Assembly (NCBI GenBank): GCA_018830865.1
Contig: JAHJRN010000069.1
Span: 1 to 63,043 of the forward strand
DNA: 63,043 bases
Direction: 5' to 3'
Source of the DNA: Patescibacteria group bacterium
GTDB taxonomy: Bacteria > Patescibacteriota > Patescibacteriia > 2-12-FULL-60-25
This document shows, piece after piece, positions 1 to 63,043 of this stretch; the stretch's first letter is position 1, and the number at the start of each line of letters is the position of its first letter. Position numbers and translations under genes: made by a program. The notes under the pieces are model-generated. The model made no database searches and had not been told where the DNA came from. It saw only the letters and a program-made list of their open reading frames with translations.

Positions 1-316
1 CAAACTGGATCCCGAATTAGTGATTCTAAGCTTTCAGTTGTATGCCTTTTTAGTATTATTTATGTTCTGGATTTCCGTATTCAAAAATCGTTCTCCCTGC
101 TGAAAGCCAAGAATCTCTTGGTCGGGACGTACCAAACTGGAATTGTCCCGACAAAGAGCCGCTTGGGTTTGCGCATAAGTTCTTCAAAACACATTTCCGT
201 TGCTCTCATCAATCTACTGTTCAAACCAGCAGTTCTAATTCATCAAAAATAAATTGTTTCAATTACCTTCTCCAAAAAAATCAATACTTTTATTCCCAAT
301 TCAGAACCTTAAAACC
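1..316. other. Intergenic stretch with an imperfect 14-bp inverted repeat
   Basis: No gene is convincing here. The only structure is an inverted repeat with arms at 115-128 and 145-158. The arms read CTCTT(G/T)GTCGGGAC, pair with one mismatch, and enclose 16 nt. There is no T-tract beside it, so a terminator is unlikely; a remnant of a mobile element end or a protein-binding site is possible. Confidence 0.4.
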
Positions 317-1615
317 ATGGCCAAAAACAAAAAAGCAAAAGTAGTTCAAATGCTTAGTCCTGAGAACTATATACGACAAAAAGCGAGAAGTCTGCCTATA
401 CACGAATGCACCATTAATACCAACTGGGAGGATTCTGGAATGGCTCAGATAATGGTTATCCGCAAACATGTCAATGACAATTTCACCGTTGGATTTTATC
501 TGGTCGATCTTTTGTGTTTGGGTGTTAAAGATGCGCATTACGTTTTTAATATATCTCAGCATGAATTTAATGAAGGTTTCGCTATAAACGAATTAAAGCT
601 GCTGACAGAAAAGATTCCCTATAATCTGGCACACAACATCATCTATGCAGGCATCGAATTTGCTGAGGACTATGGCTTTAAACCACATAAAACATTCACT
701 TCGGTGGCGCAATACATTCTGGAAGAAGATACTGATGAGATCGAATACCTGGATATTCCGTGTGGCCATGAAGACGACGCCAAGCCCGTATTTTTTAAAG
801 GGGCTGATGATGATGAAGCTTTCGTAAAGCGCGTATTAACACAACTGGAGAAAACTGCCGGACCAAACAATTATTACTTCTATGATGAAGACGCTAACGA
901 TCAATGGGATGATTCAGAAGAATTAGATGCAGATGCACCTCTTGATTTTCCAATCAGGGATGATTTTGGTTTATGGCTCAACGATATCATTGAAGATGAG
1001 CTCAATAAATTGGATGAAGCAAAGAAAAAAAACAGCACCACATTCCAGTTTAAAATACAGATCAAAAATATTTCAAAGCCTACTGTATGGCGCAAAATTT
1101 CTGTTCCTTCCTATTACAGCTTTGCGCTGCTGCATCATATCATCCAGGCTGTTTTCGGCTGGGAAAATGCCCATCTGTATCAGTTTTCGGACAATGGATT
1201 CCACTCCGATACCGTTATCACAGCTATTGTAGATGATGATTTCGACGACATGGGAGAGCAACGAGAAGCTTCGGAAGTGTTGTTGCTGGACGTATTTAAA
1301 AATGAAGGCCAGAAATACACTTACATCTACGATTTTGGCGATAGCTGGGAGCATGATATCGTTCTGGAAAAAATCATTCCGGAACAATCCGAAACACCAA
1401 AACTACTAGCTGGCAAAGGCGCCTGTCCGCCCGAAGACTGCGGAGGCCCCGGTGGTTACGAAAACCTGAAAACCATCCTTGCTGATCCAAAACACAAAGA
1501 ATATAAGGATTATGAGGAATGGCTACAACTGTTTGAGGGGCAAAAATGGGACAGCGACGAATTTGATCTGGAAGACACACAATTGTATCTTGAAGAAATG
1601 TTTGATAGAGAATAG
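317..1615 (+). CDS. PRiA4b ORF-3-like domain protein
   Basis: The C-terminal half (about residues 240-410) matches the plasmid pRiA4b ORF-3-like family: FKIQIKNISKPTVWRKISVP, then HHIIQAVFGWENAHLYQF, a YDFGDSWEH motif and the CPPEDCGGPGGYENL signature. The N-terminal half (about 1-235) is acidic and unassigned. The family is common next to mobile elements, but its biochemical role is not established. I start at the ATG at 317 (MAKNKKAKVV), because the frame can only be extended upstream to a TTG codon at 254 with an unlikely leader. The predicted protein is 432 aa, cytoplasmic, with no signal peptide. The gene stands alone, with no obvious operon partner. Confidence 0.8.
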   Translation: MAKNKKAKVVQMLSPENYIRQKARSLPIHECTINTNWEDSGMAQIMVIRKHVNDNFTVGFYLVDLLCLGVKDAHYVFNISQHEFNEGFAINELKLLTEKIPYNLAHNIIYAGIEFAEDYGFKPHKTFTSVAQYILEEDTDEIEYLDIPCGHEDDAKPVFFKGADDDEAFVKRVLTQLEKTAGPNNYYFYDEDANDQWDDSEELDADAPLDFPIRDDFGLWLNDIIEDELNKLDEAKKKNSTTFQFKIQIKNISKPTVWRKISVPSYYSFALLHHIIQAVFGWENAHLYQFSDNGFHSDTVITAIVDDDFDDMGEQREASEVLLLDVFKNEGQKYTYIYDFGDSWEHDIVLEKIIPEQSETPKLLAGKGACPPEDCGGPGGYENLKTILADPKHKEYKDYEEWLQLFEGQKWDSDEFDLEDTQLYLEEMFDRE

Positions 1616-1920
1616 ATCCTTCGGAATCTACATGTGAAAACTTTTCAATTCGTATCCCTGCTTTTGTTAATTTCTGGTTAAAATTTGAAAGACTATCGGT
1701 TTATTTTCAGGAATTCCTACATTTGATTGCCTGATTGCTTGTTAGAAGCGGTTTACAGTGCTGGATCTATTAAACTAAAACATACTTAATAACGGGGGTT
1801 TTTCCCCTGTTTAAAGGCATACTCTAACAAAATATAGTACGTTTCTTAGCAGCTTCAGCTTTTTTGTGTTTACCAGATAAATTGGAACAGAAGAATTAGG
1901 TACAATTAAATCCTATAAGT
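1616..1920. other. Intergenic region before the DUF4199 gene
   Basis: No ORF is supported. A G/C-rich dyad (AACGGGGG, a T5 loop, CCCCTGTT) lies at about 1789-1813. It could end transcription from the upstream gene, but the arms pair imperfectly. No clear TAnnTTTG promoter box was identified. Confidence 0.3.
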
Positions 1921-2421
1921 ATGAAATCTATCAAAACCGAAATCAAATGGGCACTGATCTTTGTGATCATGTCGCTGCTTTGGATGTGGCTCGAAAAACT
2001 CTCTGGGCTGCACAGCACACACCTTGATATGCATCTTTACCTCACGAATTTGTTTGCCATTCCGGCAATCCTGGTTTACGTGCTGGCTTTGCGCGAGAAA
2101 AAGCGGAAGGACTATCAAGGGCAGATGACTTATCTGCAAGGGCTTTTTTCAGGACTAATTATCACAGCAATTGTCGCACTTTTTAGCCCGCTTACGCAAT
2201 GGATTATTTCCACAATCATCACACCGGAATATTTTCCCAATGTGATCGCTTATTCACTTGAGACAGGCTATCACGAAAGCCTTGAAGCCGCCGAAGCGCA
2301 GTTTAACCTTCAAAACTATATCAAGCAAAGTGTGATCGGTGCTTTGGTTATGGGAGTGATTACTTCGGCTGTGGTGGCCATCTTTGTGCGCACAAAAAAA
2401 TCTAAAACTGCAACTGATTAA
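1921..2421 (+). CDS. DUF4199 family membrane protein
   Basis: A 166-aa protein with four hydrophobic helices at about residues 9-25, 41-60, 73-95 and 134-157. The layout and the MKSIKTEIKWALIF start resemble the Bacteroidota DUF4199 family. Most members are small inner-membrane proteins of unknown function. The soluble stretch at about 97-130 (FPNVIAYSLETGYHESLEAAE) lies between TM3 and TM4. A same-strand VOC gene begins 30 nt downstream, so the two may be co-transcribed. The tail KKSKTATD is a short cytoplasmic basic end. Confidence 0.8.
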   Translation: MKSIKTEIKWALIFVIMSLLWMWLEKLSGLHSTHLDMHLYLTNLFAIPAILVYVLALREKKRKDYQGQMTYLQGLFSGLIITAIVALFSPLTQWIISTIITPEYFPNVIAYSLETGYHESLEAAEAQFNLQNYIKQSVIGALVMGVITSAVVAIFVRTKKSKTATD

Positions 2422-2451
2422 CAAAATTAAAACCCTTAAAAATCCAGTGAT

Positions 2452-2889
2452 ATGACCAGCGTAAATGTCTATTTAAACTTTGAAGGCAATTGCGAAGAAG
2501 CCTTCAACTTCTATCAATCTGTTTTTGGAGGCGAATTCTCCTATTTGGGGCGTTTCCGCGATATCCCACCACAGGAAGACATGCCTGCCATGCCGGAAGC
2601 CATGGCCGACAAAATCCTCCACATTGCCTTGCCCATTAGTAAAGAAACCATGCTTATGGGCAGCGATACAGGTGGAGAATGGGCGCCAGCCTTCAAACAA
2701 GGCAACAACTTTGCCATTGCCGTTTCTGTTGACAGCAAAGCCAAAGCAGATGAGATTTTCGAAGGCTTGTCGCAGAACGGAATAATTATTATGCCGCTGG
2801 CAGATATGTTTTGGGGCGATTATTTTGGCCAGTGCACAGACCAATTCGGTGTGAACTGGATGGTGATGTTTGATCCAAATCAGGCATAA
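2452..2889 (+). CDS. VOC (glyoxalase/PhnB-like) family protein
   Basis: A 145-aa protein of the vicinal-oxygen-chelate fold in its PhnB/3-demethylubiquinone-methyltransferase-like subgroup. It opens with the typical VNVYLNFEGNCEEAFNFYQSV helix-strand unit and ends with DQFGVNWMVMFDPNQ. In between are DKILHIALPI and MLMGSD. Family members bind small molecules or metals; no substrate can be assigned. The full length agrees with the family. It lies 30 nt after the DUF4199 gene on the same strand. Confidence 0.85.
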   Translation: MTSVNVYLNFEGNCEEAFNFYQSVFGGEFSYLGRFRDIPPQEDMPAMPEAMADKILHIALPISKETMLMGSDTGGEWAPAFKQGNNFAIAVSVDSKAKADEIFEGLSQNGIIIMPLADMFWGDYFGQCTDQFGVNWMVMFDPNQA

Positions 2890-3038
2890 GCTCCCATTAA
2901 TTAGTGTTTGTCTTTAAAGTCCGATGGCTGCGTTATGCGCATCATTCATGTCTGTCAATCACTTTAGCTTGAAAATTGTGTGAGTTGGATTTTTTACAAG
3001 GGTTAGCTTGTTCAAAAATAAAAAATTTGTTTGGCGGC

Positions 3039-4019
3039 TTAATGCTTTGCTGAATTATCCGGCACTCTCCAAAGCACATCTGTGAACCAATTTCTCTGAT
3101 CGGAAAACCAGGAAACGATTTCAAATCCCGACTGTTGCGCCATTTCCTCAATCATCGTTTTGGAATATTTTTGCGATTGTTCTGTAAAAATGCGTTCGCC
3201 TGCAGTCAGTCTGATGGTTTCATCGGTAAGTTTAAGCGTAACTTTTTGCTCTTCTTTGCTAATCAAATAACTGCTTGCCAGCCCATTATCAGGATTATAA
3301 ACTTCCTGATGTTCAAAAAGCTCCAGGCGAAAATCGGCATCCATTTCTTTGTTGATCCGTGTGAGCAGATTGAGGTTGAATTGCGCAGTAAGTCCGTGAG
3401 GGTCGTTATAAGCCTGCAAAATGACCTCGGGATCTTTTTGCAAATCGAGGCCAAGCAACAGTTGATCGCCGGCATTTAGCACCTTCCTTAACTCACTTAA
3501 AAAGTTACGTGTTTGTTCCATCGAAAAGTTACCCAGGTTCGACCCCAAAAAAAGCAGGACTTTAGGTTTCTGATGTTGCCAATGGCTCAGCATTTCAAAA
3601 TAATCGCCTTTAAGACCGCTCATCTTTATTTCGGGAAGGATACGTCTGATACTTTTCTCCAAATCGTTCAAAGCCGTAGCTGAAATATCAACCGGAATAT
3701 AGGTGAAATCTTTTTTAAGTTGGCACAGCTTCTCAAGTAATACTTTGGTTTTGAGTCCATCGCCGGCTCCCAGTTCAATCAGATCAAACGCCTGACCATT
3801 CATGCCGAAAGCCTGAATGATGGCATCCCCTTTCTCCTTAAAAATATCCATTTCGCAATCAGTGAGGTAATATTCGGGCATATGCATGATCTGCTGAAAC
3901 AAACGACTCCCGGCCTCATCATAAAAGTATTTTGAAGACAAATATTTGGGATCAGCACGCAACCCATCCATTACATCAATAGCAAAACTGCTTAGTTTCT
4001 TCTCCTGAATCGTATCCAT
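3039..4019 (-). CDS. egtD: L-histidine N(alpha)-methyltransferase, EgtD-like
   Basis: A 326-aa SAM-dependent methyltransferase of the EgtD (DUF2260) family. In the family this enzyme trimethylates histidine to hercynine, the first step of ergothioneine synthesis. Visible family features are KYFYDEAGSRLFQQI, MPEYYLTDCEMDIF (N-terminal histidine-binding part), the SAM motif IELGAGDGLKT and LFLGSNLGNF. I start at the ATG at 4019; the frame also allows a TTG at 4025. It lies 14 nt downstream of the triple-rhodanese gene on the same strand, so co-transcription is likely. No EgtB-like partner is in the window. Ergothioneine is a thiol antioxidant, which fits the peroxiredoxin and rhodanese upstream. 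Confidence 0.85.
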   Translation of the reverse strand: MDTIQEKKLSSFAIDVMDGLRADPKYLSSKYFYDEAGSRLFQQIMHMPEYYLTDCEMDIFKEKGDAIIQAFGMNGQAFDLIELGAGDGLKTKVLLEKLCQLKKDFTYIPVDISATALNDLEKSIRRILPEIKMSGLKGDYFEMLSHWQHQKPKVLLFLGSNLGNFSMEQTRNFLSELRKVLNAGDQLLLGLDLQKDPEVILQAYNDPHGLTAQFNLNLLTRINKEMDADFRLELFEHQEVYNPDNGLASSYLISKEEQKVTLKLTDETIRLTAGERIFTEQSQKYSKTMIEEMAQQSGFEIVSWFSDQRNWFTDVLWRVPDNSAKH

Positions 4020-4033
4020 AGGCAATAGCGTAA

Positions 4034-5332
4034 TTAAATGTGTTGTGCTTGCATCCCATCAGGAACGCCTGTTTCAAAAGGATTTTGCGGGTCGTTGCTC
4101 CATTCAAACCATCCGCCGTCGTAAACCGAAACACGCGGCCACCCCATCAGCCAGGCATTGAACCAGGCCTCGCTGCCCCGCCATCCTGTTCCACAATAAA
4201 AAGCCAGGTGTTTGTCGGGCGTAATGCCATTGTTTTCCCAGATTGCTGCTACCTCATGATAATCGCGTGTAGTATGATCTTCGTTTCGGTAGTTTTCCAT
4301 GTGGTAGGCATCGCTTCCACAGTCGGCAAATAGGACGCCGGGAATGCGTCCTTTGGCTTCAATATAGTTGTAGCCACTCACTTCACCAATATATTCGGGC
4401 CAGCTGCGCACGCAAACAAGCTCGGCATCTTTATCTGCCAGCATCTTTTTGGCTTCCGGCGTATCTACTGCAAGGCCAGCTTGAGCAGGGATTTGAGCTC
4501 CGAAATCTTTTACCGGCTTTTTGGGTACATCAGCCGTTGAAACCTCAAAACCGGCGTCCTGCCAGGATTGAAATCCTCCGTTCAAAATTCTCACATCCTT
4601 CACACCGGCATACAGCATGATAAATGCATTTCGAATAGCGCCAATGTCTCCCGCAGCACTGCCCGGAAATTCGCTGGCGTTATCCGGAAACATAAATTTG
4701 CCGTATAAAACAACCGTTGTATCGGCTGTAATTCCGTGTGCTTCAAGGGCAAGCTTAAGTTGCTGCGGACTTCGCCTATTCCAGGTTTCAGGGGCTTCCA
4801 GCGCCAAAGTGTCCATATCAATGGCACCAGGAATATGCCCGCTGAGGTAAGCCTTTCTGTTGCGATAATGGCTGTGCACAACAACATATTTATCATTGTC
4901 GTAATGCATAGGCTTTTCACCCTGAATTAAGTCATTTACCCATTCAGCTGAAACCAGCTGTTGGTAACGCTCAAGCCTGTCCATTGGAAGTGATTCGTTT
5001 TTTACCCATTCTGTGAGGAAATGCGGATAAATAAAAAGCTTTTCATAACCAGACTGTTCAAACCGCTCAGCGACATTTTCGGCAGTTGAAAGGTCATAGC
5101 CATAAAGAATCAGTGTATGATGCGGCAGGATTTGCTTGTGCCTGACGATTTCGATCCAGTCGATATAGTTTAACCATTTTGCAGGCAAACTTTTGGCACC
5201 GCCAATATGACCTGAGCGATTCTCCCCTTTCAAAGCCCAGCCATTAAAAGCATCCACCGACCTCACATCCAGTAGAATAGTGTCAGGATTTTGAATCATC
5301 TTTTGAAGCTCAGGTGTCGTAATTTCTTTCAT
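4034..5332 (-). CDS. Three-domain rhodanese-type sulfurtransferase
   Basis: A 432-aa protein with three rhodanese folds in a row (about residues 1-115, 130-260 and 285-425). Only the last has a catalytic loop, FYCGTGWRGSEAW, with Cys380; the equivalent loops of domains 1 (LYGYDLSTA) and 2 (LYGKFMFPD) lack cysteine. One active and two degenerate domains with a CGTGWR-type loop recall E. coli YnjE-type thiosulfate sulfurtransferases. The expected role is transfer of sulfane sulfur from thiosulfate or a mercapto-donor to a thiol acceptor. No signal peptide is evident, although YnjE is exported. It sits 75 nt after the peroxiredoxin gene and 14 nt before egtD, on the same strand. Confidence 0.85.
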   Translation of the reverse strand: MKEITTPELQKMIQNPDTILLDVRSVDAFNGWALKGENRSGHIGGAKSLPAKWLNYIDWIEIVRHKQILPHHTLILYGYDLSTAENVAERFEQSGYEKLFIYPHFLTEWVKNESLPMDRLERYQQLVSAEWVNDLIQGEKPMHYDNDKYVVVHSHYRNRKAYLSGHIPGAIDMDTLALEAPETWNRRSPQQLKLALEAHGITADTTVVLYGKFMFPDNASEFPGSAAGDIGAIRNAFIMLYAGVKDVRILNGGFQSWQDAGFEVSTADVPKKPVKDFGAQIPAQAGLAVDTPEAKKMLADKDAELVCVRSWPEYIGEVSGYNYIEAKGRIPGVLFADCGSDAYHMENYRNEDHTTRDYHEVAAIWENNGITPDKHLAFYCGTGWRGSEAWFNAWLMGWPRVSVYDGGWFEWSNDPQNPFETGVPDGMQAQHI

Positions 5333-5407
5333 AAAAGAGGTTTTAAAAAATAAATATACTTTATTTATCTGGTTATTCCATTCATTTTCAATCTTTTTAA
5401 GAATTAT

Positions 5408-6025
5408 TTAAAGCGCTTTCAGAATTTCAGAAACACTGGCACGCTTTTTATAATCCGGATCAAAATGCCTCCAGGCTATTTTCCCATCCGGGTTTATCAG
5501 GAAGGTAGCAGGAATGGGAAGTCGCTGGCTATCATCAGAATGGGTCTCTTTGAGCTTGGCGCCAAGCACGGTGTTGTAAACAAAAAGCGTTTTGGTATCC
5601 GGCTTAAAGGTCACATCGTATGCGTCTGCAATACGGTAATTCTCATCATAAAGCAATTGAAATTCTGCACCGGATTTTGTTGCCATTTTATCAAGGTACT
5701 CGGGCTTTTCAGGCGAAACAGCAATCAGCTGCACACCTGCTTCCTGCAACAGATAAAGGCTATCCTGAAATGATGCCAGGTGTTTGTTGCATACCGGACA
5801 CCAAAATCCCCGATAAAAAATAAGCACGACCGGACCCTGATTCAAAACTTCCACCAAATTAAACTGATTGCCATGCTGATTTGTGGCTTCAAATAAAGGG
5901 GCAGTTTGTCCGGGCACAAGTCCAACTGCTTCTTGTGCTGAGCGAAAGTCTTGTGCCCGAAGCGGCATCTCAGCCCAGGATAATAGTATGAGATTCATAA
6001 TCAAAAAAGTTTTAAAAGTTTTCAT
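5408..6025 (-). CDS. Exported peroxiredoxin-like (AhpC/TSA) protein
   Basis: A 205-aa thioredoxin-fold peroxiredoxin-like protein. Residues 1-24 form a signal peptide (MKTFKTFLIMNLILLSWAEM, cleavage near LRAQ). The redox loop FYRGFWCPVCNKHLASF carries Cys76 and Cys79, followed by VQLIAVSPEKPEYL and a late ATFLINPDGKIAWRHFD. It is expected to reduce peroxides or disulfides in the periplasm. It follows DoxX by 27 nt on the same strand, so both should be read from the ECF-type promoter at 6536-6562. Confidence 0.85.
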   Translation of the reverse strand: MKTFKTFLIMNLILLSWAEMPLRAQDFRSAQEAVGLVPGQTAPLFEATNQHGNQFNLVEVLNQGPVVLIFYRGFWCPVCNKHLASFQDSLYLLQEAGVQLIAVSPEKPEYLDKMATKSGAEFQLLYDENYRIADAYDVTFKPDTKTLFVYNTVLGAKLKETHSDDSQRLPIPATFLINPDGKIAWRHFDPDYKKRASVSEILKAL

Positions 6026-6052
6026 AGTTCAGGTTTTAGTGCTCCATTTAAA

Positions 6053-6505
6053 TCATCCCATTTTGGACATGAGGTATTTCTTCAGGAAGTGGTCCACACT
6101 GATTTTGCCAGGGCCATAAATGAACAAGCCAAAGAGCATCAGGAGGTAGTAAAGTGGTATTTCAAAGCCATTGTTTCCAGCTTCAAAACCATTGGCCCAA
6201 TGCACGCTTTGGATGGCCACCAGCATCACAATCATTAATGGAACTGCAATAATGCGTGTACCCAAACCCAAAAACAGCAGCACAAAACCGGCAACTTCTG
6301 TATAGGTTGCCAGGTAGGCATTCAATGTTGGGAAAGGCATACCCATGCCTTCGAACCAATCGGCAATGCCACTAATATTGCCAAGCTTCATCATGGCCGG
6401 GCCATAAAAGCCGTAGGCAAGCACCAAGCGAAATAACAAAAGTGGAACATCAACCAGCGCATTCAGTTTTTCGATCATTTGTTGATAAAGGGCAATCATT
6501 TTCAT
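6053..6505 (-). CDS. DoxX family membrane protein
   Basis: A 150-aa, four-helix DoxX protein (PLLLFRLVLAYGFYGPAMMKLGN, FPTLNAYLATYTEVAGFVLLFLGLGTRI, a third helix with IVMLVAIQSVHWANGFEAGNNG, and a fourth with LYYLLMLFGLFIYGPG). DoxX proteins are linked to thiol, sulfur and redox homeostasis. In hvf-type peptide clusters a DoxX protein (HvfD) accompanies the precursor and its modifying enzymes. Here it is 3.5 kb away from the HvfA/B/C-like genes but has the same promoter motif, so it may serve that system in trans. It is the first gene of the set DoxX, peroxiredoxin, rhodanese, egtD. Confidence 0.85.
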   Translation of the reverse strand: MKMIALYQQMIEKLNALVDVPLLLFRLVLAYGFYGPAMMKLGNISGIADWFEGMGMPFPTLNAYLATYTEVAGFVLLFLGLGTRIIAVPLMIVMLVAIQSVHWANGFEAGNNGFEIPLYYLLMLFGLFIYGPGKISVDHFLKKYLMSKMG

Positions 6506-6535
6506 TTTTTCAATTTTTATTGTTTGTGATGATTA

Positions 6536-6562
6536 GGTCGGCTATTTACTTTAAACCTGACA
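6536..6562 (-). promoter_or_regulatory. ECF-type promoter motif A, site 1 (DoxX operon)
   Basis: Read on the minus strand: TGTCAGGTTT (6562-6553), 12 nt, then CGACC (6540-6536), ending 30 nt before the DoxX start codon. The same box pair at identical spacing occurs at four other promoters here, which is why I treat it as an ECF sigma -35/-10 pair. Confidence 0.7.
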
Positions 6563-6687
6563 ATTCAAAATCAACAGTTCCGTCAAACAACTTCCGGGAA
6601 ATACACAATGAAACCTTTATAATACATTGATATAAAGATGGTTAAATCTTATCATTATTTCATAAGAAAGCAATAGAAAAATGATTC

Positions 6688-6714
6688 TGTCAGGTTGAGT
6701 CGCTTTATCCGACT
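6688..6714 (+). promoter_or_regulatory. ECF-type promoter motif A, site 2 (DsrE gene)
   Basis: TGTCAGGTTG (6688-6697), 12 nt, then CGACT (6710-6714), ending 29 nt before the DsrE ATG. Spacing is identical to the other motif A sites. It is divergent from site 1 across a short intergenic region. Confidence 0.7.
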
Positions 6715-6743
6715 GAGAAGTCAAATTCAAAACAAAAGCTATT

Positions 6744-7100
6744 ATGACAAAAATTGCCCTTATTATTATGTCGGATACAGAAAGCATCGAAGCGCTCGGC
6801 AAAGTATCCAACGCCTTTATGTTAGCCCTTGAATCGATGGAACAAGGCGATGATCTCAAAATAATTTTTGAAGGAGCAGGCACCAAATGGATAGGCGCAC
6901 TCGAAGACTCCTCACATAAACTTCATGGCTTGTATCAGTCTGTAAAGCCTGCAATAACTGGTGCGTGCTCGTTTTGTGCAACCGCATTTGGCGTGAAAAA
7001 CACCGTTGAAAAGGCAGGTATTACTCTGTTATCAGATTATAAAGATCATCCCAGCCTGCGTCAATTGGTTGTTGATGGGTATGCCTTGATTTCATTCTAA
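6744..7100 (+). CDS. DsrE family protein
   Basis: A 118-aa single-domain DsrE/DsrF-like protein (MTKIALIIMSDTESIEALGK, KIIFEGAGTKWI). Two cysteines, Cys75 and Cys78 in TGACSFCATAFG, sit where sulfur-trafficking DsrE-like proteins keep their reactive cysteine. The family acts in sulfur relay or persulfide handling in the cytoplasm. It is monocistronic: it has its own ECF-type motif upstream and a hairpin terminator directly downstream (7131-7155). It stands divergent from the DoxX operon. Confidence 0.85.
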   Translation: MTKIALIIMSDTESIEALGKVSNAFMLALESMEQGDDLKIIFEGAGTKWIGALEDSSHKLHGLYQSVKPAITGACSFCATAFGVKNTVEKAGITLLSDYKDHPSLRQLVVDGYALISF

Positions 7101-7130
7101 TCCCGGGTTTTGGTTTGGTTTGGTTTGCAG

Positions 7131-7155
7131 AAAGACGGCTTAGGCTGTCTTTTTG
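7131..7155 (+). terminator. Rho-independent terminator after the DsrE gene
   Basis: AAAGACGGC, TTAG loop, GCTGTCTTT followed by a T-run. One mismatch interrupts the stem. It lies 31 nt after the DsrE stop codon. Confidence 0.75.
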
Positions 7156-7289
7156 CATTTTTCCCTGCTATCATTTGTAAATTTATCAACAAAGTGATTA
7201 AAAGTTAAGAAAAACTTCTTGTTAATTAACAGATTCGTAAAAAAATACAGGCTAATAGTTAGGCGCCCACAGCCTCTGATTAAATTCGA

Positions 7290-7607
7290 TTAGGCTGCAT
7301 GGTTTAGTATTTCTATACCGTTCTTTTTAATTTCGGCAACCAGCGGATTTGAGTTATTAAAATCAGAAATTTTGAAGGGATGAGGTTCTATTAATAAATC
7401 GTCATCACTGCGAAGCTGCATCAATTGGATTTGCAAATCAATAATATCATCCACGGTTTTAAAAACAATCGCGATATCAATATCACTATCAGGGTGATTT
7501 GTACCTTTTGCAAAGGATCCAAAGAGAATGGCGCTTTCAATTTGAAACTTGTCACTAATTGAATCAATGTATCGTTTTGCAATCCTTATAGCTTCGTTTT
7601 TATCCAT
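7290..7607 (-). CDS. mntA: MNT-type nucleotidyltransferase (antitoxin-like)
   Basis: A 105-aa minimal nucleotidyltransferase. The active site is FGSFAKGTNHPDSDIDIAI: Gly30-Ser31 and the Asp42/Asp44 pair. In HEPN-MNT modules this protein AMPylates and neutralises the HEPN RNase toxin. The start codon overlaps by 22 nt the end of a HEPN C-terminal coding remnant upstream (7586-7717), the arrangement expected of an intact module. Since the toxin is truncated, this antitoxin may be an orphan. Confidence 0.85.
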   Translation of the reverse strand: MDKNEAIRIAKRYIDSISDKFQIESAILFGSFAKGTNHPDSDIDIAIVFKTVDDIIDLQIQLMQLRSDDDLLIEPHPFKISDFNNSNPLVAEIKKNGIEILNHAA

Positions 7608-7717
7608 TCTCTAAGTATCTTAATATTTGTAAGCCAATTTATTGCATAATCAGGCGTGCATTTTTTATAAAATTCCTGCTTGTGGTCATCGTAACGTGCA
7701 TTTATATTAAAAGTTGA
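7586..7717 (-). pseudogene. HEPN-domain toxin, C-terminal remnant
   Basis: Translating upstream of the nucleotidyltransferase in the overlapping minus-strand frame gives NARYDDHKQEFYKKCTPDYA and then a WLTNIKILREWIKTKL end before TAA (7588-7586). This pattern (ARY, FYKKCT, a W[IL] end) is what HEPN-domain proteins paired with MNT antitoxins look like at their C-terminus. The frame is open for only about 43 codons. It has no start codon and meets a stop inside the 3' end of the neighbouring peroxidase-related gene, so the N-terminal two-thirds, with the RNase residues, is lost. No full HEPN exists nearby. Confidence 0.7.
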
Positions 7718-7719
7718 TA

Positions 7720-8280
7720 TTAGTATTTATACCCTCCTCCACCATCAGTTTCCAGACCAATACCTGTTGCCAGCACCAGGCGGTTGACAAAATTAAAATA
7801 AGCAACAACCAGACTGGCATCCAGCAATTCCAGGTCAGTGAAGCCACTGTTTTTTAATTGCAACAACAACTGGTTTTGCTCAAAAGCAGCAGGATTGGCT
7901 GTGAGTTTGGCAGCAAGCTCTGCCAAAAACCGTTCGCGTTGGCTAAGCGGAGCAGACTTCCAATCGCTGATTAAAAGTTTCAATCGCTCATCATTTTTCC
8001 AGTAATGATGCAGCGCTTCGGCATGATGCTGCCGGCAATAAAGGCAAGCATTCGTTACCGAAACCACCACGGCCATCATTTCCCTTTCGGCTCTCGAAAG
8101 TGGCGATTTGCTAAACATGATCTCCATATAAAGCTCCATATGTTTAACAATACTTTCGGGATGCAGGCTTTGCATTTTGTGCACTTCGGCCAGTTTGCCT
8201 CGTTTTTGGATGATATCGTCGTAAATTTCACGCAGGCGGCCGGTGGATTCTTCGTAATCAATGATTTTAATTGTGCTCAT
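7720..8280 (-). CDS. AhpD-like peroxidase-related protein (carboxymuconolactone decarboxylase family)
   Basis: A 186-aa protein of the CMD/AhpD superfamily, subgroup of uncharacterised peroxidase-related enzymes. The catalytic motif is NACLYCRQHHAEAL with Cys79, Cys82 and His86, which matches the CxxCxxxH of AhpD-type disulfide and peroxide reductases. The N-terminal half is the helical part with LSRAEREMMAVVVSVTN. It is expected to be cytoplasmic. It is divergent from the DUF427 gene across 70 nt, and motif A site 3 starts only 12 nt from its start codon. The C-terminal GGGGYKY is unusual. Confidence 0.85.
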   Translation of the reverse strand: MSTIKIIDYEESTGRLREIYDDIIQKRGKLAEVHKMQSLHPESIVKHMELYMEIMFSKSPLSRAEREMMAVVVSVTNACLYCRQHHAEALHHYWKNDERLKLLISDWKSAPLSQRERFLAELAAKLTANPAAFEQNQLLLQLKNSGFTDLELLDASLVVAYFNFVNRLVLATGIGLETDGGGGYKY

Positions 8281-8291
8281 AAGGTGATATT

Positions 8292-8318
8292 TGTCAGGAA
8301 AAAGTAAAAGTAACGACT
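8292..8318 (+). promoter_or_regulatory. ECF-type promoter motif A, site 3 (DUF427 gene)
   Basis: TGTCAGGAAA (8292-8301), 12 nt, then CGACT (8314-8318), ending 32 nt before the DUF427 ATG. It keeps TGTCAGG and CGACT at the same spacing as the other sites, although the bases after TGTCAGG differ. Confidence 0.65.
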
Positions 8319-8350
8319 TAAATTATAAATTAACATAAAAACCTATCTCT

Positions 8351-8632
8351 ATGAAAGCGATTTGGAACGATAAAATTATTGCTGAAAGCCAAAACACCGT
8401 GCCTGTTGAAGGCAACCGCTATTTCCCTGCCGAAAGTGTTAACAGTGAATACTTGCGCAAAAGCGATACCCAAACCATATGCCCCTGGAAAGGCACTGCC
8501 AGCTATTATGATGTGGTGGTTGACGGGCAGGTAAACAATGATGCCGCCTGGTACTATGCCGATCCCAAGCCTGCAGCCTCAAAAATTAAAGGGCATATTG
8601 CCTTCTGGAAAGGGGTCTCGGTTTTACCCTAA
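8351..8632 (+). CDS. DUF427 family protein
   Basis: A 93-aa protein covering the whole DUF427 fold: MKAIWNDKIIAES, VEGNRYFPAESV, TICPWKGTASYYDV and a DAAWYYADPKPAASKIKGHI end. Such proteins are small cytoplasmic beta-rich proteins without a proven function, often found in stress-related operons. A bidirectional terminator at 8720-8750 follows, so the gene is monocistronic under the motif A site. Confidence 0.9.
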   Translation: MKAIWNDKIIAESQNTVPVEGNRYFPAESVNSEYLRKSDTQTICPWKGTASYYDVVVDGQVNNDAAWYYADPKPAASKIKGHIAFWKGVSVLP

Positions 8633-8719
8633 ATGAGCTTTAAATGGAGAAACCTTTAAATCAACATTTCTTCTTTGGAAAAAACAAAGCCATTATTGGA
8701 TAGAACCCCATTAAACTAA

Positions 8720-8750
8720 AAAAGCCGGTGCCCTCAAGCAACCGGCTTTT
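8720..8750. terminator. Bidirectional rho-independent terminator
   Basis: A perfect 10-bp stem AAAAGCCGGT / ACCGGCTTTT around an 11-nt loop. It has A and T tracts on both sides and lies between the convergent DUF427 and P460 genes. Confidence 0.9.
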
Positions 8751-8783
8751 CTACCCAAACCAAACTTATTACTAATCTATTTT

Positions 8784-9314
8784 CTATTTCGAAAAGACGT
8801 AATCCTTTGCTTTTGCTGCGGTATGGCACTGCAAACACATGCCATTCATCAGCTTGGCGCCACGCATGGCATTACCATTTTCGTCCTTTGCAATTTTTCC
8901 ATCAGGAGCCAGCATAAACCATTCCCAATCGCCACCTTCGGGATTAAAGTCGTTGCCACGTTTTACCATAGCAGTCCGCTCGTCCACGGTTCCTTCAGGG
9001 TTTTTGGAATGTTTTACGATGATGGTTCCCACAGGATAGATTCCGTTTACAGGAGCCTGCCCATCTTTGAAATAAACATCACGCACCACGGTTTCATCGT
9101 TTCCGCCATGCGCCATTCCTCCCAGTGCAGGATCAGCGCCTTGTGCAGTGGCATCCTTGGACCAATTCATGAACGAAGCAAATGAATTGTCATCAGCCAC
9201 AAACTCTGAAGGTGCAGGCGGGTTATCATCGTCATCATCTTTGCTACATGAGGTGATGATCACTGAGCTGGCAAAAAGCAAGCTGAATAAGAGTAAAAAT
9301 CTGTTTTTAAGCAT
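8784..9314 (-). CDS. Cytochrome P460-like lipoprotein
   Basis: A 176-aa lipoprotein. It has a signal sequence with lipobox IITSC (Cys23), an acidic linker (KDDDDDN), then a cytochrome P460-type domain with SFASFMNWSKD, DVYFKDGQAPVNGIYPVGTI and MVKRGNDFNPEGGDWEWFML. It ends with the heme-binding CLQCH (Cys160, Cys163, His164). P460 hemoproteins oxidise hydroxylamine or bind NO-type ligands; the substrate here is unknown. It is the last gene of the minus-strand HvfA/B/C-like set, 12 nt after the DUF2063 gene, so it should be made with the peptide system. Its place in the operon is unusual for this kind of cluster. Confidence 0.8.
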   Translation of the reverse strand: MLKNRFLLLFSLLFASSVIITSCSKDDDDDNPPAPSEFVADDNSFASFMNWSKDATAQGADPALGGMAHGGNDETVVRDVYFKDGQAPVNGIYPVGTIIVKHSKNPEGTVDERTAMVKRGNDFNPEGGDWEWFMLAPDGKIAKDENGNAMRGAKLMNGMCLQCHTAAKAKDYVFSK

Positions 9315-9326
9315 AATTTAAAGTAT

Positions 9327-10085
9327 TTAAGGGTTAGTAAATCCAAGAATTAATTGACTTTGAATGCATTGATTAACAAATCCGGTAGCCTGTGGCAGAT
9401 AATCCGGTTTGTAAGTAATATGCAAAGACTCACAGCTAAGTTTAACCAAAGCCGTCAGATCCATTTGTACGCCCTGCTTTAAGATTGCAATCATTTGCGC
9501 CGTTAGTGGCGAGAGATTGGTAAAGAGCACCTTGCCGCTTTCGGGATGCCGGTGCAGACTCACAAAGAAGTTAGAGCGGTCGTTGACACTGATTGTACCG
9601 GCCGGCTTCAGGTGAACCGGAAATTGAAAATGCAGGAGCTCCATCTCCGGATTAAACACCACATTTTCTTTTTCGGCCTGGCCGTCCAGTTTAACATTTA
9701 CAGCCACATCAGGCATCATATAAACAGCCACTTCTGCCCACTCAAAGCGCATCAGATCAAGCAGAAAAGGGTATTTTCTCTGAAGGTGCAAATAGTCTTT
9801 TTCAACAAATGCTATTAGCACTTCGGGCATTCTCCAAATTTGTGGTGATTGCATTGCGCCGCTGCGGTAAAAATCTTTCACCAGACCAGACCATTCCGTT
9901 TGCGACAATAGATTTTCTGTCAATGGATAAGCAGACGTAATCGCCTCTTCGGCCACATGAAATACCATTCGGCGATATTGTTCGAGTGCCTCAGGACGAG
10001 AAAGTGTGCTTTTGAAAGCTTTCTCCTGCCGGATAGCTTTGGCAAAAGATGATTGCGTTTTGAAGGTTTTAACTGTGGTTTGCAT
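9327..10085 (-). CDS. HvfC/BufC-like DUF2063 protein, partner of the DUF692 oxidase
   Basis: A 252-aa protein with the N-terminal DUF2063 (putative DNA-binding) domain at about residues 8-105: SRPEALEQYRRMVFHVAEEA, AYPLTENLL, LVKDFYRSG. A beta-rich C-terminal half follows, with EWAEVAVYM and FPVHLKPAGTISVN. In bufferin, HvfA and TglA-type systems such a partner presents the precursor peptide to the DUF692 oxidase. The start overlaps the end of the DUF692 gene by 17 nt, which indicates translational coupling and a shared complex. It is cytoplasmic, with no signal peptide. Confidence 0.8.
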   Translation of the reverse strand: MQTTVKTFKTQSSFAKAIRQEKAFKSTLSRPEALEQYRRMVFHVAEEAITSAYPLTENLLSQTEWSGLVKDFYRSGAMQSPQIWRMPEVLIAFVEKDYLHLQRKYPFLLDLMRFEWAEVAVYMMPDVAVNVKLDGQAEKENVVFNPEMELLHFQFPVHLKPAGTISVNDRSNFFVSLHRHPESGKVLFTNLSPLTAQMIAILKQGVQMDLTALVKLSCESLHITYKPDYLPQATGFVNQCIQSQLILGFTNP

Positions 10086-10902
10086 ATACCTGAGGTTTTA
10101 AGACTTGTTGCTGAATTTTTCTGAGTTGCTGTAATTCATGCTGCATCTCCGGTAGCTCGGGAATATTGAAATCACGCTCCAGGAGAACCGGAACCGGACG
10201 ACCAATTTGCTGCATAGTAAAAGAGAACAGCTCATAAACCGGATCAATAATAGCCTGTCCATGTGTATCAATAATCAGATCTTCAGATACTTGTTCGTGG
10301 CCGGCCATATGAATATAGCGGACCCGCTCGAGCGGTAATGCCGTGATAAAAGCTTCCGGATTATAATGATGGTTAAAGCCATTGACATAGATATTATTTA
10401 CATCCAGCAATAAATCACAATCGGCTTCCTCTAAAATAGCATTAACAAACTCCAGTTCGCTGAGCTCGGGCGTGATCGCGGTATAATAACTCACTATCTC
10501 GATCGCGATACGGCGCTCCAGAATTTCTTGTACTTCCCTGATTCTTGAACTTACATGTTTTACCGCTTCAGCAGTAAAAGGAATCGGGAGCAACTCATAC
10601 AAATGGGCGTTATCGCATTTGGCAAAACTCAGGTGTTCGGAATAAAGGCTAGCACCGGTTTCGTTGAGAAAGTGCTTGATCTTACGCAGAAAATCATAAT
10701 CCAATGGATCAGGACTACCTACACTGAGCGACAAGCCGTGTGTAAAAAAAGGATAGCGTTCTAAAGCTTTGTCGAGCAGCTTTTTCCAATAGCCACCAAC
10801 ATCTATCCAGTTTTCGGGTGCCACCTCAATAAAATCAGGAGTGAGCTGGTTCGAAGCCAATAATTCTTCTGCAAAATCACGTCGAAATCCGATGCCGGTC
10901 AT
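10069..10902 (-). CDS. HvfB/BufB-like DUF692 multinuclear non-heme iron oxidase (MNIO)
   Basis: A 277-aa TIM-barrel protein of family DUF692 (MbnB, TglH, ChrH and HvfB relatives). The metal-ligand motifs are present in order: GFRRDFAEELL, DFIEVAPENW, FFTHGLSLSVG, LYSEHLSF, CDLLLDVNNIYVNG, YIHMAGHE, IIDTHG and VLLERD. Known members use two or three iron ions and O2 to oxidise cysteine residues of precursor peptides, giving oxazolone/thioamide or thiooxazole groups. The likely substrate is the cysteine-rich precursor encoded just upstream (10985-11422). A hairpin between the two genes may lower enzyme expression relative to the peptide. Confidence 0.88.
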   Translation of the reverse strand: MTGIGFRRDFAEELLASNQLTPDFIEVAPENWIDVGGYWKKLLDKALERYPFFTHGLSLSVGSPDPLDYDFLRKIKHFLNETGASLYSEHLSFAKCDNAHLYELLPIPFTAEAVKHVSSRIREVQEILERRIAIEIVSYYTAITPELSELEFVNAILEEADCDLLLDVNNIYVNGFNHHYNPEAFITALPLERVRYIHMAGHEQVSEDLIIDTHGQAIIDPVYELFSFTMQQIGRPVPVLLERDFNIPELPEMQHELQQLRKIQQQVLKPQVYANHS

Positions 10903-10939
10903 AGGAATAGTTTTTAGGAATTAAAATGAAAAGAAAAGT

Positions 10940-10970
10940 GGAGGTGACCGATCGTTTCTGGTCACACTCC
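10940..10970 (-). terminator. Attenuator-like hairpin between peptide precursor and its enzymes
   Basis: Arms GGAGGTGACC and GGTCACACTCC (10940-10949, 10960-10970) pair with a small bulge. On the minus strand a T-rich stretch follows (CTTTTCTTTTCATTTT). It sits in the 82-nt gap between the precursor and the DUF692 gene, where partial termination would favour the short precursor message. Confidence 0.55.
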
Positions 10971-10984
10971 TTGGGATAAGTGGT

Positions 10985-11422
10985 TTAGAAAGTCCCGCAT
11001 TTACCTTCGCCACATTTGGCTTCAGAGCTTTTGCTTTCTGACTTTTTTTCGGCTTTTTTCTCGGTTTTCTGCTCGGTTTTTAAGTCAGCTTTCTTCTCAG
11101 ATGATTTTTCAGCTTTCTTTTCGCCTTCGCCACATCTACCTTCACCGCATTTGGCTTCCTTTGTCTTGCTTTCTTTGTTGGCTTCACCGCATTTAGCTTC
11201 CTTGGTTTTGCTTTCCTGCGTGGCTTCGCCGCATTTCAACTCGAACTTAAGATCAGGGATGGGTGTAAAAAGCTTGGTGCTTAGTGCCGATCTTACTTCG
11301 CTGCCCGAGCCCAATAAATTGGCTGTGAAAGCGTTTTCGGCTTGTACGTTAAGAGCTGCTCCGCCGCTGATCAATGCACCGGCTACTAAGGTCGTTTTGA
11401 TAAAGTTTTTTTGATTTTTCAT
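10985..11422 (-). CDS. HvfA/bufferin-like secreted cysteine-rich peptide precursor
   Basis: A 145-aa, low-complexity secreted protein. Residues 1-28 are a Sec signal peptide (cleavage after NVQA), 29-60 a spacer, and 61-145 a Lys/Glu/Ser-rich tail with six cysteines at 64, 78, 92, 97, 137 and 142. Every cysteine is followed by glycine and five by GE: KCGEAT, KCGEAN, KCGEGRCGEGE and KCGEGKCGTF. The KCGEGKCG motif is the hallmark of HvfA-type precursors, whose cysteines are oxidised by a DUF692 enzyme and which bind copper. Residues 63-76 and 77-90 are a direct 14-residue repeat (42 nt). Motif A site 4 lies upstream. Modification and metal binding are inferred from neighbours and motif. Confidence 0.82.
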   Translation of the reverse strand: MKNQKNFIKTTLVAGALISGGAALNVQAENAFTANLLGSGSEVRSALSTKLFTPIPDLKFELKCGEATQESKTKEAKCGEANKESKTKEAKCGEGRCGEGEKKAEKSSEKKADLKTEQKTEKKAEKKSESKSSEAKCGEGKCGTF

Positions 11423-11474
11423 TGTTACAGGTTTTTTAATGTTTTGAACGATTTAAGATTAAATTCATTAACCC

Positions 11475-11501
11475 AGTCGCACGATTTTAAAAAACCTGAC
11501 A
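11475..11501 (-). promoter_or_regulatory. ECF-type promoter motif A, site 4 (peptide precursor operon)
   Basis: Minus strand: TGTCAGGTTT (11501-11492), 12 nt, CGACT (11479-11475), 52 nt before the precursor ATG. It lies between the anti-sigma gene and the precursor, so the peptide operon has its own promoter besides any read-through from the sigma operon. Confidence 0.75.
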
Positions 11502-11504
11502 GCA

Positions 11505-11792
11505 TCAACTGAACTTTTCGGTGTCCAGCTTTTCTTTTAACTTATTAATGCGCTGATTATCTGATTCTTGATCAATGGATAATTTTTCTTCTTCAAGTGA
11601 CTCCAATTCCTTTTGAATCACCTTGTCGAGTAATTCACTTTGCTGTTGATAATTTCGACAGGCATCACAAACACGGGTGTGCATAAAAAGCTGTGCCTTC
11701 TCGACAGGGCTTAACGAAAACACAGTTTTCTTCTCAATCAACTCTGTTGCTTTATGGCAAGAGAGCATTAAGGTATTCATTATCTTTTTCAT
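11505..11792 (-). CDS. Zinc-finger anti-sigma factor
   Basis: A 95-aa protein starting at the ATG that overlaps the sigma stop codon (ATGA, 11792-11789). It has a ZAS-type zinc site, His38-x3-Cys42-x2-Cys45 in MHTRVCDACRNY, plus Cys12-His13 near the N-terminus. A charged helical C-terminus follows (LDKVIQKELESLEEEKLS). There is no transmembrane segment, so this is a soluble anti-sigma like ChrR/RsrA-type redox or metal sensors rather than a membrane FecR. The overlap with the sigma gene is typical of sigma/anti-sigma pairs. Release of sigma by thiol oxidation or metal displacement is a reasonable inference. Confidence 0.8.
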   Translation of the reverse strand: MKKIMNTLMLSCHKATELIEKKTVFSLSPVEKAQLFMHTRVCDACRNYQQQSELLDKVIQKELESLEEEKLSIDQESDNQRINKLKEKLDTEKFS

Positions 11793-12397
11793 GCTGCAAA
11801 CCAATTTTGTTCTATACATGCTCGCAACTGAAGTTTTGCCCTATGCAGAATCTGCCAGAAGTTAGCCTGACTGATTCCAAGGTCTTCGCAGATTGCGGGT
11901 CCTTTTTGTTCTTGTAAATATTTTAACTTCATAGCCACAGACCATTGTTCGGGCAATTGTTCCATGCAATAAAACAAAATCTGCCGAAACTGTTCGTTAT
12001 CCAGTAATTCTTCATCTCCAACCGACCAGTTGCCAGGTTTTCTATCTTCGTTCCAGCTTTGATCCTTGCTAAAGAAGAGTCCGAGCATATCAGACTGGTT
12101 GTCGCCTGCATCCACAAATTGCATCTTATATTTTTGCCGAAAATGATCCATAATTTTATGCTTTAAAATCGAAAACAGCCAGGCTTTGGGGTTAACTCCT
12201 TCAAAGCCATCCAGCGCATGCAGCGCCGCCACAAAAGTATCCTGCACCAAATCTTCGGCTAATAAATGATCGCTGGTACGCTTATGCGCCCAGGCATGCA
12301 TATGCGAGGCATACTCGCTAACCCAGCTGTTGAGCAGTTTTCGCTTATCGGTGGATTGATCCATAGGTTCAAAAGTACTATTCTTTTGCTGCTCCAT
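11789..12397 (-). CDS. ECF RNA polymerase sigma factor (peptide/redox regulon)
   Basis: A 202-aa ECF sigma factor. Region 2 covers about residues 28-95 (HLLAEDLVQDTFVAALHALD, PKAWLFSILKHKIMDHFRQ) and region 4 about 138-195 (LPEQWSVAMKLKYLQEQKG, ICEDLGISQANFWQILHRAK). An acidic, aromatic linker separates them. It starts 2 nt after a small T9SS protein gene and overlaps the anti-sigma gene by 4 nt. Motif A site 5 precedes the operon, so positive autoregulation is likely. The five motif A sites within 7 kb are its predicted targets. Confidence 0.9.
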   Translation of the reverse strand: MEQQKNSTFEPMDQSTDKRKLLNSWVSEYASHMHAWAHKRTSDHLLAEDLVQDTFVAALHALDGFEGVNPKAWLFSILKHKIMDHFRQKYKMQFVDAGDNQSDMLGLFFSKDQSWNEDRKPGNWSVGDEELLDNEQFRQILFYCMEQLPEQWSVAMKLKYLQEQKGPAICEDLGISQANFWQILHRAKLQLRACIEQNWFAA

Positions 12398-12399
12398 AA

Positions 12400-13047
12400 T
12401 TATTTAATAACCAATAATTTCCCTTTTGCCCGGATAATTTTTGCTGACGAAACTATTTCGAATACATATAAACCTGCTTCCAGAGAGCCGTCAGGAATTT
12501 GAAATTCTCTGCCATTTTGCTCATCCTCCCATATTAAGCGACCATTTAGGTTAAAAATGCGCAATCGCGCTACCTCAAAAGAAGGATTATCAAAAGCTAT
12601 CGTACCGCCATGAACAAAAGGATGTGGAATCAATTGATAGTTTTTTGCAGAAAAATCAAACACTTTCAGCGATTCAACGAGTGAAAAGCCGAGATTACCC
12701 AATTCCAGCTTGTAATAACTGGTGGTATTCAGCAAAGGCAGCGTGTCCCAAAACTCATAAGAAACCGCTGAATAGGGGCTGCCACAAATACCCGCAATCT
12801 CACCGATCTGATCGAAATTGATCCCGTCTGCCGAGCGAAAAACACGCACCCCATCACAGGTATTACCGGAAGCGATAACCCAATTCAGGTAAACTTTTCC
12901 ATTGGTTTCTGCAGCCGAAAAGGCATTCAGATAAGGTAGCTGCTGGGCATGCAAGGATGTGATTCCCTTTACTGAAACCAATGAAAATATCAGGTTAATT
13001 AAAATGATAAACCTGAAATCTAAAATACCGCTAAGCGTTTTTGTCAT
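12400..13047 (-). CDS. Small secreted protein with a T9SS sorting domain
   Basis: A 215-aa protein with a signal peptide (RFIILINLIFSLVSVKGITS, cleavage near LHAQ). A central beta-sandwich-like region (LPYLNAFSAAETNGKVYLNW, VRVFRSADGINFDQIGEI) resembles the Fn3-like units of Bacteroidota surface proteins. The C-terminus is a type A sorting domain (ARLRIFNLNGRLIWE, LEAGLYVFEI, GKLLVIK). I start at the ATG at 13047; a TTG lies six bases further up. It is the first gene of the operon with the ECF sigma and anti-sigma, 2 nt from sigma, which is unusual. It may act on the surface in the same stress response, but no function is known. Confidence 0.75.
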   Translation of the reverse strand: MTKTLSGILDFRFIILINLIFSLVSVKGITSLHAQQLPYLNAFSAAETNGKVYLNWVIASGNTCDGVRVFRSADGINFDQIGEIAGICGSPYSAVSYEFWDTLPLLNTTSYYKLELGNLGFSLVESLKVFDFSAKNYQLIPHPFVHGGTIAFDNPSFEVARLRIFNLNGRLIWEDEQNGREFQIPDGSLEAGLYVFEIVSSAKIIRAKGKLLVIK

Positions 13048-13059
13048 ATCCAAATGTAT

Positions 13060-13086
13060 AGTCGTAAACAGACATAAAACCTGACA
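13060..13086 (-). promoter_or_regulatory. ECF-type promoter motif A, site 5 (sigma operon)
   Basis: Minus strand: TGTCAGGTTT (13086-13077), 12 nt, CGACT (13064-13060). It lies 12 nt before the first gene of the sigma operon. A site here implies that the sigma factor activates its own synthesis. Confidence 0.7.
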
Positions 13087-13182
13087 ATCCTTTGCTAAAT
13101 TTTTAGCCTATAAAACTGCCAATTAATTGCGACTTAAATTATAACGATTGGATTAGGAGATTGTTTTTATACTATCAAAACC

Positions 13183-13378
13183 ATTGTTGTCCGGTAACCT
13201 TTAATATAAAACTATGAAACCCCAGATATATCGCGTCCGGGACTTTAATGCATAAGGGGTTTTTTGCGTTCTACCAATATTTTGCCCCTACGGGACAGCC
13301 CCGTTAGGGGCGAAATATTGGTAGAACTGATGAATATTAAGTCCCGTCAGACGAAATAAATTTTTACCGGACAACAAT
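13183..13378. mobile_element. MITE-like non-coding element with 15-bp terminal inverted repeats
   Basis: The ends are perfect inverted repeats, ATTGTTGTCCGGTAA (13183-13197) and its complement (13364-13378). They are flanked by the direct repeat TATCAAAACC (13173-13182 and 13380-13389, the right copy offset by one base), which looks like a target-site duplication. Inside is a second large palindrome, about 13270-13327, with arms GTTCTACCAATATTT plus a GCCCCTA/TAGGGGC core. No ORF is present. These are the features of a non-autonomous transposable element mobilised in trans. Confidence 0.65.
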
Positions 13379-13383
13379 GTATC

Positions 13384-13418
13384 AAAACCTCAAAGGTTTT
13401 AAAAACCTATGAGGTTTT
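13384..13418. repeat. Short inverted repeat (AAAACCTCA / TGAGGTTTT)
   Basis: Nine-bp perfect arms at 13384-13392 and 13410-13418 with a 17-nt loop. It abuts the MITE-like element and partly overlaps its right direct repeat. It may add to transcription termination after the giant gene. Confidence 0.5.
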
Positions 13419-13426
13419 AGTAATAA

Positions 13427-13461
13427 AAAAAGGGGTATGCCGCAATGGCACACCCCTTTTT
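13427..13461. terminator. Terminator downstream of giant gene 1
   Basis: Stem AAAAAGGGGT(a)TGCC / GGCA(c)ACCCCTTTTT with one mismatch and a 5-nt loop, flanked by A and T runs. It lies 33 nt beyond the stop codon of the minus-strand giant gene. Confidence 0.85.
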
Positions 13462-13493
13462 GGTTTTGAAGTTGTAATAACTTCTATGAATTG

Positions 13494-16400
13494 TTATCTA
13501 ACGATTGTCAGACGTTTTGTTACAACACCTTCGGTGGTTTCGATACGAATCATATAAACACCGGCTTCATAAGTGCTGGTATTCAGATCGTGACGTTGCT
13601 CACCTTCGATACCGCGGTCGATTACAACCTGACCAACAGCATTCATTACAGTGATGCGATTCATCTGAGCAGATTCAATCACAACATTGTTGGTTGCAGG
13701 GTTAGGATAAACGCGGGTATTGTTCAATCCGAATTCATTTGTATTGGTAACGAATACCAGTACAAAGTCGTCCTCCGGATTTTCAAGTGCCATAGCAGGA
13801 TCAGACTCACAAGTACCATTGGTATAGGTGTAGAAAGCAGTTACCTGATAGTAGTAATCAGTCTGTGCTTCTACATCAGTGTCGAAGTAGCTGTATGCTA
13901 AAACGCCTTCTTCAAAAGGAACTGTGCTGAGTAATTCATAGTTTTCGTTATCAAGTGAACGATAAACATTGAATACATCCAATTCACGATCGGCTTGTGC
14001 TGCTGAAGCAGGAGCTGCAAACTGTGCACTTGGTTTACCAGTAACCTTCAATGGTTCGGTGTTGTTGCTGTAGTCGTCAACAGGTTTATCCATTGGCAAG
14101 GCAGCAGTAGCACCGGCCATCGTAGTAACAAAACCACGGAGGTTCCAGGTGTATGGTAGTGCAAAATCACTCAGGTGTTCCCAAAGCACGCCATCGAGGG
14201 TAATCAGGTCGCCGTTAGGCTCATTCTGAGTTGGTCCACAACCGGCAGGATAATTCACGCCATCAGTAGTGTAAACAGCTATCCAGAGTTCCTTGGTTAC
14301 ATCAATGAGTACAGCATCAGTCAATTCTACCTGCTCATATACTTCTATACCCAAGCCACTTAATGGCTGTGAGTGCAGCAGTGTTGCAGCATTGGTACCT
14401 TCGTAGATACGCAGCTCATCAGTTGCGCCTGTTCTGTTGTAGATTTCGATCTTTGTGAGCGAAGCTCCATCGTAATCAGCCAACTGAGCAGGATCAAACT
14501 TGATGGCCCAGGTAAATGAAGCGGGTCCACCGATACCGTCAACGTTAGTGCCGTCATCATAGTACAACCATTCAGCGATAGCTTCCTGTGGCGAATTCCA
14601 CTCGAGCATTGATCCCCAGGCTTCTTCAGTCCAGAGATATGCTCCATAGAGTTCTTTAGGAGCATCACATGGGAAGGCAACTTCTACATCAACACATGTT
14701 TCGAAGCATGACTCGGCGCCACTTTCGTAAACATAAGTTACGCAATAAGTGTACATACCATATTCAACATCCATATCAACATAGAAGGTATCTGTTACCA
14801 TTTCAGCGATTAGCATACCATCGCGATAGACGTTGGCGCCAAGCAATTCGCCTGGATCGAAGTTTCCTCCGCCGCCTCCGCCGCCACCGCCGGAGTTGTC
14901 GATAAGTTCGTAACCGAAGGCTAAGTCAGGAGTACCCTGAGCTGTTCCACCAAGGATTACTTTATCAGTAACGAGATCTTCAACAATATAGAGACCACCA
15001 GCGATAACATCGCCAAGATCGGTACTTACACTGTGTGAAACACCGGTCATAGCGCCAGCTGCAATATCATATTGCTCAACCTGACAACCACCACCAGTAA
15101 CAGTACCTGTAAAGAACCACAAGAATGGACCACCATCACTGAAGTTGTCATAGGCTGCACCATACATGCTAGGCATGCCAGACAGGCTATTCAGTGTTGC
15201 TCCGGTTTCGTCGAAGAGCACCATATCAGTTGACCAGTTATTGCCCCAGAATGCATCATTATCAGCATCGTAAGCAATAGCGCGAACTGCAGTAGGAGCT
15301 GTAAAGCTTGAAACGAGTGTCTGGGTATTGAAGTCCATCTTATATACGGTAGTTGCAGCAGCAGCACCATACATATAGGTTCCGTCAAATGCCAGGTCTC
15401 TCAGGCCTGTAACACCAGGAATTGTGAATGTTTCGATGAAGTTTCCATCCATATCGAATTTCACAATTTCGCCACCAGCCCATTTGGTTGCATAGATAAA
15501 TTCACCATCAGATTCGGCACCGGCAAGGCCAGTTAAACCAGAAGGTGTATCCATATCAAAGTCATACAGCAGATCCCACATTTCGCGGCTCATTTCAACT
15601 GTTCTGATATCAGCATCAGCGTCAGTTTCTGAGTTAAGTTGACGTGCAACGGCTGTGTTATTGCCATCACGTGCGTACATATCGCGGTTTGCAGAATTAC
15701 TCTTACGGATCAGGCTTTCGGTATCGAAGGCCAGTGTTCTGCTTGCAGATGAAACAACGATGTTATCCACAAAGAAGATATACCATAATCCGGCATTGTC
15801 ACCATCGATTGCCTGGAAGGCAAGATGTACATCTTGTCCTGCATAGCTACTCAGATCAACATCATAAGGGAAGTCGTAATAATTCCAGCCACCACTTAAG
15901 GTTGAAGCATCCCACAAGACGGTCCAGGTAGAACCACCATCAGTAGAAATCTTCACATAGTAGTGATCAAGGTAAGTACTACCCTGGTAAACCACACTCC
16001 AGAAGCTCAATTCAGCATCCGCTGGAACATTAAATTCAGGTGTGATCAACCACTCATCCTGGTGACCATAATCCCACCATAATCCGGCGTGATAGGTACC
16101 AAATGGAGTGAAATCAGCACTGATGTAATCGTTTACTGTCCAGTAGGATGGAGTAGCTCCACCGGTAGCGGTATTGGTCTGTTCAACCATCCAGTCTGCA
16201 GGAAGTGATCCGCCTTCGAAGTCTTCTTCGATTGCATCACCGCCCGGAGGTGGTGGAGGAGGTGCAGCACCCCAGGTAAGGGTTACATCTTGTCCGCTAG
16301 CAGAACCAGCAAGGTTTTCGGGACCAGGGAAGTTTTCACAACCGTAGTATGTCCATAGATAGCTCATCTTAGGCGACATGCCATTGGAGTAAACAGCTGC

Positions 16401-19400
16401 AACTTCTGCCAGGTATTCTTCACCTTCAACAAGACCTAAACCTTCAATATCATATTGATAGTAGGTTTCTTCTGTATCAGTAATGAAAGTACCCTCGTGC
16501 CAAACTTTGTAGTACTCAAGCTCACGGGTTCCGGGAGTGTAGAGCATTACGTTGTCAATATTCCACCAGTTCACGTTCCATGCTTGTCCATCGAATACGA
16601 AGGCAATCTGGAATTCTTCTGCGCCTACACCGTGATCAGAAGTCAGGGTAGTTACAAAGTTATTGGCAGGAATATCAGCTGAAGGATTCCATTCTTCAAC
16701 AAGGTATTCTTCACCATCAGCAATGGTTACAACTGAAATGGTATAAGCACCACTAAAGTGATCAACAAAATGATCAAAGCTCAGTTCAATTTCAGTCTGA
16801 GTCAATGTGCTCATCATAGGTGAAGTAAAGTAGAATCTGTTGAGTGTATTCGGACTCCAGTAGAAACGTACTTCTGGTGTTTCGCCTCCTGCAAGGTTGG
16901 TTTGGCTCAATTGCCAGTTACCGGTAGCAGGTGTAGCTGTCCAGTTGTCGATACCTTCGGAGAAGTCGTCCATAAATGGTTCGAAAGGAATCACACCGCC
17001 GCTGCTCCATGTTGCAAAACCAGTTGGTGTTACATAGAGGTCAGAGACAGGGAGTAACAATTCTTCCAGTGTCCAGACGAAGGCTTCAGGTCCATCGATG
17101 AGATAATCAACAATTTCGATAGGATTGAAACCATTCTTCTCAACATAGATGTCATAAACACCTTTGCGGAATTCTTCCCACATAAAGTATCCTGTTTCAT
17201 CAAGGGTAACCTCATAAACCAAACCTAAATCAGGCTCTGAAGTGTTTGTAAACATCACGTTCGTACCATCAGGCAGGTCGCCGCTATTGGTTGAAACATC
17301 AACACTAACGGTGGTAACCATGTCTTTGTCGAGGCAGTTAGAGAAGACAACTTCTGAGTTATTATCTTCGTCATAAACGGCAACAACACCCCATTTGTAA
17401 ACGCCGGCTTCTACACTACCCCAGGTATTGTCGTTGAACAAAGTGTCCAAAGTAAGACCAAGGAATTCAAGATCACCGGTTTCACAAGTTGTGCGCCATA
17501 CTTCATAACCGAAGAGTTCGCGTTCGGGAGCTTCTGTATTGCTCAATACAGGTGCACCACTGCGCGTTACTTCGTCAGTAATGGCTACATTGTCAACCGC
17601 CCAGTACCATGCCCAGCTGCCATTATCGAAATAATGGAAACGTACCTGGAACTCTTCGTTGGCATAAGCGCTAACATCAATCGACTGTTGGTTAGGATTA
17701 TTCCATGCACCAGCAGTAGCAGTTTGGTTGAGAACAGTTACCCAATCAGTTCCATCATATACATCAACAGCACCATATGATCCTGTGCCAAGGTGACGAT
17801 AATATTGATCGAATGTGAGGTAGAGTGTTTCAACAGTAGCTGCATTTATCACAGGTGTATAAAGCATTTCATCGAGTACAGGTCCGATACCTGCTCCATC
17901 AGAATCAACAAATGCCATTGGTGTTCCATCGAGTGTGCTGCCACTATAGCTAGCAACACCTTCCCATGTATCTGCTGTTGAACCTCCATCTTCTACAGTC
18001 CAATCAGCCGGAATTCCGCTGTCGAATGTTTCCATGATAGGCTCGAATGGTGCAAAGAAAGGATTATGCCATGTAATCAAGACGTTATCGTCGGTGATTT
18101 CTTCAGCAACAACAAGTATTGGAGGATAGGGGAATTCCATCAGTTCGAAGTCGTTGGTTACCGTTGCATTCAAAGCAATTGCAACATCTTCGAGCATCTC
18201 TGAAGTATAACCCATAGCACTTACGGTATAATCATAAGTACCGGCAATAACGCTGCCTTCGTAAGCACCTGTTGCATCAGTAAAGAATTCGAACGTCATG
18301 TCCGGATCGTCCACATTAACAAGCATTACAGAAGCCCCTTCGATAGGATCGCCACCGAGGTAAGCAGCCTGCATTACCATACCGTCAACGCCTGCATTTC
18401 CGTCGATTTCGATCTCGTCGGAGCAGGTTACGCCCTGGCAAGTTTCGGCACCACTGTCATAGATATAGGTTACACAATAAGTGTACAGTCCAAACTCGAG
18501 GTCTTCGTCCAGGAACATATCAACCACTTCTGTAGTGAAGTCGAGTTCAACATATTCTTCACCATTGCGATAGATTCTCAAAGCTGAGATCGTATCCAAA
18601 GCAGCAGCATCTACGTTAGTCCATTCGAGCATAATGTCGAGTGTACCTTCTACCTGTGCAGCAGCAAAAGCAGTTGGAGCACCATAATCACCACAAGGAA
18701 CATAAATGAAATCTTTCTCTGTGGTGGTTGACTGACCTGTTGTGAAAACAGCAGCAACACCAGCAGTGTAGGTTTCATAAGGAGTGAGAGTAGCTACATC
18801 GAATTGATATTCGCTATCGGCAGTTTCAGCTACAAGCTGGCCATCGAGGAACACCTTATAGGTATCAAATGATTTAACTGAAGCAGCTGATCTTGTCATA
18901 TCACCAACCAATACATCGTCAATGGCAACACCTTCGCGGGTCACTGAGCCATCTGATTGGAAACGGAACCGCAGCCATACATTTGGTAAACCAGCCAAAT
19001 CTGGCATCATAGCTTCAAACAATTGGTATTCTGTATCGGAATCTCCAGACCATTTTGGAGGTGCTAATGGACCAAACGAACTTGTGTTATTATAGAAGTC
19101 TTCACCTTCAAGCTTCGTCCATGTTGTACCATCATCGATAGAATACTCCATAATCATACCATCCCAATTATTTTCAGTTTGCAAAAGCAGCTGCATTGAG
19201 ATATATGGATTAACAGCAGCACTAAAATCAAACTGACGCATCAGATAGATGTTCTGATTTGAGGAATAATTAGCTGTAAGGCCTGTAGCCCAAACATTTG
19301 TACCACTGAAAGCGTGATCAAGGTCTCCGTTAGCAGGAACACCCCATCCCCAGATGTCGGTACCAGCTATACTTCCACTTTCCCATCCACCGTTATCGGC

Positions 19401-22400
19401 TTCAAAATCAGAGAAGTATTCTTCAAAACCACCACCTGTGCCACCTTCCCAGGTTGCAAAAGCCGTTGGTGTTACATAAAGACCAGCCGGAGCAGCCAAT
19501 ATTTCTTCGAGCAACCATTCAAATGATGATTCGTCAAAGATTTCAACACCGGTTTCTGTTATAGTACCATAGCCAAGTTTAGCCACTTCGATGTCATAAA
19601 CACCTCTACGGAACTCGTCCCATGCGAATAAACCAGAATTGTCAAGTGTGGTTTCGTAAACCAGTTCCAAAGCAGGTTCTGAAGTGTTTGTGAAGGTAAC
19701 AGTAGTTCCACCAGGAGCTTCACCCGAATTGAGCGTTACAGCCACGTCAACCATTGTTAACATATTCTTATCCAATGTATTGGAATAAGCTGGTGCTGAA
19801 GTTTGGCCCGCTTCATAATTCACGGTAACCGCCCAGCGATAAACACCCCATTCCATGATTTCCCAATCAAAATCAACAAAGTTTTGCTGTGAAGTATTAC
19901 CTACCTCGACCAAAGCTTCAGGTTGGTAAACTTTTTCACGCCAAACAGTGTAGTCAATTATTCCTCTGTCAGCAGTGCCTGAATTTTCTGTTTTAGTTTT
20001 CCAGACAGGATGCGGAACAAATGTAGGATAGTTGCGAATCATAGTAAGGTCTCCAGTACCAATCTTACCCTGTGGCGCTTCAGGTGCAGCAAAGGATAAA
20101 ACAGCATTTTCAACGCCATACGCTCTGATCATATAGTTTACCTCGAATCCAAAATCACCAATGTCAGAAAAAGCCCCACTTGTATAATCCCCAGTAAAAA
20201 ACTGTGTTCCGGGAACAAACTCATAAGGCTCACCTACACCATCATCAGTGCCAATACCAAGAAATCCGTTATAGGCAGCACCTATGAAAAATCCACCTGT
20301 TGCTTCAATTGGAGCAGGCAATACGTGTGTATTCCAAACGCCATCAACATTAGTTACAGATTCTGTATATAATACATTTGAACCATCGGGCGTACCGTCT
20401 TCATTTAAACCAAGAATGTATAACTGAATGGTAGCATGAGGTCCGCCACCTGTGGGGGCATCACTAAGCATCCAGCTAAGCTCTTGAAGTGTAGCATCTA
20501 CAGCATGAGCAGACCCCAAAACTGTGTTAAGAGTTCCTGTACCTGATCCAAGCTGCGCAACACGTACGCCATCATCATAGCGGAAAGTAACCGGCTGTGG
20601 AGGTTCAGGGCCTGATCCATCCCAGGAAATCTGGACTGCATCTTCTGAAAGCTCAAAAGCGGTAACCTCGCCAACAGGTAATGGAACTTCCATCATATAA
20701 AAGTCGTTACTTGTTGTTGTACTGTGAGCAACTACAATTCCTACGAGGTTTTGTGATGTATATCCATCAGCTGTAACATTGACATCATAAGTGCCGGCAT
20801 AAGCCAATGTTGAATACTCACCATCAGCATTAGTAGTCATTACATAAGTGCCTTCAGGACCCTGAACGCGCACAGAAGCACCTTCGATAGGATCACCTGA
20901 AAGGAAATCATAAACTACACCATCAGCCGTACCAACACCTTTTGTAGTAACGTTTTCAGTATTAGATGCTGGTGATTCACCCTCATCAAATACTGCAGTT
21001 ACGTAATAAGCAAAAGTAGTATTACGTGCAAGACCAAGGTCAGTAAAGGTTTCTCCAATAACAGGATCAGTGTTGATTTTAATCGCGTCACGATAGATGT
21101 TGTATCCAATCAAAGCACGATTGAGCGGACTGGTCCATTCCAGTGTAGCGCTTACCGTAGTAGATGACTCACCGGGATCATTAACCGTTGCTTCCAAATC
21201 AGCAGGCGGTGTGATTGCCGTTGTGAATCCCCAGATAGGACCATTGGTTGTGCCATTGTTATTGCGCACGTTTACCTGCCAGAAATATTGCAAGTTTGGC
21301 TGTGTATTAGTCAAAGTATACATTTCTGCCAGATCAGCTGTCCAATCAACAACAACTGTTGCAGGAGGATACGTAGTTCCAAGGATCAACTGATACTCCA
21401 GTGTATTAGCACCAAAAGCCCATTCCAAATCATCACCATTGATAATGCCGGTAGCGCCATCAATAGGAGCAACATTGGTTACGGCATCAGGATCAGGCAT
21501 GACCATATCCGTAATATCAAGCGTGAAATCAGCGCCAGTAGTACTTACAACCAGATAGTAAACACCTTCGAAGAGTTCGAGACCGGTTGCAGAAGTTGTA
21601 GCGCTGTATAGCTCATTGTCCATATCAGGACCACCTACACCTTCAAAGTCTGCAGGGTAAAGTGCCATTTTAGCATCTGTTCCTGTTAACGAAACGTCAA
21701 CAACAACATCGCCTGCATCAATATCTATCATATATACTACATCCCATCCATCGTCAGTTGCACCAGGAAGATCGTAGTTATCCACAAAGCTGCCCATAGC
21801 CACATTATCTGGGAAGGTAACAGCATTTGCATCAAAAGCCATTTCCCAAACATCACCAGCAACTGGTGTGTAGGCGTTTCCAGAATAATCCGCTGTTAAA
21901 ACAGCACGACTACCAAAGAACATAGCAAATGAACCACTAAATGGACCATCAGCAACAGGCGCTTCGCCATTGGTAACACCGAAATCAAATGTAGTTTCAC
22001 CAGAAGCCAGTGTATAAGGCAATTGAGGAGTAACTACTTGAAGGTAACCACCAAAGTTATCGTCAATATCAGCCTCAGTGATTTCAAAATCTCCAGCGCC
22101 GGGATTATTAACGATTTCAAAAGCTGCCGGTTTCATCCAGGCACCAATCGGGCGATCGCCCATATCCAGGGTAGCGTTGACAATTTGCAGGCCTGGAGGA
22201 GCCATACTTGCATCAACTGTAACCAAGTCAACTACGTTAGCTCTTCCCCAATTATTAACACCCTCAAAAGCAACTTGATAGGTATCTGAAAGATTGGGCA
22301 GGTCTATTGTAATTTCAGTCCATGATGATACATTAAATGGATAACTGGCTAGCTGTACCCATGGATCAGTATCACTTATCCTATAGTAAACATTTGTGAT

Positions 22401-22904
22401 ATTTTGATCACCCCACCAGTCCTCTTGTGCATAAAAGAAATTTAGAGAGGCAGAGACATATCCGGTAAAATCAATAACTGGACTAACCAGTTTTGTGATA
22501 GGGGTTGAACTTCCCGAGCTAGAAACAAACCGAGCGTTTAAAGTTCCCTCATAGGCTGTTGTAACTGTACCACCAGATGATCCTGTGGCAAAAGTCCATG
22601 AGCCGGCTCCAGCTTCCTGAATCTGTGTCCAGTCAGCTCGGGTCGTAGAAGCAACTTCGAAAGTTTCAACAAACGGAAATGTTGTAATAGCTGAAGCAGA
22701 ACGAGTTCCTTCATTGGGAACAGCCACAGCATCAGAAGAAGGACCATGGTTTCGCTCTTCTGCCATTTTCATTTGCACTATTTGTTCTTCACTCAACTGA
22801 GTGTAATCAAAAGCGCCAGATGACTGGGCAAAAGCCGTCCATGACCACATGGCAATCAGCATAAAGCTCAAAAGCCATCGTGAATAAGTAGGAATACTTT
22901 TCAT
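13494..22904 (-). CDS. Giant multidomain T9SS surface protein 1 (adhesin-like)
   Basis: 3136 aa. The signal peptide is residues 1-26 (WSWTAFA|QSSG). Cleaved-adhesin/MAM-like modules of the form FxxxFexG-PADWT start near residues 71, 1161, 1621, 1973 and 2225. Fn3-like units and carboxypeptidase-regulatory folds (DPIEGASVRV, DPIEGASVML) lie near 655 and 1505. A propeller-like segment (SGLTGLAGAESDGEFIYATK to FGYELIDN) spans about 2445-2668. The end is a type A sorting domain (YPNPATNNVVIES, EAGVYMIRIET, KRLTIVR). No catalytic motif is visible. It is expected to be exported through the outer membrane by T9SS and anchored. It is the downstream member of three tandem paralogues. Unlike the other two, it appears to use a primary-sigma promoter (22955-22986). 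Confidence 0.9.
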   Translation of the reverse strand: MKSIPTYSRWLLSFMLIAMWSWTAFAQSSGAFDYTQLSEEQIVQMKMAEERNHGPSSDAVAVPNEGTRSASAITTFPFVETFEVASTTRADWTQIQEAGAGSWTFATGSSGGTVTTAYEGTLNARFVSSSGSSTPITKLVSPVIDFTGYVSASLNFFYAQEDWWGDQNITNVYYRISDTDPWVQLASYPFNVSSWTEITIDLPNLSDTYQVAFEGVNNWGRANVVDLVTVDASMAPPGLQIVNATLDMGDRPIGAWMKPAAFEIVNNPGAGDFEITEADIDDNFGGYLQVVTPQLPYTLASGETTFDFGVTNGEAPVADGPFSGSFAMFFGSRAVLTADYSGNAYTPVAGDVWEMAFDANAVTFPDNVAMGSFVDNYDLPGATDDGWDVVYMIDIDAGDVVVDVSLTGTDAKMALYPADFEGVGGPDMDNELYSATTSATGLELFEGVYYLVVSTTGADFTLDITDMVMPDPDAVTNVAPIDGATGIINGDDLEWAFGANTLEYQLILGTTYPPATVVVDWTADLAEMYTLTNTQPNLQYFWQVNVRNNNGTTNGPIWGFTTAITPPADLEATVNDPGESSTTVSATLEWTSPLNRALIGYNIYRDAIKINTDPVIGETFTDLGLARNTTFAYYVTAVFDEGESPASNTENVTTKGVGTADGVVYDFLSGDPIEGASVRVQGPEGTYVMTTNADGEYSTLAYAGTYDVNVTADGYTSQNLVGIVVAHSTTTSNDFYMMEVPLPVGEVTAFELSEDAVQISWDGSGPEPPQPVTFRYDDGVRVAQLGSGTGTLNTVLGSAHAVDATLQELSWMLSDAPTGGGPHATIQLYILGLNEDGTPDGSNVLYTESVTNVDGVWNTHVLPAPIEATGGFFIGAAYNGFLGIGTDDGVGEPYEFVPGTQFFTGDYTSGAFSDIGDFGFEVNYMIRAYGVENAVLSFAAPEAPQGKIGTGDLTMIRNYPTFVPHPVWKTKTENSGTADRGIIDYTVWREKVYQPEALVEVGNTSQQNFVDFDWEIMEWGVYRWAVTVNYEAGQTSAPAYSNTLDKNMLTMVDVAVTLNSGEAPGGTTVTFTNTSEPALELVYETTLDNSGLFAWDEFRRGVYDIEVAKLGYGTITETGVEIFDESSFEWLLEEILAAPAGLYVTPTAFATWEGGTGGGFEEYFSDFEADNGGWESGSIAGTDIWGWGVPANGDLDHAFSGTNVWATGLTANYSSNQNIYLMRQFDFSAAVNPYISMQLLLQTENNWDGMIMEYSIDDGTTWTKLEGEDFYNNTSSFGPLAPPKWSGDSDTEYQLFEAMMPDLAGLPNVWLRFRFQSDGSVTREGVAIDDVLVGDMTRSAASVKSFDTYKVFLDGQLVAETADSEYQFDVATLTPYETYTAGVAAVFTTGQSTTTEKDFIYVPCGDYGAPTAFAAAQVEGTLDIMLEWTNVDAAALDTISALRIYRNGEEYVELDFTTEVVDMFLDEDLEFGLYTYCVTYIYDSGAETCQGVTCSDEIEIDGNAGVDGMVMQAAYLGGDPIEGASVMLVNVDDPDMTFEFFTDATGAYEGSVIAGTYDYTVSAMGYTSEMLEDVAIALNATVTNDFELMEFPYPPILVVAEEITDDNVLITWHNPFFAPFEPIMETFDSGIPADWTVEDGGSTADTWEGVASYSGSTLDGTPMAFVDSDGAGIGPVLDEMLYTPVINAATVETLYLTFDQYYRHLGTGSYGAVDVYDGTDWVTVLNQTATAGAWNNPNQQSIDVSAYANEEFQVRFHYFDNGSWAWYWAVDNVAITDEVTRSGAPVLSNTEAPERELFGYEVWRTTCETGDLEFLGLTLDTLFNDNTWGSVEAGVYKWGVVAVYDEDNNSEVVFSNCLDKDMVTTVSVDVSTNSGDLPDGTNVMFTNTSEPDLGLVYEVTLDETGYFMWEEFRKGVYDIYVEKNGFNPIEIVDYLIDGPEAFVWTLEELLLPVSDLYVTPTGFATWSSGGVIPFEPFMDDFSEGIDNWTATPATGNWQLSQTNLAGGETPEVRFYWSPNTLNRFYFTSPMMSTLTQTEIELSFDHFVDHFSGAYTISVVTIADGEEYLVEEWNPSADIPANNFVTTLTSDHGVGAEEFQIAFVFDGQAWNVNWWNIDNVMLYTPGTRELEYYKVWHEGTFITDTEETYYQYDIEGLGLVEGEEYLAEVAAVYSNGMSPKMSYLWTYYGCENFPGPENLAGSASGQDVTLTWGAAPPPPPPGGDAIEEDFEGGSLPADWMVEQTNTATGGATPSYWTVNDYISADFTPFGTYHAGLWWDYGHQDEWLITPEFNVPADAELSFWSVVYQGSTYLDHYYVKISTDGGSTWTVLWDASTLSGGWNYYDFPYDVDLSSYAGQDVHLAFQAIDGDNAGLWYIFFVDNIVVSSASRTLAFDTESLIRKSNSANRDMYARDGNNTAVARQLNSETDADADIRTVEMSREMWDLLYDFDMDTPSGLTGLAGAESDGEFIYATKWAGGEIVKFDMDGNFIETFTIPGVTGLRDLAFDGTYMYGAAAATTVYKMDFNTQTLVSSFTAPTAVRAIAYDADNDAFWGNNWSTDMVLFDETGATLNSLSGMPSMYGAAYDNFSDGGPFLWFFTGTVTGGGCQVEQYDIAAGAMTGVSHSVSTDLGDVIAGGLYIVEDLVTDKVILGGTAQGTPDLAFGYELIDNSGGGGGGGGGNFDPGELLGANVYRDGMLIAEMVTDTFYVDMDVEYGMYTYCVTYVYESGAESCFETCVDVEVAFPCDAPKELYGAYLWTEEAWGSMLEWNSPQEAIAEWLYYDDGTNVDGIGGPASFTWAIKFDPAQLADYDGASLTKIEIYNRTGATDELRIYEGTNAATLLHSQPLSGLGIEVYEQVELTDAVLIDVTKELWIAVYTTDGVNYPAGCGPTQNEPNGDLITLDGVLWEHLSDFALPYTWNLRGFVTTMAGATAALPMDKPVDDYSNNTEPLKVTGKPSAQFAAPASAAQADRELDVFNVYRSLDNENYELLSTVPFEEGVLAYSYFDTDVEAQTDYYYQVTAFYTYTNGTCESDPAMALENPEDDFVLVFVTNTNEFGLNNTRVYPNPATNNVVIESAQMNRITVMNAVGQVVIDRGIEGEQRHDLNTSTYEAGVYMIRIETTEGVVTKRLTIVR

Positions 22905-22954
22905 AATGATAAAAAATTGGTTAATAATTAGAAAAATTGGTCCATAATGAGGTG

Positions 22955-22986
22955 CTAAGGTATAAAGCTTTTTTTATTCTACGCAA
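22955..22986 (-). promoter_or_regulatory. Primary-sigma promoter of giant gene 1
   Basis: Minus strand: TTG (22986-22984), 21 nt, TACCTTAG (22962-22955). This is close to the Bacteroidota TTTG / TAnnTTTG consensus, about 50 nt before the start codon. Confidence 0.5.
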
Positions 22987-23045
22987 GTTTTTATTAACTT
23001 TTTTTTAAGTTATTTTAACAAAATAAATATTAAGGCAATAAAAAA

Positions 23046-23070
23046 GCCTGTTGACGGGCTGTCAACAGGC
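23046..23070 (-). terminator. Distal terminator after giant gene 2
   Basis: A perfect 10-bp stem GCCTGTTGAC / GTCAACAGGC with a 5-nt loop. On the minus strand it is followed by a T6 run. Confidence 0.85.
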
Positions 23071-23074
23071 AATA

Positions 23075-23113
23075 AAAACAAATGAGACCGCATAATGCAG
23101 TCTCATTTGTTTT
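23075..23113 (-). terminator. Proximal terminator after giant gene 2
   Basis: A perfect 14-bp stem AAAACAAATGAGAC / GTCTCATTTGTTTT around an 11-nt loop. It is immediately followed by a second hairpin, which makes a tandem terminator. Confidence 0.85.
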
Positions 23114-23139
23114 ATCGAAATAAAATTCGATTTATGAAA

Positions 23140-26100
23140 TTAGCGTACGATACTCATCCGTTTGGTTACCATACCGTTTTCGGTATTGATGCGAACCATG
23201 TAAACACCTGATTCGAGTGAAGCAGTGTTCAGCTGAGTTTTTGCAGCATCAACTTCGATGTCATAAACAACTTGTCCAACAGCATTGATCACAGTAACGC
23301 GATTAATACCAGTAGCTTCGATGTTTACCATATCGCTGGCAGGGTTCGGGAACAAACGAGCTTCGGCAGCACCGGTTTCATTTATATTTGTTATGAAAAC
23401 ATAAACGAAATCATCTTCAGGATTTTCCAGAGCCATTGCTGGTTCTGATTCACAGCTTCCACCTTCGTAAGTGTAAGCAGCAGTTACCTGATAATAATAT
23501 TCGCCAATGGCTGCGTCAGTGTCGTAGTATCCAAATTCAGATACACCTTCTTCGAAAGGAACAGTAGCAATCAGGCTATAATCTGCTCCGTTTTCGCTAC
23601 GATATACGTTAAATACATCGAGTTCGCGGTTGCGGGTGATATCCAGAACAGCATTTTCGCCGGCACCTTCGCCAGAAACTGCAAGTGCAGCTTGGTCGTC
23701 GCTGTTGTATTTGTCAACAGGAATTTCCATTGGTATTGCTGCCATAGTTCCAGCTGCAGTAGTTACGAAACCACGCAGGTTCCAGGTATAAGCAAGACCA
23801 AGATCATTCAAATGTTCCCAAAGTACACCGTCAAGTGTAATCAGGTCACTATTTGGGTTGCCTGTATAGTCACCACAACCAGCAGGATAACTCACACCAT
23901 CAGTAGTGTAAACAGCAATCCAGAGTTCTTTGGTAACGTCGATCAATACAGCGTCGGTAAGTTCAACTTCTTCCCATGTTTCAATTCCCAGACCACTGAG
24001 GGTTTGTGTATGAAGCAGGGTAGCAGCATTGGTACCTTCATAAATGCGTAGTTCGTTTGAAGAAGCTACACGGTTATATATCTCAATTTTGGTGAGTGAT
24101 GCGCCATCAAATTCTGCCAGCTGTGCCGGGTCGAATTTAATAGCCCAGGTGAAGGTAGCAGGACCACCAATACCATCAACATTTACACCGTCGTCGTAGA
24201 ATAACCATTCAGCAATAGCATCCTGTGGAGAATTCCACGCGATCATCGCACCAAAGGCTTCTTCAGTCCAGAGGTATTCGCCAGTGAGGTCTTTCGGAGC
24301 ATCACAAGGATAAACAACCTCAACATCAATGCAGTTACCAGCACATGATTCAGCGCCACTTTCGTAAACGAAAGTTACACAGTATTCGTGCATGCCATAA
24401 GCTACATCTTCGTCAACGTAGATTTCGTCAGTAACCATTTCAGCAATCAGTTCGCCATCGCGATAAACATTCGCACCAAGCAGTTCGCCTGTTTCGAAGT
24501 CTCCGCCACCGCCACCACCGCCGGTGGAGTTGTCGATGAGTTCATAACCAAAGGCTAAGTCAGGAGTACCCTGAGCTGTTCCACCAAGAATCACTTTCTC
24601 AGTATCGAGATCTTCATAGATATAAAGACCACCAGCGATATAGTCACCAAGATCGGCACTTACGCTATGAGAAACACCAGTTAATGCACCAGCAGCAATA
24701 TCATATTGCTCAACCTGACAGCCAGCACCGGTAGTAGTTCCTGTGAAGAACCACAAGAATGGTCCGTCTTCGCTGAAGTTATCGTAAGCAGCACCATACA
24801 TGCTTGGAGGAGCTACAATAGTGTTTAATGTTGCTCCGGTTCTGTCGAACAATACCATGTCTGTTGCAAAGTTATTACCCCAGAAAGCATCATTTACATC
24901 ATCGTATGCAATTGCACGTACGGCTGTAGGTGCAGTGATGGTTCCAACTAAGGTCTTATTTGTAAAGTCCATTTGGAATACTGTTGTTGAAGCAGCAGCT
25001 CCATACATATAAGTACCGTCAAATGCCATATCCCTTACAGAAGATACTCCAGGAATTTGGAATGTCTCTACATATGTACCATCCATTGTAAACTTAACAA
25101 TGTCGCTACTAGAAGACCATTTGGTTGCATAGATAAATTCACCATCAGTTTCAGCACCGGCAAGACCAGTTAAACCAGAAGGTGTATCAATGTCGAAGCT
25201 GTATTCAAGATCCCACATTTCGCGACGAACAACACGTTTGTCTGTTGCAACGTCATTTGATTCAGCATAAATATTATTTGAAGCAGCAACCTGAGTCACA
25301 ACTTTTTCAATATTCTCAGAACCAATACCTTCGGCAAGTGGCTGTGCACGCTGTGTAGCAGGACCAACATAAACATTATCCAAGAAGATTGCTGCACCAT
25401 CATTGAAGTTATCAGCAACGGTTTCGCGGAATGCCAGGTAATAAGGTGTACCAGCATCAACAAAATCTTCAAGGTCATAAGTATAAAGTTCCCATTCAAC
25501 ACTGCTTCCAGTACCAAAGTCGATGTCGTCAACAACGATGTCGAAGTCACCGGTAGAAGTTTGTGAAGCGGTTGAAATCAGGATTTGAACGTTGTCAGCG
25601 TAAGCATCTGGCCAGTAGCGCAGGTAGAATGAAATCATTTCACCGGCAGCAGCAGTCAGCTGTGGAGTTACAAGCCACATATCGTTAGCGCTTGCTCCGC
25701 CACCTTCCCAGCTTGCATAAGCCATAGATGATCCACCATCAGGTGCAGCAGTAGCTTCTCCACCAGTCCAACCTGGAACAGGAGTAGTACCAACAGCTAA
25801 AGCAGACCAACCAGTACCACCATCAGGACTGAGTTTTGCCCAATCAGCAGGTGGGAATGCGCCTTCGAAGCCTTCTTCAAAAGCTTCTCCCGGAGGAGGT
25901 GGAGGTGTAGAACCGCCCCATGTAAGGGTAACTTCTTGTCCGTCAACTTCGCCAGCGAGGTTTTCAGGGCCAGGATAGTTTTCACAGCTGTAATAAGTCC
26001 AGGTATAGCTCATCTTTTCCGACATGCCATTGGAGTAGATAGCAGCTACTTCTGAGAAGTATTCTTCGCCTTCTACCAAGCCGTCAACATCATACTGATA

Positions 26101-29100
26101 GAATGTGTTTTCGGTGTCAGCAATGAAATTGCCATCCAACCAAACTTTGTAGTATTGTAATGCGCGCTCTGATTCGTCAGTTTCAGTAACAACAACATTA
26201 TCAATTGCCCAGTACCAGTTCCAGCCTGGTGAGAAGTAATGAAAACGAATCTGGAAGGTTTCGTTCATATACTCAGTAACATCCAAAACCTGGTTGTTAG
26301 GAGCATCCCATGCACCAGCATCAGCAGTTTGATTGAGCACTGTTACCCAGTCGCTACCATCAAATACTTCAACTTTAGCATATTCGGATGATGAAAGGTT
26401 ATTGTAATACTGATCGAAATGCAGGAACAGTTGTTCTGCAGTTGAAGCATCAATTACAGGAGAAATCAGGATTTCGTCCATGGTGCTGCCGATACCGGCT
26501 TCATCAGAATCAACATAGGCAAATGGCGTTCCATCAAGTGAAGCACCAGCAGATTGTGGGTTGCCGGCAGGAGTTTCCATATACCAGGTGTCGGCTGTTG
26601 AGCCGCCAGGGATAATCGTCCAGGTTTCAGGAATACCTTCGTCAAAGTTTTCTGCAAAGCCTTCGAAAGGAACAATACCACCCTGACGCCATGTTGCAAA
26701 AGCTGTAGGTGTTACATACAGATCGCCAACAGGATAGAGCAGTTCGTTCAGAATCCATACGAAATCCTGAGCTTCCTGGATATCAACACCAGTAAGTTCA
26801 ACGGTTTCAAAGCCGCGAAGCTCAACAAAGATATCATAGGTTCCTTTGCGGAATTCGTCCCATGCATAGTAACCAGTTTCGTCCAGTTCAACCTCGTAAA
26901 CGAGTTCGAGACCTGGCTCTGATGTATTGGTGAAGGTTACGTCAGTTCCTTCAGGGCTATCGCCACTGTTGGTACTAACAGAAACACTTACCTGAGTGAT
27001 CATGTCTTTATCCAGACAGTTGGAGAAGGTAACTTCGGCCTGATTGAGGTCGTATTCAGCTACAACACCCCATTTGTAAACGCCCGATTCAACACCACCC
27101 CAGGTATTGTCAGTAAATTGCTGATCAACAGTGAATCCAAGGAACTGAAGTTCGCCAGTTTCACAAGTTGTGCGATAAATGCTATATCCGGTCAATTCGC
27201 GGCTTGAAGCAGTTTCCATTGCAGCCATTTTGGCGTCAACGGCTTCTGTTGTCATGCCAGCAGTTTTGAAAGGAACAGCAGTGCTGTTGCCAGCCAGAAC
27301 AGGCTCGGTATAAGCAGCTCTTGTTTCTGTATTGGTAACGGTTACATCATCAATTTTGATGAAATACATATCCGTTACATCAGCATGCTGGAAGGCAATG
27401 TAGATGGTCTGTCCTGCATAAGCAGAAAGATCCAATGTTACTTCGCCCCATGCAGCAGGAGAAACAGCATCGTGAAGGGTTTCAGTAAAGTCGGCAACTG
27501 CATTACCAGTTGTAGAAACTTTCACATAATATTGCTCATCAGACCAATCAGCATCCTGTGCAGCAACCCAGAATTTAAGTTCTGAAGCAGCCGTGATGTC
27601 CATAGCAGGCGTAACGAGCCAGTTATTAGGAGTAAGTGCACCTACAGTATTGAGGTAAGAAGCGCTGGTCATGCAATACAAACCATCATGTGCTTCAAAG
27701 ATATCAAATTCGATAGCTGTATTTTCCCAATTGTAAGTATCACCATCTTCGTCGTAAGTAACCCAACCAGTTGGCAAAGTACCGGCTTCAAATCCTTCGA
27801 AGAAATCTTCGGTTGATCCGCCGCCACCTGTGCCGCTCCAGTTCAATTGAACAACATCATCAGAAAGTTCTGTTGCAACAACCGGTCCTGCAGGATAAGG
27901 GAATTCGAGTAAAGCAAAGTCGTTAGTAACAGTTTCGCCAAAAGCAACTGCAATACCTTCAATAGTTTGCGATTCGTAAGTGTTAGCACTTGCTGTAACG
28001 GTATAGGTTCCTTCAACTACTTCACCGGCGTATAAACCAGCAGCATCAGTAGTAAAGTCGAAACTGTAATCGTCATTGGCAAAAGTTACGGTAGCACCTT
28101 CGATAGCAGCATCACCAACGAAAGCAGTAACTGTTCCATCAACATATCCACCACCTGTGATTACAACATCTTCAGAGCAAGTAACACCCTGACAGGTTTC
28201 AGCGCCACTGTCGTAGATATAGGTAACGCAATAATTGTAAGTTCCGAATTCGAGTTCTTCGTCCAGGAAGCTTTCAACAGCTTCGGTGGTGAAGTCAAGT
28301 TCGGCATAAACTTCGCCATTGCGATAGATGCGTGCAGCAGCAATAGTATCCAGTGCATCGGCATCAACATTTGTCCAAGTGAGTTCGATGTCCAGTGTTC
28401 CAACTAGCTGTGCAGCAGCGAAATCAGCAGGAACATCATAATTATCACAGGCTACATAAGTCCAGTTGAAAGCAGCGCGGTCAGACTGACCAGTTGTGTA
28501 AACAGCTGCAACTTCAGCAAGATAGGTTTCACCATCAACGAGGGTTTCACCAAATGTAGTTCCATATTGATATTCTTCTTCAGTAAGTTCTCCAAGGAGT
28601 ACTTCATCAAGGAAGAGCTTGTAAGTAGCAAATTCACGTGTAGAAGCTGGAACGTCTGTAATAACAAAATTGTCAATTGCCCAGTACCACGCGTATACAT
28701 TATTGTCATCATAATGGAAACGCACCTGAAAATCTTCATTTGCATAAGCTGTTACATCTAGTACTTTATGATCTGGAGCACTCCAGTCACCAGCATCAGC
28801 TGTCTGGTTAAGAACAACAACCCAATCTGTACCATCAAATACTTCAACATTAGCAAAGTCAGTTGAAATATTATTGAAATACTGATCAAATTCAAGATAT
28901 AATGCGCTTGCAATAGAAGCATCAACAACTGATGAAGTCATATAGCCATCAACTCTTACACCTGATCCGGCTCCGTCAGAATCAATCAGCATGAAAGGGG
29001 TGTTATCAAGCGTCTCATCTCCGGACCAGCTATCATAAAACTCAACCCATTGCCAATTATCAGCAACATCTGAGTTGGGTCCAAGTTCGATAGTCCAATC

Positions 29101-31467
29101 AGCAGGCATTCCACTGTTAAAGTCCTGCATCACTGGCTCAAAAGCACCAGCAACGCCAGCATCCCATGTTGCAAAACCAGTTGGCGTTACATACAGGTTA
29201 GCTGGAACAGCAAGGATTTCTTCTAACAACCACTCAAAAGAAGTGACGTCAAAAATATCCTGTGTTTCAGTGATGGAAGCAAAACCATTTTTAACCACTT
29301 CGATGTCATAAGTTCCTTTACGGAAAGCATCCCAGGTATATTCGCCACTTTCACCTAATACGATAGCGTATTCCAGGTTTAATGCCGGTTCGCTGATGTT
29401 GGTGAAAGAAACAACAGCGCCACCAGGACTATCAGCTGAATTTGTTGCAACAGTTACGTCAACAACAGTATTCATGTCTTTGTCGAGGCTGTTTGAAGCA
29501 ACGAGATCAGAACCGTTGAGGTCGTAAACGGCTTTTACATACCATTTGTAAACTCCCCAATCCTGTACACCCCAGTCGAAATCAACGAAATTAAACTGGC
29601 TGGTAGTACCAACGAGTTCCATTGTACCGGGCAGGTACTCTTTTTCGCGATAGATTTCGAATTCAACCAAAGCGCGGTCGCTCAGTTCATTTCCTGAAGC
29701 AGTGAAATTATTTTCTACAATAAATTCGCTCCACATTTTTTCGATATCCTGGGCATTCATGCCTTTGGTATCGAAAGGATATTGCTGAGGAACAAAGTTT
29801 GCAGCATCCCATCCCCATTCGAGGAGAACGCGATCGTCATCCATTTCAACAGCAACAACGAAATCAACAGGGAAAGCTGTTTCGAGCAGTTCGAAATCTT
29901 CAGTAGTCGCAGCGTCATAAGTTACAACAACGCCTTCAAGTGTAGCGTTGATATAACCATCCATTGAAACAGTAAGGTCATATTCACCGGCTAACAGGTC
30001 GAGCGTGTAATCACCAGCTGCATCAGTAGTTGCAGTGTAAGTTTGCTCTACACCAAATTCGTCTAACCCTTCGATAGCAACAGTAGCACCTTCGATATCA
30101 AAACCAGTTACCATATCTGTAACATTACCATTCAGTGTACCTTCGCCGGTAACCTGAACAGTAAAAGGAGCAGAATGAGCTGATTCACCTTCGTCAAAAA
30201 TAGAAGTTACAGTATATTCATATCCTGTCATATTGTATGCAGGAGTTTCGTCGGTATAAGAAGCTTCGGTAAGCATTGCAGCATTTTGCTTTACGCCATC
30301 GCGGAAGATATTGTATCCGAGGAATGCACGGTCAACAGGACTTTCCCAGGTCAAAACTACATCTTCGCCTTCATAAACTTCAGCATCAGCTGTAAGATCA
30401 GATGGGGGAGTTAAAGTAGTCGTGAAGCCCCAGATATCGCCCATAGTTGGGTTAGCATTGTTATTGTTCTTTGTATTTACCTGCCAGAAATACTGTAGAT
30501 TAGGCTCAAGATTTGACAATTCAAAAGTTGTAGCCAAATCATCAGTCCAGTCAACAACAACAGTTGCAGGAGGATAAGTGGTTCCAATAACAACTTGGTA
30601 TTCAAGTGTATTGTTACCAAAAGTCCACTCAAGCATTGTTCCGTTAATTACATCAACAGCACCATCAGCAGGAGCAACATAGGTTGCAGCTTCAGCATCA
30701 GGCATTACAGATGTAGTTACATCTAAATCGTAAGCAGCACCAGTTGTGCTGACTACCAGGTAATAATCACCGGCAAAAAGCTGCATATCTGTTGCAGCAG
30801 TTCCGGCAGCATAAAGCTCGTTGCCATCGGCAGGACCTTCATTAAGGCCAAAAGGCGCATAAACGGCCATTTTAGCATCAGCACCCGTCAGGTTTACTGA
30901 AACCAATTGGTCAGTAGCCAGTGTAAAAGCATATACTGCGTCAAAACCATCGGCAGTAGCGCCAGCCAGTAGATAATTGTCTTTAAAATCTACGGTTGAA
31001 ACAGCGGCAGCATTGAATGGGAAAGCAGCGATTTCGAAAGGATTTTCGAAAACATCGCCCTGAACCGGCACATAGGCATTTGCCTGAAGTGGCGCAACAG
31101 TTACATCACGGTTAAAGCCCCATTGTGCTACAAAGTCGCCCTCTAAAAGGCCGGCTGTTGCTGTACCGTTAGTGTTTACGTAAACCTCAACAGCTTCACC
31201 CGGTTGAATTGTCATCGGGAAATTTGCTGCATCAAGGCCAAAAAAGGCCGGTGCATCAAGCTCCGCTGTATTTAAGGTTATTACATCGGTGGATGTGTTG
31301 GTAAGCGTAAAGGCTTCCGAACGCATCCATGCCTCAATTGGGCGTTCGCCTAAATCCAGATTGGCAGGCGAAATTTCCAATTTTTGAGCAGTGAGCTGAG
31401 TGCCAAACAGCATGATAGCCGCGGCAAACAGCAAAAACCATCGTTGGATGGTAGTTTTTCTGTTCAT
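23140..31467 (-). CDS. Giant multidomain T9SS surface protein 2 (adhesin-like)
   Basis: 2775 aa from the ATG at 31467 (MNRKTTIQRWFLLF; signal peptide to about residue 28, QLTAQ). The frame stays open upstream for 45 codons, but that stretch lacks signal-peptide character. In order: an Ig-like DLGERPIEAW unit, a pre-peptidase-C-like unit, Fn3 modules, carboxypeptidase-regulatory folds near 439 and 1102, cleaved-adhesin-like modules near 776, 1219, 1602 and 1862, a propeller-like segment at about 2089-2312, and a type A sorting domain (FPNPASDMVNIEA, ESGVYMVRINT). It is colinear with giant protein 1 over most of its length. Motif B lies 265 nt upstream. It is probably a cell-surface adhesin or matrix protein; no enzymatic motif is seen. 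Confidence 0.9.
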   Translation of the reverse strand: MNRKTTIQRWFLLFAAAIMLFGTQLTAQKLEISPANLDLGERPIEAWMRSEAFTLTNTSTDVITLNTAELDAPAFFGLDAANFPMTIQPGEAVEVYVNTNGTATAGLLEGDFVAQWGFNRDVTVAPLQANAYVPVQGDVFENPFEIAAFPFNAAAVSTVDFKDNYLLAGATADGFDAVYAFTLATDQLVSVNLTGADAKMAVYAPFGLNEGPADGNELYAAGTAATDMQLFAGDYYLVVSTTGAAYDLDVTTSVMPDAEAATYVAPADGAVDVINGTMLEWTFGNNTLEYQVVIGTTYPPATVVVDWTDDLATTFELSNLEPNLQYFWQVNTKNNNNANPTMGDIWGFTTTLTPPSDLTADAEVYEGEDVVLTWESPVDRAFLGYNIFRDGVKQNAAMLTEASYTDETPAYNMTGYEYTVTSIFDEGESAHSAPFTVQVTGEGTLNGNVTDMVTGFDIEGATVAIEGLDEFGVEQTYTATTDAAGDYTLDLLAGEYDLTVSMDGYINATLEGVVVTYDAATTEDFELLETAFPVDFVVAVEMDDDRVLLEWGWDAANFVPQQYPFDTKGMNAQDIEKMWSEFIVENNFTASGNELSDRALVEFEIYREKEYLPGTMELVGTTSQFNFVDFDWGVQDWGVYKWYVKAVYDLNGSDLVASNSLDKDMNTVVDVTVATNSADSPGGAVVSFTNISEPALNLEYAIVLGESGEYTWDAFRKGTYDIEVVKNGFASITETQDIFDVTSFEWLLEEILAVPANLYVTPTGFATWDAGVAGAFEPVMQDFNSGMPADWTIELGPNSDVADNWQWVEFYDSWSGDETLDNTPFMLIDSDGAGSGVRVDGYMTSSVVDASIASALYLEFDQYFNNISTDFANVEVFDGTDWVVVLNQTADAGDWSAPDHKVLDVTAYANEDFQVRFHYDDNNVYAWYWAIDNFVITDVPASTREFATYKLFLDEVLLGELTEEEYQYGTTFGETLVDGETYLAEVAAVYTTGQSDRAAFNWTYVACDNYDVPADFAAAQLVGTLDIELTWTNVDADALDTIAAARIYRNGEVYAELDFTTEAVESFLDEELEFGTYNYCVTYIYDSGAETCQGVTCSEDVVITGGGYVDGTVTAFVGDAAIEGATVTFANDDYSFDFTTDAAGLYAGEVVEGTYTVTASANTYESQTIEGIAVAFGETVTNDFALLEFPYPAGPVVATELSDDVVQLNWSGTGGGGSTEDFFEGFEAGTLPTGWVTYDEDGDTYNWENTAIEFDIFEAHDGLYCMTSASYLNTVGALTPNNWLVTPAMDITAASELKFWVAAQDADWSDEQYYVKVSTTGNAVADFTETLHDAVSPAAWGEVTLDLSAYAGQTIYIAFQHADVTDMYFIKIDDVTVTNTETRAAYTEPVLAGNSTAVPFKTAGMTTEAVDAKMAAMETASSRELTGYSIYRTTCETGELQFLGFTVDQQFTDNTWGGVESGVYKWGVVAEYDLNQAEVTFSNCLDKDMITQVSVSVSTNSGDSPEGTDVTFTNTSEPGLELVYEVELDETGYYAWDEFRKGTYDIFVELRGFETVELTGVDIQEAQDFVWILNELLYPVGDLYVTPTAFATWRQGGIVPFEGFAENFDEGIPETWTIIPGGSTADTWYMETPAGNPQSAGASLDGTPFAYVDSDEAGIGSTMDEILISPVIDASTAEQLFLHFDQYYNNLSSSEYAKVEVFDGSDWVTVLNQTADAGAWDAPNNQVLDVTEYMNETFQIRFHYFSPGWNWYWAIDNVVVTETDESERALQYYKVWLDGNFIADTENTFYQYDVDGLVEGEEYFSEVAAIYSNGMSEKMSYTWTYYSCENYPGPENLAGEVDGQEVTLTWGGSTPPPPPGEAFEEGFEGAFPPADWAKLSPDGGTGWSALAVGTTPVPGWTGGEATAAPDGGSSMAYASWEGGGASANDMWLVTPQLTAAAGEMISFYLRYWPDAYADNVQILISTASQTSTGDFDIVVDDIDFGTGSSVEWELYTYDLEDFVDAGTPYYLAFRETVADNFNDGAAIFLDNVYVGPATQRAQPLAEGIGSENIEKVVTQVAASNNIYAESNDVATDKRVVRREMWDLEYSFDIDTPSGLTGLAGAETDGEFIYATKWSSSSDIVKFTMDGTYVETFQIPGVSSVRDMAFDGTYMYGAAASTTVFQMDFTNKTLVGTITAPTAVRAIAYDDVNDAFWGNNFATDMVLFDRTGATLNTIVAPPSMYGAAYDNFSEDGPFLWFFTGTTTGAGCQVEQYDIAAGALTGVSHSVSADLGDYIAGGLYIYEDLDTEKVILGGTAQGTPDLAFGYELIDNSTGGGGGGGDFETGELLGANVYRDGELIAEMVTDEIYVDEDVAYGMHEYCVTFVYESGAESCAGNCIDVEVVYPCDAPKDLTGEYLWTEEAFGAMIAWNSPQDAIAEWLFYDDGVNVDGIGGPATFTWAIKFDPAQLAEFDGASLTKIEIYNRVASSNELRIYEGTNAATLLHTQTLSGLGIETWEEVELTDAVLIDVTKELWIAVYTTDGVSYPAGCGDYTGNPNSDLITLDGVLWEHLNDLGLAYTWNLRGFVTTAAGTMAAIPMEIPVDKYNSDDQAALAVSGEGAGENAVLDITRNRELDVFNVYRSENGADYSLIATVPFEEGVSEFGYYDTDAAIGEYYYQVTAAYTYEGGSCESEPAMALENPEDDFVYVFITNINETGAAEARLFPNPASDMVNIEATGINRVTVINAVGQVVYDIEVDAAKTQLNTASLESGVYMVRINTENGMVTKRMSIVR

Positions 31468-31731
31468 AATTAAAATTGATTTAATGAATAAATAAAATAG
31501 TGAATAAAACGAAACGACCACACCCATGAGCCGGCAGGCAGCTCTTGAAGCGCGGTCGCTAAAGTTTCCGAATGAAATATAAGAATTGATAAAAAACTCC
31601 ATATTTTAGTTTTAAATAAACAATTAATGACATCAGCCAAAACGAAAATCACATAATGATTTCCTTTTGCGTTAATGTCGCAATTTGTTTTTTCAAGAAA
31701 ATTGGAGTCGTAATATCTCTTTGGTTATAGC

Positions 31732-31761
31732 TAAGACAAAAAAGAGGCTTATTACCCCTAC
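31732..31761 (-). promoter_or_regulatory. ECF-type promoter motif B, site 2 (giant gene 2)
   Basis: Minus strand: GTAGGGGTAA (31761-31752), 11 nt, TTTGTCTTA (31740-31732). It is identical in both boxes and in spacing to the site before giant gene 3. Confidence 0.7.
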
Positions 31762-31897
31762 CCGACAAAATAAAAAATCCCAATAAAATCAAGGGTTATA
31801 GAAGCATTTTCAACCTTATGAGAACAGAACGTTCTTCTAATTAAGCGGTTATACAGCTATTTGTCGAACAAAAAAACTATTCAAATAAACAAAAAAA

Positions 31898-31930
31898 AAC
31901 TCAGGCTACCCCTAAAGGGCAGCCTGAGTT
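31898..31930 (-). terminator. Terminator after giant gene 3
   Basis: Stem AACTCAGGCT / AGCCTGAGTT with an inner CCC/GGG pairing. On the minus strand it is followed by a long T-run. Confidence 0.85.
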
Positions 31931-31970
31931 GTATAATATCAAGATAGTTACCTATCTCGTTTTTTACGTA

Positions 31971-34900
31971 TTAGCGTACAATACTCATACGTTTGGTAAC
32001 CATACCGTTTTCGGTATTGATACGAACCATATAAACACCTGATTCAAGTGAAGCAGTGTTCAGCTGAGTTTTTGCAGCATCAACTTCGATGTCGTAAACA
32101 ACTTGTCCAACAGCATTGATCACAGTGATGCGATTAATACCGGCAGCTTCAACGTTTACCATATCAGTAGCAGGGTTCGGGTACAGACGGGCTTCGGCAG
32201 CACCGGTTTCATTTGTATTGGTAACGAATATCATTACAAAGTCATCTTCCGGATTTTCAAGCGCGAAAGCAGGATCTGATTCGCATTCTGTTCCATCGTC
32301 ATAGGTATGAAGCGCTGTTACCTGATAGTAATAAGTAACCTGAGCATCAGTATCTGTATCGAAATATTCATAAGAAGTAGTTCCTGCATCGTAAGGAACA
32401 GTGGTCAGCAAGCTGTAATCTGTTCCATTATCGCTGCGATATACATTGAATACTGAGAGTTCGCGTGTGCTGTTGCTTTCCAAAACAGGGTTTTCACCTG
32501 TTCCCTGGCCAGAAACAGTCAGTTCAGCGCGATCGTCGTTACTATAAGTATCTGCTGGTGTGTCCATTGGCAAGGCTGCTGTTACTCCGGCCATTGTAGT
32601 TACAAAACCACGCAGGTTCCAGGTATAAGGCAGTGCAAAGTCGCTCAGGTGTTCCCATAGTACGCCGTCCAAAGTGATCAGATCACCGTTTGGCTCGTTC
32701 TGAGTTGGTCCACATCCTGCTGGATAGTTAACTCCATCAGTAGTGTAAACAACAATCCAGAGTTCTTTGGTTACATCAATCAAAACGGCATCTGTCAGGT
32801 CAACTTCTTCCCAAGCTTCTATGCCCAGACCGCTGAGGGTTTGAGTGTGAAGCAGGGTAGCTGCGTTTGTACCTTCGAAGATACGCAATTCGTCTGAAGC
32901 ACCTGTTCTGTTGTAGATCTGGATCTTGGTGAGCGATGCGCCATCGAAATCAGCTAATTGTGCAGGGTCAAACTTGATTGCCCAGCTGAATGAAGCGGGT
33001 CCACCGATTCCGTCAACGTTAGTGCCGTCATCATAGTACAACCATTCTTCCAGCGGTGCTGTTGATGGTTCCCAGGTGATGAGTGATCCAAATTCAGGAT
33101 TGCCATTGTTGTATTCCCATAGGTATTCGCCTGTGAGGTTCTTAGGCGCTTCACAAGGAATGGAAATATCAAGGCAGTAAGCACCTTCGCATGTCATGGC
33201 GCCACTTTCGTATACATAACGGATGCAGTATTCGTATTCGCCACCGTTTACGCTTTCGTCAACGTAGAATGTATCCTGAACCATTTCGGCGATCAGCATT
33301 CCATTGCGATAAACGTTTGTTCCTACGAACAGGTCATCTTCGCGGCTGCTGGTGCTTTGTGTGATTACAGGGGCTTCAACAACTGGATTTACAGCTGATT
33401 TAGCCTGGGCTGCAGGAGCTTCAACATAGTCAAAGTTGATAGGAGTTGCTCTTACCGGGCCATAGGCTGTGTAGATGTACATTTCCATCAGGAAGTTACC
33501 AATGGTGGATGCACCAATTGCGTTGGGATCTGACAGATCGCCATAAATTGAACCTTGTGGGTTTGTTGCATTGTCGGATGACAAGTCAGGATAGGCATCT
33601 GTTGGACTGTTGCTCAGTGGCTCCATCAGGATGGCTACTGTGCTTACGCCGCCTGTGGCTATATCGCCAAGATCAACGCCCATTTCCCAGAGGTCGTTTC
33701 CGGTTGTGGTGATTGGTCCAACAGTTTCGATCAGGGTTTTAGTATCCCAATCGTAAATGTGGATGTTATATTCCCAGGTGCCGGTGGTTCCCCATGAAGC
33801 ATGGTGGAAGTCGAGGCTGTTCACCAAGGCATCAGGATAAGCGCTTAGGTCATAAGCCACTCCATAGCCAAATCCATAGGACTGGAAGTATCCGTTTGCA
33901 GGTGCACCAGGATTTTGGGTGATCTGAATCAATTCCATTGGCTCAACATCTGACCAGGTCAGCAGAACATCATTGTTATTGATTACTTCGCCGTTATATA
34001 CCTGTGGTCCGGCATAGTCTTCGCATGGAACATAAGTCCAAACGTACTGCATTCTTTCAGAGATACCGTTAGAATAAACAGCGGCTACTTCTGCAAGATA
34101 ATCCTGACCAGGAACAAGGTTAGTTACATCATACTGCCAGAAAGTGTTTTCTGTATCAGTGATGAAGTTGTTATCCAACCAAACTTTGTAGTACTGCAAT
34201 TCGCGATCAGCATAGCGATCCATATTGTCAGTAACAACAACATTATCAACAGCTACGTACCAGTTCCAACCGTTTGAAACATAGTGGAAACGTACTTGTA
34301 GCATATCGCTGGCATATTCAGTAATGTCGATCATTTCGCTTACTGTTGGTCCCCATGGGAATGGTCCGGTATCAGCTTCGCTACGGAAGATTTCAACCCA
34401 GTCGCCATCAACCATTACATCAACTGCGAAATACTCATTTCCAATATACTGATATACATAATCAAACATCAGATAGAGTTCTTCTGCATTTTCGGCATTG
34501 ATAACAGGTGAGATCAACTGCTCATCCATTGTAGAACCTGAACCGGCTCCATCAGAATCAGCAAACATAAATGGTGTTCCGTCAACTGAAGAACCTGAAG
34601 ACTGTGGATTACCACCAGGAGTTTCATTGTACCAGGTGTCAGTGGTAGAACCACCATCAACTACAGTCCATGTTTCAGGAAGACCTTCGTCGAAGTTCTC
34701 CATGAAAGGCTCAAATGGAATTTCTCCACCTGATCTCCAGGTAGCAAAACCAGTTGGTGTAACGTAGAGGTCAGCAACAGGTAACAAGAGTTCTTCGAGC
34801 AACCATTCGAATGCTTCAGGACCGTCAATAACGTAACCCATTAGTTCGATTGGAGCAAAGCCATTCTTTTCAACATAGATGTCATATTCACCTTTGCGGA

Positions 34901-37900
34901 ATTCCTCCCATACATAGAAACCGGTTTCGTCCAGTTCTACTTCGTAAACCAGCTCGAGGCCAGGCTCAGAAATATTGGTGAACATAACGTCAGTTTCTTC
35001 AGGGCTGTCGCCACTGTTGGTAGTAACCTGAACACTTACAGCAGTGATCATGTCTTTATCGAGGCAGTTTGAGTAGGCCACTTCTGATTCATTGTTGTCA
35101 TATTCGGCAACAACGCCCCATTTGTAAACGCCTGCTTCAACAGCACCCCAGGTGTTGTCAGTAAATTGCTCGTCCAAAGTGAATCCGAGGAAATCGAGAT
35201 CACCAGTTTCGCAAGTTGTACGATAGATGCTGTAGCCAACCAGTTCGCGTGTTGTTTCGTGTGCATAAACAGGGAACTTAGCATTTGGTTTATCAGCTGC
35301 AACCATTCCGCGGCCACTTGAAACTGATTTTGCAACAGAATAATCTTTATGTCCGGTAGTATTGAAATCTCCCTGACCCAAAGCAACTTCACGGCCTGCT
35401 GAAGTGGTTACAAAACCACGTAGCATCCAGGCTTGATTGTTAATTCCATATTCACCGCTGATTGAAGTCCATGCAGCACCATTGTAAGCAAAGTAGTCAT
35501 AACGGTTAGGAATCACTTGAAGTGCACCTGCAGTAGGTTCATTGAATACATCGCCAGGTCTTTCAACATACATGGCAATCCAAAGATTTTCAGTATTGTC
35601 AAAAGCAACAGCTTCGTCCAATTCAATAATGTTCCAAGAATCACCTGTTAATGTACCAGTTACATCTTGTGAGTAAAGTACGGTTTCACCATTTTCACCA
35701 GCCAGGATTCTTACTTCTGTAAGGAAATCACCAACTGCTGGTAATTGATAAACAGCAACTTTGCTTACATAACCAGTTCCGTATTCAGTTAACTGAGCAG
35801 GAACAAATTTGGAACCCCAAATTAAGCTATAATCAGCAACTTCTGCACCAATTCCACCGAAGCCCATTACGTCATTGTCGTAAATCAACCATTCTTCAAC
35901 AACAGGTGCCTGAGCACTCCAGTCAACAAGAACTGAGTTATCATTGATTTCAGTTGCAACAACACCTGAAACAGGATAAGGGAATTCGAGCAGTTGGAAA
36001 TCATTAGTAACAGTTTCACCGAAGGTGATCGTTACAGCTTCCAAAGTCTGTGATTCAAAAGTAGCAGCCGAAACGAGATAGTCATAAGTACCATCTACAA
36101 CTTCACCTTCATATACACCATTGATGTCAGTAGTGAAATCAAAGCTATAGTCATCGTTAAAAATAGTAACAATTGCACCTTCGATAGCGTCGCCACCATC
36201 AAATGCTGTTACAGTACCATTAACATAACCACCACCGGTGATCACAACATCTTCTGAACAAACGGCATCAACACAAGTTTCGGCACCGCTGTCGTAGATG
36301 TAAGTAAGGCAATAGTTATAGGTATCAAATTCGAGATCTTCGTCGAGGAACATATCTACTGCACCTGCAGTGAAATCGAGTTCGGCATATTCTTCACCAT
36401 TGCGATAGATTCTCAAAGCTGAGATGGTATCCAAAGCAGCAGCGTCAACGTTAGTCCAGTTGAGTTCTACATCCAGTGTACCAATTACCTGCTCAGCAGT
36501 GAAAGCTGAAGGAGCATCGTAATTGTCGCAAGCAACATACAACCAGGTAAATTCAGCAGTAGCTGATTGTCCGGTAGTAAATACAGCAGCAACACCGGTA
36601 GTGTAGGTTTCACCATCAACGAGGGTTTCACCGAAAGTACCATGTTGGTATTCTTCTTCTGTTACTTCGCCAAGCAAAGTACCATCGAGGAAAACTTTAT
36701 AGGTTTCGAATGAACGAGGAGCAGGAGCAGCATTGGTAACCAATACATTATCAATTCCAAAGCCCCAAGCGTATGTGCCTCCATTTGTTGAATACCAAAA
36801 TTCAAAATAAACAGCTGAAGGATCAGCATAAGTGCTTGGATCAAACATATAAGTTTTGTGAATACCACCAGAAGGATCATCAGCAGTTGCCCAATCTAAT
36901 TCTTCTTCAAAATTAGCAGCTCCTGTTCCACCTGAATAAGTGCGGATAGCTATTTCACCGTCTCCGGCAAAATCCTGGAAATCACGATCATAGTCCAGAT
37001 AGATGGTAGATTCGCCAGAAAAGTCAAATGCTGAAGTAAACAATCCTACATCAAATACGAGTGTATTATTGCCATCACTATCTGCTACAGCAAATTTTCC
37101 ATCAGTATTGATTGGATCTTGGGCAGCTCCACAATTGTCGCAAAATTCCCAGAATCCATCTCCGCTATATGTTACTTGTGTCCAATCAGCTGGGATACCA
37201 TCATCAAAAGCTTCCATAACAGGAGCAAAAGGAACTTCACCGCTTCCACCTGTCCATGTAGCAAAACCAGTAGGTGTTACGTAAAGATCAGCAGGTGTAG
37301 CCAGAATTTCTTCGAGCAACCATTCGAAAGAAGTTTCATCAAAGATGTCAACTCCGGTTTCAGTTACTTCACCATAGCCTGGAAGACTTACAAGGATATC
37401 ATAAGTACCTCTGCGGAATTCGTTCCAGGTATTCATGCCACTTGCAGGAAGCAGGGTAGAATAAACCAACTCAGGAGATTCGTCCATATTGGTAAACTCA
37501 ACCAGCGTACCGGCTGGGCTTTCAGCTGAATTGAGGGCAACAGTTACGTCAACAACAGTGTTCATGTCGTTGTCGATTGGGTTAGAAGCAACCGGAGTTG
37601 ATTCGTTCAGGTCATAAACAGCAACAACATACCATTTATATACACCCCAATCCTGAAGACCCCAGTCGAAGTCAACAAACTGGTACTGCGAAGTAGTTCC
37701 AATCATTTCGAAAGCACCTGGCAGGTAAGTTTTTTCACGCCAAACCTGGAATTCAACCAGTGCGCGATCGCTTCCCTGTGCAGTAGCATCAAAATTATTT
37801 TCAGCGAGGAATTCATTCCACATTTTCTGAATCTGCGCTTCACTCATACCTTCTGTTTCGAAAGGATAAACCTGAGGCACAAAGTTAGCAGCGTCGAAGC

Positions 37901-40016
37901 TCCACTCGATCAGAATGTTTTCGCCGAATTCGCTGGCTGTAACAACAGCAACAGGATAAGGCACTTCATTCAAAGTAAAGTCGGTAGTTACAGTAGCACC
38001 ATATGCCAGGGCAACACCAGTTACTTCAGCATTCAGGAAACCATCAGCAACAACGCGAATGGTGTAAGTACCAGCAAATACATCAGCTGTATAATTACCA
38101 GTTGCATCAGTAGTGGTGGAATAAGATTGGTCTTCGCCAAATTCATCCACGCCAGTCATAGTAACTGTAGCGCCACTAATAGGTGCAACAGGAACGAGGC
38201 TAGACACATTTCCGTTCAGTGTACCTTCGCCGGTAACCTGTGCTGTGAAAGGATCAGAAGGATCTGATTCGCCTTCGTCAAAGATAGCGGTAACGGTATA
38301 TTCGTAACCAGGAGCCATATTGTAAGCAGGAGCAACATCAGTATAAGTTGCTGCTGTTAGCATTGTTGTGTTTTGCATAACACCATCACGATACACATTG
38401 TATCCGAGGAAAGCACGGTCAACAGGGCTATCCCATGTCAGAACAACATCTTCACCTTCGTAAACCTCAGCATTACCTGTAAGATCAGATGGAGGAGTTA
38501 AAGTAGTTGTAAATCCCCAAATGTCGCCGGGAGTTGTAAAGCTGTTGTTACGTGTATTAACCTGCCAGAAATACTGAAGGTTAGGCTCAAGGTTAGCCAG
38601 TTCGTAAGCAGTAGCCAGATCATCTGTCCAGTCAACAACAACAGTTGCCGGAGGATAAGTAGTTCCTAATACAACTTGGTATTCCAATGTATTGGCACCA
38701 AAAGTCCATTCCAGATCCATTCCGTTGGTGATATCAATAGCACCATCAGCAGGAGCTACATAGGTAGCAGCATCAGGGGCAGGCATAGCGGTTGCAGTAT
38801 AAGTTCCGTTCCAACTATCAAGAGAACTTCCCACCAAGTAATAGGTACCTGCAAAAAGTTCAAAATCAGTAATAACATCAACTCCCTGAACCAATGCATT
38901 AGTAGCCATAGGACCACCTTCGCCATCGAAATCAGCAGCATATACCGCCCAGTTTACTGTACCTGATGTAACAGTAAGATCAAGCAAAACATCAGTAGCA
39001 GGCTCCATCAAATAAACAAAATCATTATCATTTGGACCTGATCCAACATCGTTTGGTAAAATGTAATTCTTATAAATTCCACTTAATTCCCTATCAGAAG
39101 CCATAGGAAGGCTTAATGGAGCAGTTGGAGTCATATCCAGCGGAACAGCTGTTTCAACAACATCAGCCGGAATCGGCTCATAAGCATTAGCCATAAATTC
39201 GGCAACTGCCACTTCACGACTACCACCCCATTGTGCAACAAAGTCGCCCATGAGCATACCAGGAGTTGCATCACCTGTGGCAGAGATACCAACCATTACT
39301 GATTCACCAGTTTCCAGCGTTACAGGGAAATCTCCGTGTACAGCAAAGAAATCGGCAGCAGCGATTTCGGCATTGTTAACTGTTAATGCACCTACGCCTG
39401 TATTTTCAAGGGTGAAGTAAGCAGGCTCAGTCCATGAATTGATTGGACGATCTCCCAAATCAAGTACTAAAGGAGAAATTTCAAGACGTGGAGCTGCCTC
39501 AGAAATGGTAACTGTGCCAGTTGTTGTGTGAGGAGCATCTCCATATACCTCTCCAATGATTGACCAGCCAATGTTCATATTTCCAGTAAAACCGGCATCA
39601 ATATCAACGGTAACGGTAAATGGACAAACATCTCCATCTTGTAAATAATTACCATAGGCAGGAGCTGACCATGTGACTAAAGCACCGTCACCAGTCTGTC
39701 CATCATAATTAAGCCAGTTAGTCTGACCGGCATTCTCCATAATGGAAGCAGAAGTAACAGTTACTCCAGCAGGGAAATCCATTTCTACATCGCCTACCCA
39801 TTCGCCAAAAGCGCCATCAGGGGAAACCATGTAAGTTGTAAAATCAAGCACAACACTAGTTGCACCCGCTGTGTAGAAAGAAGATTGCGCAGTAATCTCA
39901 GAACCAGTAATGTCCCGATTTCCATCTTGCGCCATCAGCTGACTTGACCCAAATAATAGGATTGCTCCTACCATAAAGGAACCAAGCCATCGCAGAAAAG
40001 TAGTTTTTCTGTTCAT
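31971..40016 (-). CDS. Giant multidomain T9SS surface protein 3 (adhesin-like)
   Basis: 2681 aa from the ATG at 40016 (MNRKTTFLRWLG; signal peptide ends near LMAQ). A unique N-terminal beta domain (about 29-170, ITAQSSFYTAGATSVVLDF) is followed by the DLGDRPINSW unit shared with its paralogues. Fn3 units, carboxypeptidase-regulatory folds near 595 and 1259, and cleaved-adhesin-like modules near 929 and 1765 follow. The end is a type A sorting domain (YPNPATDMVNVEA). It lacks the propeller-like segment of proteins 1 and 2; a different insert (YGFGYGVAYDLSAYPDALV) takes its place near residue 2035. Its C-terminal region mixes blocks typical of protein 1 and of protein 2. Motif B lies about 350 nt upstream. 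Confidence 0.9.
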   Translation of the reverse strand: MNRKTTFLRWLGSFMVGAILLFGSSQLMAQDGNRDITGSEITAQSSFYTAGATSVVLDFTTYMVSPDGAFGEWVGDVEMDFPAGVTVTSASIMENAGQTNWLNYDGQTGDGALVTWSAPAYGNYLQDGDVCPFTVTVDIDAGFTGNMNIGWSIIGEVYGDAPHTTTGTVTISEAAPRLEISPLVLDLGDRPINSWTEPAYFTLENTGVGALTVNNAEIAAADFFAVHGDFPVTLETGESVMVGISATGDATPGMLMGDFVAQWGGSREVAVAEFMANAYEPIPADVVETAVPLDMTPTAPLSLPMASDRELSGIYKNYILPNDVGSGPNDNDFVYLMEPATDVLLDLTVTSGTVNWAVYAADFDGEGGPMATNALVQGVDVITDFELFAGTYYLVGSSLDSWNGTYTATAMPAPDAATYVAPADGAIDITNGMDLEWTFGANTLEYQVVLGTTYPPATVVVDWTDDLATAYELANLEPNLQYFWQVNTRNNSFTTPGDIWGFTTTLTPPSDLTGNAEVYEGEDVVLTWDSPVDRAFLGYNVYRDGVMQNTTMLTAATYTDVAPAYNMAPGYEYTVTAIFDEGESDPSDPFTAQVTGEGTLNGNVSSLVPVAPISGATVTMTGVDEFGEDQSYSTTTDATGNYTADVFAGTYTIRVVADGFLNAEVTGVALAYGATVTTDFTLNEVPYPVAVVTASEFGENILIEWSFDAANFVPQVYPFETEGMSEAQIQKMWNEFLAENNFDATAQGSDRALVEFQVWREKTYLPGAFEMIGTTSQYQFVDFDWGLQDWGVYKWYVVAVYDLNESTPVASNPIDNDMNTVVDVTVALNSAESPAGTLVEFTNMDESPELVYSTLLPASGMNTWNEFRRGTYDILVSLPGYGEVTETGVDIFDETSFEWLLEEILATPADLYVTPTGFATWTGGSGEVPFAPVMEAFDDGIPADWTQVTYSGDGFWEFCDNCGAAQDPINTDGKFAVADSDGNNTLVFDVGLFTSAFDFSGESTIYLDYDRDFQDFAGDGEIAIRTYSGGTGAANFEEELDWATADDPSGGIHKTYMFDPSTYADPSAVYFEFWYSTNGGTYAWGFGIDNVLVTNAAPAPRSFETYKVFLDGTLLGEVTEEEYQHGTFGETLVDGETYTTGVAAVFTTGQSATAEFTWLYVACDNYDAPSAFTAEQVIGTLDVELNWTNVDAAALDTISALRIYRNGEEYAELDFTAGAVDMFLDEDLEFDTYNYCLTYIYDSGAETCVDAVCSEDVVITGGGYVNGTVTAFDGGDAIEGAIVTIFNDDYSFDFTTDINGVYEGEVVDGTYDYLVSAATFESQTLEAVTITFGETVTNDFQLLEFPYPVSGVVATEINDNSVLVDWSAQAPVVEEWLIYDNDVMGFGGIGAEVADYSLIWGSKFVPAQLTEYGTGYVSKVAVYQLPAVGDFLTEVRILAGENGETVLYSQDVTGTLTGDSWNIIELDEAVAFDNTENLWIAMYVERPGDVFNEPTAGALQVIPNRYDYFAYNGAAWTSISGEYGINNQAWMLRGFVTTSAGREVALGQGDFNTTGHKDYSVAKSVSSGRGMVAADKPNAKFPVYAHETTRELVGYSIYRTTCETGDLDFLGFTLDEQFTDNTWGAVEAGVYKWGVVAEYDNNESEVAYSNCLDKDMITAVSVQVTTNSGDSPEETDVMFTNISEPGLELVYEVELDETGFYVWEEFRKGEYDIYVEKNGFAPIELMGYVIDGPEAFEWLLEELLLPVADLYVTPTGFATWRSGGEIPFEPFMENFDEGLPETWTVVDGGSTTDTWYNETPGGNPQSSGSSVDGTPFMFADSDGAGSGSTMDEQLISPVINAENAEELYLMFDYVYQYIGNEYFAVDVMVDGDWVEIFRSEADTGPFPWGPTVSEMIDITEYASDMLQVRFHYVSNGWNWYVAVDNVVVTDNMDRYADRELQYYKVWLDNNFITDTENTFWQYDVTNLVPGQDYLAEVAAVYSNGISERMQYVWTYVPCEDYAGPQVYNGEVINNNDVLLTWSDVEPMELIQITQNPGAPANGYFQSYGFGYGVAYDLSAYPDALVNSLDFHHASWGTTGTWEYNIHIYDWDTKTLIETVGPITTTGNDLWEMGVDLGDIATGGVSTVAILMEPLSNSPTDAYPDLSSDNATNPQGSIYGDLSDPNAIGASTIGNFLMEMYIYTAYGPVRATPINFDYVEAPAAQAKSAVNPVVEAPVITQSTSSREDDLFVGTNVYRNGMLIAEMVQDTFYVDESVNGGEYEYCIRYVYESGAMTCEGAYCLDISIPCEAPKNLTGEYLWEYNNGNPEFGSLITWEPSTAPLEEWLYYDDGTNVDGIGGPASFSWAIKFDPAQLADFDGASLTKIQIYNRTGASDELRIFEGTNAATLLHTQTLSGLGIEAWEEVDLTDAVLIDVTKELWIVVYTTDGVNYPAGCGPTQNEPNGDLITLDGVLWEHLSDFALPYTWNLRGFVTTMAGVTAALPMDTPADTYSNDDRAELTVSGQGTGENPVLESNSTRELSVFNVYRSDNGTDYSLLTTVPYDAGTTSYEYFDTDTDAQVTYYYQVTALHTYDDGTECESDPAFALENPEDDFVMIFVTNTNETGAAEARLYPNPATDMVNVEAAGINRITVINAVGQVVYDIEVDAAKTQLNTASLESGVYMVRINTENGMVTKRMSIVR

Positions 40017-40549
40017 GGTTAAAATTGATTTAGTTAATAAATAATGATTAATTGATTGAGATATCGATTGAAATTGACTGCCTCTGTTGGAAGCAGCACA
40101 CAATAAATCCTTGTTTAGCAAAAGACGTTGGTATGTTCTTTGATCCGGGTAATTCATAAAATATTTATCAATTACAACTGTTCACCTACAAAAAAACGGC
40201 TATCCAAAATACCTTTAAGGCAATAGTAACGAGATAATTTCAAATTCCCGTTCAAAAAACACTTAAATTTCAAGTATTTGTTAGACAGACTGTTAGGTTG
40301 TTAAGTGATACAAAATTGGTTAAAAATCGTGTGAACATTAAATTGTTGGTTTATGTTCCCACGTCTATAAGACAAACTGTAGTTGTTTTACCCCTACTCT
40401 TTTATTTAAAATTATTCTAAATTTCAGGGGGTGATGTTTAAGGGCGCAAAAGTAAGCATTAATCGCTTCAAAGTACTGTTGAACGGACATCTTGAAATTT
40501 GGTATCAGGCTTAATGTCTCAAAAACAAAATACTAAAGAAAAACTTTAA
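40017..40549. other. Long leader and intergenic region before giant gene 3
   Basis: The 5' leader from motif B to the ATG is about 345 nt. The minus-strand frame is open for 47 codons before the ATG, but that stretch has no signal-peptide character and no family match. A TACTTTTG box on the minus strand (40454-40447) may be an additional primary-sigma promoter, though no -33 box at normal spacing was found. No convincing terminator follows the beta-helix gene. Confidence 0.45.
40368..40397 (-). promoter_or_regulatory. ECF-type promoter motif B, site 3 (giant gene 3)
   Basis: Minus strand: GTAGGGGTAA (40397-40388), 11 nt, TTTGTCTTA (40376-40368). Confidence 0.7.
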
Positions 40550-43525
40550 CTATTGCTTAACAACTTTTCGGGAGATAAGCTGCTGCTCCGATGCTAAAAC
40601 AAGGATATATACCCCATTTTTGAACTTGCGCATGTCAAGTTTATACGCGTGGTGGCCGGCTTTGTGTTTAGTAAGATCAGCAGCATGAACCAAAACACCA
40701 AAGAGATCATATACCATTAGCGTTTGGATATCCTGTATTTCAATAAACAGGTAGTCATTAACAGGATTGGGGTAAATCCGGCTTTCCGGCTCGAAGACCA
40801 GCTGCTCACCTTTGGCAGAAATACTGATTTTCTGATTCTCAATTTGAAAAACAGCCTCCGTAGAAACCTGCTCAGGGGAGAGTTGTATCACAGGGGACAG
40901 ATTCAACGGATAGCCCGGTATCTCGGCATGAAGCCGGTAATTGCCATAAGCAAGACTGTCAAAATAAAACTTACCCTGATAGTCGGTGAGGGTATAAGCC
41001 AAAAGTGTTGTCAGGTCAGTATCATACAAGGTGATACTAATATTTGAAAGTCCGCCATCACAATACTGAAGGCTTCCGTCACGGCTAAACCAATCGCTGC
41101 AAAAAGTACCCAACTCCCTGAAACCATTTTCAGGCAACTCAAAATGACCGTTTATTACGGCATTACCAGACGGGAAACCCGACAGCGTTTTTTCCAAATG
41201 AATATCCACATCATAGGCGGGTTCTATCAGGGCTATTCGATGGGCCTTTTCCCAATGGCTTCTTTCGGCATAATAAGCCAATGACCGCCCTGTTCTGATG
41301 GTGTCGGGCAATGCCATTATCACATAATTGCCTGTAAACAACTTTTCGAATCGAAAGGCTCCCGAAAGGGAAGACTGCACCTTGGACAAGGGATTGAATC
41401 CATCCTCTGAGTATCTGAATGCCAATACAGAAGCATTACTGATCGCCTGATTATCGAACCAAACACTGCCCTCCAGACTATATTCATCAAGCAGCAGTAA
41501 CCGCAAGGTGTCAGCATGATAACCACATTCAGAGCTGGCTTCAAGTATCAGACTCACCTCACCATTTACTTTATCCAACTCACCCGGTATATAATAGGTG
41601 TTAATTTCATTCGAGGATAAAAACGCGCCATCACCCGTTGTTTGCCAGTTGATGCTGGTAAAATAACTTGCCGAGGCAGTATTCAGTAACAAAGTACTGT
41701 CGCGGCCAATGATGGTGTCATTGCCAGCAAAAGCCAACGGATCTTCTGAAAACGCAAGCTTGAACGACTCGAAAAAAACCTCATCAGCGGTTGTAATCAT
41801 AAGTGTTAATTTAACCTCACCGGTCTCATAATCTGAAGCGCCCGGAAAATAGCTTGTCTGCAGTTGATTAGGTTCAGTAAAACTGCCATCGCCCGAGCTT
41901 GACCAGCGTGATTGGTGGTAATCAAATGGGGCATTCGCGTCATTAATAGCAAAAAACACTTCGTTTTTACAAATTGAAGTATCACTTCCGGCATAAGGCG
42001 CTGCTTGGGCCAATGCATAAGGACTTTCGTAGCCCAAGAACTTGTCCTGAAAATCCATTGAAATGCGATCGGTAGCCGTAACAGCAATGGTATCTGTGAT
42101 GGCTAAACGACTCAGGAAGATTACTGTATCCTGTACTTCAGCTATGCTATTTTCAAACTGATAATTAGTAAAATGCTGATAATATACTTTATAGCCATAG
42201 ATATCTTCCTCTTCATTGGGTTGCCAACTGAGCCGCACACGGTCCTTAACCCATTGCTTTTTTACATTAAAGGGAGGGGCAAGTGGGGCTGTTGAATCAG
42301 CTGTTGTGAGGAAAGGAATAAAAAACAACTCGCCAAGTTCAGCATTATCATGCACATCAATAATTCGTTCAGCTATTTCGGTTTCCGTAACACTTCCCCA
42401 ATAGTTTCCTGTGGCATTCATGTTTTGGGTGGTCATTAGCTCAACAAGGGTATCGGAAAAGCAATGAATAAAATTATTCTGCAGCAACACATTCCCAATA
42501 GGTTCGTCCAGTGTAACCACAGTTCGTTCATTTAGACTGAATGTGTTTTCCTTAATCGTATTGCGTTTTGAACCAGCCCTAACAGGCAAGGCATTGCCGT
42601 TTTCATAAAAACTGTTGTTTTCGATCAGGTTATTGGAAGAATTTCTAAACCAAACCGCGCTTGCATTTCTCCAGAAAATATTACGCCTAACCGTTGTTGA
42701 GTCCATTGCGAGATAAAGCCCGTAACCAAACCCATCACCATTATTAATAATTGCGTTTCGCGCAATCGTATTTCCACGCGAACCACTGAGGCCGCTATTG
42801 TCAATCCAAATGCCATTGATGCCATTCTGAACCACATTCTCAATAATTTGATTGCGGTATGATGAACCTCCGGTTTCGTTTATAATAAATATATTGGTGG
42901 TTTCATTGCGCATCACATTACCCTGAACAATATTGTCAAAAGTAAGCCCAAAAGCACCTTTGGCAAGTATTTCAACTCCCACATAATTATTATAAATCTG
43001 GCTATTGCGCAGTAGCACATCATGGCTGTTCTGTATGCTGATACCCCGCCAAAAATTATTAATAAAGCAACTATGCTCCATGATTACGTTACTGCTGTTG
43101 ATAAGTTTAACAGCTTCTTCTGCATCGGTCACCACCACATACGAAAGTGTTGTTGGGTTGGATGCAGAAGCATTAAAAATTGTGATGCCTTTCCATTTCC
43201 ATCCCTGAGCCGGATTGATATAATTGGGCACAAAAAGGATGGAATCAACTTGTTCGTTGCTTATGCCGATCGCCTCCAGCTTGCCTCCATCAACCAATAG
43301 ACCTTTTCCCTGATTAAAGCGCAAGCTTGTTCCGGCCTCAATGCTAAGCTGAGCGCCTTGCGTTACCTTTAAATCCTCAACAATAATGTATGTTGTATCG
43401 CGCGAAAAAAACCGATCAGTAACCAAAACACCACCCACTTCTGCTAGTGGCTGGGCCATGAGGGCATTGCCAAAGCTTCCACCAAAAAGTGAAAGCAAAA
43501 AAAGCAGGTAATATGTCCGATTCAT
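40550..43525 (-). CDS. Secreted right-handed beta-helix protein with T9SS sorting domain
   Basis: 991 aa from the ATG at 43525 (the frame could begin at a GTG nine bases up). The signal peptide is about 1-25 (GNALMAQ). Residues about 95-400 form NosD/PbH1-type parallel beta-helix repeats (VIMEHSCFINNFWRGISIQN, VLLRNSQIYNNYVGVEIL, IENNSFYENGNAL). An Fn3 unit (PPFNVKKQWVKDRVRLSWQP) near 415, PKD-like or repeat regions, and carboxypeptidase-regulatory-type folds follow. The type A sorting domain ends it (YPNPVNDYLFIEI, KNGVYILVLA). Such helices usually bind or cleave polysaccharides, but no catalytic triad is assignable. It is 30 nt after the STN-barrel gene, in the FecR operon. Confidence 0.85.
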   Translation of the reverse strand: MNRTYYLLFLLSLFGGSFGNALMAQPLAEVGGVLVTDRFFSRDTTYIIVEDLKVTQGAQLSIEAGTSLRFNQGKGLLVDGGKLEAIGISNEQVDSILFVPNYINPAQGWKWKGITIFNASASNPTTLSYVVVTDAEEAVKLINSSNVIMEHSCFINNFWRGISIQNSHDVLLRNSQIYNNYVGVEILAKGAFGLTFDNIVQGNVMRNETTNIFIINETGGSSYRNQIIENVVQNGINGIWIDNSGLSGSRGNTIARNAIINNGDGFGYGLYLAMDSTTVRRNIFWRNASAVWFRNSSNNLIENNSFYENGNALPVRAGSKRNTIKENTFSLNERTVVTLDEPIGNVLLQNNFIHCFSDTLVELMTTQNMNATGNYWGSVTETEIAERIIDVHDNAELGELFFIPFLTTADSTAPLAPPFNVKKQWVKDRVRLSWQPNEEEDIYGYKVYYQHFTNYQFENSIAEVQDTVIFLSRLAITDTIAVTATDRISMDFQDKFLGYESPYALAQAAPYAGSDTSICKNEVFFAINDANAPFDYHQSRWSSSGDGSFTEPNQLQTSYFPGASDYETGEVKLTLMITTADEVFFESFKLAFSEDPLAFAGNDTIIGRDSTLLLNTASASYFTSINWQTTGDGAFLSSNEINTYYIPGELDKVNGEVSLILEASSECGYHADTLRLLLLDEYSLEGSVWFDNQAISNASVLAFRYSEDGFNPLSKVQSSLSGAFRFEKLFTGNYVIMALPDTIRTGRSLAYYAERSHWEKAHRIALIEPAYDVDIHLEKTLSGFPSGNAVINGHFELPENGFRELGTFCSDWFSRDGSLQYCDGGLSNISITLYDTDLTTLLAYTLTDYQGKFYFDSLAYGNYRLHAEIPGYPLNLSPVIQLSPEQVSTEAVFQIENQKISISAKGEQLVFEPESRIYPNPVNDYLFIEIQDIQTLMVYDLFGVLVHAADLTKHKAGHHAYKLDMRKFKNGVYILVLASEQQLISRKVVKQ

Positions 43526-43555
43526 TCTGGTCACAATATCAAAAAATTCTTTTTA

Positions 43556-44893
43556 TCAGAAATAATAGATCAAGCCCAAATTTATCCCAACCAGCCCTTG
43601 TTTTCTTTCGATTGGATAATTTTTATACAGATTACCCGAATAACTTCTGTAATAAAGCTCCGGCACCAAATCAAAAGCATCTGAAAGACGCATTCGGGCA
43701 TTGACGCCAAGCATCCACGAAAACTTAAATGTTTCCATCTCAAGTTCTTTCAATGGAATAGCTTCATAATCGGGTTTCACCCCAATCCCGGTGCCCGATT
43801 GATAGATTAAAGCCGAGATGCCAAATCCGGCTCTCAGGTAAACACCCACGCCCGGGAAGCTTAACATGCGATAGGCAGCCTCTGTTTGCCACTCCAGATA
43901 GCCCATTCTGTTTAGGGTTGAATAATCATAATTTCTTTCGTCGAGTGGAATCCAGCTTGAATCTTTAACATGAAACCAACTGGTATCAGCTCCGGAAATG
44001 GTGTAATAAGTGTCAAGTGTATCCACATCAAAAAAACCGCCTGTACTGACTCTTCGGCTATAACTGAACTTTTCGGCAAAACCGGTCAGCGCCAAGCCAG
44101 AAGAAAAATGCCATTTTTGTGCATTAAAATGCCACTTAAAACCCAAGGTATGAGACCTGAAAGACGTTTTTACGGCATTATTCCAATGATTTTTCAGCAC
44201 AGCTTCCGATTCATCCAGGAGCACAAATTGCTGAAAGGTAACTGCCCGGCCATAATACACCTCAAAAGCCTGACCCTGCTGCCGTCGGGCATCCTGATTA
44301 AATATATCTGACCGTAATGGTTTTATCTTCGCCCTTTTGGTTTCAGCAGGCGGTTCTCTGTAAATAGTGATGGTATCATAAATCACCAGCGTATCTTGTT
44401 TTACAATGGTATCAAACCTCACAATAGTATCGGTTCGCACTAGATTCTCGCGGATAAAAATGGTATCACCCAAGGCTTGTCCAGCATTATTCGGCTGTTC
44501 AGAGGGCGTTATCTCCGCCTCATTTTCAGTTTGATCATCAGCTTGATCCTGCTTGTAAACAATGTATTGATCGCCAATTTTTCGGAAATGGTAGCCCCGG
44601 TCTTTGAGCAGCGTTTCAAGCAGTTGCTCGGGTGTAGCCTTTAAATCCATTGTCAGCATTTCGTCGAAAACCGGATCGGAAGCATTAAAGGCAACCTTAA
44701 TCTTATGCTTTTCAAAGAGCTGGTCAAGGATTGTTCCCAGGCTTTCGTTTTGCACCTTGAGTTCCAAAAGCTGCACACCAGCCTGTTGCGCCGGGAGGAC
44801 ATTGATGCTAAGCAGGAGTGTGAAAAAACCAGTCAGACAGGCTAAAAACATTGATTTCGCAGAAAACACAAACCCGTAATTGGTCATAGACAT
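43556..44893 (-). CDS. STN-domain outer-membrane beta-barrel protein (FecR-associated)
   Basis: 445 aa from the ATG at 44893. The signal peptide ends near residue 37 (VLPAQQ). An STN (secretin/TonB N-terminal) domain spans about 43-113 (LELKVQNESLGTILDQLFEK, DLKATPEQLLETLLKDRGY). A repetitive Asp-Thr-Ile linker (DTIVRFDTIVKQDTLVIYDT) runs about 143-178, and a PorT-like small beta-barrel about 190-445, ending in NLGLIYYF with the C-terminal aromatic typical of outer-membrane proteins. STN domains normally signal to FecR anti-sigma proteins from TonB transporters. Here the plug and large barrel are absent. It is 84 nt downstream of FecR on the same strand, so it is probably the surface sensor of this sigma/anti-sigma pair. 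Confidence 0.75.
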   Translation of the reverse strand: MSMTNYGFVFSAKSMFLACLTGFFTLLLSINVLPAQQAGVQLLELKVQNESLGTILDQLFEKHKIKVAFNASDPVFDEMLTMDLKATPEQLLETLLKDRGYHFRKIGDQYIVYKQDQADDQTENEAEITPSEQPNNAGQALGDTIFIRENLVRTDTIVRFDTIVKQDTLVIYDTITIYREPPAETKRAKIKPLRSDIFNQDARRQQGQAFEVYYGRAVTFQQFVLLDESEAVLKNHWNNAVKTSFRSHTLGFKWHFNAQKWHFSSGLALTGFAEKFSYSRRVSTGGFFDVDTLDTYYTISGADTSWFHVKDSSWIPLDERNYDYSTLNRMGYLEWQTEAAYRMLSFPGVGVYLRAGFGISALIYQSGTGIGVKPDYEAIPLKELEMETFKFSWMLGVNARMRLSDAFDLVPELYYRSYSGNLYKNYPIERKQGLVGINLGLIYYF

Positions 44894-44977
44894 GGTATCT
44901 TTATTCAAAACAAAGCAGGCTACATTAGCGGCTGCTAAAGTACAAAAATCCCATAAAATTTGAGGGCTAAGAGAAAA

Positions 44978-45988
44978 TTATCGAAAATATACCTGGCTGT
45001 CAGTGCGTATAACTTCGAACTGAAATATCGTTTGCAAGGATTCAATTAACTGATCGGCAGTTTCACCTTCAAAACGAGCGGTCAAGCGCAAGCTTTCATG
45101 CTGTGATGCCAGCTGAATATCCAGACCATAAACCCGGTTGAGGGTTTTTACAACTTCAGGAAGCGGGGTATTGACAAATTCTAAAATACCAGTCTTCCAA
45201 CTCAAGAAGTTTTTATCTACAGCGGTGCTTCTTGACAAGCGTTTACTAGGCAAATCAAAAACACCTCTTTCGCCTGGAAGCAAAACAATTTGTTCAATAC
45301 GGTTGGCAGGAGATTCATCAAAAGTGAACAACCTTACCTTTCCTTCAATAAGATCCAGCGTGTAGGTGTCAGAACCCGGCACAGCACGCAGATTAAATTT
45401 AGTGCCCAGCACTTCAACTCCCAAATTATCGAGCAAGAGCTGGAATGGCTTTTCAGGATTACTTTGCACCTCAAAAAGAGCTTCTCCGGTAAAATTGGCT
45501 ATTTCCCTTTTCTTATCAAAAGCAGCCGCATATTGCATGGCCGATCCTGCATTCATGAATACTTCGCTGCCATCGGGAAGCACCACGGCCTCATTGGATT
45601 TTTCGTTCATCACTACGCTTTCCAGCTGCACAGGTTCGTCCTTGCGCAACAAAAACAAAACAGCCAGCCCGAGCACTAAAACTGCTGCAGCACTGGCGGT
45701 CCATTTTGTGAAACGATTTATCATTGAAATATGCTTCGGGGCGAAATACTGACCTTGCTCAATTGTGTCAATCTTTTGATGCACCTGGGCAAGTGCTTTG
45801 TCAACATCCAGACCATCAACACTTTTATGAGCACCCGAAAGCTTCCAGGCAAGTGATCGTTGCTCAAACCAAATTTTATTGGTTTCGGATACAGCAATCC
45901 ATTGCTCCATAAGAGTTTTCTCCTCTTTGGAACAATTTCCAGTCAGGTATTTCACTGACAACTTATCATATCCGTTTTTACTGATCAC
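44978..45988 (-). CDS. FecR family anti-sigma factor (DUF4974 C-terminus)
   Basis: 336 aa, GTG start. The N-terminal cytoplasmic anti-sigma part (1-95, YDKLSVKYLTGNCSKEEKTL) is followed by one transmembrane helix (about 97-114). A periplasmic FecR domain (about 130-225, EVVLP-type VVLPDGSEVFMNAGSAMQY, GEALFEVQSNPEKPF, LGTKFNLRA) and DUF4974 (about 265-336, LEFVNTPLPEVVKTLNRVYG) complete it. It transduces a surface signal to the ECF sigma encoded upstream. The 100-nt gap after sigma holds motif B site 1, so FecR and the genes after it can be induced separately from sigma. Confidence 0.95.
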   Translation of the reverse strand: MISKNGYDKLSVKYLTGNCSKEEKTLMEQWIAVSETNKIWFEQRSLAWKLSGAHKSVDGLDVDKALAQVHQKIDTIEQGQYFAPKHISMINRFTKWTASAAAVLVLGLAVLFLLRKDEPVQLESVVMNEKSNEAVVLPDGSEVFMNAGSAMQYAAAFDKKREIANFTGEALFEVQSNPEKPFQLLLDNLGVEVLGTKFNLRAVPGSDTYTLDLIEGKVRLFTFDESPANRIEQIVLLPGERGVFDLPSKRLSRSTAVDKNFLSWKTGILEFVNTPLPEVVKTLNRVYGLDIQLASQHESLRLTARFEGETADQLIESLQTIFQFEVIRTDSQVYFR

Positions 45989-46019
45989 TTTTTAAAATAA
46001 TTTAACATTGCTACTAAAT

Positions 46020-46045
46020 GACAATCTACTAAGGTGTTCCCCCTA
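46020..46045 (-). promoter_or_regulatory. ECF-type promoter motif B, site 1 (FecR operon)
   Basis: Minus strand: TAGGGGGAA (46045-46037), 11 nt, ATTGTC (46025-46020), then ATTTA. Box order and spacing match the sites before giant genes 2 and 3, with two substitutions. It ends 31 nt before the FecR start. Confidence 0.6.
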
Positions 46046-46088
46046 TCTGTCTTTATCTTTTTTTTAACAATTGTAATTTGTTCATGAT

Positions 46089-46670
46089 TCAAAAACGTCC
46101 GAAAGTTAATAAAAACAACAAAACAAGTGGCAAAAATTGTTTTAAACTTTTTCTCAGTTGCTCTAAAGCTTTTGTCATCTGATTCTCGACAGTTTTAACA
46201 GAAATATTCAATTTCTCAGCAATTTGCTTGTTTTTTAAACCATCATGACGACTCATTTCGAACACCATTCTTCTTTTTTCGGGCAAATCCAAAACCGCTC
46301 TCTTGATTTCTCTTTCCAGATCGCTTTCCTGCAACTTATCGAGCGGACTTTCGACGCCATTCAAAGTTTGAAAGCCGATATAGCTTTTGTACTTATCCTG
46401 AATTTTCTGCTGATTCAAGTAATTAAGCGCATGATTTTGAGTAGCTCGATAGAGATAAGATTTCAGTGAACTGTTAACAAGCAGATCGTCGCGTCTGATC
46501 CACAATTTAACAAACATATCCTGCACAATTTCACTTGCCATATCCTGATCCACCACATAGCGCATGCAGAAATTGACCAGTTCAGCATAATACCTCCTGA
46601 ATATCTCATCAAAATCTTTCCGACTACCGGCCTTAAGCCCTTCAATCCATTTGAGCTGATTGTCTGTCAT
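46089..46670 (-). CDS. ECF RNA polymerase sigma factor (FecR-linked)
   Basis: 193 aa, a Bacteroidota-expanded ECF family usually paired with FecR. Region 2: DFDEIFRRYYAELVNFCMRY, DMASEIVQDMFVKLWIRRD, LKSYLYRATQNHALNYLNQ. Region 4: LPEKRRMVFEMSRHDGLKNK, IAEKLNISVKTVENQMTKAL. The last 16 residues are strongly hydrophobic (FLPLVLLFLLTFGRF), a tail seen in some Bacteroidota sigma factors that may tie the protein to the membrane or the anti-sigma. Its own upstream region has a primary-sigma TACTTTTG box (46746-46739) but no motif B, so it is probably made constitutively. Confidence 0.95.
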   Translation of the reverse strand: MTDNQLKWIEGLKAGSRKDFDEIFRRYYAELVNFCMRYVVDQDMASEIVQDMFVKLWIRRDDLLVNSSLKSYLYRATQNHALNYLNQQKIQDKYKSYIGFQTLNGVESPLDKLQESDLEREIKRAVLDLPEKRRMVFEMSRHDGLKNKQIAEKLNISVKTVENQMTKALEQLRKSLKQFLPLVLLFLLTFGRF

Positions 46671-46738
46671 GTGTTTTAATAATAAAAACCTTGAACATTT
46701 TTATAATTCAGCAGCTTTCTATTGTCTGATATAAAAAG

Positions 46739-46746
46739 CAAAAGTA
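46739..46746 (-). promoter_or_regulatory. Primary-sigma -7 box of the FecR-linked sigma gene
   Basis: TACTTTTG on the minus strand, 68 nt before the start codon. I do not see a -33 TTTG at normal spacing, so this is weaker than the others. Confidence 0.35.
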
Positions 46747-46821
46747 CTAATTTCAGCAAAAACTATCTGACACATCTATTTAATCCTGTGTTAAAGGGTT
46801 AGTTGACATTTTGTGCTTGGA

Positions 46822-46853
46822 TTGAAACAGTCAGGATAAAAAAAATACCTTTG
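46822..46853 (+). promoter_or_regulatory. Promoter of the EamA transporter gene
   Basis: TTG (46822-46824), 21 nt, TACCTTTG (46846-46853). This matches the Bacteroidota TAnnTTTG consensus, 47 nt before the start codon. Confidence 0.6.
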
Positions 46854-46900
46854 TCCGTTTTTAAACCGCAATTAATCCACAATACTAAACTGCAAAGAAG

Positions 46901-47857
46901 TTGGTTAGCAATACTAAAAATCTTTCGGACGATTCCTCAAAAGCCATCAGCCAGCCGCTGGTTGCCTGGCTGATACTGATCGGACTCGTACTCACCTGGG
47001 GAAGTTCGTTCATCTTGATCAAACGTGGTTTAGAACATTTTAGTGCCACCGAAGTGGGCGCCGTGAGAGTTGTTATCACCTTTTTGTTTTTGATGCCTTT
47101 TGCGCTGCGTCGATTGAGCATACTCAAAAGAAAGGATTTTCTCTGGCTTGGTTTGGCGGGTCTGGTAGGCAATTTTTTTCCTGCCTTTCTGTTTGCTGCT
47201 GCACAACAAGGTATTGATAGCTCAACGGCAGGATTGCTAAACTCACTTACTCCACTATTTACTTTAATTGTTGGATTGGTTATCTTTAAAATTAAAGCCG
47301 GGAAAATGCAGGTAATCGGGGTTTTCGTTGGTCTTTTAGGTGCTTTGGGTCTTGTGAGTAGCAGCGGTGGCAACACCTTCAGCTTCAATATTACCTATGC
47401 ACTCATGGTGGTGTTAGCTACCATTTTTTATGCCATCAACGTAAATCTTATCAAGGCCAAGCTGAACCATATCAAAAGTATTACAATCACCTCCATCACC
47501 TTTTTTATTGTTGGGTTTCCTGCTTCCGTCATTTTATTTGCCACAACAGATTTCGTTCATAAACTTACAAACGAACCCGGAGCCTGGGCTGGATTGGGCT
47601 ATCTTGCTATTCTGGCAGTGGTAGGCACCGGAGTAGCCATGATGGGATTTAATGTGCTTATCAAAAAAACCACTCCAATTTTCGCCTCCTCTGTCACTTA
47701 TTTAATTCCGGTTGTGGCACTTTTATGGGGCATCATTGACGGTGAATATTTTGATCCTAGCTTCTTTTTGTGGATAGGGCTCATCATTGGTGGTGTGTTA
47801 CTTGTAAACAAAACCGGAGCAAAACCCCGCAGAATTCGCAGAAAACGAATGGTTTAA
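46901..47857 (+). CDS. EamA/DMT family transporter
   Basis: 318 aa, ten hydrophobic helices in two EamA halves (VAWLILIGLVLTWGSSFILI at the start, ITYALMVVLATIFYAINVNL opening the second). The typical WGSSFILIKRGL and GLLNSLTPLFTLIVG motifs are present. Family members export amino acids or metabolites across the inner membrane; the substrate is unknown. The start is a TTG at 46901, because no ATG is close in frame before the first helix. A polybasic tail (KPRRIRRKR) ends the protein. It is on the plus strand, divergent from the ECF sigma gene. Confidence 0.88.
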   Translation: MVSNTKNLSDDSSKAISQPLVAWLILIGLVLTWGSSFILIKRGLEHFSATEVGAVRVVITFLFLMPFALRRLSILKRKDFLWLGLAGLVGNFFPAFLFAAAQQGIDSSTAGLLNSLTPLFTLIVGLVIFKIKAGKMQVIGVFVGLLGALGLVSSSGGNTFSFNITYALMVVLATIFYAINVNLIKAKLNHIKSITITSITFFIVGFPASVILFATTDFVHKLTNEPGAWAGLGYLAILAVVGTGVAMMGFNVLIKKTTPIFASSVTYLIPVVALLWGIIDGEYFDPSFFLWIGLIIGGVLLVNKTGAKPRRIRRKRMV

Positions 47858-47875
47858 AAAATTCTGCATCAAATG

Positions 47876-47905
47876 TTTGTCGTAACGAAATTTTTTATAT
47901 TTTTG
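47876..47905 (+). promoter_or_regulatory. rplU-rpmA promoter
   Basis: TTTG (47876-47879), 18 nt, TATTTTTG (47898-47905). It is the best match to the Bacteroidota primary-sigma consensus in the window, 44 nt before the L21 ATG. Confidence 0.75.
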
Positions 47906-47949
47906 CGGTTCAAATTTTTGAGCAAAATCCGCAATTTCAAAACAGTATA

Positions 47950-48261
47950 ATGTACGCAATAGTTGACATCGCAGGACAGCAGTTCAAGGTAACAAAAGGA
48001 CAACAGATTTTTGTCCACAGGCTTGAACAGGAAGAAGGAAGCCAGGTTGCTTTCGATAAAGTATTACTCGTTGAAAACGATGGCGACACCAAAATAGGTG
48101 CTCCGCTTGTTGAAGGCGCAAATATCGAAGCACGCATTGTTGAGCATATGAAAGGCGACAAAGTGATCGTTTTCAAAAAGAAAAGAAGAAAAGGTTATCA
48201 AAAATCAAACGGTCATCGTCAGTATCTCAGCAAAATCGTGATTGAAAACATTACAGCGTAA
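47950..48261 (+). CDS. rplU: 50S ribosomal protein L21
   Basis: 103 aa from the ATG at 47950 (MYAIVDIAGQQFKVTKGQ). The frame is open further upstream, but that part overlaps the EamA gene and the promoter. Family landmarks: VDKVLL-type VAFDKVLLVENDGDTKIGAP, IEARIVEHMKGDKVIVFKKK, and the basic RRKGYQKSNGHRQ that contacts 23S rRNA. It is followed 23 nt later by rpmA, the standard arrangement. Confidence 0.98.
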   Translation: MYAIVDIAGQQFKVTKGQQIFVHRLEQEEGSQVAFDKVLLVENDGDTKIGAPLVEGANIEARIVEHMKGDKVIVFKKKRRKGYQKSNGHRQYLSKIVIENITA

Positions 48262-48284
48262 TTAACCCGTAAAATCCGAAAATA

Positions 48285-48551
48285 ATGGCACATAAAAAAG
48301 GAGCAGGTAGTTCCAATAACGGTCGCGAATCAGAAAGCAAACGATTAGGCGTTAAAATATTTGGCGGACAGTTTGCCAAAGCAGGAAACATCATTCTCAG
48401 ACAGCGAGGCACAGCCCACCGTCCTGGAAATAATGTTGGCATGGGCAAAGACCACACCATTTTTGCAATGGTTGATGGCACTGTTGAATTCCGTCGCAAA
48501 AGAGATGACAAGTCCTATATCTCCATCGTTCCAACCGAAGAAGTAAATTAG
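48285..48551 (+). CDS. rpmA: 50S ribosomal protein L27
   Basis: 88 aa. The N-terminus [20 protein letters not shown] is characteristic of L27 without the cleavable extension found in Firmicutes, followed by [20 protein letters not shown] and [14 protein letters not shown]. It contacts the peptidyl-transferase centre. It is the second gene of rplU-rpmA and is followed by a strong terminator at 48574. Confidence 0.98.
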
Positions 48552-48573
48552 TTTTTACATAAAAAATATAAAT

Positions 48574-48604
48574 ACCCGGTTATGCTTGCATAGCCGGGTT
48601 TTTT
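48574..48604 (+). terminator. rplU-rpmA terminator
   Basis: Stem ACCCGGTTATG / CATAGCCGGGT with one G-T pair, a 4-nt loop and a following T6 run. Confidence 0.9.
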
Positions 48605-48847
48605 GGCTTTTGGTAATATCAATTTCAAAAAACTTGCTTGTACTCCCTCAGAAAGCCGATGGTTGTGCAATCGACTAATTAGTCTGTCAATAAAGTCCGG
48701 TAGCTGATTGATTATGGTGCCGATTTTTAAGTAAAACCCTCCACTCAAAACGTCTTAACGTTTTGTAGATGTGATATTTATATTTTTCGCAGCAGTTGCT
48801 CCTGGCATAAATGCCTTGTATGCCTTTAATCAGCGACATAAAAACTG

Positions 48848-48855
48848 TATTTTTG
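48848..48855 (+). promoter_or_regulatory. serS -7 promoter box
   Basis: TATTTTTG ending 19 nt before the serS ATG, which leaves a very short leader. No TTTG box at the right spacing is visible upstream. Confidence 0.5.
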
Positions 48856-48874
48856 CAAAAATTACCCTATCAAA

Positions 48875-50146
48875 ATGTTACTGATACCCTATATTCGTGC
48901 CAATAAGGAAGAAGTACTCGTCCGTTTGGCCATCAAAAATTTCAAGCAGACCGAATTGATCGATGAAGTGCTCGATCTGGACGAAAAACGCAGAAGTCTG
49001 CAACAGGAGCAAGATGATTTGCTGGCCGAAGCCAATACACTGGCCAAAGAAATCGGTTTGCTTTTTAAGGAAGGCAAAACCGCAGCAGCTCAGGCGCTTA
49101 AAGAACGTAATAGTCAGATCAAGGAACAAACAAAAGCGCTATCTGCTCAGCTTAATGAAACCAAACAGCTGCTACAGGAGAAACTTGTTGAAATCCCCAA
49201 CCTGCCACACGAAAGCGTTCCGCCGGGCAAACAAGCCAGTGATAATATCAACGAACACCAGGAAGGCGAGATGCCACAACTTTTTCCTGATGCTGTTCCG
49301 CATTGGGACCTGATCAGTAAGTTTGACCTGATCGATTTTGATTTGGGCAATAAAGTTACCGGAGCCGGATTCCCTTTTTACAAAGGCAAAGGTGCACGTT
49401 TGCAAAGAGCACTGATCAACTTTTTCCTGGATGAAGCCGTAAAAGCCGGATTTCAGGAAGTGCAGCCGCCATTGATGGTTAACGAAGATTCTGCTTATGG
49501 CACAGGACAACTTCCTGATAAAGAAGGCCAGATGTACACGATTGGCGCCGATAAGCTTTATATGATTCCCACAGCTGAAGTGCCCATTACCAATATGTTT
49601 CGGGATGTAATTGTACAGGAAAAAACACTTCCCTTAAAAATCACGGCCTATTCCAGTTGTTTCAGGCGTGAGGCAGGCTCCTGGGGAAAACATGTACGCG
49701 GCCTCAACCGCCTGCATCAGTTCGACAAGGTTGAAATAGTACAAATTGCCCATCCGGATCAGTCCTACCAATTGCTGGAAGAAATGAAAGCACATGTGGC
49801 AGGCCTGCTGCGAAAATTGGAGTTGCCATTCCGTATCCTCAAATTATGCGGTGGCGACATGAGTTTTACCTCTGCTTTAACCTATGATTTCGAAGTGTTT
49901 TCTGCTGCTCAGGAAATGTGGCTTGAAGTGAGCTCTGTGTCGAACTTCGAGAGCTTTCAGGCCAATCGCATGAAGCTTCGCATTAAAGATGCCAATGGCC
50001 AAATTCAGTTGGCACATACACTCAATGGCAGTGCATTAGCTTTGCCACGCATTGTGGCTGCATTGCTCGAAAATAATCAAACAAAAGATGGTATTAAAAT
50101 TCCAAAAGCCCTGCAGGATTACACCGGTTTCGCTCTTATCAATTAG
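48875..50146 (+). CDS. serS: Seryl-tRNA synthetase
   Basis: 423 aa class II synthetase. The N-terminal long coiled-coil arm spans about residues 27-105 (LDLDEKRRSLQQEQDDLLAE). The catalytic domain has the TAEVPITNMFRD motif, motif 2 SSCFRREAGSWGKHVRGLNR, then LKLCGGDMSFTSALTYDFEV and motif 3 with LNGSALALPRIVAALLENNQ. It charges tRNA-Ser in the cytoplasm. The last 59 nt overlap the start of a lipoprotein gene in another frame. Confidence 0.98.
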   Translation: MLLIPYIRANKEEVLVRLAIKNFKQTELIDEVLDLDEKRRSLQQEQDDLLAEANTLAKEIGLLFKEGKTAAAQALKERNSQIKEQTKALSAQLNETKQLLQEKLVEIPNLPHESVPPGKQASDNINEHQEGEMPQLFPDAVPHWDLISKFDLIDFDLGNKVTGAGFPFYKGKGARLQRALINFFLDEAVKAGFQEVQPPLMVNEDSAYGTGQLPDKEGQMYTIGADKLYMIPTAEVPITNMFRDVIVQEKTLPLKITAYSSCFRREAGSWGKHVRGLNRLHQFDKVEIVQIAHPDQSYQLLEEMKAHVAGLLRKLELPFRILKLCGGDMSFTSALTYDFEVFSAAQEMWLEVSSVSNFESFQANRMKLRIKDANGQIQLAHTLNGSALALPRIVAALLENNQTKDGIKIPKALQDYTGFALIN

Positions 50147-50642
50147 TTTACTGCTGTTGATTTTTAGCTTTAATGCCTGCCAGCAAAGCCAGGAACCTCA
50201 GCAACAGTTTCTGCATCAGATCGACTCGTTGCAACAAATTGTTTACGCTGATAGCCTTGCTTTCCAGGAACTTCGTGAAATTCCCTACGATAGTTTAGTG
50301 AGGCGATTAAATACAATACGACAGCAAATTTCCCCGGCGGATCCACTCTCCGAAAGTCAATATGCAAGTGTTGCAAATGCTTTGAGTTATCTCAGGCAAT
50401 TGCAAACAGAAAGCGATCCGTTTTTAAAAGAGATTTCTTTTGCGGCGCAACAGCTGCGCAACTTGCGGTACGATGTAAGTCAGCAGATTCCGGATAGCCT
50501 CACAACTGCACAATACCTGAAAACGGAAGCCAGTGCAGTAAAACAGATTGAAGCTAAAACAGATTACTTTTTGAACAGGTTTAATGCTCAACTGTTATTG
50601 ATAGAAACCCTGGAAAACAATTTTCAGGCTGAAAAGGACTGA
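50088..50642 (+). CDS. Predicted lipoprotein of unknown function
   Basis: 184 aa from the ATG at 50088 (MVLKFQKPCR). The signal peptide has a hydrophobic core LLSISLLLLIFSF and lipobox FNAC (Cys31). The mature part is helical and Gln/Leu-rich (IDSLQQIVYADSLAFQELRE, LRNLRYDVSQQIPDSL), with coiled-coil character and no recognised domain. The start lies inside serS (59-nt out-of-frame overlap), and the next gene, a TPR protein, begins 5 nt after its stop. The pair therefore looks co-translated; a joint envelope role is inferred from this spacing only. Confidence 0.7.
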   Translation: MVLKFQKPCRITPVSLLSISLLLLIFSFNACQQSQEPQQQFLHQIDSLQQIVYADSLAFQELREIPYDSLVRRLNTIRQQISPADPLSESQYASVANALSYLRQLQTESDPFLKEISFAAQQLRNLRYDVSQQIPDSLTTAQYLKTEASAVKQIEAKTDYFLNRFNAQLLLIETLENNFQAEKD

Positions 50643-50647
50643 ACTTT

Positions 50648-52510
50648 ATGAGAAAACACTTGCGTTTTTTACTATTTCCAGTTGTCATTTTTGTGCTTGC
50701 TACCACACATTTGCCGGCACAGCAGCTGCGCAATGCCAGCAACGTTAAGCAGGAACAACGTGTTGAGGACGAAAGGCTTGCCAGTCAATTCTATAGAAAT
50801 CAGGAATGGGAGAAAGCAAAACCACTCTATCTCAAACTCTACCAGCAATTTAAGTCAACACATTATTTTTCCTATTATCTCAACTGTCTTATTCAGCTGA
50901 ATGAGCTGGACGAAGCCGAGAAAGAACTCAAAACACAAATCAGCAAAAATCCGGCTTCTGTAAACTTTGTTGTTGAGCTTGGATATATTTTTCAGCTGCA
51001 GGGATCGCAACGCAAAGCCGAGCGAACTTTCGACAACATCATCAAAAACCTAATTCCCGAACGCAACAGAATTGCTGTAACAGCCAATGCTTTTCGCTCA
51101 CGCAATCTGGACAGCTACGCGCTAGAGGCCTATGAATTTGGAAGCAACAATCCAACAGTGGATTATCCGTTTTATCTGGAGAAGGCAAGCCTGTATCAAT
51201 ATCAGGGAGATTATGAAGCAGCATTCGATAACTACCTGTTGCAGCTGGATTATCAGCCGCAGCATCTGGATCTGATTAAAAGTCGTTTGCAGAACGTTCT
51301 GAGAATGGATATTGACAACAGCATGACAGATTTGTTGCGCGCCAAATTGCTGCAAAAAGCACAAAATGCACCCGACAACCTGCTTTATGGCGAGCTGCTT
51401 ATTTGGTTTTCGCTGCAACAAAAAGACTACGACATCGCACTGATACAAGCCAAAGCACTCGATCGCCGACAAGGCGACCGCGAATCACAGATTCTGGAGT
51501 TGGCTGATATCAGCATGACAAATCAAGCCTATGATATCGCACTTGATGGCTTTGAATATGTTGTAAAAAAAGGCACAAACAGTGTTTTTTACATCCCGGC
51601 TGTGGTTGGCTACCTGCAAGCCCGCTACCTGATTGCCAAGCAGAAAAACATAACTGATCTGGAGCATTACAACACACTTGCCCGCGAAATAGAAGAAGTT
51701 TTTGAAGCCATAGGCTTTAATCCCGAAGTATATCCTCTTACACTCACCTTATCTGAAATCTACGCCTACGAATCGAAACAGCCGGAGAAAGCTATTGAGC
51801 TGCTCGAAAAAACCTTAAAACTCCCACTCAGCACAGTAGAATCGGCATTGGTTAAACTTCAACTGGCCGATATCTACCTTTATACCGATGAAGTTTGGGA
51901 GGCTACACTGCTTTACAGTCAGATTGAAAAGCGCCTTGGTGATGAGCCAATAGGCCACGAAGCACGCTATCGCAATGCCCGTCTGCGTTATTATATTGGC
52001 GAATTCAGTTGGGCCAATACTCAGCTGCGTGTGCTAAAAGCTGCAACTTCAAAATTGATTGCCAACGATGCCATGAAGCTTTCGCTGCTAATCAAGGATG
52101 TGCTGATGGAAGATACCACCGGAAAAATTTTGGCGGTTTTTGCCAGGGCAGATTTATATAAACTGCAGGGATTTAATGACCGCTCAGCCTTTTTGCTCGA
52201 TTCCTTGCTAACGACTACTTCAAATCCGATTATCCTGCCACATATTTTGATGCGGAAGGCAGGTATTGCTACTGAGAAAAATAACTTCAATGAAGCCGAC
52301 AGCCTTTATCAACAGCTGTATAAAAGCTTCCCTGATAGCTATTTAGCCGATCAATCGCTGTTTGAAAGTGCACAACTCAACGAGTTGACCATGCAACAAA
52401 TTGAAATAGCCCGTGAAAGATACCAACTGCTTATAGATCAATATCCCGGGAGTGTTTATGTGGCAGAAGCCAGACGACGGTATCGCATCCTCAGGGGCGA
52501 CATTTTATAA
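50648..52510 (+). CDS. Exported tetratricopeptide-repeat protein
   Basis: 620 aa, signal peptide at about 1-24 (VLATTHLPAQQ). Many TPR-like helical pairs span about 40-600: EWEKAKPLYLKLYQQFKST, DEAEKELKTQISKNPASVNF, GDYEAAFDNYLLQLDYQPQH, PEKAIELLEKTLKLPL, FNEADSLYQQLYKSFPDSYL. TPR arrays are protein-protein scaffolds; Bacteroidota exported members assist envelope assembly. It lies 5 nt after the predicted lipoprotein and 9 nt before rsmA. Confidence 0.85.
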   Translation: MRKHLRFLLFPVVIFVLATTHLPAQQLRNASNVKQEQRVEDERLASQFYRNQEWEKAKPLYLKLYQQFKSTHYFSYYLNCLIQLNELDEAEKELKTQISKNPASVNFVVELGYIFQLQGSQRKAERTFDNIIKNLIPERNRIAVTANAFRSRNLDSYALEAYEFGSNNPTVDYPFYLEKASLYQYQGDYEAAFDNYLLQLDYQPQHLDLIKSRLQNVLRMDIDNSMTDLLRAKLLQKAQNAPDNLLYGELLIWFSLQQKDYDIALIQAKALDRRQGDRESQILELADISMTNQAYDIALDGFEYVVKKGTNSVFYIPAVVGYLQARYLIAKQKNITDLEHYNTLAREIEEVFEAIGFNPEVYPLTLTLSEIYAYESKQPEKAIELLEKTLKLPLSTVESALVKLQLADIYLYTDEVWEATLLYSQIEKRLGDEPIGHEARYRNARLRYYIGEFSWANTQLRVLKAATSKLIANDAMKLSLLIKDVLMEDTTGKILAVFARADLYKLQGFNDRSAFLLDSLLTTTSNPIILPHILMRKAGIATEKNNFNEADSLYQQLYKSFPDSYLADQSLFESAQLNELTMQQIEIARERYQLLIDQYPGSVYVAEARRRYRILRGDIL

Positions 52511-52519
52511 TTTATTGCT

Positions 52520-53290
52520 ATGGTAAGACCAAAAAAACACCTCGGACAGCATTTTCTTACAGATCAAAATATTGCTCTAAAAATAACGGATCAACTAACC
52601 GAAAACGACGGAATTGTTGTTGAAGTGGGTCCCGGCACAGGGATTCTCACAAAGTTTCTTTTAGAGCGCTTTCCGGATCAATTGAAACTTGTTGAAATTG
52701 ATACTGAATCTGCTGAATATTTATTGGAACAGTATCCCGAGTTGGCTAAAAATCTTATTGTAGGAGATTTCCTACGCCTGAATCTGAATGATTTTGGAGC
52801 CGAAAAAATTGCTGTGATCGGAAACTTCCCCTACAACATCAGCAGTCAGATATTTTTTCAGCTGCTTGAACACCGGAAGCTGATCACCGAAGTGGTTTGC
52901 ATGATACAAAAAGAGGTGGCTGAGCGCCTCAGCGCAGGTCCCGGAAGCAAAACTTATGGCATTCTCAGCGTATTGTTACAAGCCTGGTTTTCGATCGAGT
53001 ACGTTTTTACAGTGCACGAACACGTTTTTAATCCGCCTCCAAAAGTTAAATCAGCAGTGATCAAGCTGCGCCGCAACGAACTACAAGAGCTTGGTTGCGA
53101 TGAGGTTCTGTTCAAAAAAATTGTAAAACAATCCTTTAATCAAAGACGGAAAACACTCAGAAACTCCTTGCGCTCTCTGCTCAATCCCACCATAATTGCT
53201 GATGAACGCTTTAACCTCCGACCCGAAAGGCTCAGCGTCAGTGCATTTGTAGATTTAACCAATCTGATCGACAGAAAAACCACAAAATAA
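52520..53290 (+). CDS. rsmA: 16S rRNA adenine dimethyltransferase (KsgA)
   Basis: 256 aa. Start motif KKHLGQHFLTDQNIALKI; SAM motif I VVEVGPGTGILT; catalytic motif IV GNFPYNISSQIFF; then VCMIQKEVAERLSAGPGSKT and a C-terminal FNQRRKTLRNSLRSLL. It dimethylates the two adenosines of helix 45 in 16S rRNA. It ends 1 nt from the end of the convergent LolC/E-type gene, and no terminator separates them. Confidence 0.97.
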   Translation: MVRPKKHLGQHFLTDQNIALKITDQLTENDGIVVEVGPGTGILTKFLLERFPDQLKLVEIDTESAEYLLEQYPELAKNLIVGDFLRLNLNDFGAEKIAVIGNFPYNISSQIFFQLLEHRKLITEVVCMIQKEVAERLSAGPGSKTYGILSVLLQAWFSIEYVFTVHEHVFNPPPKVKSAVIKLRRNELQELGCDEVLFKKIVKQSFNQRRKTLRNSLRSLLNPTIIADERFNLRPERLSVSAFVDLTNLIDRKTTK

Positions 53291-53291
53291 A

Positions 53292-54527
53292 TCAATCCGA
53301 AACCCGGAATTTTCGAATACGTTTCAGGGCTTTTGAAACAGTGAAAACCGCAGCACTACCACCAATAACCGATACCGTGGCAAATACCAAAAGTATATCC
53401 CGGATCTTCAACTGCACCGGATAGGCATCGATCACGAAAGCTCCGGCTTCGCCACCAAGTTTAAGCAGTCCGAACTCCTGCTGAATAAAAACCAGTAACA
53501 CACCGGCCAGCAAACCAATTACTCCACCCGAAACAGCAATCAACATGCCTTCGGTGAGAAACAATCTGGATAAAAACCTTTGATCTGCACCCAGAAATTT
53601 CAGCACCTGGATATCCTTCCGTTTGTCAACAATCAGCATGCTAAGCGACCCAATAATATTGAAAGTGGCCATCACCAGAATAAAGCTTAAAATAATAAAA
53701 ATTGCCCACTTTTCTGACTTCATGATGCGGTAAATTGTTTCCTGCTGCTCTATTTTGTCTTTTATGGTATAGCTGTCGCCCAAAATCACAGCCAAAGTCT
53801 TTTTCAGGGCGCTAATTTGCTTTTCCTCCAGCACAAATAATTCAACAGAGGTTACTTCCTGTTCATAATCCATAAGCTGTGCGGCCCATTCGTAGGGCAC
53901 GATCACCAGACTCGCATCCAACTCCTGCTGACTTGTAAAAACACCCGAAACCTGAATTGTTGCCTGATTAAACGACTGTTCAAACTGAAAAGAAGAAGGG
54001 TTGCCCCGCGACGGCAAATAGACCTGCATCAAAGCTGCCGGATTTCGGGGATTAAGCCCCAGATACCAGGCAACACCGGCTCCTACAATTGCGAACTGCT
54101 GGGATTCAAATTTCAGCAGGGCCTCCCCTCTGCTGATCAGGCTATCAACCTGACTCACTTCGATATAAGCCTCCGAAACACCTTTAATAACACCAACATG
54201 CTGCTTATCGTTGAAGCGAAACAGCGCGTCCTCCTGCACCACCTTGATTAATTGATTCACTTCGGGCAGTTCGCGTAGCTGCTGTTCCGGAAAATCTGCT
54301 AACAGGATCGTTTTACCTTTCACAGGCTCAATCACCAGATCAGGGGCAAGCTGGTTTACCATCTTCGAAATCACCATTTCAAAACCATTGAACACCGATA
54401 ACACGACAATAAGTGCAAAAGCGCCAACGCCAACACCCACAACAGAAATCATCGTAATGATATTAATCAGGTTGTGACTTTTTTTAGCAAGCAGGTAACG
54501 TTTGGCAATAAAAAATGGCGTGTTCAC
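53292..54527 (-). CDS. LolC/LolE-type lipoprotein-releasing ABC permease
   Basis: 411 aa, GTG start (NTPFFIAKRYLLAKKSHNLI). Four transmembrane helices: one near 20-45 (ITMISVVGVGVGAFALIVVL), then a large periplasmic domain (about 50-270), then three C-terminal helices of the FtsX/MacB permease fold (WAIFIILSFILVMATFNIIG, FLTEGMLIAVSGGVIGLLAG, ILLVFATVSVIGGSAAVF). It is the membrane part of the machinery that extracts lipoproteins from the inner membrane. The ATPase partner (LolD) is not adjacent. The same-strand rbfA and methyltransferase genes are upstream. Confidence 0.9.
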   Translation of the reverse strand: MNTPFFIAKRYLLAKKSHNLINIITMISVVGVGVGAFALIVVLSVFNGFEMVISKMVNQLAPDLVIEPVKGKTILLADFPEQQLRELPEVNQLIKVVQEDALFRFNDKQHVGVIKGVSEAYIEVSQVDSLISRGEALLKFESQQFAIVGAGVAWYLGLNPRNPAALMQVYLPSRGNPSSFQFEQSFNQATIQVSGVFTSQQELDASLVIVPYEWAAQLMDYEQEVTSVELFVLEEKQISALKKTLAVILGDSYTIKDKIEQQETIYRIMKSEKWAIFIILSFILVMATFNIIGSLSMLIVDKRKDIQVLKFLGADQRFLSRLFLTEGMLIAVSGGVIGLLAGVLLVFIQQEFGLLKLGGEAGAFVIDAYPVQLKIRDILLVFATVSVIGGSAAVFTVSKALKRIRKFRVSD

Positions 54528-54540
54528 TTAGGTTATGATT

Positions 54541-55365
54541 TTAACTGGCTTTCCAGGCTTTTGCAATCAGACCTGTTCCGGTTTTATGGGATTGGGTTAC
54601 GTCCATCTTATTCAATATCAAGGATACAGGAAATACAATCAGGTAATAGAAAGGCAATACGATAAAAAACAAACGGGAAGTGTTTAACATCAGGATGGGA
54701 GTTTTCATCGACAGACGCCAGGATAGCCTGCCCGGCTTACCATACTGGTAACGAATCTGATGGCGCTGAAATCCGGCTCGATCAAACTTATCGCCTAAAT
54801 CCTTCACGCCATAGCCATCACGCACATGTTCGTCAATAAAACCATGCACACCATCCTCCTCATGCTCGTGGCTGTGTACATCAGAACCTCCCTGGTCAGA
54901 TGGCGTGGAAATCAAAAGCATCCCTCCGGGTTTCAAAGCATTAAAATAATGCTTCAAGACCAACTCGTCTTCCTCAATATGCTCCATCACATCCACGCAA
55001 ACTACCAGATCAAATTGATTGTCGAAATTAAGTTTGGTAAGATCTGCCTCTTCAAAATGAACATGATCAAAACCGATTTTTTTAAAAAATTGATTGCAAT
55101 CCGCAATCTGTTCCGTTTTTACATCCACCGCTGTGATGCGCCAGTCGGGATGCTTTCGTCCCATATAATAATCATACTGTCCGAAGCCCGATCCGGCATC
55201 CAGCACAGCCGCTTCCGGGTTTTGCGCAGCCCATATTTTTAACTCTCTTTTTATGTGCCAGGTTCTGAGTAACAGCAAATCAAGCAATCTGTAAAACAGC
55301 TTGCGCAAAAACGGTGTTCGGTTAAATACCTCGCCCAATTGACGTTTGATCGGATCGTATTGCAT
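54541..55365 (-). CDS. Class I SAM-dependent methyltransferase
   Basis: 274 aa with a Rossmann methyltransferase core: motif I VLDAGSGFGQYDYYMGRKHP, then ITAVDVKTEQI, FDLVVCVDVMEHIEEDELVL and a LKPGGMLLISTPSDQGG loop. The C-terminus has a hydrophobic stretch (FFIVLPFYYLIVFPVSLIL), which may bind the membrane. The substrate is unknown. It lies between rbfA (17 nt) and the LolC/E-type gene (13 nt), all on the minus strand, so it is operonic. Confidence 0.85.
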   Translation of the reverse strand: MQYDPIKRQLGEVFNRTPFLRKLFYRLLDLLLLRTWHIKRELKIWAAQNPEAAVLDAGSGFGQYDYYMGRKHPDWRITAVDVKTEQIADCNQFFKKIGFDHVHFEEADLTKLNFDNQFDLVVCVDVMEHIEEDELVLKHYFNALKPGGMLLISTPSDQGGSDVHSHEHEEDGVHGFIDEHVRDGYGVKDLGDKFDRAGFQRHQIRYQYGKPGRLSWRLSMKTPILMLNTSRLFFIVLPFYYLIVFPVSLILNKMDVTQSHKTGTGLIAKAWKAS

Positions 55366-55382
55366 GAGAAAAAATTTCGGTT

Positions 55383-55727
55383 TTATTGGTCTTCGTTCAG
55401 CAAGTTATCGAGATTATCAATATAATCCAGGGAATCATCTTCATAAAATCTGAGCTGAGGCACAACACGCAGCTGATGACGCACGCGCTGCCCCAGTAAT
55501 CCGCGGATTTCACGGCTGCGCAAATTGACTTTCTCCACTACCGAAGCCTTGTCATCTTTACCAAAAATGCTCAGGTAAACCTTGGCAAAAGACAAATCAG
55601 GCGCAACATTAACCTTTGTTACCGTAATCATAGCTCCAACAGCCAATCCAGGCACTTCCTGAGTAATTATTTCACTCAAATCACGCAGCAATAAGCGTGA
55701 AATTTTAAGCTGACGTTTTGTTTCCAT
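55383..55727 (-). CDS. rbfA: Ribosome-binding factor A
   Basis: 114 aa from the ATG at 55727 (METKRQLKISRLLLRDLSEI). KH-fold landmarks: ITVTKVNVAPDLSFAKVYLS and the LGQRVRHQLRVVPQLRFYED C-terminus. It matures the 30S subunit by binding helix 1 of 16S rRNA. The frame extends to a TTG at 55745, but that stretch is the promoter box TATTTTTG (55739-55732). Only four nt separate the box from the ATG, so the mRNA may be leaderless. Confidence 0.95.
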   Translation of the reverse strand: METKRQLKISRLLLRDLSEIITQEVPGLAVGAMITVTKVNVAPDLSFAKVYLSIFGKDDKASVVEKVNLRSREIRGLLGQRVRHQLRVVPQLRFYEDDSLDYIDNLDNLLNEDQ

Positions 55728-55731
55728 GCTG

Positions 55732-55739
55732 CAAAAATA
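55732..55739 (-). promoter_or_regulatory. rbfA -7 promoter box
   Basis: TATTTTTG on the minus strand with a TTG 22 nt upstream. The ATG of rbfA begins four nt after the box. Confidence 0.5.
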
Positions 55740-55857
55740 GTGCAATTAATCTATATGCCGGCAACTCCTGAACTCAAGGTTTCAAAGGATGAATTATTCG
55801 TTGAACTTCAGCCGGGCGCTATTCTCGCGGTCAATGGCGCTGTCAATTGATTTTTTG

Positions 55858-55865
55858 TACTTTTG
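55858..55865 (+). promoter_or_regulatory. Promoter box of the M20 amidohydrolase gene
   Basis: TACTTTTG ending 19 nt before the ATG at 55885. This position argues for the shorter start of the gene. Confidence 0.5.
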
Positions 55866-55884
55866 TGTACAACAAATCCTGAAC

Positions 55885-57075
55885 ATGCTTAAAAAACAAA
55901 TACAACAGCTTACCAACGAATTCCATAAAGAAACCATCAGCAACCGGCGTCATATTCACCGCTATCCGGAGCTTAGCTTTCGGGAAGAAAAAACCGCCCT
56001 TTTCATCAGCCAGAAATTAACAGATTGGGGCATTCCTCATAAAACAGCTGTGGGTGGATATGGAATTATAGGTCTTGTGGGGAAAGCTACACCAAACGGC
56101 AAATGCATTGCCCTGAGGGCTGATATGGACGCCCTACCCATTGTAGAAATAAACAGCCATGATTTCGTTTCGGACAATCCGGGGGTGATGCATGCCTGCG
56201 GCCATGATGCCCACACAAGTATGTTGCTCACTGCAGCGCGCATTTTAAAACAACTGGAGGATCATTTTGAAGGCCAGGTTAAACTTGTTTTTCAACCCGC
56301 CGAAGAAAAGCTTCCGGGCGGTGCGCTTGGCATCATCAAGGATGGCGGACTAAAAAACCCAGATGCACAACGTATTGTAGGTCAACATGTTTTCCCGGGT
56401 CTTGAAGCTGGTTTTGTTGGATTTCGTTCGGGAGCTTACATGGCCTCAGCAGATGAGATTACGATAACCGTTCAAGGCATAGGCGGTCATGCAGCCATGC
56501 CCAACCAAATCAACGATACCGTACTCACCGCCGCGCAAATAATTGTGAACCTGCAACAAGTCGTTAGTCGCTTTGCACCTCCAGTTGTCCCTACTGTACT
56601 CTCATTTGGAAGAGTATTCGCCGATGGCATATTTAATATAATTCCTGATGAGGTATTAATTCAGGGCACCTTACGTACGTTTGATGAAGTGTGGCGTGCA
56701 GCAGCAAAAATGCATATCCGCAGAATTGCAGAAAATACTGCCCTTGCTGCAAACATGAAAGCTGAAGTAATGATTGAGGACGGCTATCCTTTTGTGATGA
56801 ATGAAGAGCACACTACTCAAATTGCCAAACAAGCTGCCATCGATTATCTGGGTGCCGACAAAGTTGTGGATTTGGAACAGCGGATGACAGCCGAAGACTT
56901 TGCCTGGTATTCCCAGCAGATGCCGGCAACATTTTATCGGATCGGTACGGCAAACAAAGCCAAAGGAATTGTGAGCAATTTGCATACCAACACCTTTGAT
57001 ATCGACGAGCAAAGCCTCTTGCACGGGCCGGGTCTTATGGCCTGGATTGCCCTGGAGCAGCTGAAACATTTATAA
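55885..57075 (+). CDS. M20 family amidohydrolase (N-acyl-amino-acid hydrolase)
   Basis: 396 aa from the ATG at 55885 (MLKKQIQQLTNEFHKETISN). Metal-binding and active-site motifs: RRHIHRYPELSFREEKTA, ALRADMDALPI, MHACGHDAHTSMLL, LVFQPAEEKLPGGALGIIKDG, a GIGGHAAMPNQ dimerisation-domain motif and MTAEDFAWYSQQMP. It belongs to the M20D IAA-amino acid/hippurate hydrolase group, which removes acyl groups from amino acids or cleaves dipeptides. It is cytoplasmic. Its stop precedes mtnA by 23 nt. Confidence 0.93.
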   Translation: MLKKQIQQLTNEFHKETISNRRHIHRYPELSFREEKTALFISQKLTDWGIPHKTAVGGYGIIGLVGKATPNGKCIALRADMDALPIVEINSHDFVSDNPGVMHACGHDAHTSMLLTAARILKQLEDHFEGQVKLVFQPAEEKLPGGALGIIKDGGLKNPDAQRIVGQHVFPGLEAGFVGFRSGAYMASADEITITVQGIGGHAAMPNQINDTVLTAAQIIVNLQQVVSRFAPPVVPTVLSFGRVFADGIFNIIPDEVLIQGTLRTFDEVWRAAAKMHIRRIAENTALAANMKAEVMIEDGYPFVMNEEHTTQIAKQAAIDYLGADKVVDLEQRMTAEDFAWYSQQMPATFYRIGTANKAKGIVSNLHTNTFDIDEQSLLHGPGLMAWIALEQLKHL

Positions 57076-57098
57076 AGTATTCACCAAAAATACATGCC

Positions 57099-58175
57099 AT
57101 GTTAGTTGGAGAAAATGCCTATCAGACCGTATGGATGGAGGGTCAGGTCGTTAAAATGATCGACCAGAACGCCCTGCCGTTCGAGTTCAGGATTCATGAC
57201 TGCCCCACTTATTGGGACAGTTGCATGGCAATAACCGACATGACAGTGCGCGGAGCCGGAGCAATTGGTGCTGCTGCAGCCTTTGCAATGGCACAGGCAT
57301 TTCTGGAAGCCCCCGAAACCGATCATATGGTTTTTATTGACGATGCACGGGATGAAATCGAAGGCACACGGCCTACAGCACGTAATTTATTTTATGCCGT
57401 GGAAAAAGTGTATGCTGCCGGACAAATTTCGGCTGAAAATGCCAAAATTGAAGCCCAGCGTATTGCATTACAAGATATTGAAGATTCGCGGGCTATCGGA
57501 AAATTTGGTAACAAACTGATCAAAAACAAGGCAAAGATTCTCACGCATTGTAATGCCGGATGGCTTGCCTTTGTGGATTATGGCACTGCCCTCTCTCCTA
57601 TCTATACCGCCAAAAAAGAAGGCAAAGAGATTTTTGTTTATGTGGACGAAACACGCCCGCGCAGTCAGGGAGCGCGCCTCACAGCCTGGGAGCTGATGCA
57701 GGAAGGTGTTCCTTTTACGATTATCCCCGATAATGCAGCTGCCAGCCTGATGCAACAGGGAAAAGTTGATCTGATAATTGTTGGCGCAGATCGTATTGCC
57801 CGAAATGGAGACGTCGCCAACAAAATTGGCACCCTCGGCAGGGCCATTCTCGCTCATACTTTTGGTATTCCCTTTTATGTGGCGGCACCCACTTCTACCA
57901 TTGACACAGCTTGCAAATCAGGCAAGGAAATCGTTATCGAAGAACGCAGTCAGGATGAAGTGCTTTACCAGGATGGCATCGATGCCAATGGGAACAAGGT
58001 GAGGGTAATGGTTTGTGCGCCGGGTTCTACCGCTTACAATCCCGCATTTGACGTTACACCGGCCAGGTATATCACCGGTATTATCACCGAAAAAGGAATT
58101 ATCAAGGCACATCATCAATCGATTACAAGTCTCTTCAATGAAATAAACCATGAACGAACTGAATCATTATCGTAA
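57099..58175 (+). CDS. mtnA: 5-methylthioribose-1-phosphate isomerase
   Basis: 358 aa of the eIF2B-like aldose-ketose isomerase family. Motifs: RGAGAIGAAAAFAMAQA, the catalytic Cys in LTHCNAGWLAFVDYGTALSP, VDETRPRSQGARLTAWEL, and the catalytic Asp in IIVGADRIARNGDVANKIGT, then YVAAPTSTIDTACKSG. It converts 5-methylthioribose-1-phosphate (or a 5-deoxy analogue) to the ribulose form. Its end overlaps the aldolase gene by 26 nt. No MtnP/MtnN or MtnK gene is in the window. Confidence 0.93.
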   Translation: MLVGENAYQTVWMEGQVVKMIDQNALPFEFRIHDCPTYWDSCMAITDMTVRGAGAIGAAAAFAMAQAFLEAPETDHMVFIDDARDEIEGTRPTARNLFYAVEKVYAAGQISAENAKIEAQRIALQDIEDSRAIGKFGNKLIKNKAKILTHCNAGWLAFVDYGTALSPIYTAKKEGKEIFVYVDETRPRSQGARLTAWELMQEGVPFTIIPDNAAASLMQQGKVDLIIVGADRIARNGDVANKIGTLGRAILAHTFGIPFYVAAPTSTIDTACKSGKEIVIEERSQDEVLYQDGIDANGNKVRVMVCAPGSTAYNPAFDVTPARYITGIITEKGIIKAHHQSITSLFNEINHERTESLS

Positions 58176-58782
58176 AGAAATCGCCTACTTTATGCGCCGG
58201 CTCTACAAACGCGGCCTCACCACCACTTCAGGCGGCAATATCAGCGTAAAGCTGCCCAATGGCATGATTCTGATTACTGCCTCGCAGACCGACAAAGGCC
58301 GGATGAAAGCCCAAGATATTGGCATGACGGATATGCAAGGCCGCCAGCTGAGTGCCAACGTAAAACTGAGCATGGAAACCGGCATGCACCTTGCCGTATA
58401 TAAAGCCCGACCCGACATCCATACCATCGTGCATGCACATCCGCCAACAGCCACAAGTTTTGCAGTGGCGCACCAACCCATTAACCCTGATCTGATGGGA
58501 GAATCCAGGGCCGTACTTGGAAAAATTGCTGTTGCGCCATACAAACTCATGGGTTCGCAAGAACTAGCTGATGCTGTGGCGAAAGAAATAACAGATACGC
58601 ATGTCGTATTGCTGGCCAATCATGGGGTGTTGGCTGTTGGGAAAAGCCTTTTGGAAGCCTTCGACAGGCTTGAAGTGCTGGAAGCCTGCGCCAAAATTCA
58701 ACTGATGTCGAACATGATCGGTGGCGCGCATGCGCTGAGCCATTCCGACGTGCAAGCCATTGACAAAATGATGCAACAATGA
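58150..58782 (+). CDS. Class II aldolase/adducin family protein
   Basis: 210 aa class II aldolase fold: TSGGNISVKLPNGMILITAS, METGMHLAVYKARPDIHTIV and the zinc site HAHPPTATSFA, then HVVLLANHGVLAVGKSLLEA with the third zinc-binding His. It is closest in type to fuculose-phosphate-like aldolases (Ald2/DrdA), not to MtnB dehydratase, though the two are related. In the DHAP shunt the enzyme after MtnA splits 5-methylthioribulose-1-P (or 5-deoxyribulose-1-P) into DHAP and an aldehyde. It overlaps mtnA by 26 nt and the reductase gene by 4 nt. Confidence 0.85.
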   Translation: MNELNHYRKEIAYFMRRLYKRGLTTTSGGNISVKLPNGMILITASQTDKGRMKAQDIGMTDMQGRQLSANVKLSMETGMHLAVYKARPDIHTIVHAHPPTATSFAVAHQPINPDLMGESRAVLGKIAVAPYKLMGSQELADAVAKEITDTHVVLLANHGVLAVGKSLLEAFDRLEVLEACAKIQLMSNMIGGAHALSHSDVQAIDKMMQQ

Positions 58783-59627
58783 ATATTCCGAAAATTACAA
58801 TTCATGAAACGCTAAGCCTACCAAAACTGGGCATTGGCACCTGGGAAATGGGTGGCCGACAAAACCCGGATAAAAGTGAGGATAACAAATTTATTCGCGC
58901 CATTCAGTTCGCACTTGAAAACGGCATCCGCCTTATCGATACAGCAGAAATGTATGGCAACGGGCACACCGAAGAACTTGTAGCCAAAGCCATAAAAACC
59001 TATGAGAGAGAGCAATTGCTGATTACCTCCAAGGTTTCCGGCGATCATTTGGCTTATCAGGACTTAATTAAGGCTGCCCACAACAGCTTGAAACGGCTGG
59101 AGACAGCTTATCTTGATCTGTATTTGCTGCATTGGCCAAACCCCGATGTGCCTGTTGAAGAAACCATGAAAGCCATCAATGAGTTGCTCGAACAAGGCTT
59201 GATCAAACATTTTGGTCTCAGCAACTTTTCGGCAGCCCAAACCGCAGAAGTATTAAAATGGACTGATGCTCCTATCATCACCAATCAGCTGGAATACAAC
59301 TTGTTCACCCGTAACAATGGCCGTATTACGGAAGATGTGGAAGCCTCCATCATTCCTTTTTGCCATTCGAAAGACATCAGCATAACGGCCTGGCGTCCCG
59401 TTTTGAAAGGAGCTACCAATCCACTACAGCAGCCACTCATTAACCAAATTGCAGCAAAACATGAGGCCACACCCATGCAGATTGCGCTGGCCTGGCTGCT
59501 GAACAAACCTTTAACCCTGGCCATTCCGAAAATGACCAGCGAAAAGCATATTCTCGAGAATATTGAAGCAGCAGGTATTGAATTGGATGAACAGGAAATG
59601 AAGCTGCTGGATGAAATTGCTGATTAA
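58779..59627 (+). CDS. Aldo/keto reductase
   Basis: 282 aa AKR TIM barrel. Motifs: LPKLGIGTWEMGGRQ, the Asp/Tyr pair in RLIDTAEMYGNGHTEELVAK, Lys in LLITSKVSG, His in LYLLHWPNPDVPVEET, then GLIKHFGLSNFSAAQ and IPKMTSEKHILEN. It is NAD(P)H-dependent. Its start codon overlaps the aldolase stop (ATGA), so it is likely to reduce the aldehyde the aldolase releases (2-methylthioacetaldehyde or acetaldehyde). That substrate assignment is inference from gene order. Confidence 0.88.
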   Translation: MNIPKITIHETLSLPKLGIGTWEMGGRQNPDKSEDNKFIRAIQFALENGIRLIDTAEMYGNGHTEELVAKAIKTYEREQLLITSKVSGDHLAYQDLIKAAHNSLKRLETAYLDLYLLHWPNPDVPVEETMKAINELLEQGLIKHFGLSNFSAAQTAEVLKWTDAPIITNQLEYNLFTRNNGRITEDVEASIIPFCHSKDISITAWRPVLKGATNPLQQPLINQIAAKHEATPMQIALAWLLNKPLTLAIPKMTSEKHILENIEAAGIELDEQEMKLLDEIAD

Positions 59628-59831
59628 GCGTACAGCGATTAATGGTCTTCACACAAAACCTCTTGTAAAGGATTTACCAACAAAGCGGAATTATTTTGGA
59701 CTTGGAATGTTCGGCTATTGAACGCAAGTTGGCATTGGTTAAAAACACATTTTACTGTGCTTTAAACTTTATTTTTTTGCTGTAAATAAAAACCACAATT
59801 GTATCAGCTGCAAATTTTTTCTTGTTTTCTG

Positions 59832-60620
59832 TTACAAAATCAAAAAAAAATCCACCGGATTATCAAAAACACTCAGCTCGGACAAGTACTTGGTTTGAAG
59901 TGCGGCATTTATTGCAAAGTTGCGACAACGGGGAAAGATATTATGAACCAAAACTACTTGTAGTTTGATGGATAATTCGTTGGCAATGGATGAAAAATTA
60001 ATTAACTGACCAATTCTGCCTGCACATAATGCCATGAACTTTTGAAAAGCATTGAGGTCTCCGATATTTATGATCTGTCTTACATCTCTCTCTACATAGG
60101 TTGCATTATAATTTCTCAGCCACTCGCCTGGATTGAGCTCCTTATCATAAATTCTTGGATAACCACCATATAATATAGCTTCCTGATAGGTCTGTTTTTC
60201 GAAAGGCGTCTTCTGGAGTTCGCTCATTGAAAAGGGCAATAAGTTAAATAGGGCTACCCTGCCTGCCAGGCTTTGATTGATTTGCTCCATGAGTAAAAAA
60301 TTTTGAGAACCGGCCAAGATATACTGCCTGTCAGTATTGGAATCGACATAGAGTTGTATAAACGAGAAAATATCCGTTACATATTGTGCTTCATCGAAAA
60401 TTAACTTTTTTCCTTTGGCATTGAGAAAACCTTTAGGGTCGGAAATGGCAAATTCTCTTTGCTCGATATCTTCAAAATTAACATAACTAAATGTTGAGCA
60501 CATTTTTTAACCAAGGTAGTTTTTCCCGATTGCCTTGGTCCATTAATGGTGATAACAGGGTATTCCCCTACTTTCCCCTACTAAGGACTCTATTTTATCT
60601 TCTATCTGTCTTTGGATCAT
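59832..60620 (-). pseudogene. DUF4143-type AAA ATPase, frameshifted
   Basis: The readable part (59832-60503) begins after the P-loop: FSYVNFEDIEQREFAISDPK, LIFDEAQYVTDIFSFI (Walker B), AGSQNFLLMEQINQSLAGRV, then the DUF4143-linked LYGGYPRIYDKELNPGEWLR. Upstream, the Walker A segment (INGPRQSGKTTLVKK) lies in another frame, shifted by one missing A in a six-A run near 60505. The start MIQRQIEDKIESLVGE lies in a third frame, after an imperfect 10-nt tandem duplication GTAGGGGAAA near 60570. The C-terminal third departs from the family (no helix-turn-helix or nuclease-like end). At least two lesions make this a pseudogene. Confidence 0.8.
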
Positions 60621-61101
60621 GGCACAAATACAGTTGGTACATATTAGAAACGCAAGTTCTAGTTTGTACTTTTATTAAAATCATTAATAACTGAATAAGC
60701 AGTCCTGGTATAAATCAATAAAACTATCCCGTTTACTGCAAAACAGTGTCACTTTTAATTGTTCACCCCTGAAACTGTTCATCAGCCGTATCTTTTCAGG
60801 CATAATTATCTAGTTCCCTGAAGCAGAAACCAATCAACCCAGGCGTACATTTGTTTTGCGGAATTGGGGCGTAGCGGAATTTTACGGTTTTAATCCAAAA
60901 AAACATCGTTGGGGTAGCTAAAACATAGTAGGTATTGACTATCGTGCTTTCCCATTTTTTGTAATCGCAAACTGAATTTGTGCGCCAGCACGGGGGCCAT
61001 AAACATTGCTGATGTGCGCTAGGTGATTAAGGTTGAAAATAATATTATACGATAGTATCGAATATTTTTTACTATTTTTGTACGATAGTAACGTATATAT
61101 C
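60621..61101. other. Intergenic region between the two DUF4143 ATPase genes
   Basis: No gene is convincing. Near its right end are two copies of TACGATAGTA and a TATTTTTG promoter box, listed separately. The rest shows no clear structure. Confidence 0.4.
61048..61095 (+). promoter_or_regulatory. Promoter flanked by two operator-like dyads
   Basis: TACGATAGTA occurs at 61048-61057 and 61081-61090, 33 bp apart, each part of a dyad (CGATAGTATCG, 61050-61060; TACGATAGTAACGTA, 61081-61095). Between them lies TATTTTTG (61073-61080), a -7 box. The left dyad is also framed by AATATT on both sides. A dimeric repressor bound to both sites could close the promoter. Confidence 0.5.
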
Positions 61102-62292
61102 ATGATCATGGAAACAACCTTATACAGATTCAATCCCTGGTGGGAGCAAAAACAAGCCTTTCAGCTTATTGACAGACCAGCTTATGTGAAGTTGTTGACG
61201 GATTCGCTTGACAATGATCAAATCATTTTATTGACTGGCCTGAGAAGAATTGGCAAAACCTCGCTGATGCGCCTTACGATATTATGGCTGATCAACCAAC
61301 TTATGGTTAATCCTAAGTATATTTTTTATGTGAGTCTGGATGACTACACATTAAAAGATGCCAGCATTTTAGACATTATTGATGCTTACAGAAAAATACA
61401 GCAAATCAGCTATGATGAAAAGGTTTATGTTTTTCTGGATGAAGTGACCTACAAAGTAGATTATGCCTTGCAGCTTAAAAACCTGCATGATTCCCAACAT
61501 ACTAAAGTTTTTGCTGCTTCATCATCTTCCTCTTTGCTGATTGAAGGTAAGCACTATATCACTAGACGCAACAAGCTGATTGAGGTTTTACCATTGGATT
61601 TTAAAGAATATCTACAGTTTAAAGCGATTAAAATCAGCAAGGGCGACTCCCATCTGCTGGACAGTGAATTCGAAAACTTTTTAAAAACCGGTGGCATTCC
61701 AGAATATGTAACCAAAGGCGATCCAGCCTATATCCATGAATTGGTTGATGACATCATCATGAAAGATATTGCTGCAGCACATAACATACGGCAACCAAAA
61801 GTGCTTAAAGACCTCTTTTTGCTGCTGATGGAAAGAGCCGGCAAACAAGTGAGCCTGAATAAACTGGCGAAGATATTGGGCGTTTCTGTTGATTCGGTTG
61901 CGCGATATTTTAATTTATTCGCTAAAGCCTATCTTATTTATCCTGTGGACAGATACGGAAAAACCAATGAGCACCTCTTATCCCCGAAGAAAATTTATGC
62001 TCCCGATACCGGACTTCGTGTTTACTATACAGGCTTCAGAGACAAAGGCAGTTTGTTTGAAAATTATGTTTACCTCAAGCTCAAGTCTTTTCATCCGGAA
62101 TATCTTTATACCGGCCAAACAGAACTGGATTTCAGACTTGAAAACGGACATATCATCGAAGCCAAGTATCACAACGAACCCCTATCCGAAAAGCAACAAA
62201 AAATTTGGGCTACGCTAAAATCTTCAGATCGCCATATCGTAAGGAATGAAGTTGAGCTTGAACAGCTTTGGAAAGAGATGATTTCAGGTTAA
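61102..62292 (+). CDS. AAA ATPase with DUF4143 domain
   Basis: 396 aa from the ATG at 61102 (an ATG at 61108 is equally possible; upstream codons are in the promoter). Walker A is LLTGLRRIGKTSLMRL (about residues 44-59), Walker B VYVFLDEVTYKVDY, sensor FAASSSSSLL, then DUF4143 (about 190-380) with EYVTKGDPAYIHEL, a winged-helix-like LAKILGVSVDSVARYFNL, and a PD-(D/E)xK-like end (LDFRLENGHIIEAKY). The family is widespread, often with transfer-like spread, and has no firm function; a defence or mobile-element role has been suggested. It is related to the neighbouring pseudogene. Confidence 0.85.
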   Translation: MIMETTLYRFNPWWEQKQAFQLIDRPAYVKLLTDSLDNDQIILLTGLRRIGKTSLMRLTILWLINQLMVNPKYIFYVSLDDYTLKDASILDIIDAYRKIQQISYDEKVYVFLDEVTYKVDYALQLKNLHDSQHTKVFAASSSSSLLIEGKHYITRRNKLIEVLPLDFKEYLQFKAIKISKGDSHLLDSEFENFLKTGGIPEYVTKGDPAYIHELVDDIIMKDIAAAHNIRQPKVLKDLFLLLMERAGKQVSLNKLAKILGVSVDSVARYFNLFAKAYLIYPVDRYGKTNEHLLSPKKIYAPDTGLRVYYTGFRDKGSLFENYVYLKLKSFHPEYLYTGQTELDFRLENGHIIEAKYHNEPLSEKQQKIWATLKSSDRHIVRNEVELEQLWKEMISG

Positions 62293-62539
62293 GTCAAATC
62301 GTGTGTCAAAACTTGTGAAGGAACAAATTCTTTTGTAAGGCAAGTTTGCAAAGTTTACTTTGAGATAGATGAATATGTTTTGGGGAAATATTTATGGCAC
62401 ACATTGCAAAATTGCGCCAGCGCGGGGTGACGCTGAGTCAGGATTCATATCTTAACATTTATGTGTTTGAAAAGCCAAGGTGAAAGCTATGGAAAATCTA
62501 TTGTTTTTAATGATTTCTCACTTTGGATAACCTAAATTA

Positions 62540-62944
62540 TTATAACATTCCAAGGTTCTTATAAAAGTCGACCAATCCATAAATCATTTCTGAGCCAAAG
62601 GGTGCTATAGCATGGGTAGTATCTTCTATTTTAAATATCCATGCAAGGAAAAAAACGATAACTATAAGAATCGAGATTATTTTTCCTTTTCTCCCCAATT
62701 TTTTGAAGAACTCTACATCTTTTAAATCAATTACTTGAATTACAATAATTGGCATTGCTAAAATAAAAATATAATACGAGTAAATAATCCACTTGCTAAT
62801 GTTTAACTCCATCATTGGAGTGGTAGGGTTTTTAAGTGCAACAGAACTAACATAAGCAGCCAAAGGAGTACCTAATATGCCATAAATTTTTAAAGGCAAA
62901 CTCCTAAGTACATGACAAAAATTTACAACAATTTCTAAATTCAT
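62540..62944 (-). CDS. Small membrane protein of unknown function
   Basis: 134 aa with two clear transmembrane helices (IYSYYIFILAMPIIVIQVI, about 51-69, and IISILIVIVFFLAWIF, about 88-103). A weaker hydrophobic stretch lies at about 17-33. No family is recognised. The region is AT-rich, and the ORF may be an isolated accessory gene. Its stop is 247 nt from the end of the convergent DUF4143 gene. Confidence 0.5.
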   Translation of the reverse strand: MNLEIVVNFCHVLRSLPLKIYGILGTPLAAYVSSVALKNPTTPMMELNISKWIIYSYYIFILAMPIIVIQVIDLKDVEFFKKLGRKGKIISILIVIVFFLAWIFKIEDTTHAIAPFGSEMIYGLVDFYKNLGML

Positions 62945-63043
62945 CTAAATCATTTGAAAACAACACCTTAGCAAGATAAGTCAACCCATACTTGAATAAG
63001 CTTTTGGCTCTTCGCCCGTGCTTTTTAATCTTGATTGGTCGTA

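Follow-up and report, generated by a model that had tools for sequence, protein, structure and literature searches.

An HvfA-type metallophore gene set within a predicted local sigma factor regulon on a Bacteroidales contig

Introduction

The Haemophilus influenzae hvf operon (HvfABCX, oxazolin) encodes a KCG-repeat precursor with a signal peptide together with HvfB, HvfC and HvfX (PMC13419390, PMC7907618), and there is literature precedent for both HvfBC chemistry and copper binding. Its hvf/doxX genes are already known to be controlled by RpoE2/HrsE, an ECF sigma factor with a soluble ZAS anti-sigma factor, and regulation of the hvf genes by this pair under HOCl also has precedent (PMC7907618). 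Hence, control of hvf genes by a sigma factor and a ZAS protein, previously shown in Haemophilus, is not new.

The captophorins, or Buf_EGKCG group (FonABC and others), share with the locus described here a precursor of the Lys-Cys group and an MNIO with a PME1 partner; they have been described mostly from Pseudomonadota (PMC12668002, PMC12452194). The Caulobacter bufferin Buf1 gene cluster with SigF/NrsF is alike in its MNIO, DUF2063 protein, ECF sigma factor and connection to metal stress, but has a DUF2282 precursor, a membrane anti-sigma factor (NrsF) and the promoter GTAACC-N16-CGAA (PMC3511200). A further point of comparison is the anaerobic ergothioneine pathway (EanA/EanB) of Chlorobium limicola. 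Here we describe a 63,043-nucleotide stretch of DNA (the window) in which an HvfA-type system lies among genes that share an ECF-type promoter; this promoter is what is new in the system.

Results

Six genes lie on the minus strand from 8784 to 12397 in the order ECF sigma factor, ZAS anti-sigma factor, HvfA-type precursor, HvfB (MNIO), HvfC (DUF2063) and cytochrome P460 lipoprotein. An earlier note on this DNA had proposed this order, and all six genes were found in place; since the order is kept in about 60 relatives, it is not due to chance. We surveyed gene order in about 80 Bacteroidota and Ignavibacteria loci and found the sigma-anti-sigma-hvfABC order conserved, with the sigma gene in 61/81 loci, the anti-sigma gene in 62/81 and the precursor gene in 74/81; this survey covered a Bacteroidota set, and the Pseudomonadota comparison was one Moraxella plasmid. 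The core gene set is of a known kind (oxazolin/captophorin), and its order together with the sigma and anti-sigma genes is widespread in Bacteroidota (60-odd of 80 Bacteroidota and Ignavibacteria relatives). The note had also placed the system in a Bacteroidota genome, which is right for the contig, a Bacteroidales one, but not for the assembly, whose remainder has about 61% GC and no T9SS signals. Hence, the window contig is mis-binned, a Bacteroidales contig inside a non-Bacteroidales assembly.

The precursor (10985..11422, minus strand) has a signal peptide by inspection, an LGSGSEVRS motif and six cysteines, every one in a [K/R]CG unit, and scored 28.3 bits against the HvfA family NF050137 (cut-off 19.5). 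In comparison to the captophorins, the KCG units in the window's clade are separated by longer spacers, and an LGSGxxVR motif follows the signal peptide in 70/74 precursors. The MNIO (DUF692) oxidase (10069..10902, minus strand) scored 393 bits against HvfB NF003818 (cut-off 360) and aligns to 3BWW along its length; its conserved H/E/D/N residues, including H55, H90, E135, D167, H202, D212, H214 and E242, are invariant in 81 relatives. Its partner (9327..10085, minus strand) matches PF09836 and PF22106 (DUF2063 / NGO1945_C) above cut-off, as an HvfC/PME1-type partner does, and scored 113.8 against the HvfC equivalog model, below the cut-off of 142. HvfX (DoxX family; 6053..6505, minus strand), which the earlier note did not list, scored 128 against NF050144 (cut-off 80). 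These matches identify the system as HvfA-type, as the note had proposed, and not as a DUF2282 bufferin: there was no DUF2282 match, and the BufB model stayed below its cut-off (266 of 310), so membership of Buf1 was rejected. Modification of the HvfA cysteines to 5-thiooxazole and copper binding are predicted.

The sigma factor (11789..12397, minus strand) matched Sigma70_r2 (57.5 bits) and r4_2 (29.5 bits), both above cut-off; its region 4.2 reads CEDLGISQANFW. The anti-sigma gene (11505..11819, minus strand) probably starts at the ATG at 11792, which overlaps the sigma stop codon as ATGA. The product scored 47.2 bits against NCBIfam antisigmaE, just below the cut-off of 50, and holds the ZAS pattern C-x(20-32)-H-x3-C-x2-C, which occurs in 61/62 anti-sigma factors. 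Hence, the adjacent pair is, as claimed before, an ECF sigma factor with Sigma2 and Sigma4 domains, linked to a small, soluble protein with the zinc-site residues H-x3-C-x2-C. Unlike in H. influenzae, the sigma and anti-sigma genes of the window are inside the hvf cluster; the window also adds P460 and T9SS genes, in a Bacteroidales host.

A common ECF-type promoter, TGT[C/A]AGG-N15-CGWCTA, occurs five times in the window, with all sites within 6.5 kb. The site TGTCAGG-N15-CGACTA at 13059..13086 (minus strand) has no mismatch and precedes an operon of a T9SS gene, the sigma gene and the anti-sigma gene. Sites with one mismatch precede hvfA (11474..11501, minus strand), a DUF427 gene (8292..8319, plus strand) and a DsrE-like gene (6688..6715, plus strand); the site before hvfX (6535..6562, minus strand) has a perfect -35 element and two mismatches, both in the -10 element. 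Four of the five sites are 28-51 bp upstream of a start codon. Sites with a perfect -35 element number five in the window, relative to a mean of 0.7 and a maximum of 3 in 200 shuffles, and the same sites recur in L030, one of the nearest relatives. Among the relatives, the -35 core is upstream of 61/74 precursor genes (shuffle mean 9), and sites with at most one mismatch number 116 in 1.44 Mb relative to 15 in the reversed control, nearly all at the sigma to anti-sigma junction (52), the precursor gene (about 48) or other regulon genes. In whole genomes such sites were no more frequent than with the reversed-pattern control, so the enrichment is local. The five window sites constitute a predicted local sigma regulon, with recognition by the window's sigma factor suggested by linkage only. 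A promoter common to the sigma operon and hvfA supports the earlier view that the sigma factor is dedicated to this system.

The predicted regulon extends from about 3.0 to 13.1 kb, so the span of 8784-12397 given in the note was too narrow. Located 2.3 kb from the core, hvfX heads its own transcription unit, which differs from H. influenzae. This unit continues on the minus strand with an AhpC/TSA-type peroxiredoxin or thioredoxin-like protein (5408..6025), an EanB-type multi-rhodanese sulfurtransferase (4034..5332; E ~1e-206 to sulfurtransferase structures 6ktv/6h98) and an EanA/EgtD-type histidine methyltransferase (3039..4025). The full-length EanB-type match and the adjacent methyltransferase resemble the C. 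limicola pair for anaerobic ergothioneine synthesis, but here the pair shares a unit with hvfX, downstream of a predicted sigma promoter. The DUF427 protein (8351..8632) and the DsrE-like small protein (6744..7100; weak Pfam match), both on the plus strand, are predicted regulon members. Between these genes is one for a carboxymuconolactone decarboxylase/AhpD-like protein (7720..8280, minus strand), which in L031, L037 and L046 directly follows the sigma and anti-sigma genes.

The first gene of the sigma operon encodes a small T9SS-sorted protein (Por_Secre_tail; 12400..13053, minus strand), in both the window and L030. Given the perfect promoter site before this operon, the T9SS association is stronger than the note had suggested. 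Since no more than 5-11 bp separate the site from the annotated start, either the start codon or use of the promoter is uncertain. The P460 lipoprotein (8784..9314, minus strand) scored 37.9 against PF16694 (cut-off 27) and has its haem site CxxCH as CLQCH. An AlphaFold2 model from five sequences (pLDDT 58) gave no usable fold match, and a direct PDB sequence search matched nothing beyond the cytochrome c haem motif. Beside the hvf core, P460 is rare, occurring in 6/81 loci of the Bacteroidota and Ignavibacteria relatives. Its gene is intact in the window and interrupted by stops in the two nearest relatives (L029 and L030); therefore, P460 is not a defining part of the system but an accessory of one Bacteroidales clade.

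In most relatives the same promoter also occurs within the sigma coding sequence, where it overlaps the codons of region 4.2 and is about 75 bp upstream of the anti-sigma gene. We found it in 55/60 sigma genes, compared to 4.5 expected from synonymous randomisation, and in 11/14 sigma genes of less than 50% identity, compared to 0.9 expected. The window's clade has lost this intragenic copy and instead carries the perfect site ahead of the sigma operon; in other loci no promoter was found upstream of the sigma gene, except in some that had lost the intragenic copy. We found no report of an intragenic anti-sigma promoter in the open-access literature.

Discussion

We consider it likely that the window holds an HvfA-type (oxazolin/captophorin) metallophore gene set within a local stress regulon. 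This reading is built, at the level of sequence, on the gene identities, the zinc-site residues, the conserved order, and the shared promoter and its placement. Sigma binding to the promoter, the inducer, the chemistry and copper binding we infer as follows. At rest, the ECF sigma factor would be held by the ZAS anti-sigma factor. Oxidants of thiols, or metals that bind them, would disturb the zinc site of the anti-sigma factor, as for those of the HrsE and RsrA kind, and so release the sigma factor. The freed sigma factor would read the TGTCAGG-N15-CGACTA promoters and switch on five units: T9SS gene-sigma-anti-sigma, hvfA-hvfB-hvfC-P460, hvfX-peroxiredoxin-EanB-EanA, the DUF427 gene and the DsrE-like gene. 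HvfA would be made with its signal peptide and, while still in the cytoplasm, have all six [K/R]CG cysteines oxidised to thiooxazoles by HvfBC. After export to the periplasm the modified peptide would bind copper, while the peroxiredoxin and ergothioneine would cover thiol damage.

The two-part motif could instead be bound by a different regulator (a transcription factor), with the ECF sigma factor linked to it by chance. Linkage is the sole tie between motif and sigma factor, and genome-wide sites do not exceed the reversed control; however, the motif is non-palindromic, its two elements are always 15 bp apart and the second is of the CGWC type, like that of ECF promoters, and its distance from four window start codons argues for a promoter. 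Its variable base also goes with the sigma type: Q was paired with C in 14 cases and K with A in 37, with one exception, a pattern that phylogeny alone may explain. We regard another regulator as unlikely. That the P460 gene comes immediately after hvfC in six Bacteroidales loci and that the T9SS gene comes first in the sigma operon of the window and L030 would fit a redox system centred on P460 and T9SS, with the peptide secondary, but P460 is missing from 75/81 loci, and hvfABC stay intact in both relatives with a broken P460 gene. We regard this reading as unlikely.

The conserved codons in the relatives' sigma genes might reflect protein constraint only, with no embedded promoter, as region 4.2 also keeps C-[K/Q]-E and S-N at the protein level. 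However, TGT is used in 57/57 cases and AAG/CAG in 57/57, relative to backgrounds of 50% and 27-50%, whereas the adjoining GAA/GAG and AAC/AAT codons and a nearby Lys codon vary freely, and the excess over synonymous randomisation persists below 50% identity. Constraint alone is thus quite improbable. On balance, we favor a model for the sigma family in which the region 4.2 codons hold a sigma-dependent promoter that drives the anti-sigma gene, giving negative feedback without raising the sigma factor; lineages without the copy, such as the window's, would place the promoter before the whole sigma operon for joint auto-activation, and the same promoter would connect the copper-peptide genes with anaerobic ergothioneine synthesis.

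Most descriptions of HvfA-type metallophores come from Pseudomonadota; these results add an arrangement that recurs in Bacteroidota and Ignavibacteria. Since the promoter is defined, regulon members can be predicted from sequence and put to the test. The repeated promoter indicates that neighbouring genes, including the ergothioneine-type antioxidant genes, are most likely switched on by the sigma factor, and the association of a copper-binding-type peptide with a peroxiredoxin and with ergothioneine synthesis points to thiol or metal stress as the signal. Region 4.2 is the part that reads -35 elements, and a promoter overlapping the codons of a DNA-reading helix is unusual; if true, the intragenic promoter that most relatives share would provide feedback in a compact form.

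Gene content and origin of the contig

The earlier note had read six genes in the order ECF sigma factor, zinc-binding anti-sigma factor (ZAS), precursor, DUF692 oxidase (HvfB), DUF2063 partner (HvfC) and cytochrome P460, and we found all six at the positions it gave (8784-12397), every one on the minus strand and each backed by domain or family models. Domain models support the sigma factor, the anti-sigma factor has the ZAS residues, and the HvfA-family precursor (28.3 bits, cut-off 19.5), HvfB (393 bits, cut-off 360) and P460 (37.9 bits, cut-off 27) score above threshold; HvfC has two Pfam domains above cut-off and scores 113.8 of 142 with the HvfC model. The set was nevertheless incomplete: hvf operons have a fourth core gene, hvfX, and it had been overlooked at 6053-6505 (128 bits, cut-off 80). 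The sigma stop overlaps the likely anti-sigma start (ATGA), hvfB runs 17 bases into hvfC, and 12 bases separate hvfC from the P460 start. The biosynthetic core is a further member of an already known kind, in which HvfBC oxidizes Cys to copper-binding 5-thiooxazoles.

The cluster had also been assigned to a Bacteroidota genome, which holds for the contig and fails for the assembly around it. The assembly is 1.14 Mb (estimated completeness 97.65%), its listed relatives all have genomes of 0.7-1.6 Mb, and the window is its contig C31. We found 43% GC in the window vs about 59-63% (~61%) in the larger contigs, one excepted, and a tetranucleotide profile negatively correlated with their mean (r = -0.26). 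Within the assembly, T9SS sorting domains are confined to C31, and the window HvfB is 96% and 88% identical to those of two Bacteroidales MAGs, MIC098Bin9 and UBA6229. Hence, the window is a Bacteroidales contig mis-binned with the genome of another organism, which is probably of a reduced-genome lineage. Contigs C2 (35% GC) and C32 (33% GC) of the same assembly also look foreign. Elsewhere in the window, 13494-43534 encodes four consecutive T9SS-sorted proteins of large size (994 to 3136 aa), and an ECF sigma/FecR pair comes next (44978-46670).

Relatives of the cluster

A single scan across bacterial genomes turned up 80 loci, almost all of them from Bacteroidota or Ignavibacteria. Among the 81 loci with the window included, the sigma gene adjoins the cluster in 61 and the anti-sigma gene in 62, the precursor is present in 74 and HvfC in all 81, and HvfX lies within 7 kb in 56. 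Since HvfB scored above cut-off in 6 of 296 Bacteroidota genomes, the system is scattered rather than general.

P460 was present in 6/81 loci of this neighbourhood survey, again counting the window. HvfX usually follows hvfC in relatives; at the six P460 loci, P460 sits in that slot and hvfX, where seen, is elsewhere, adjoining a peroxiredoxin gene. At three loci (L031, L037 and L046), hvfABC-P460 is divergent from the genes for sigma, anti-sigma and a carboxymuconolactone decarboxylase-like (CMD) protein. In the two closest relatives of the window P460 is broken, by an internal stop in L029 (11300-11860) and by stops and an altered haem motif (CLQRH) in L030 (4900-5460).

The record of another locus, CAJCIQ010000232.1 (L048), is titled Beijerinckiaceae; a phylum search gave one and the same set whether centred on this genome or on Daejeonella (Bacteroidota), and the title looks wrong. 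Among plasmids, PLSDB has 352 records with an MNIO (DUF692) protein that resembles the window HvfB, always at <60% identity; many of these records are from Escherichia, Burkholderia and Rhizobium. A Moraxella sp. DOX410 plasmid has an hvf cluster with a sigma gene (L167:2165-4944) and an IS4-family transposase gene between the MNIO and DUF2063 genes.

In the 74 precursors, Gly follows 371 of the 389 cysteines, and 328 lie within [K/R]CG. An L-G-x-G-x-x-[VLIM]-R motif, which may be an HvfC recognition site, stands immediately past the signal peptide in 70 of them; it is absent from the Moraxella plasmid precursor.

A shared promoter motif

At most loci, we found TGT[C/A]AGG, 15 bases and CG[A/T]CTA upstream of the precursor gene. 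The -35 core occurs in 61 of 74 of these regions vs 9 in shuffles, and few copies precede sigma, MNIO or HvfC. Allowing one mismatch, we counted 116 sites in 1.44 Mb vs 15 in reversed sequences; nearly all of the 116 fall at sigma->anti-sigma, at the precursor or at other regulon genes. In 11 whole genomes such sites were no commoner than the reversed pattern; what stands out is how they gather at hvf loci.

In the window, five sites match the -35 perfectly and the -10 with no more than two mismatches (13059-13086, 11474-11501 and 6535-6562 on the minus strand, 8292-8319 and 6688-6715 on the plus strand), whereas shuffles gave a mean of 0.7 and a maximum of 3; the window's sites are kept in L030. 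Four precede an ORF start by 28-51 bases. The fifth, a perfect match, is only 5-11 bases before the annotated start of a T9SS gene, so this start may be wrong.

By association, the sigma factor is the putative reader of this motif. The Caulobacter SigF promoter is GTAACC-N16-CGAA (PMC3511200); hence, the two promoters differ in type. A related site pair, TGTAATA-N15-CGWCTAAT, precedes the precursor and a divergent doxX in the Moraxella plasmid cluster. The genome of L037 has a second sigma/anti-sigma pair (L160, G060:C138) of the K/TGTAAGG type, named for the region 4.2 residue and the variable -35 base, beside its Q/TGTCAGG-type pair. In Chitinophaga rupis (L143, L154; G358:C6), each strand has a perfect site, ~100 bases from the other, and one of the two precedes a cytochrome b561-like membrane protein.

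Within relatives' sigma genes (among L031-L107, for example L100:8596-9189 and L042:8409-9011), we found the identical two-part motif and spacer in the region 4.2 codons, ~75 bases ahead of the anti-sigma gene. All of 57 sigma genes use TGT for the Cys and AAG or CAG as the next codon, although 73% of Lys codons around these are AAA; neighbouring codons vary. When synonymous codons were drawn anew according to local usage, the motif was expected in 4.5 of 60 sigma genes; it was observed in 55. Among representatives <50% identical it was observed in 11 of 14 vs 0.9 expected, and 0 of 20,000 draws reached 11. The best reading is that the internal motif is a promoter feeding the anti-sigma gene. 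Members of the sigma family were also found where no HvfB was detected in the genome (L172, L178), and many of them have this internal site too, whereas the window clade has lost it (CEDLGISQANFW). In a set of 79 sigma genes, 12 have no good internal site, and 3 of these have an upstream site, vs 0 of the 67 that do have a good internal site (p = 0.003), a contrast that is suggestive only, because two of the three cases are near relatives.

Thiol and sulfur genes in the predicted regulon

Downstream of hvfX on the same strand are genes for an AhpC/TSA protein (the peroxiredoxin; 5408-6025), then a multi-rhodanese protein and an EgtD-type histidine methyltransferase, an EanA/EanB-type pair (3039-5332). 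The multi-rhodanese protein matches, over its full length, the sulfurtransferase structures 6ktv/6h98 (E 7e-207), which we take to be Chlorobium limicola EanB; together with the methyltransferase it is predicted to make ergothioneine by the anaerobic EanAB route. L029 and L030 have EanB as well, and L030 also has EanA. Once the DsrE-like, DUF427 and CMD proteins are counted, the gene set has a thiol/sulfur theme.

Known and new parts of the system

Under HOCl, homologous genes are controlled by RpoE2 with the small ZAS anti-sigma factor HrsE (PMC7907618). In a landscape paper, the EGKCG group comes mainly from Pseudomonadota, and Buf1 clusters contain sigma/NrsF genes. In the window and its relatives we observed gene identities, arrangement and promoter conservation. 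An inducer would free sigma to bind the shared sites, the product would be exported, and P460, the T9SS protein and ergothioneine may each have a role in the system. In open-access papers we found no description of this variant regulatory layout, which combines a ZAS pair inside the cluster, a promoter motif common to several units, EanAB among the genes and, in relatives, a probable internal promoter.
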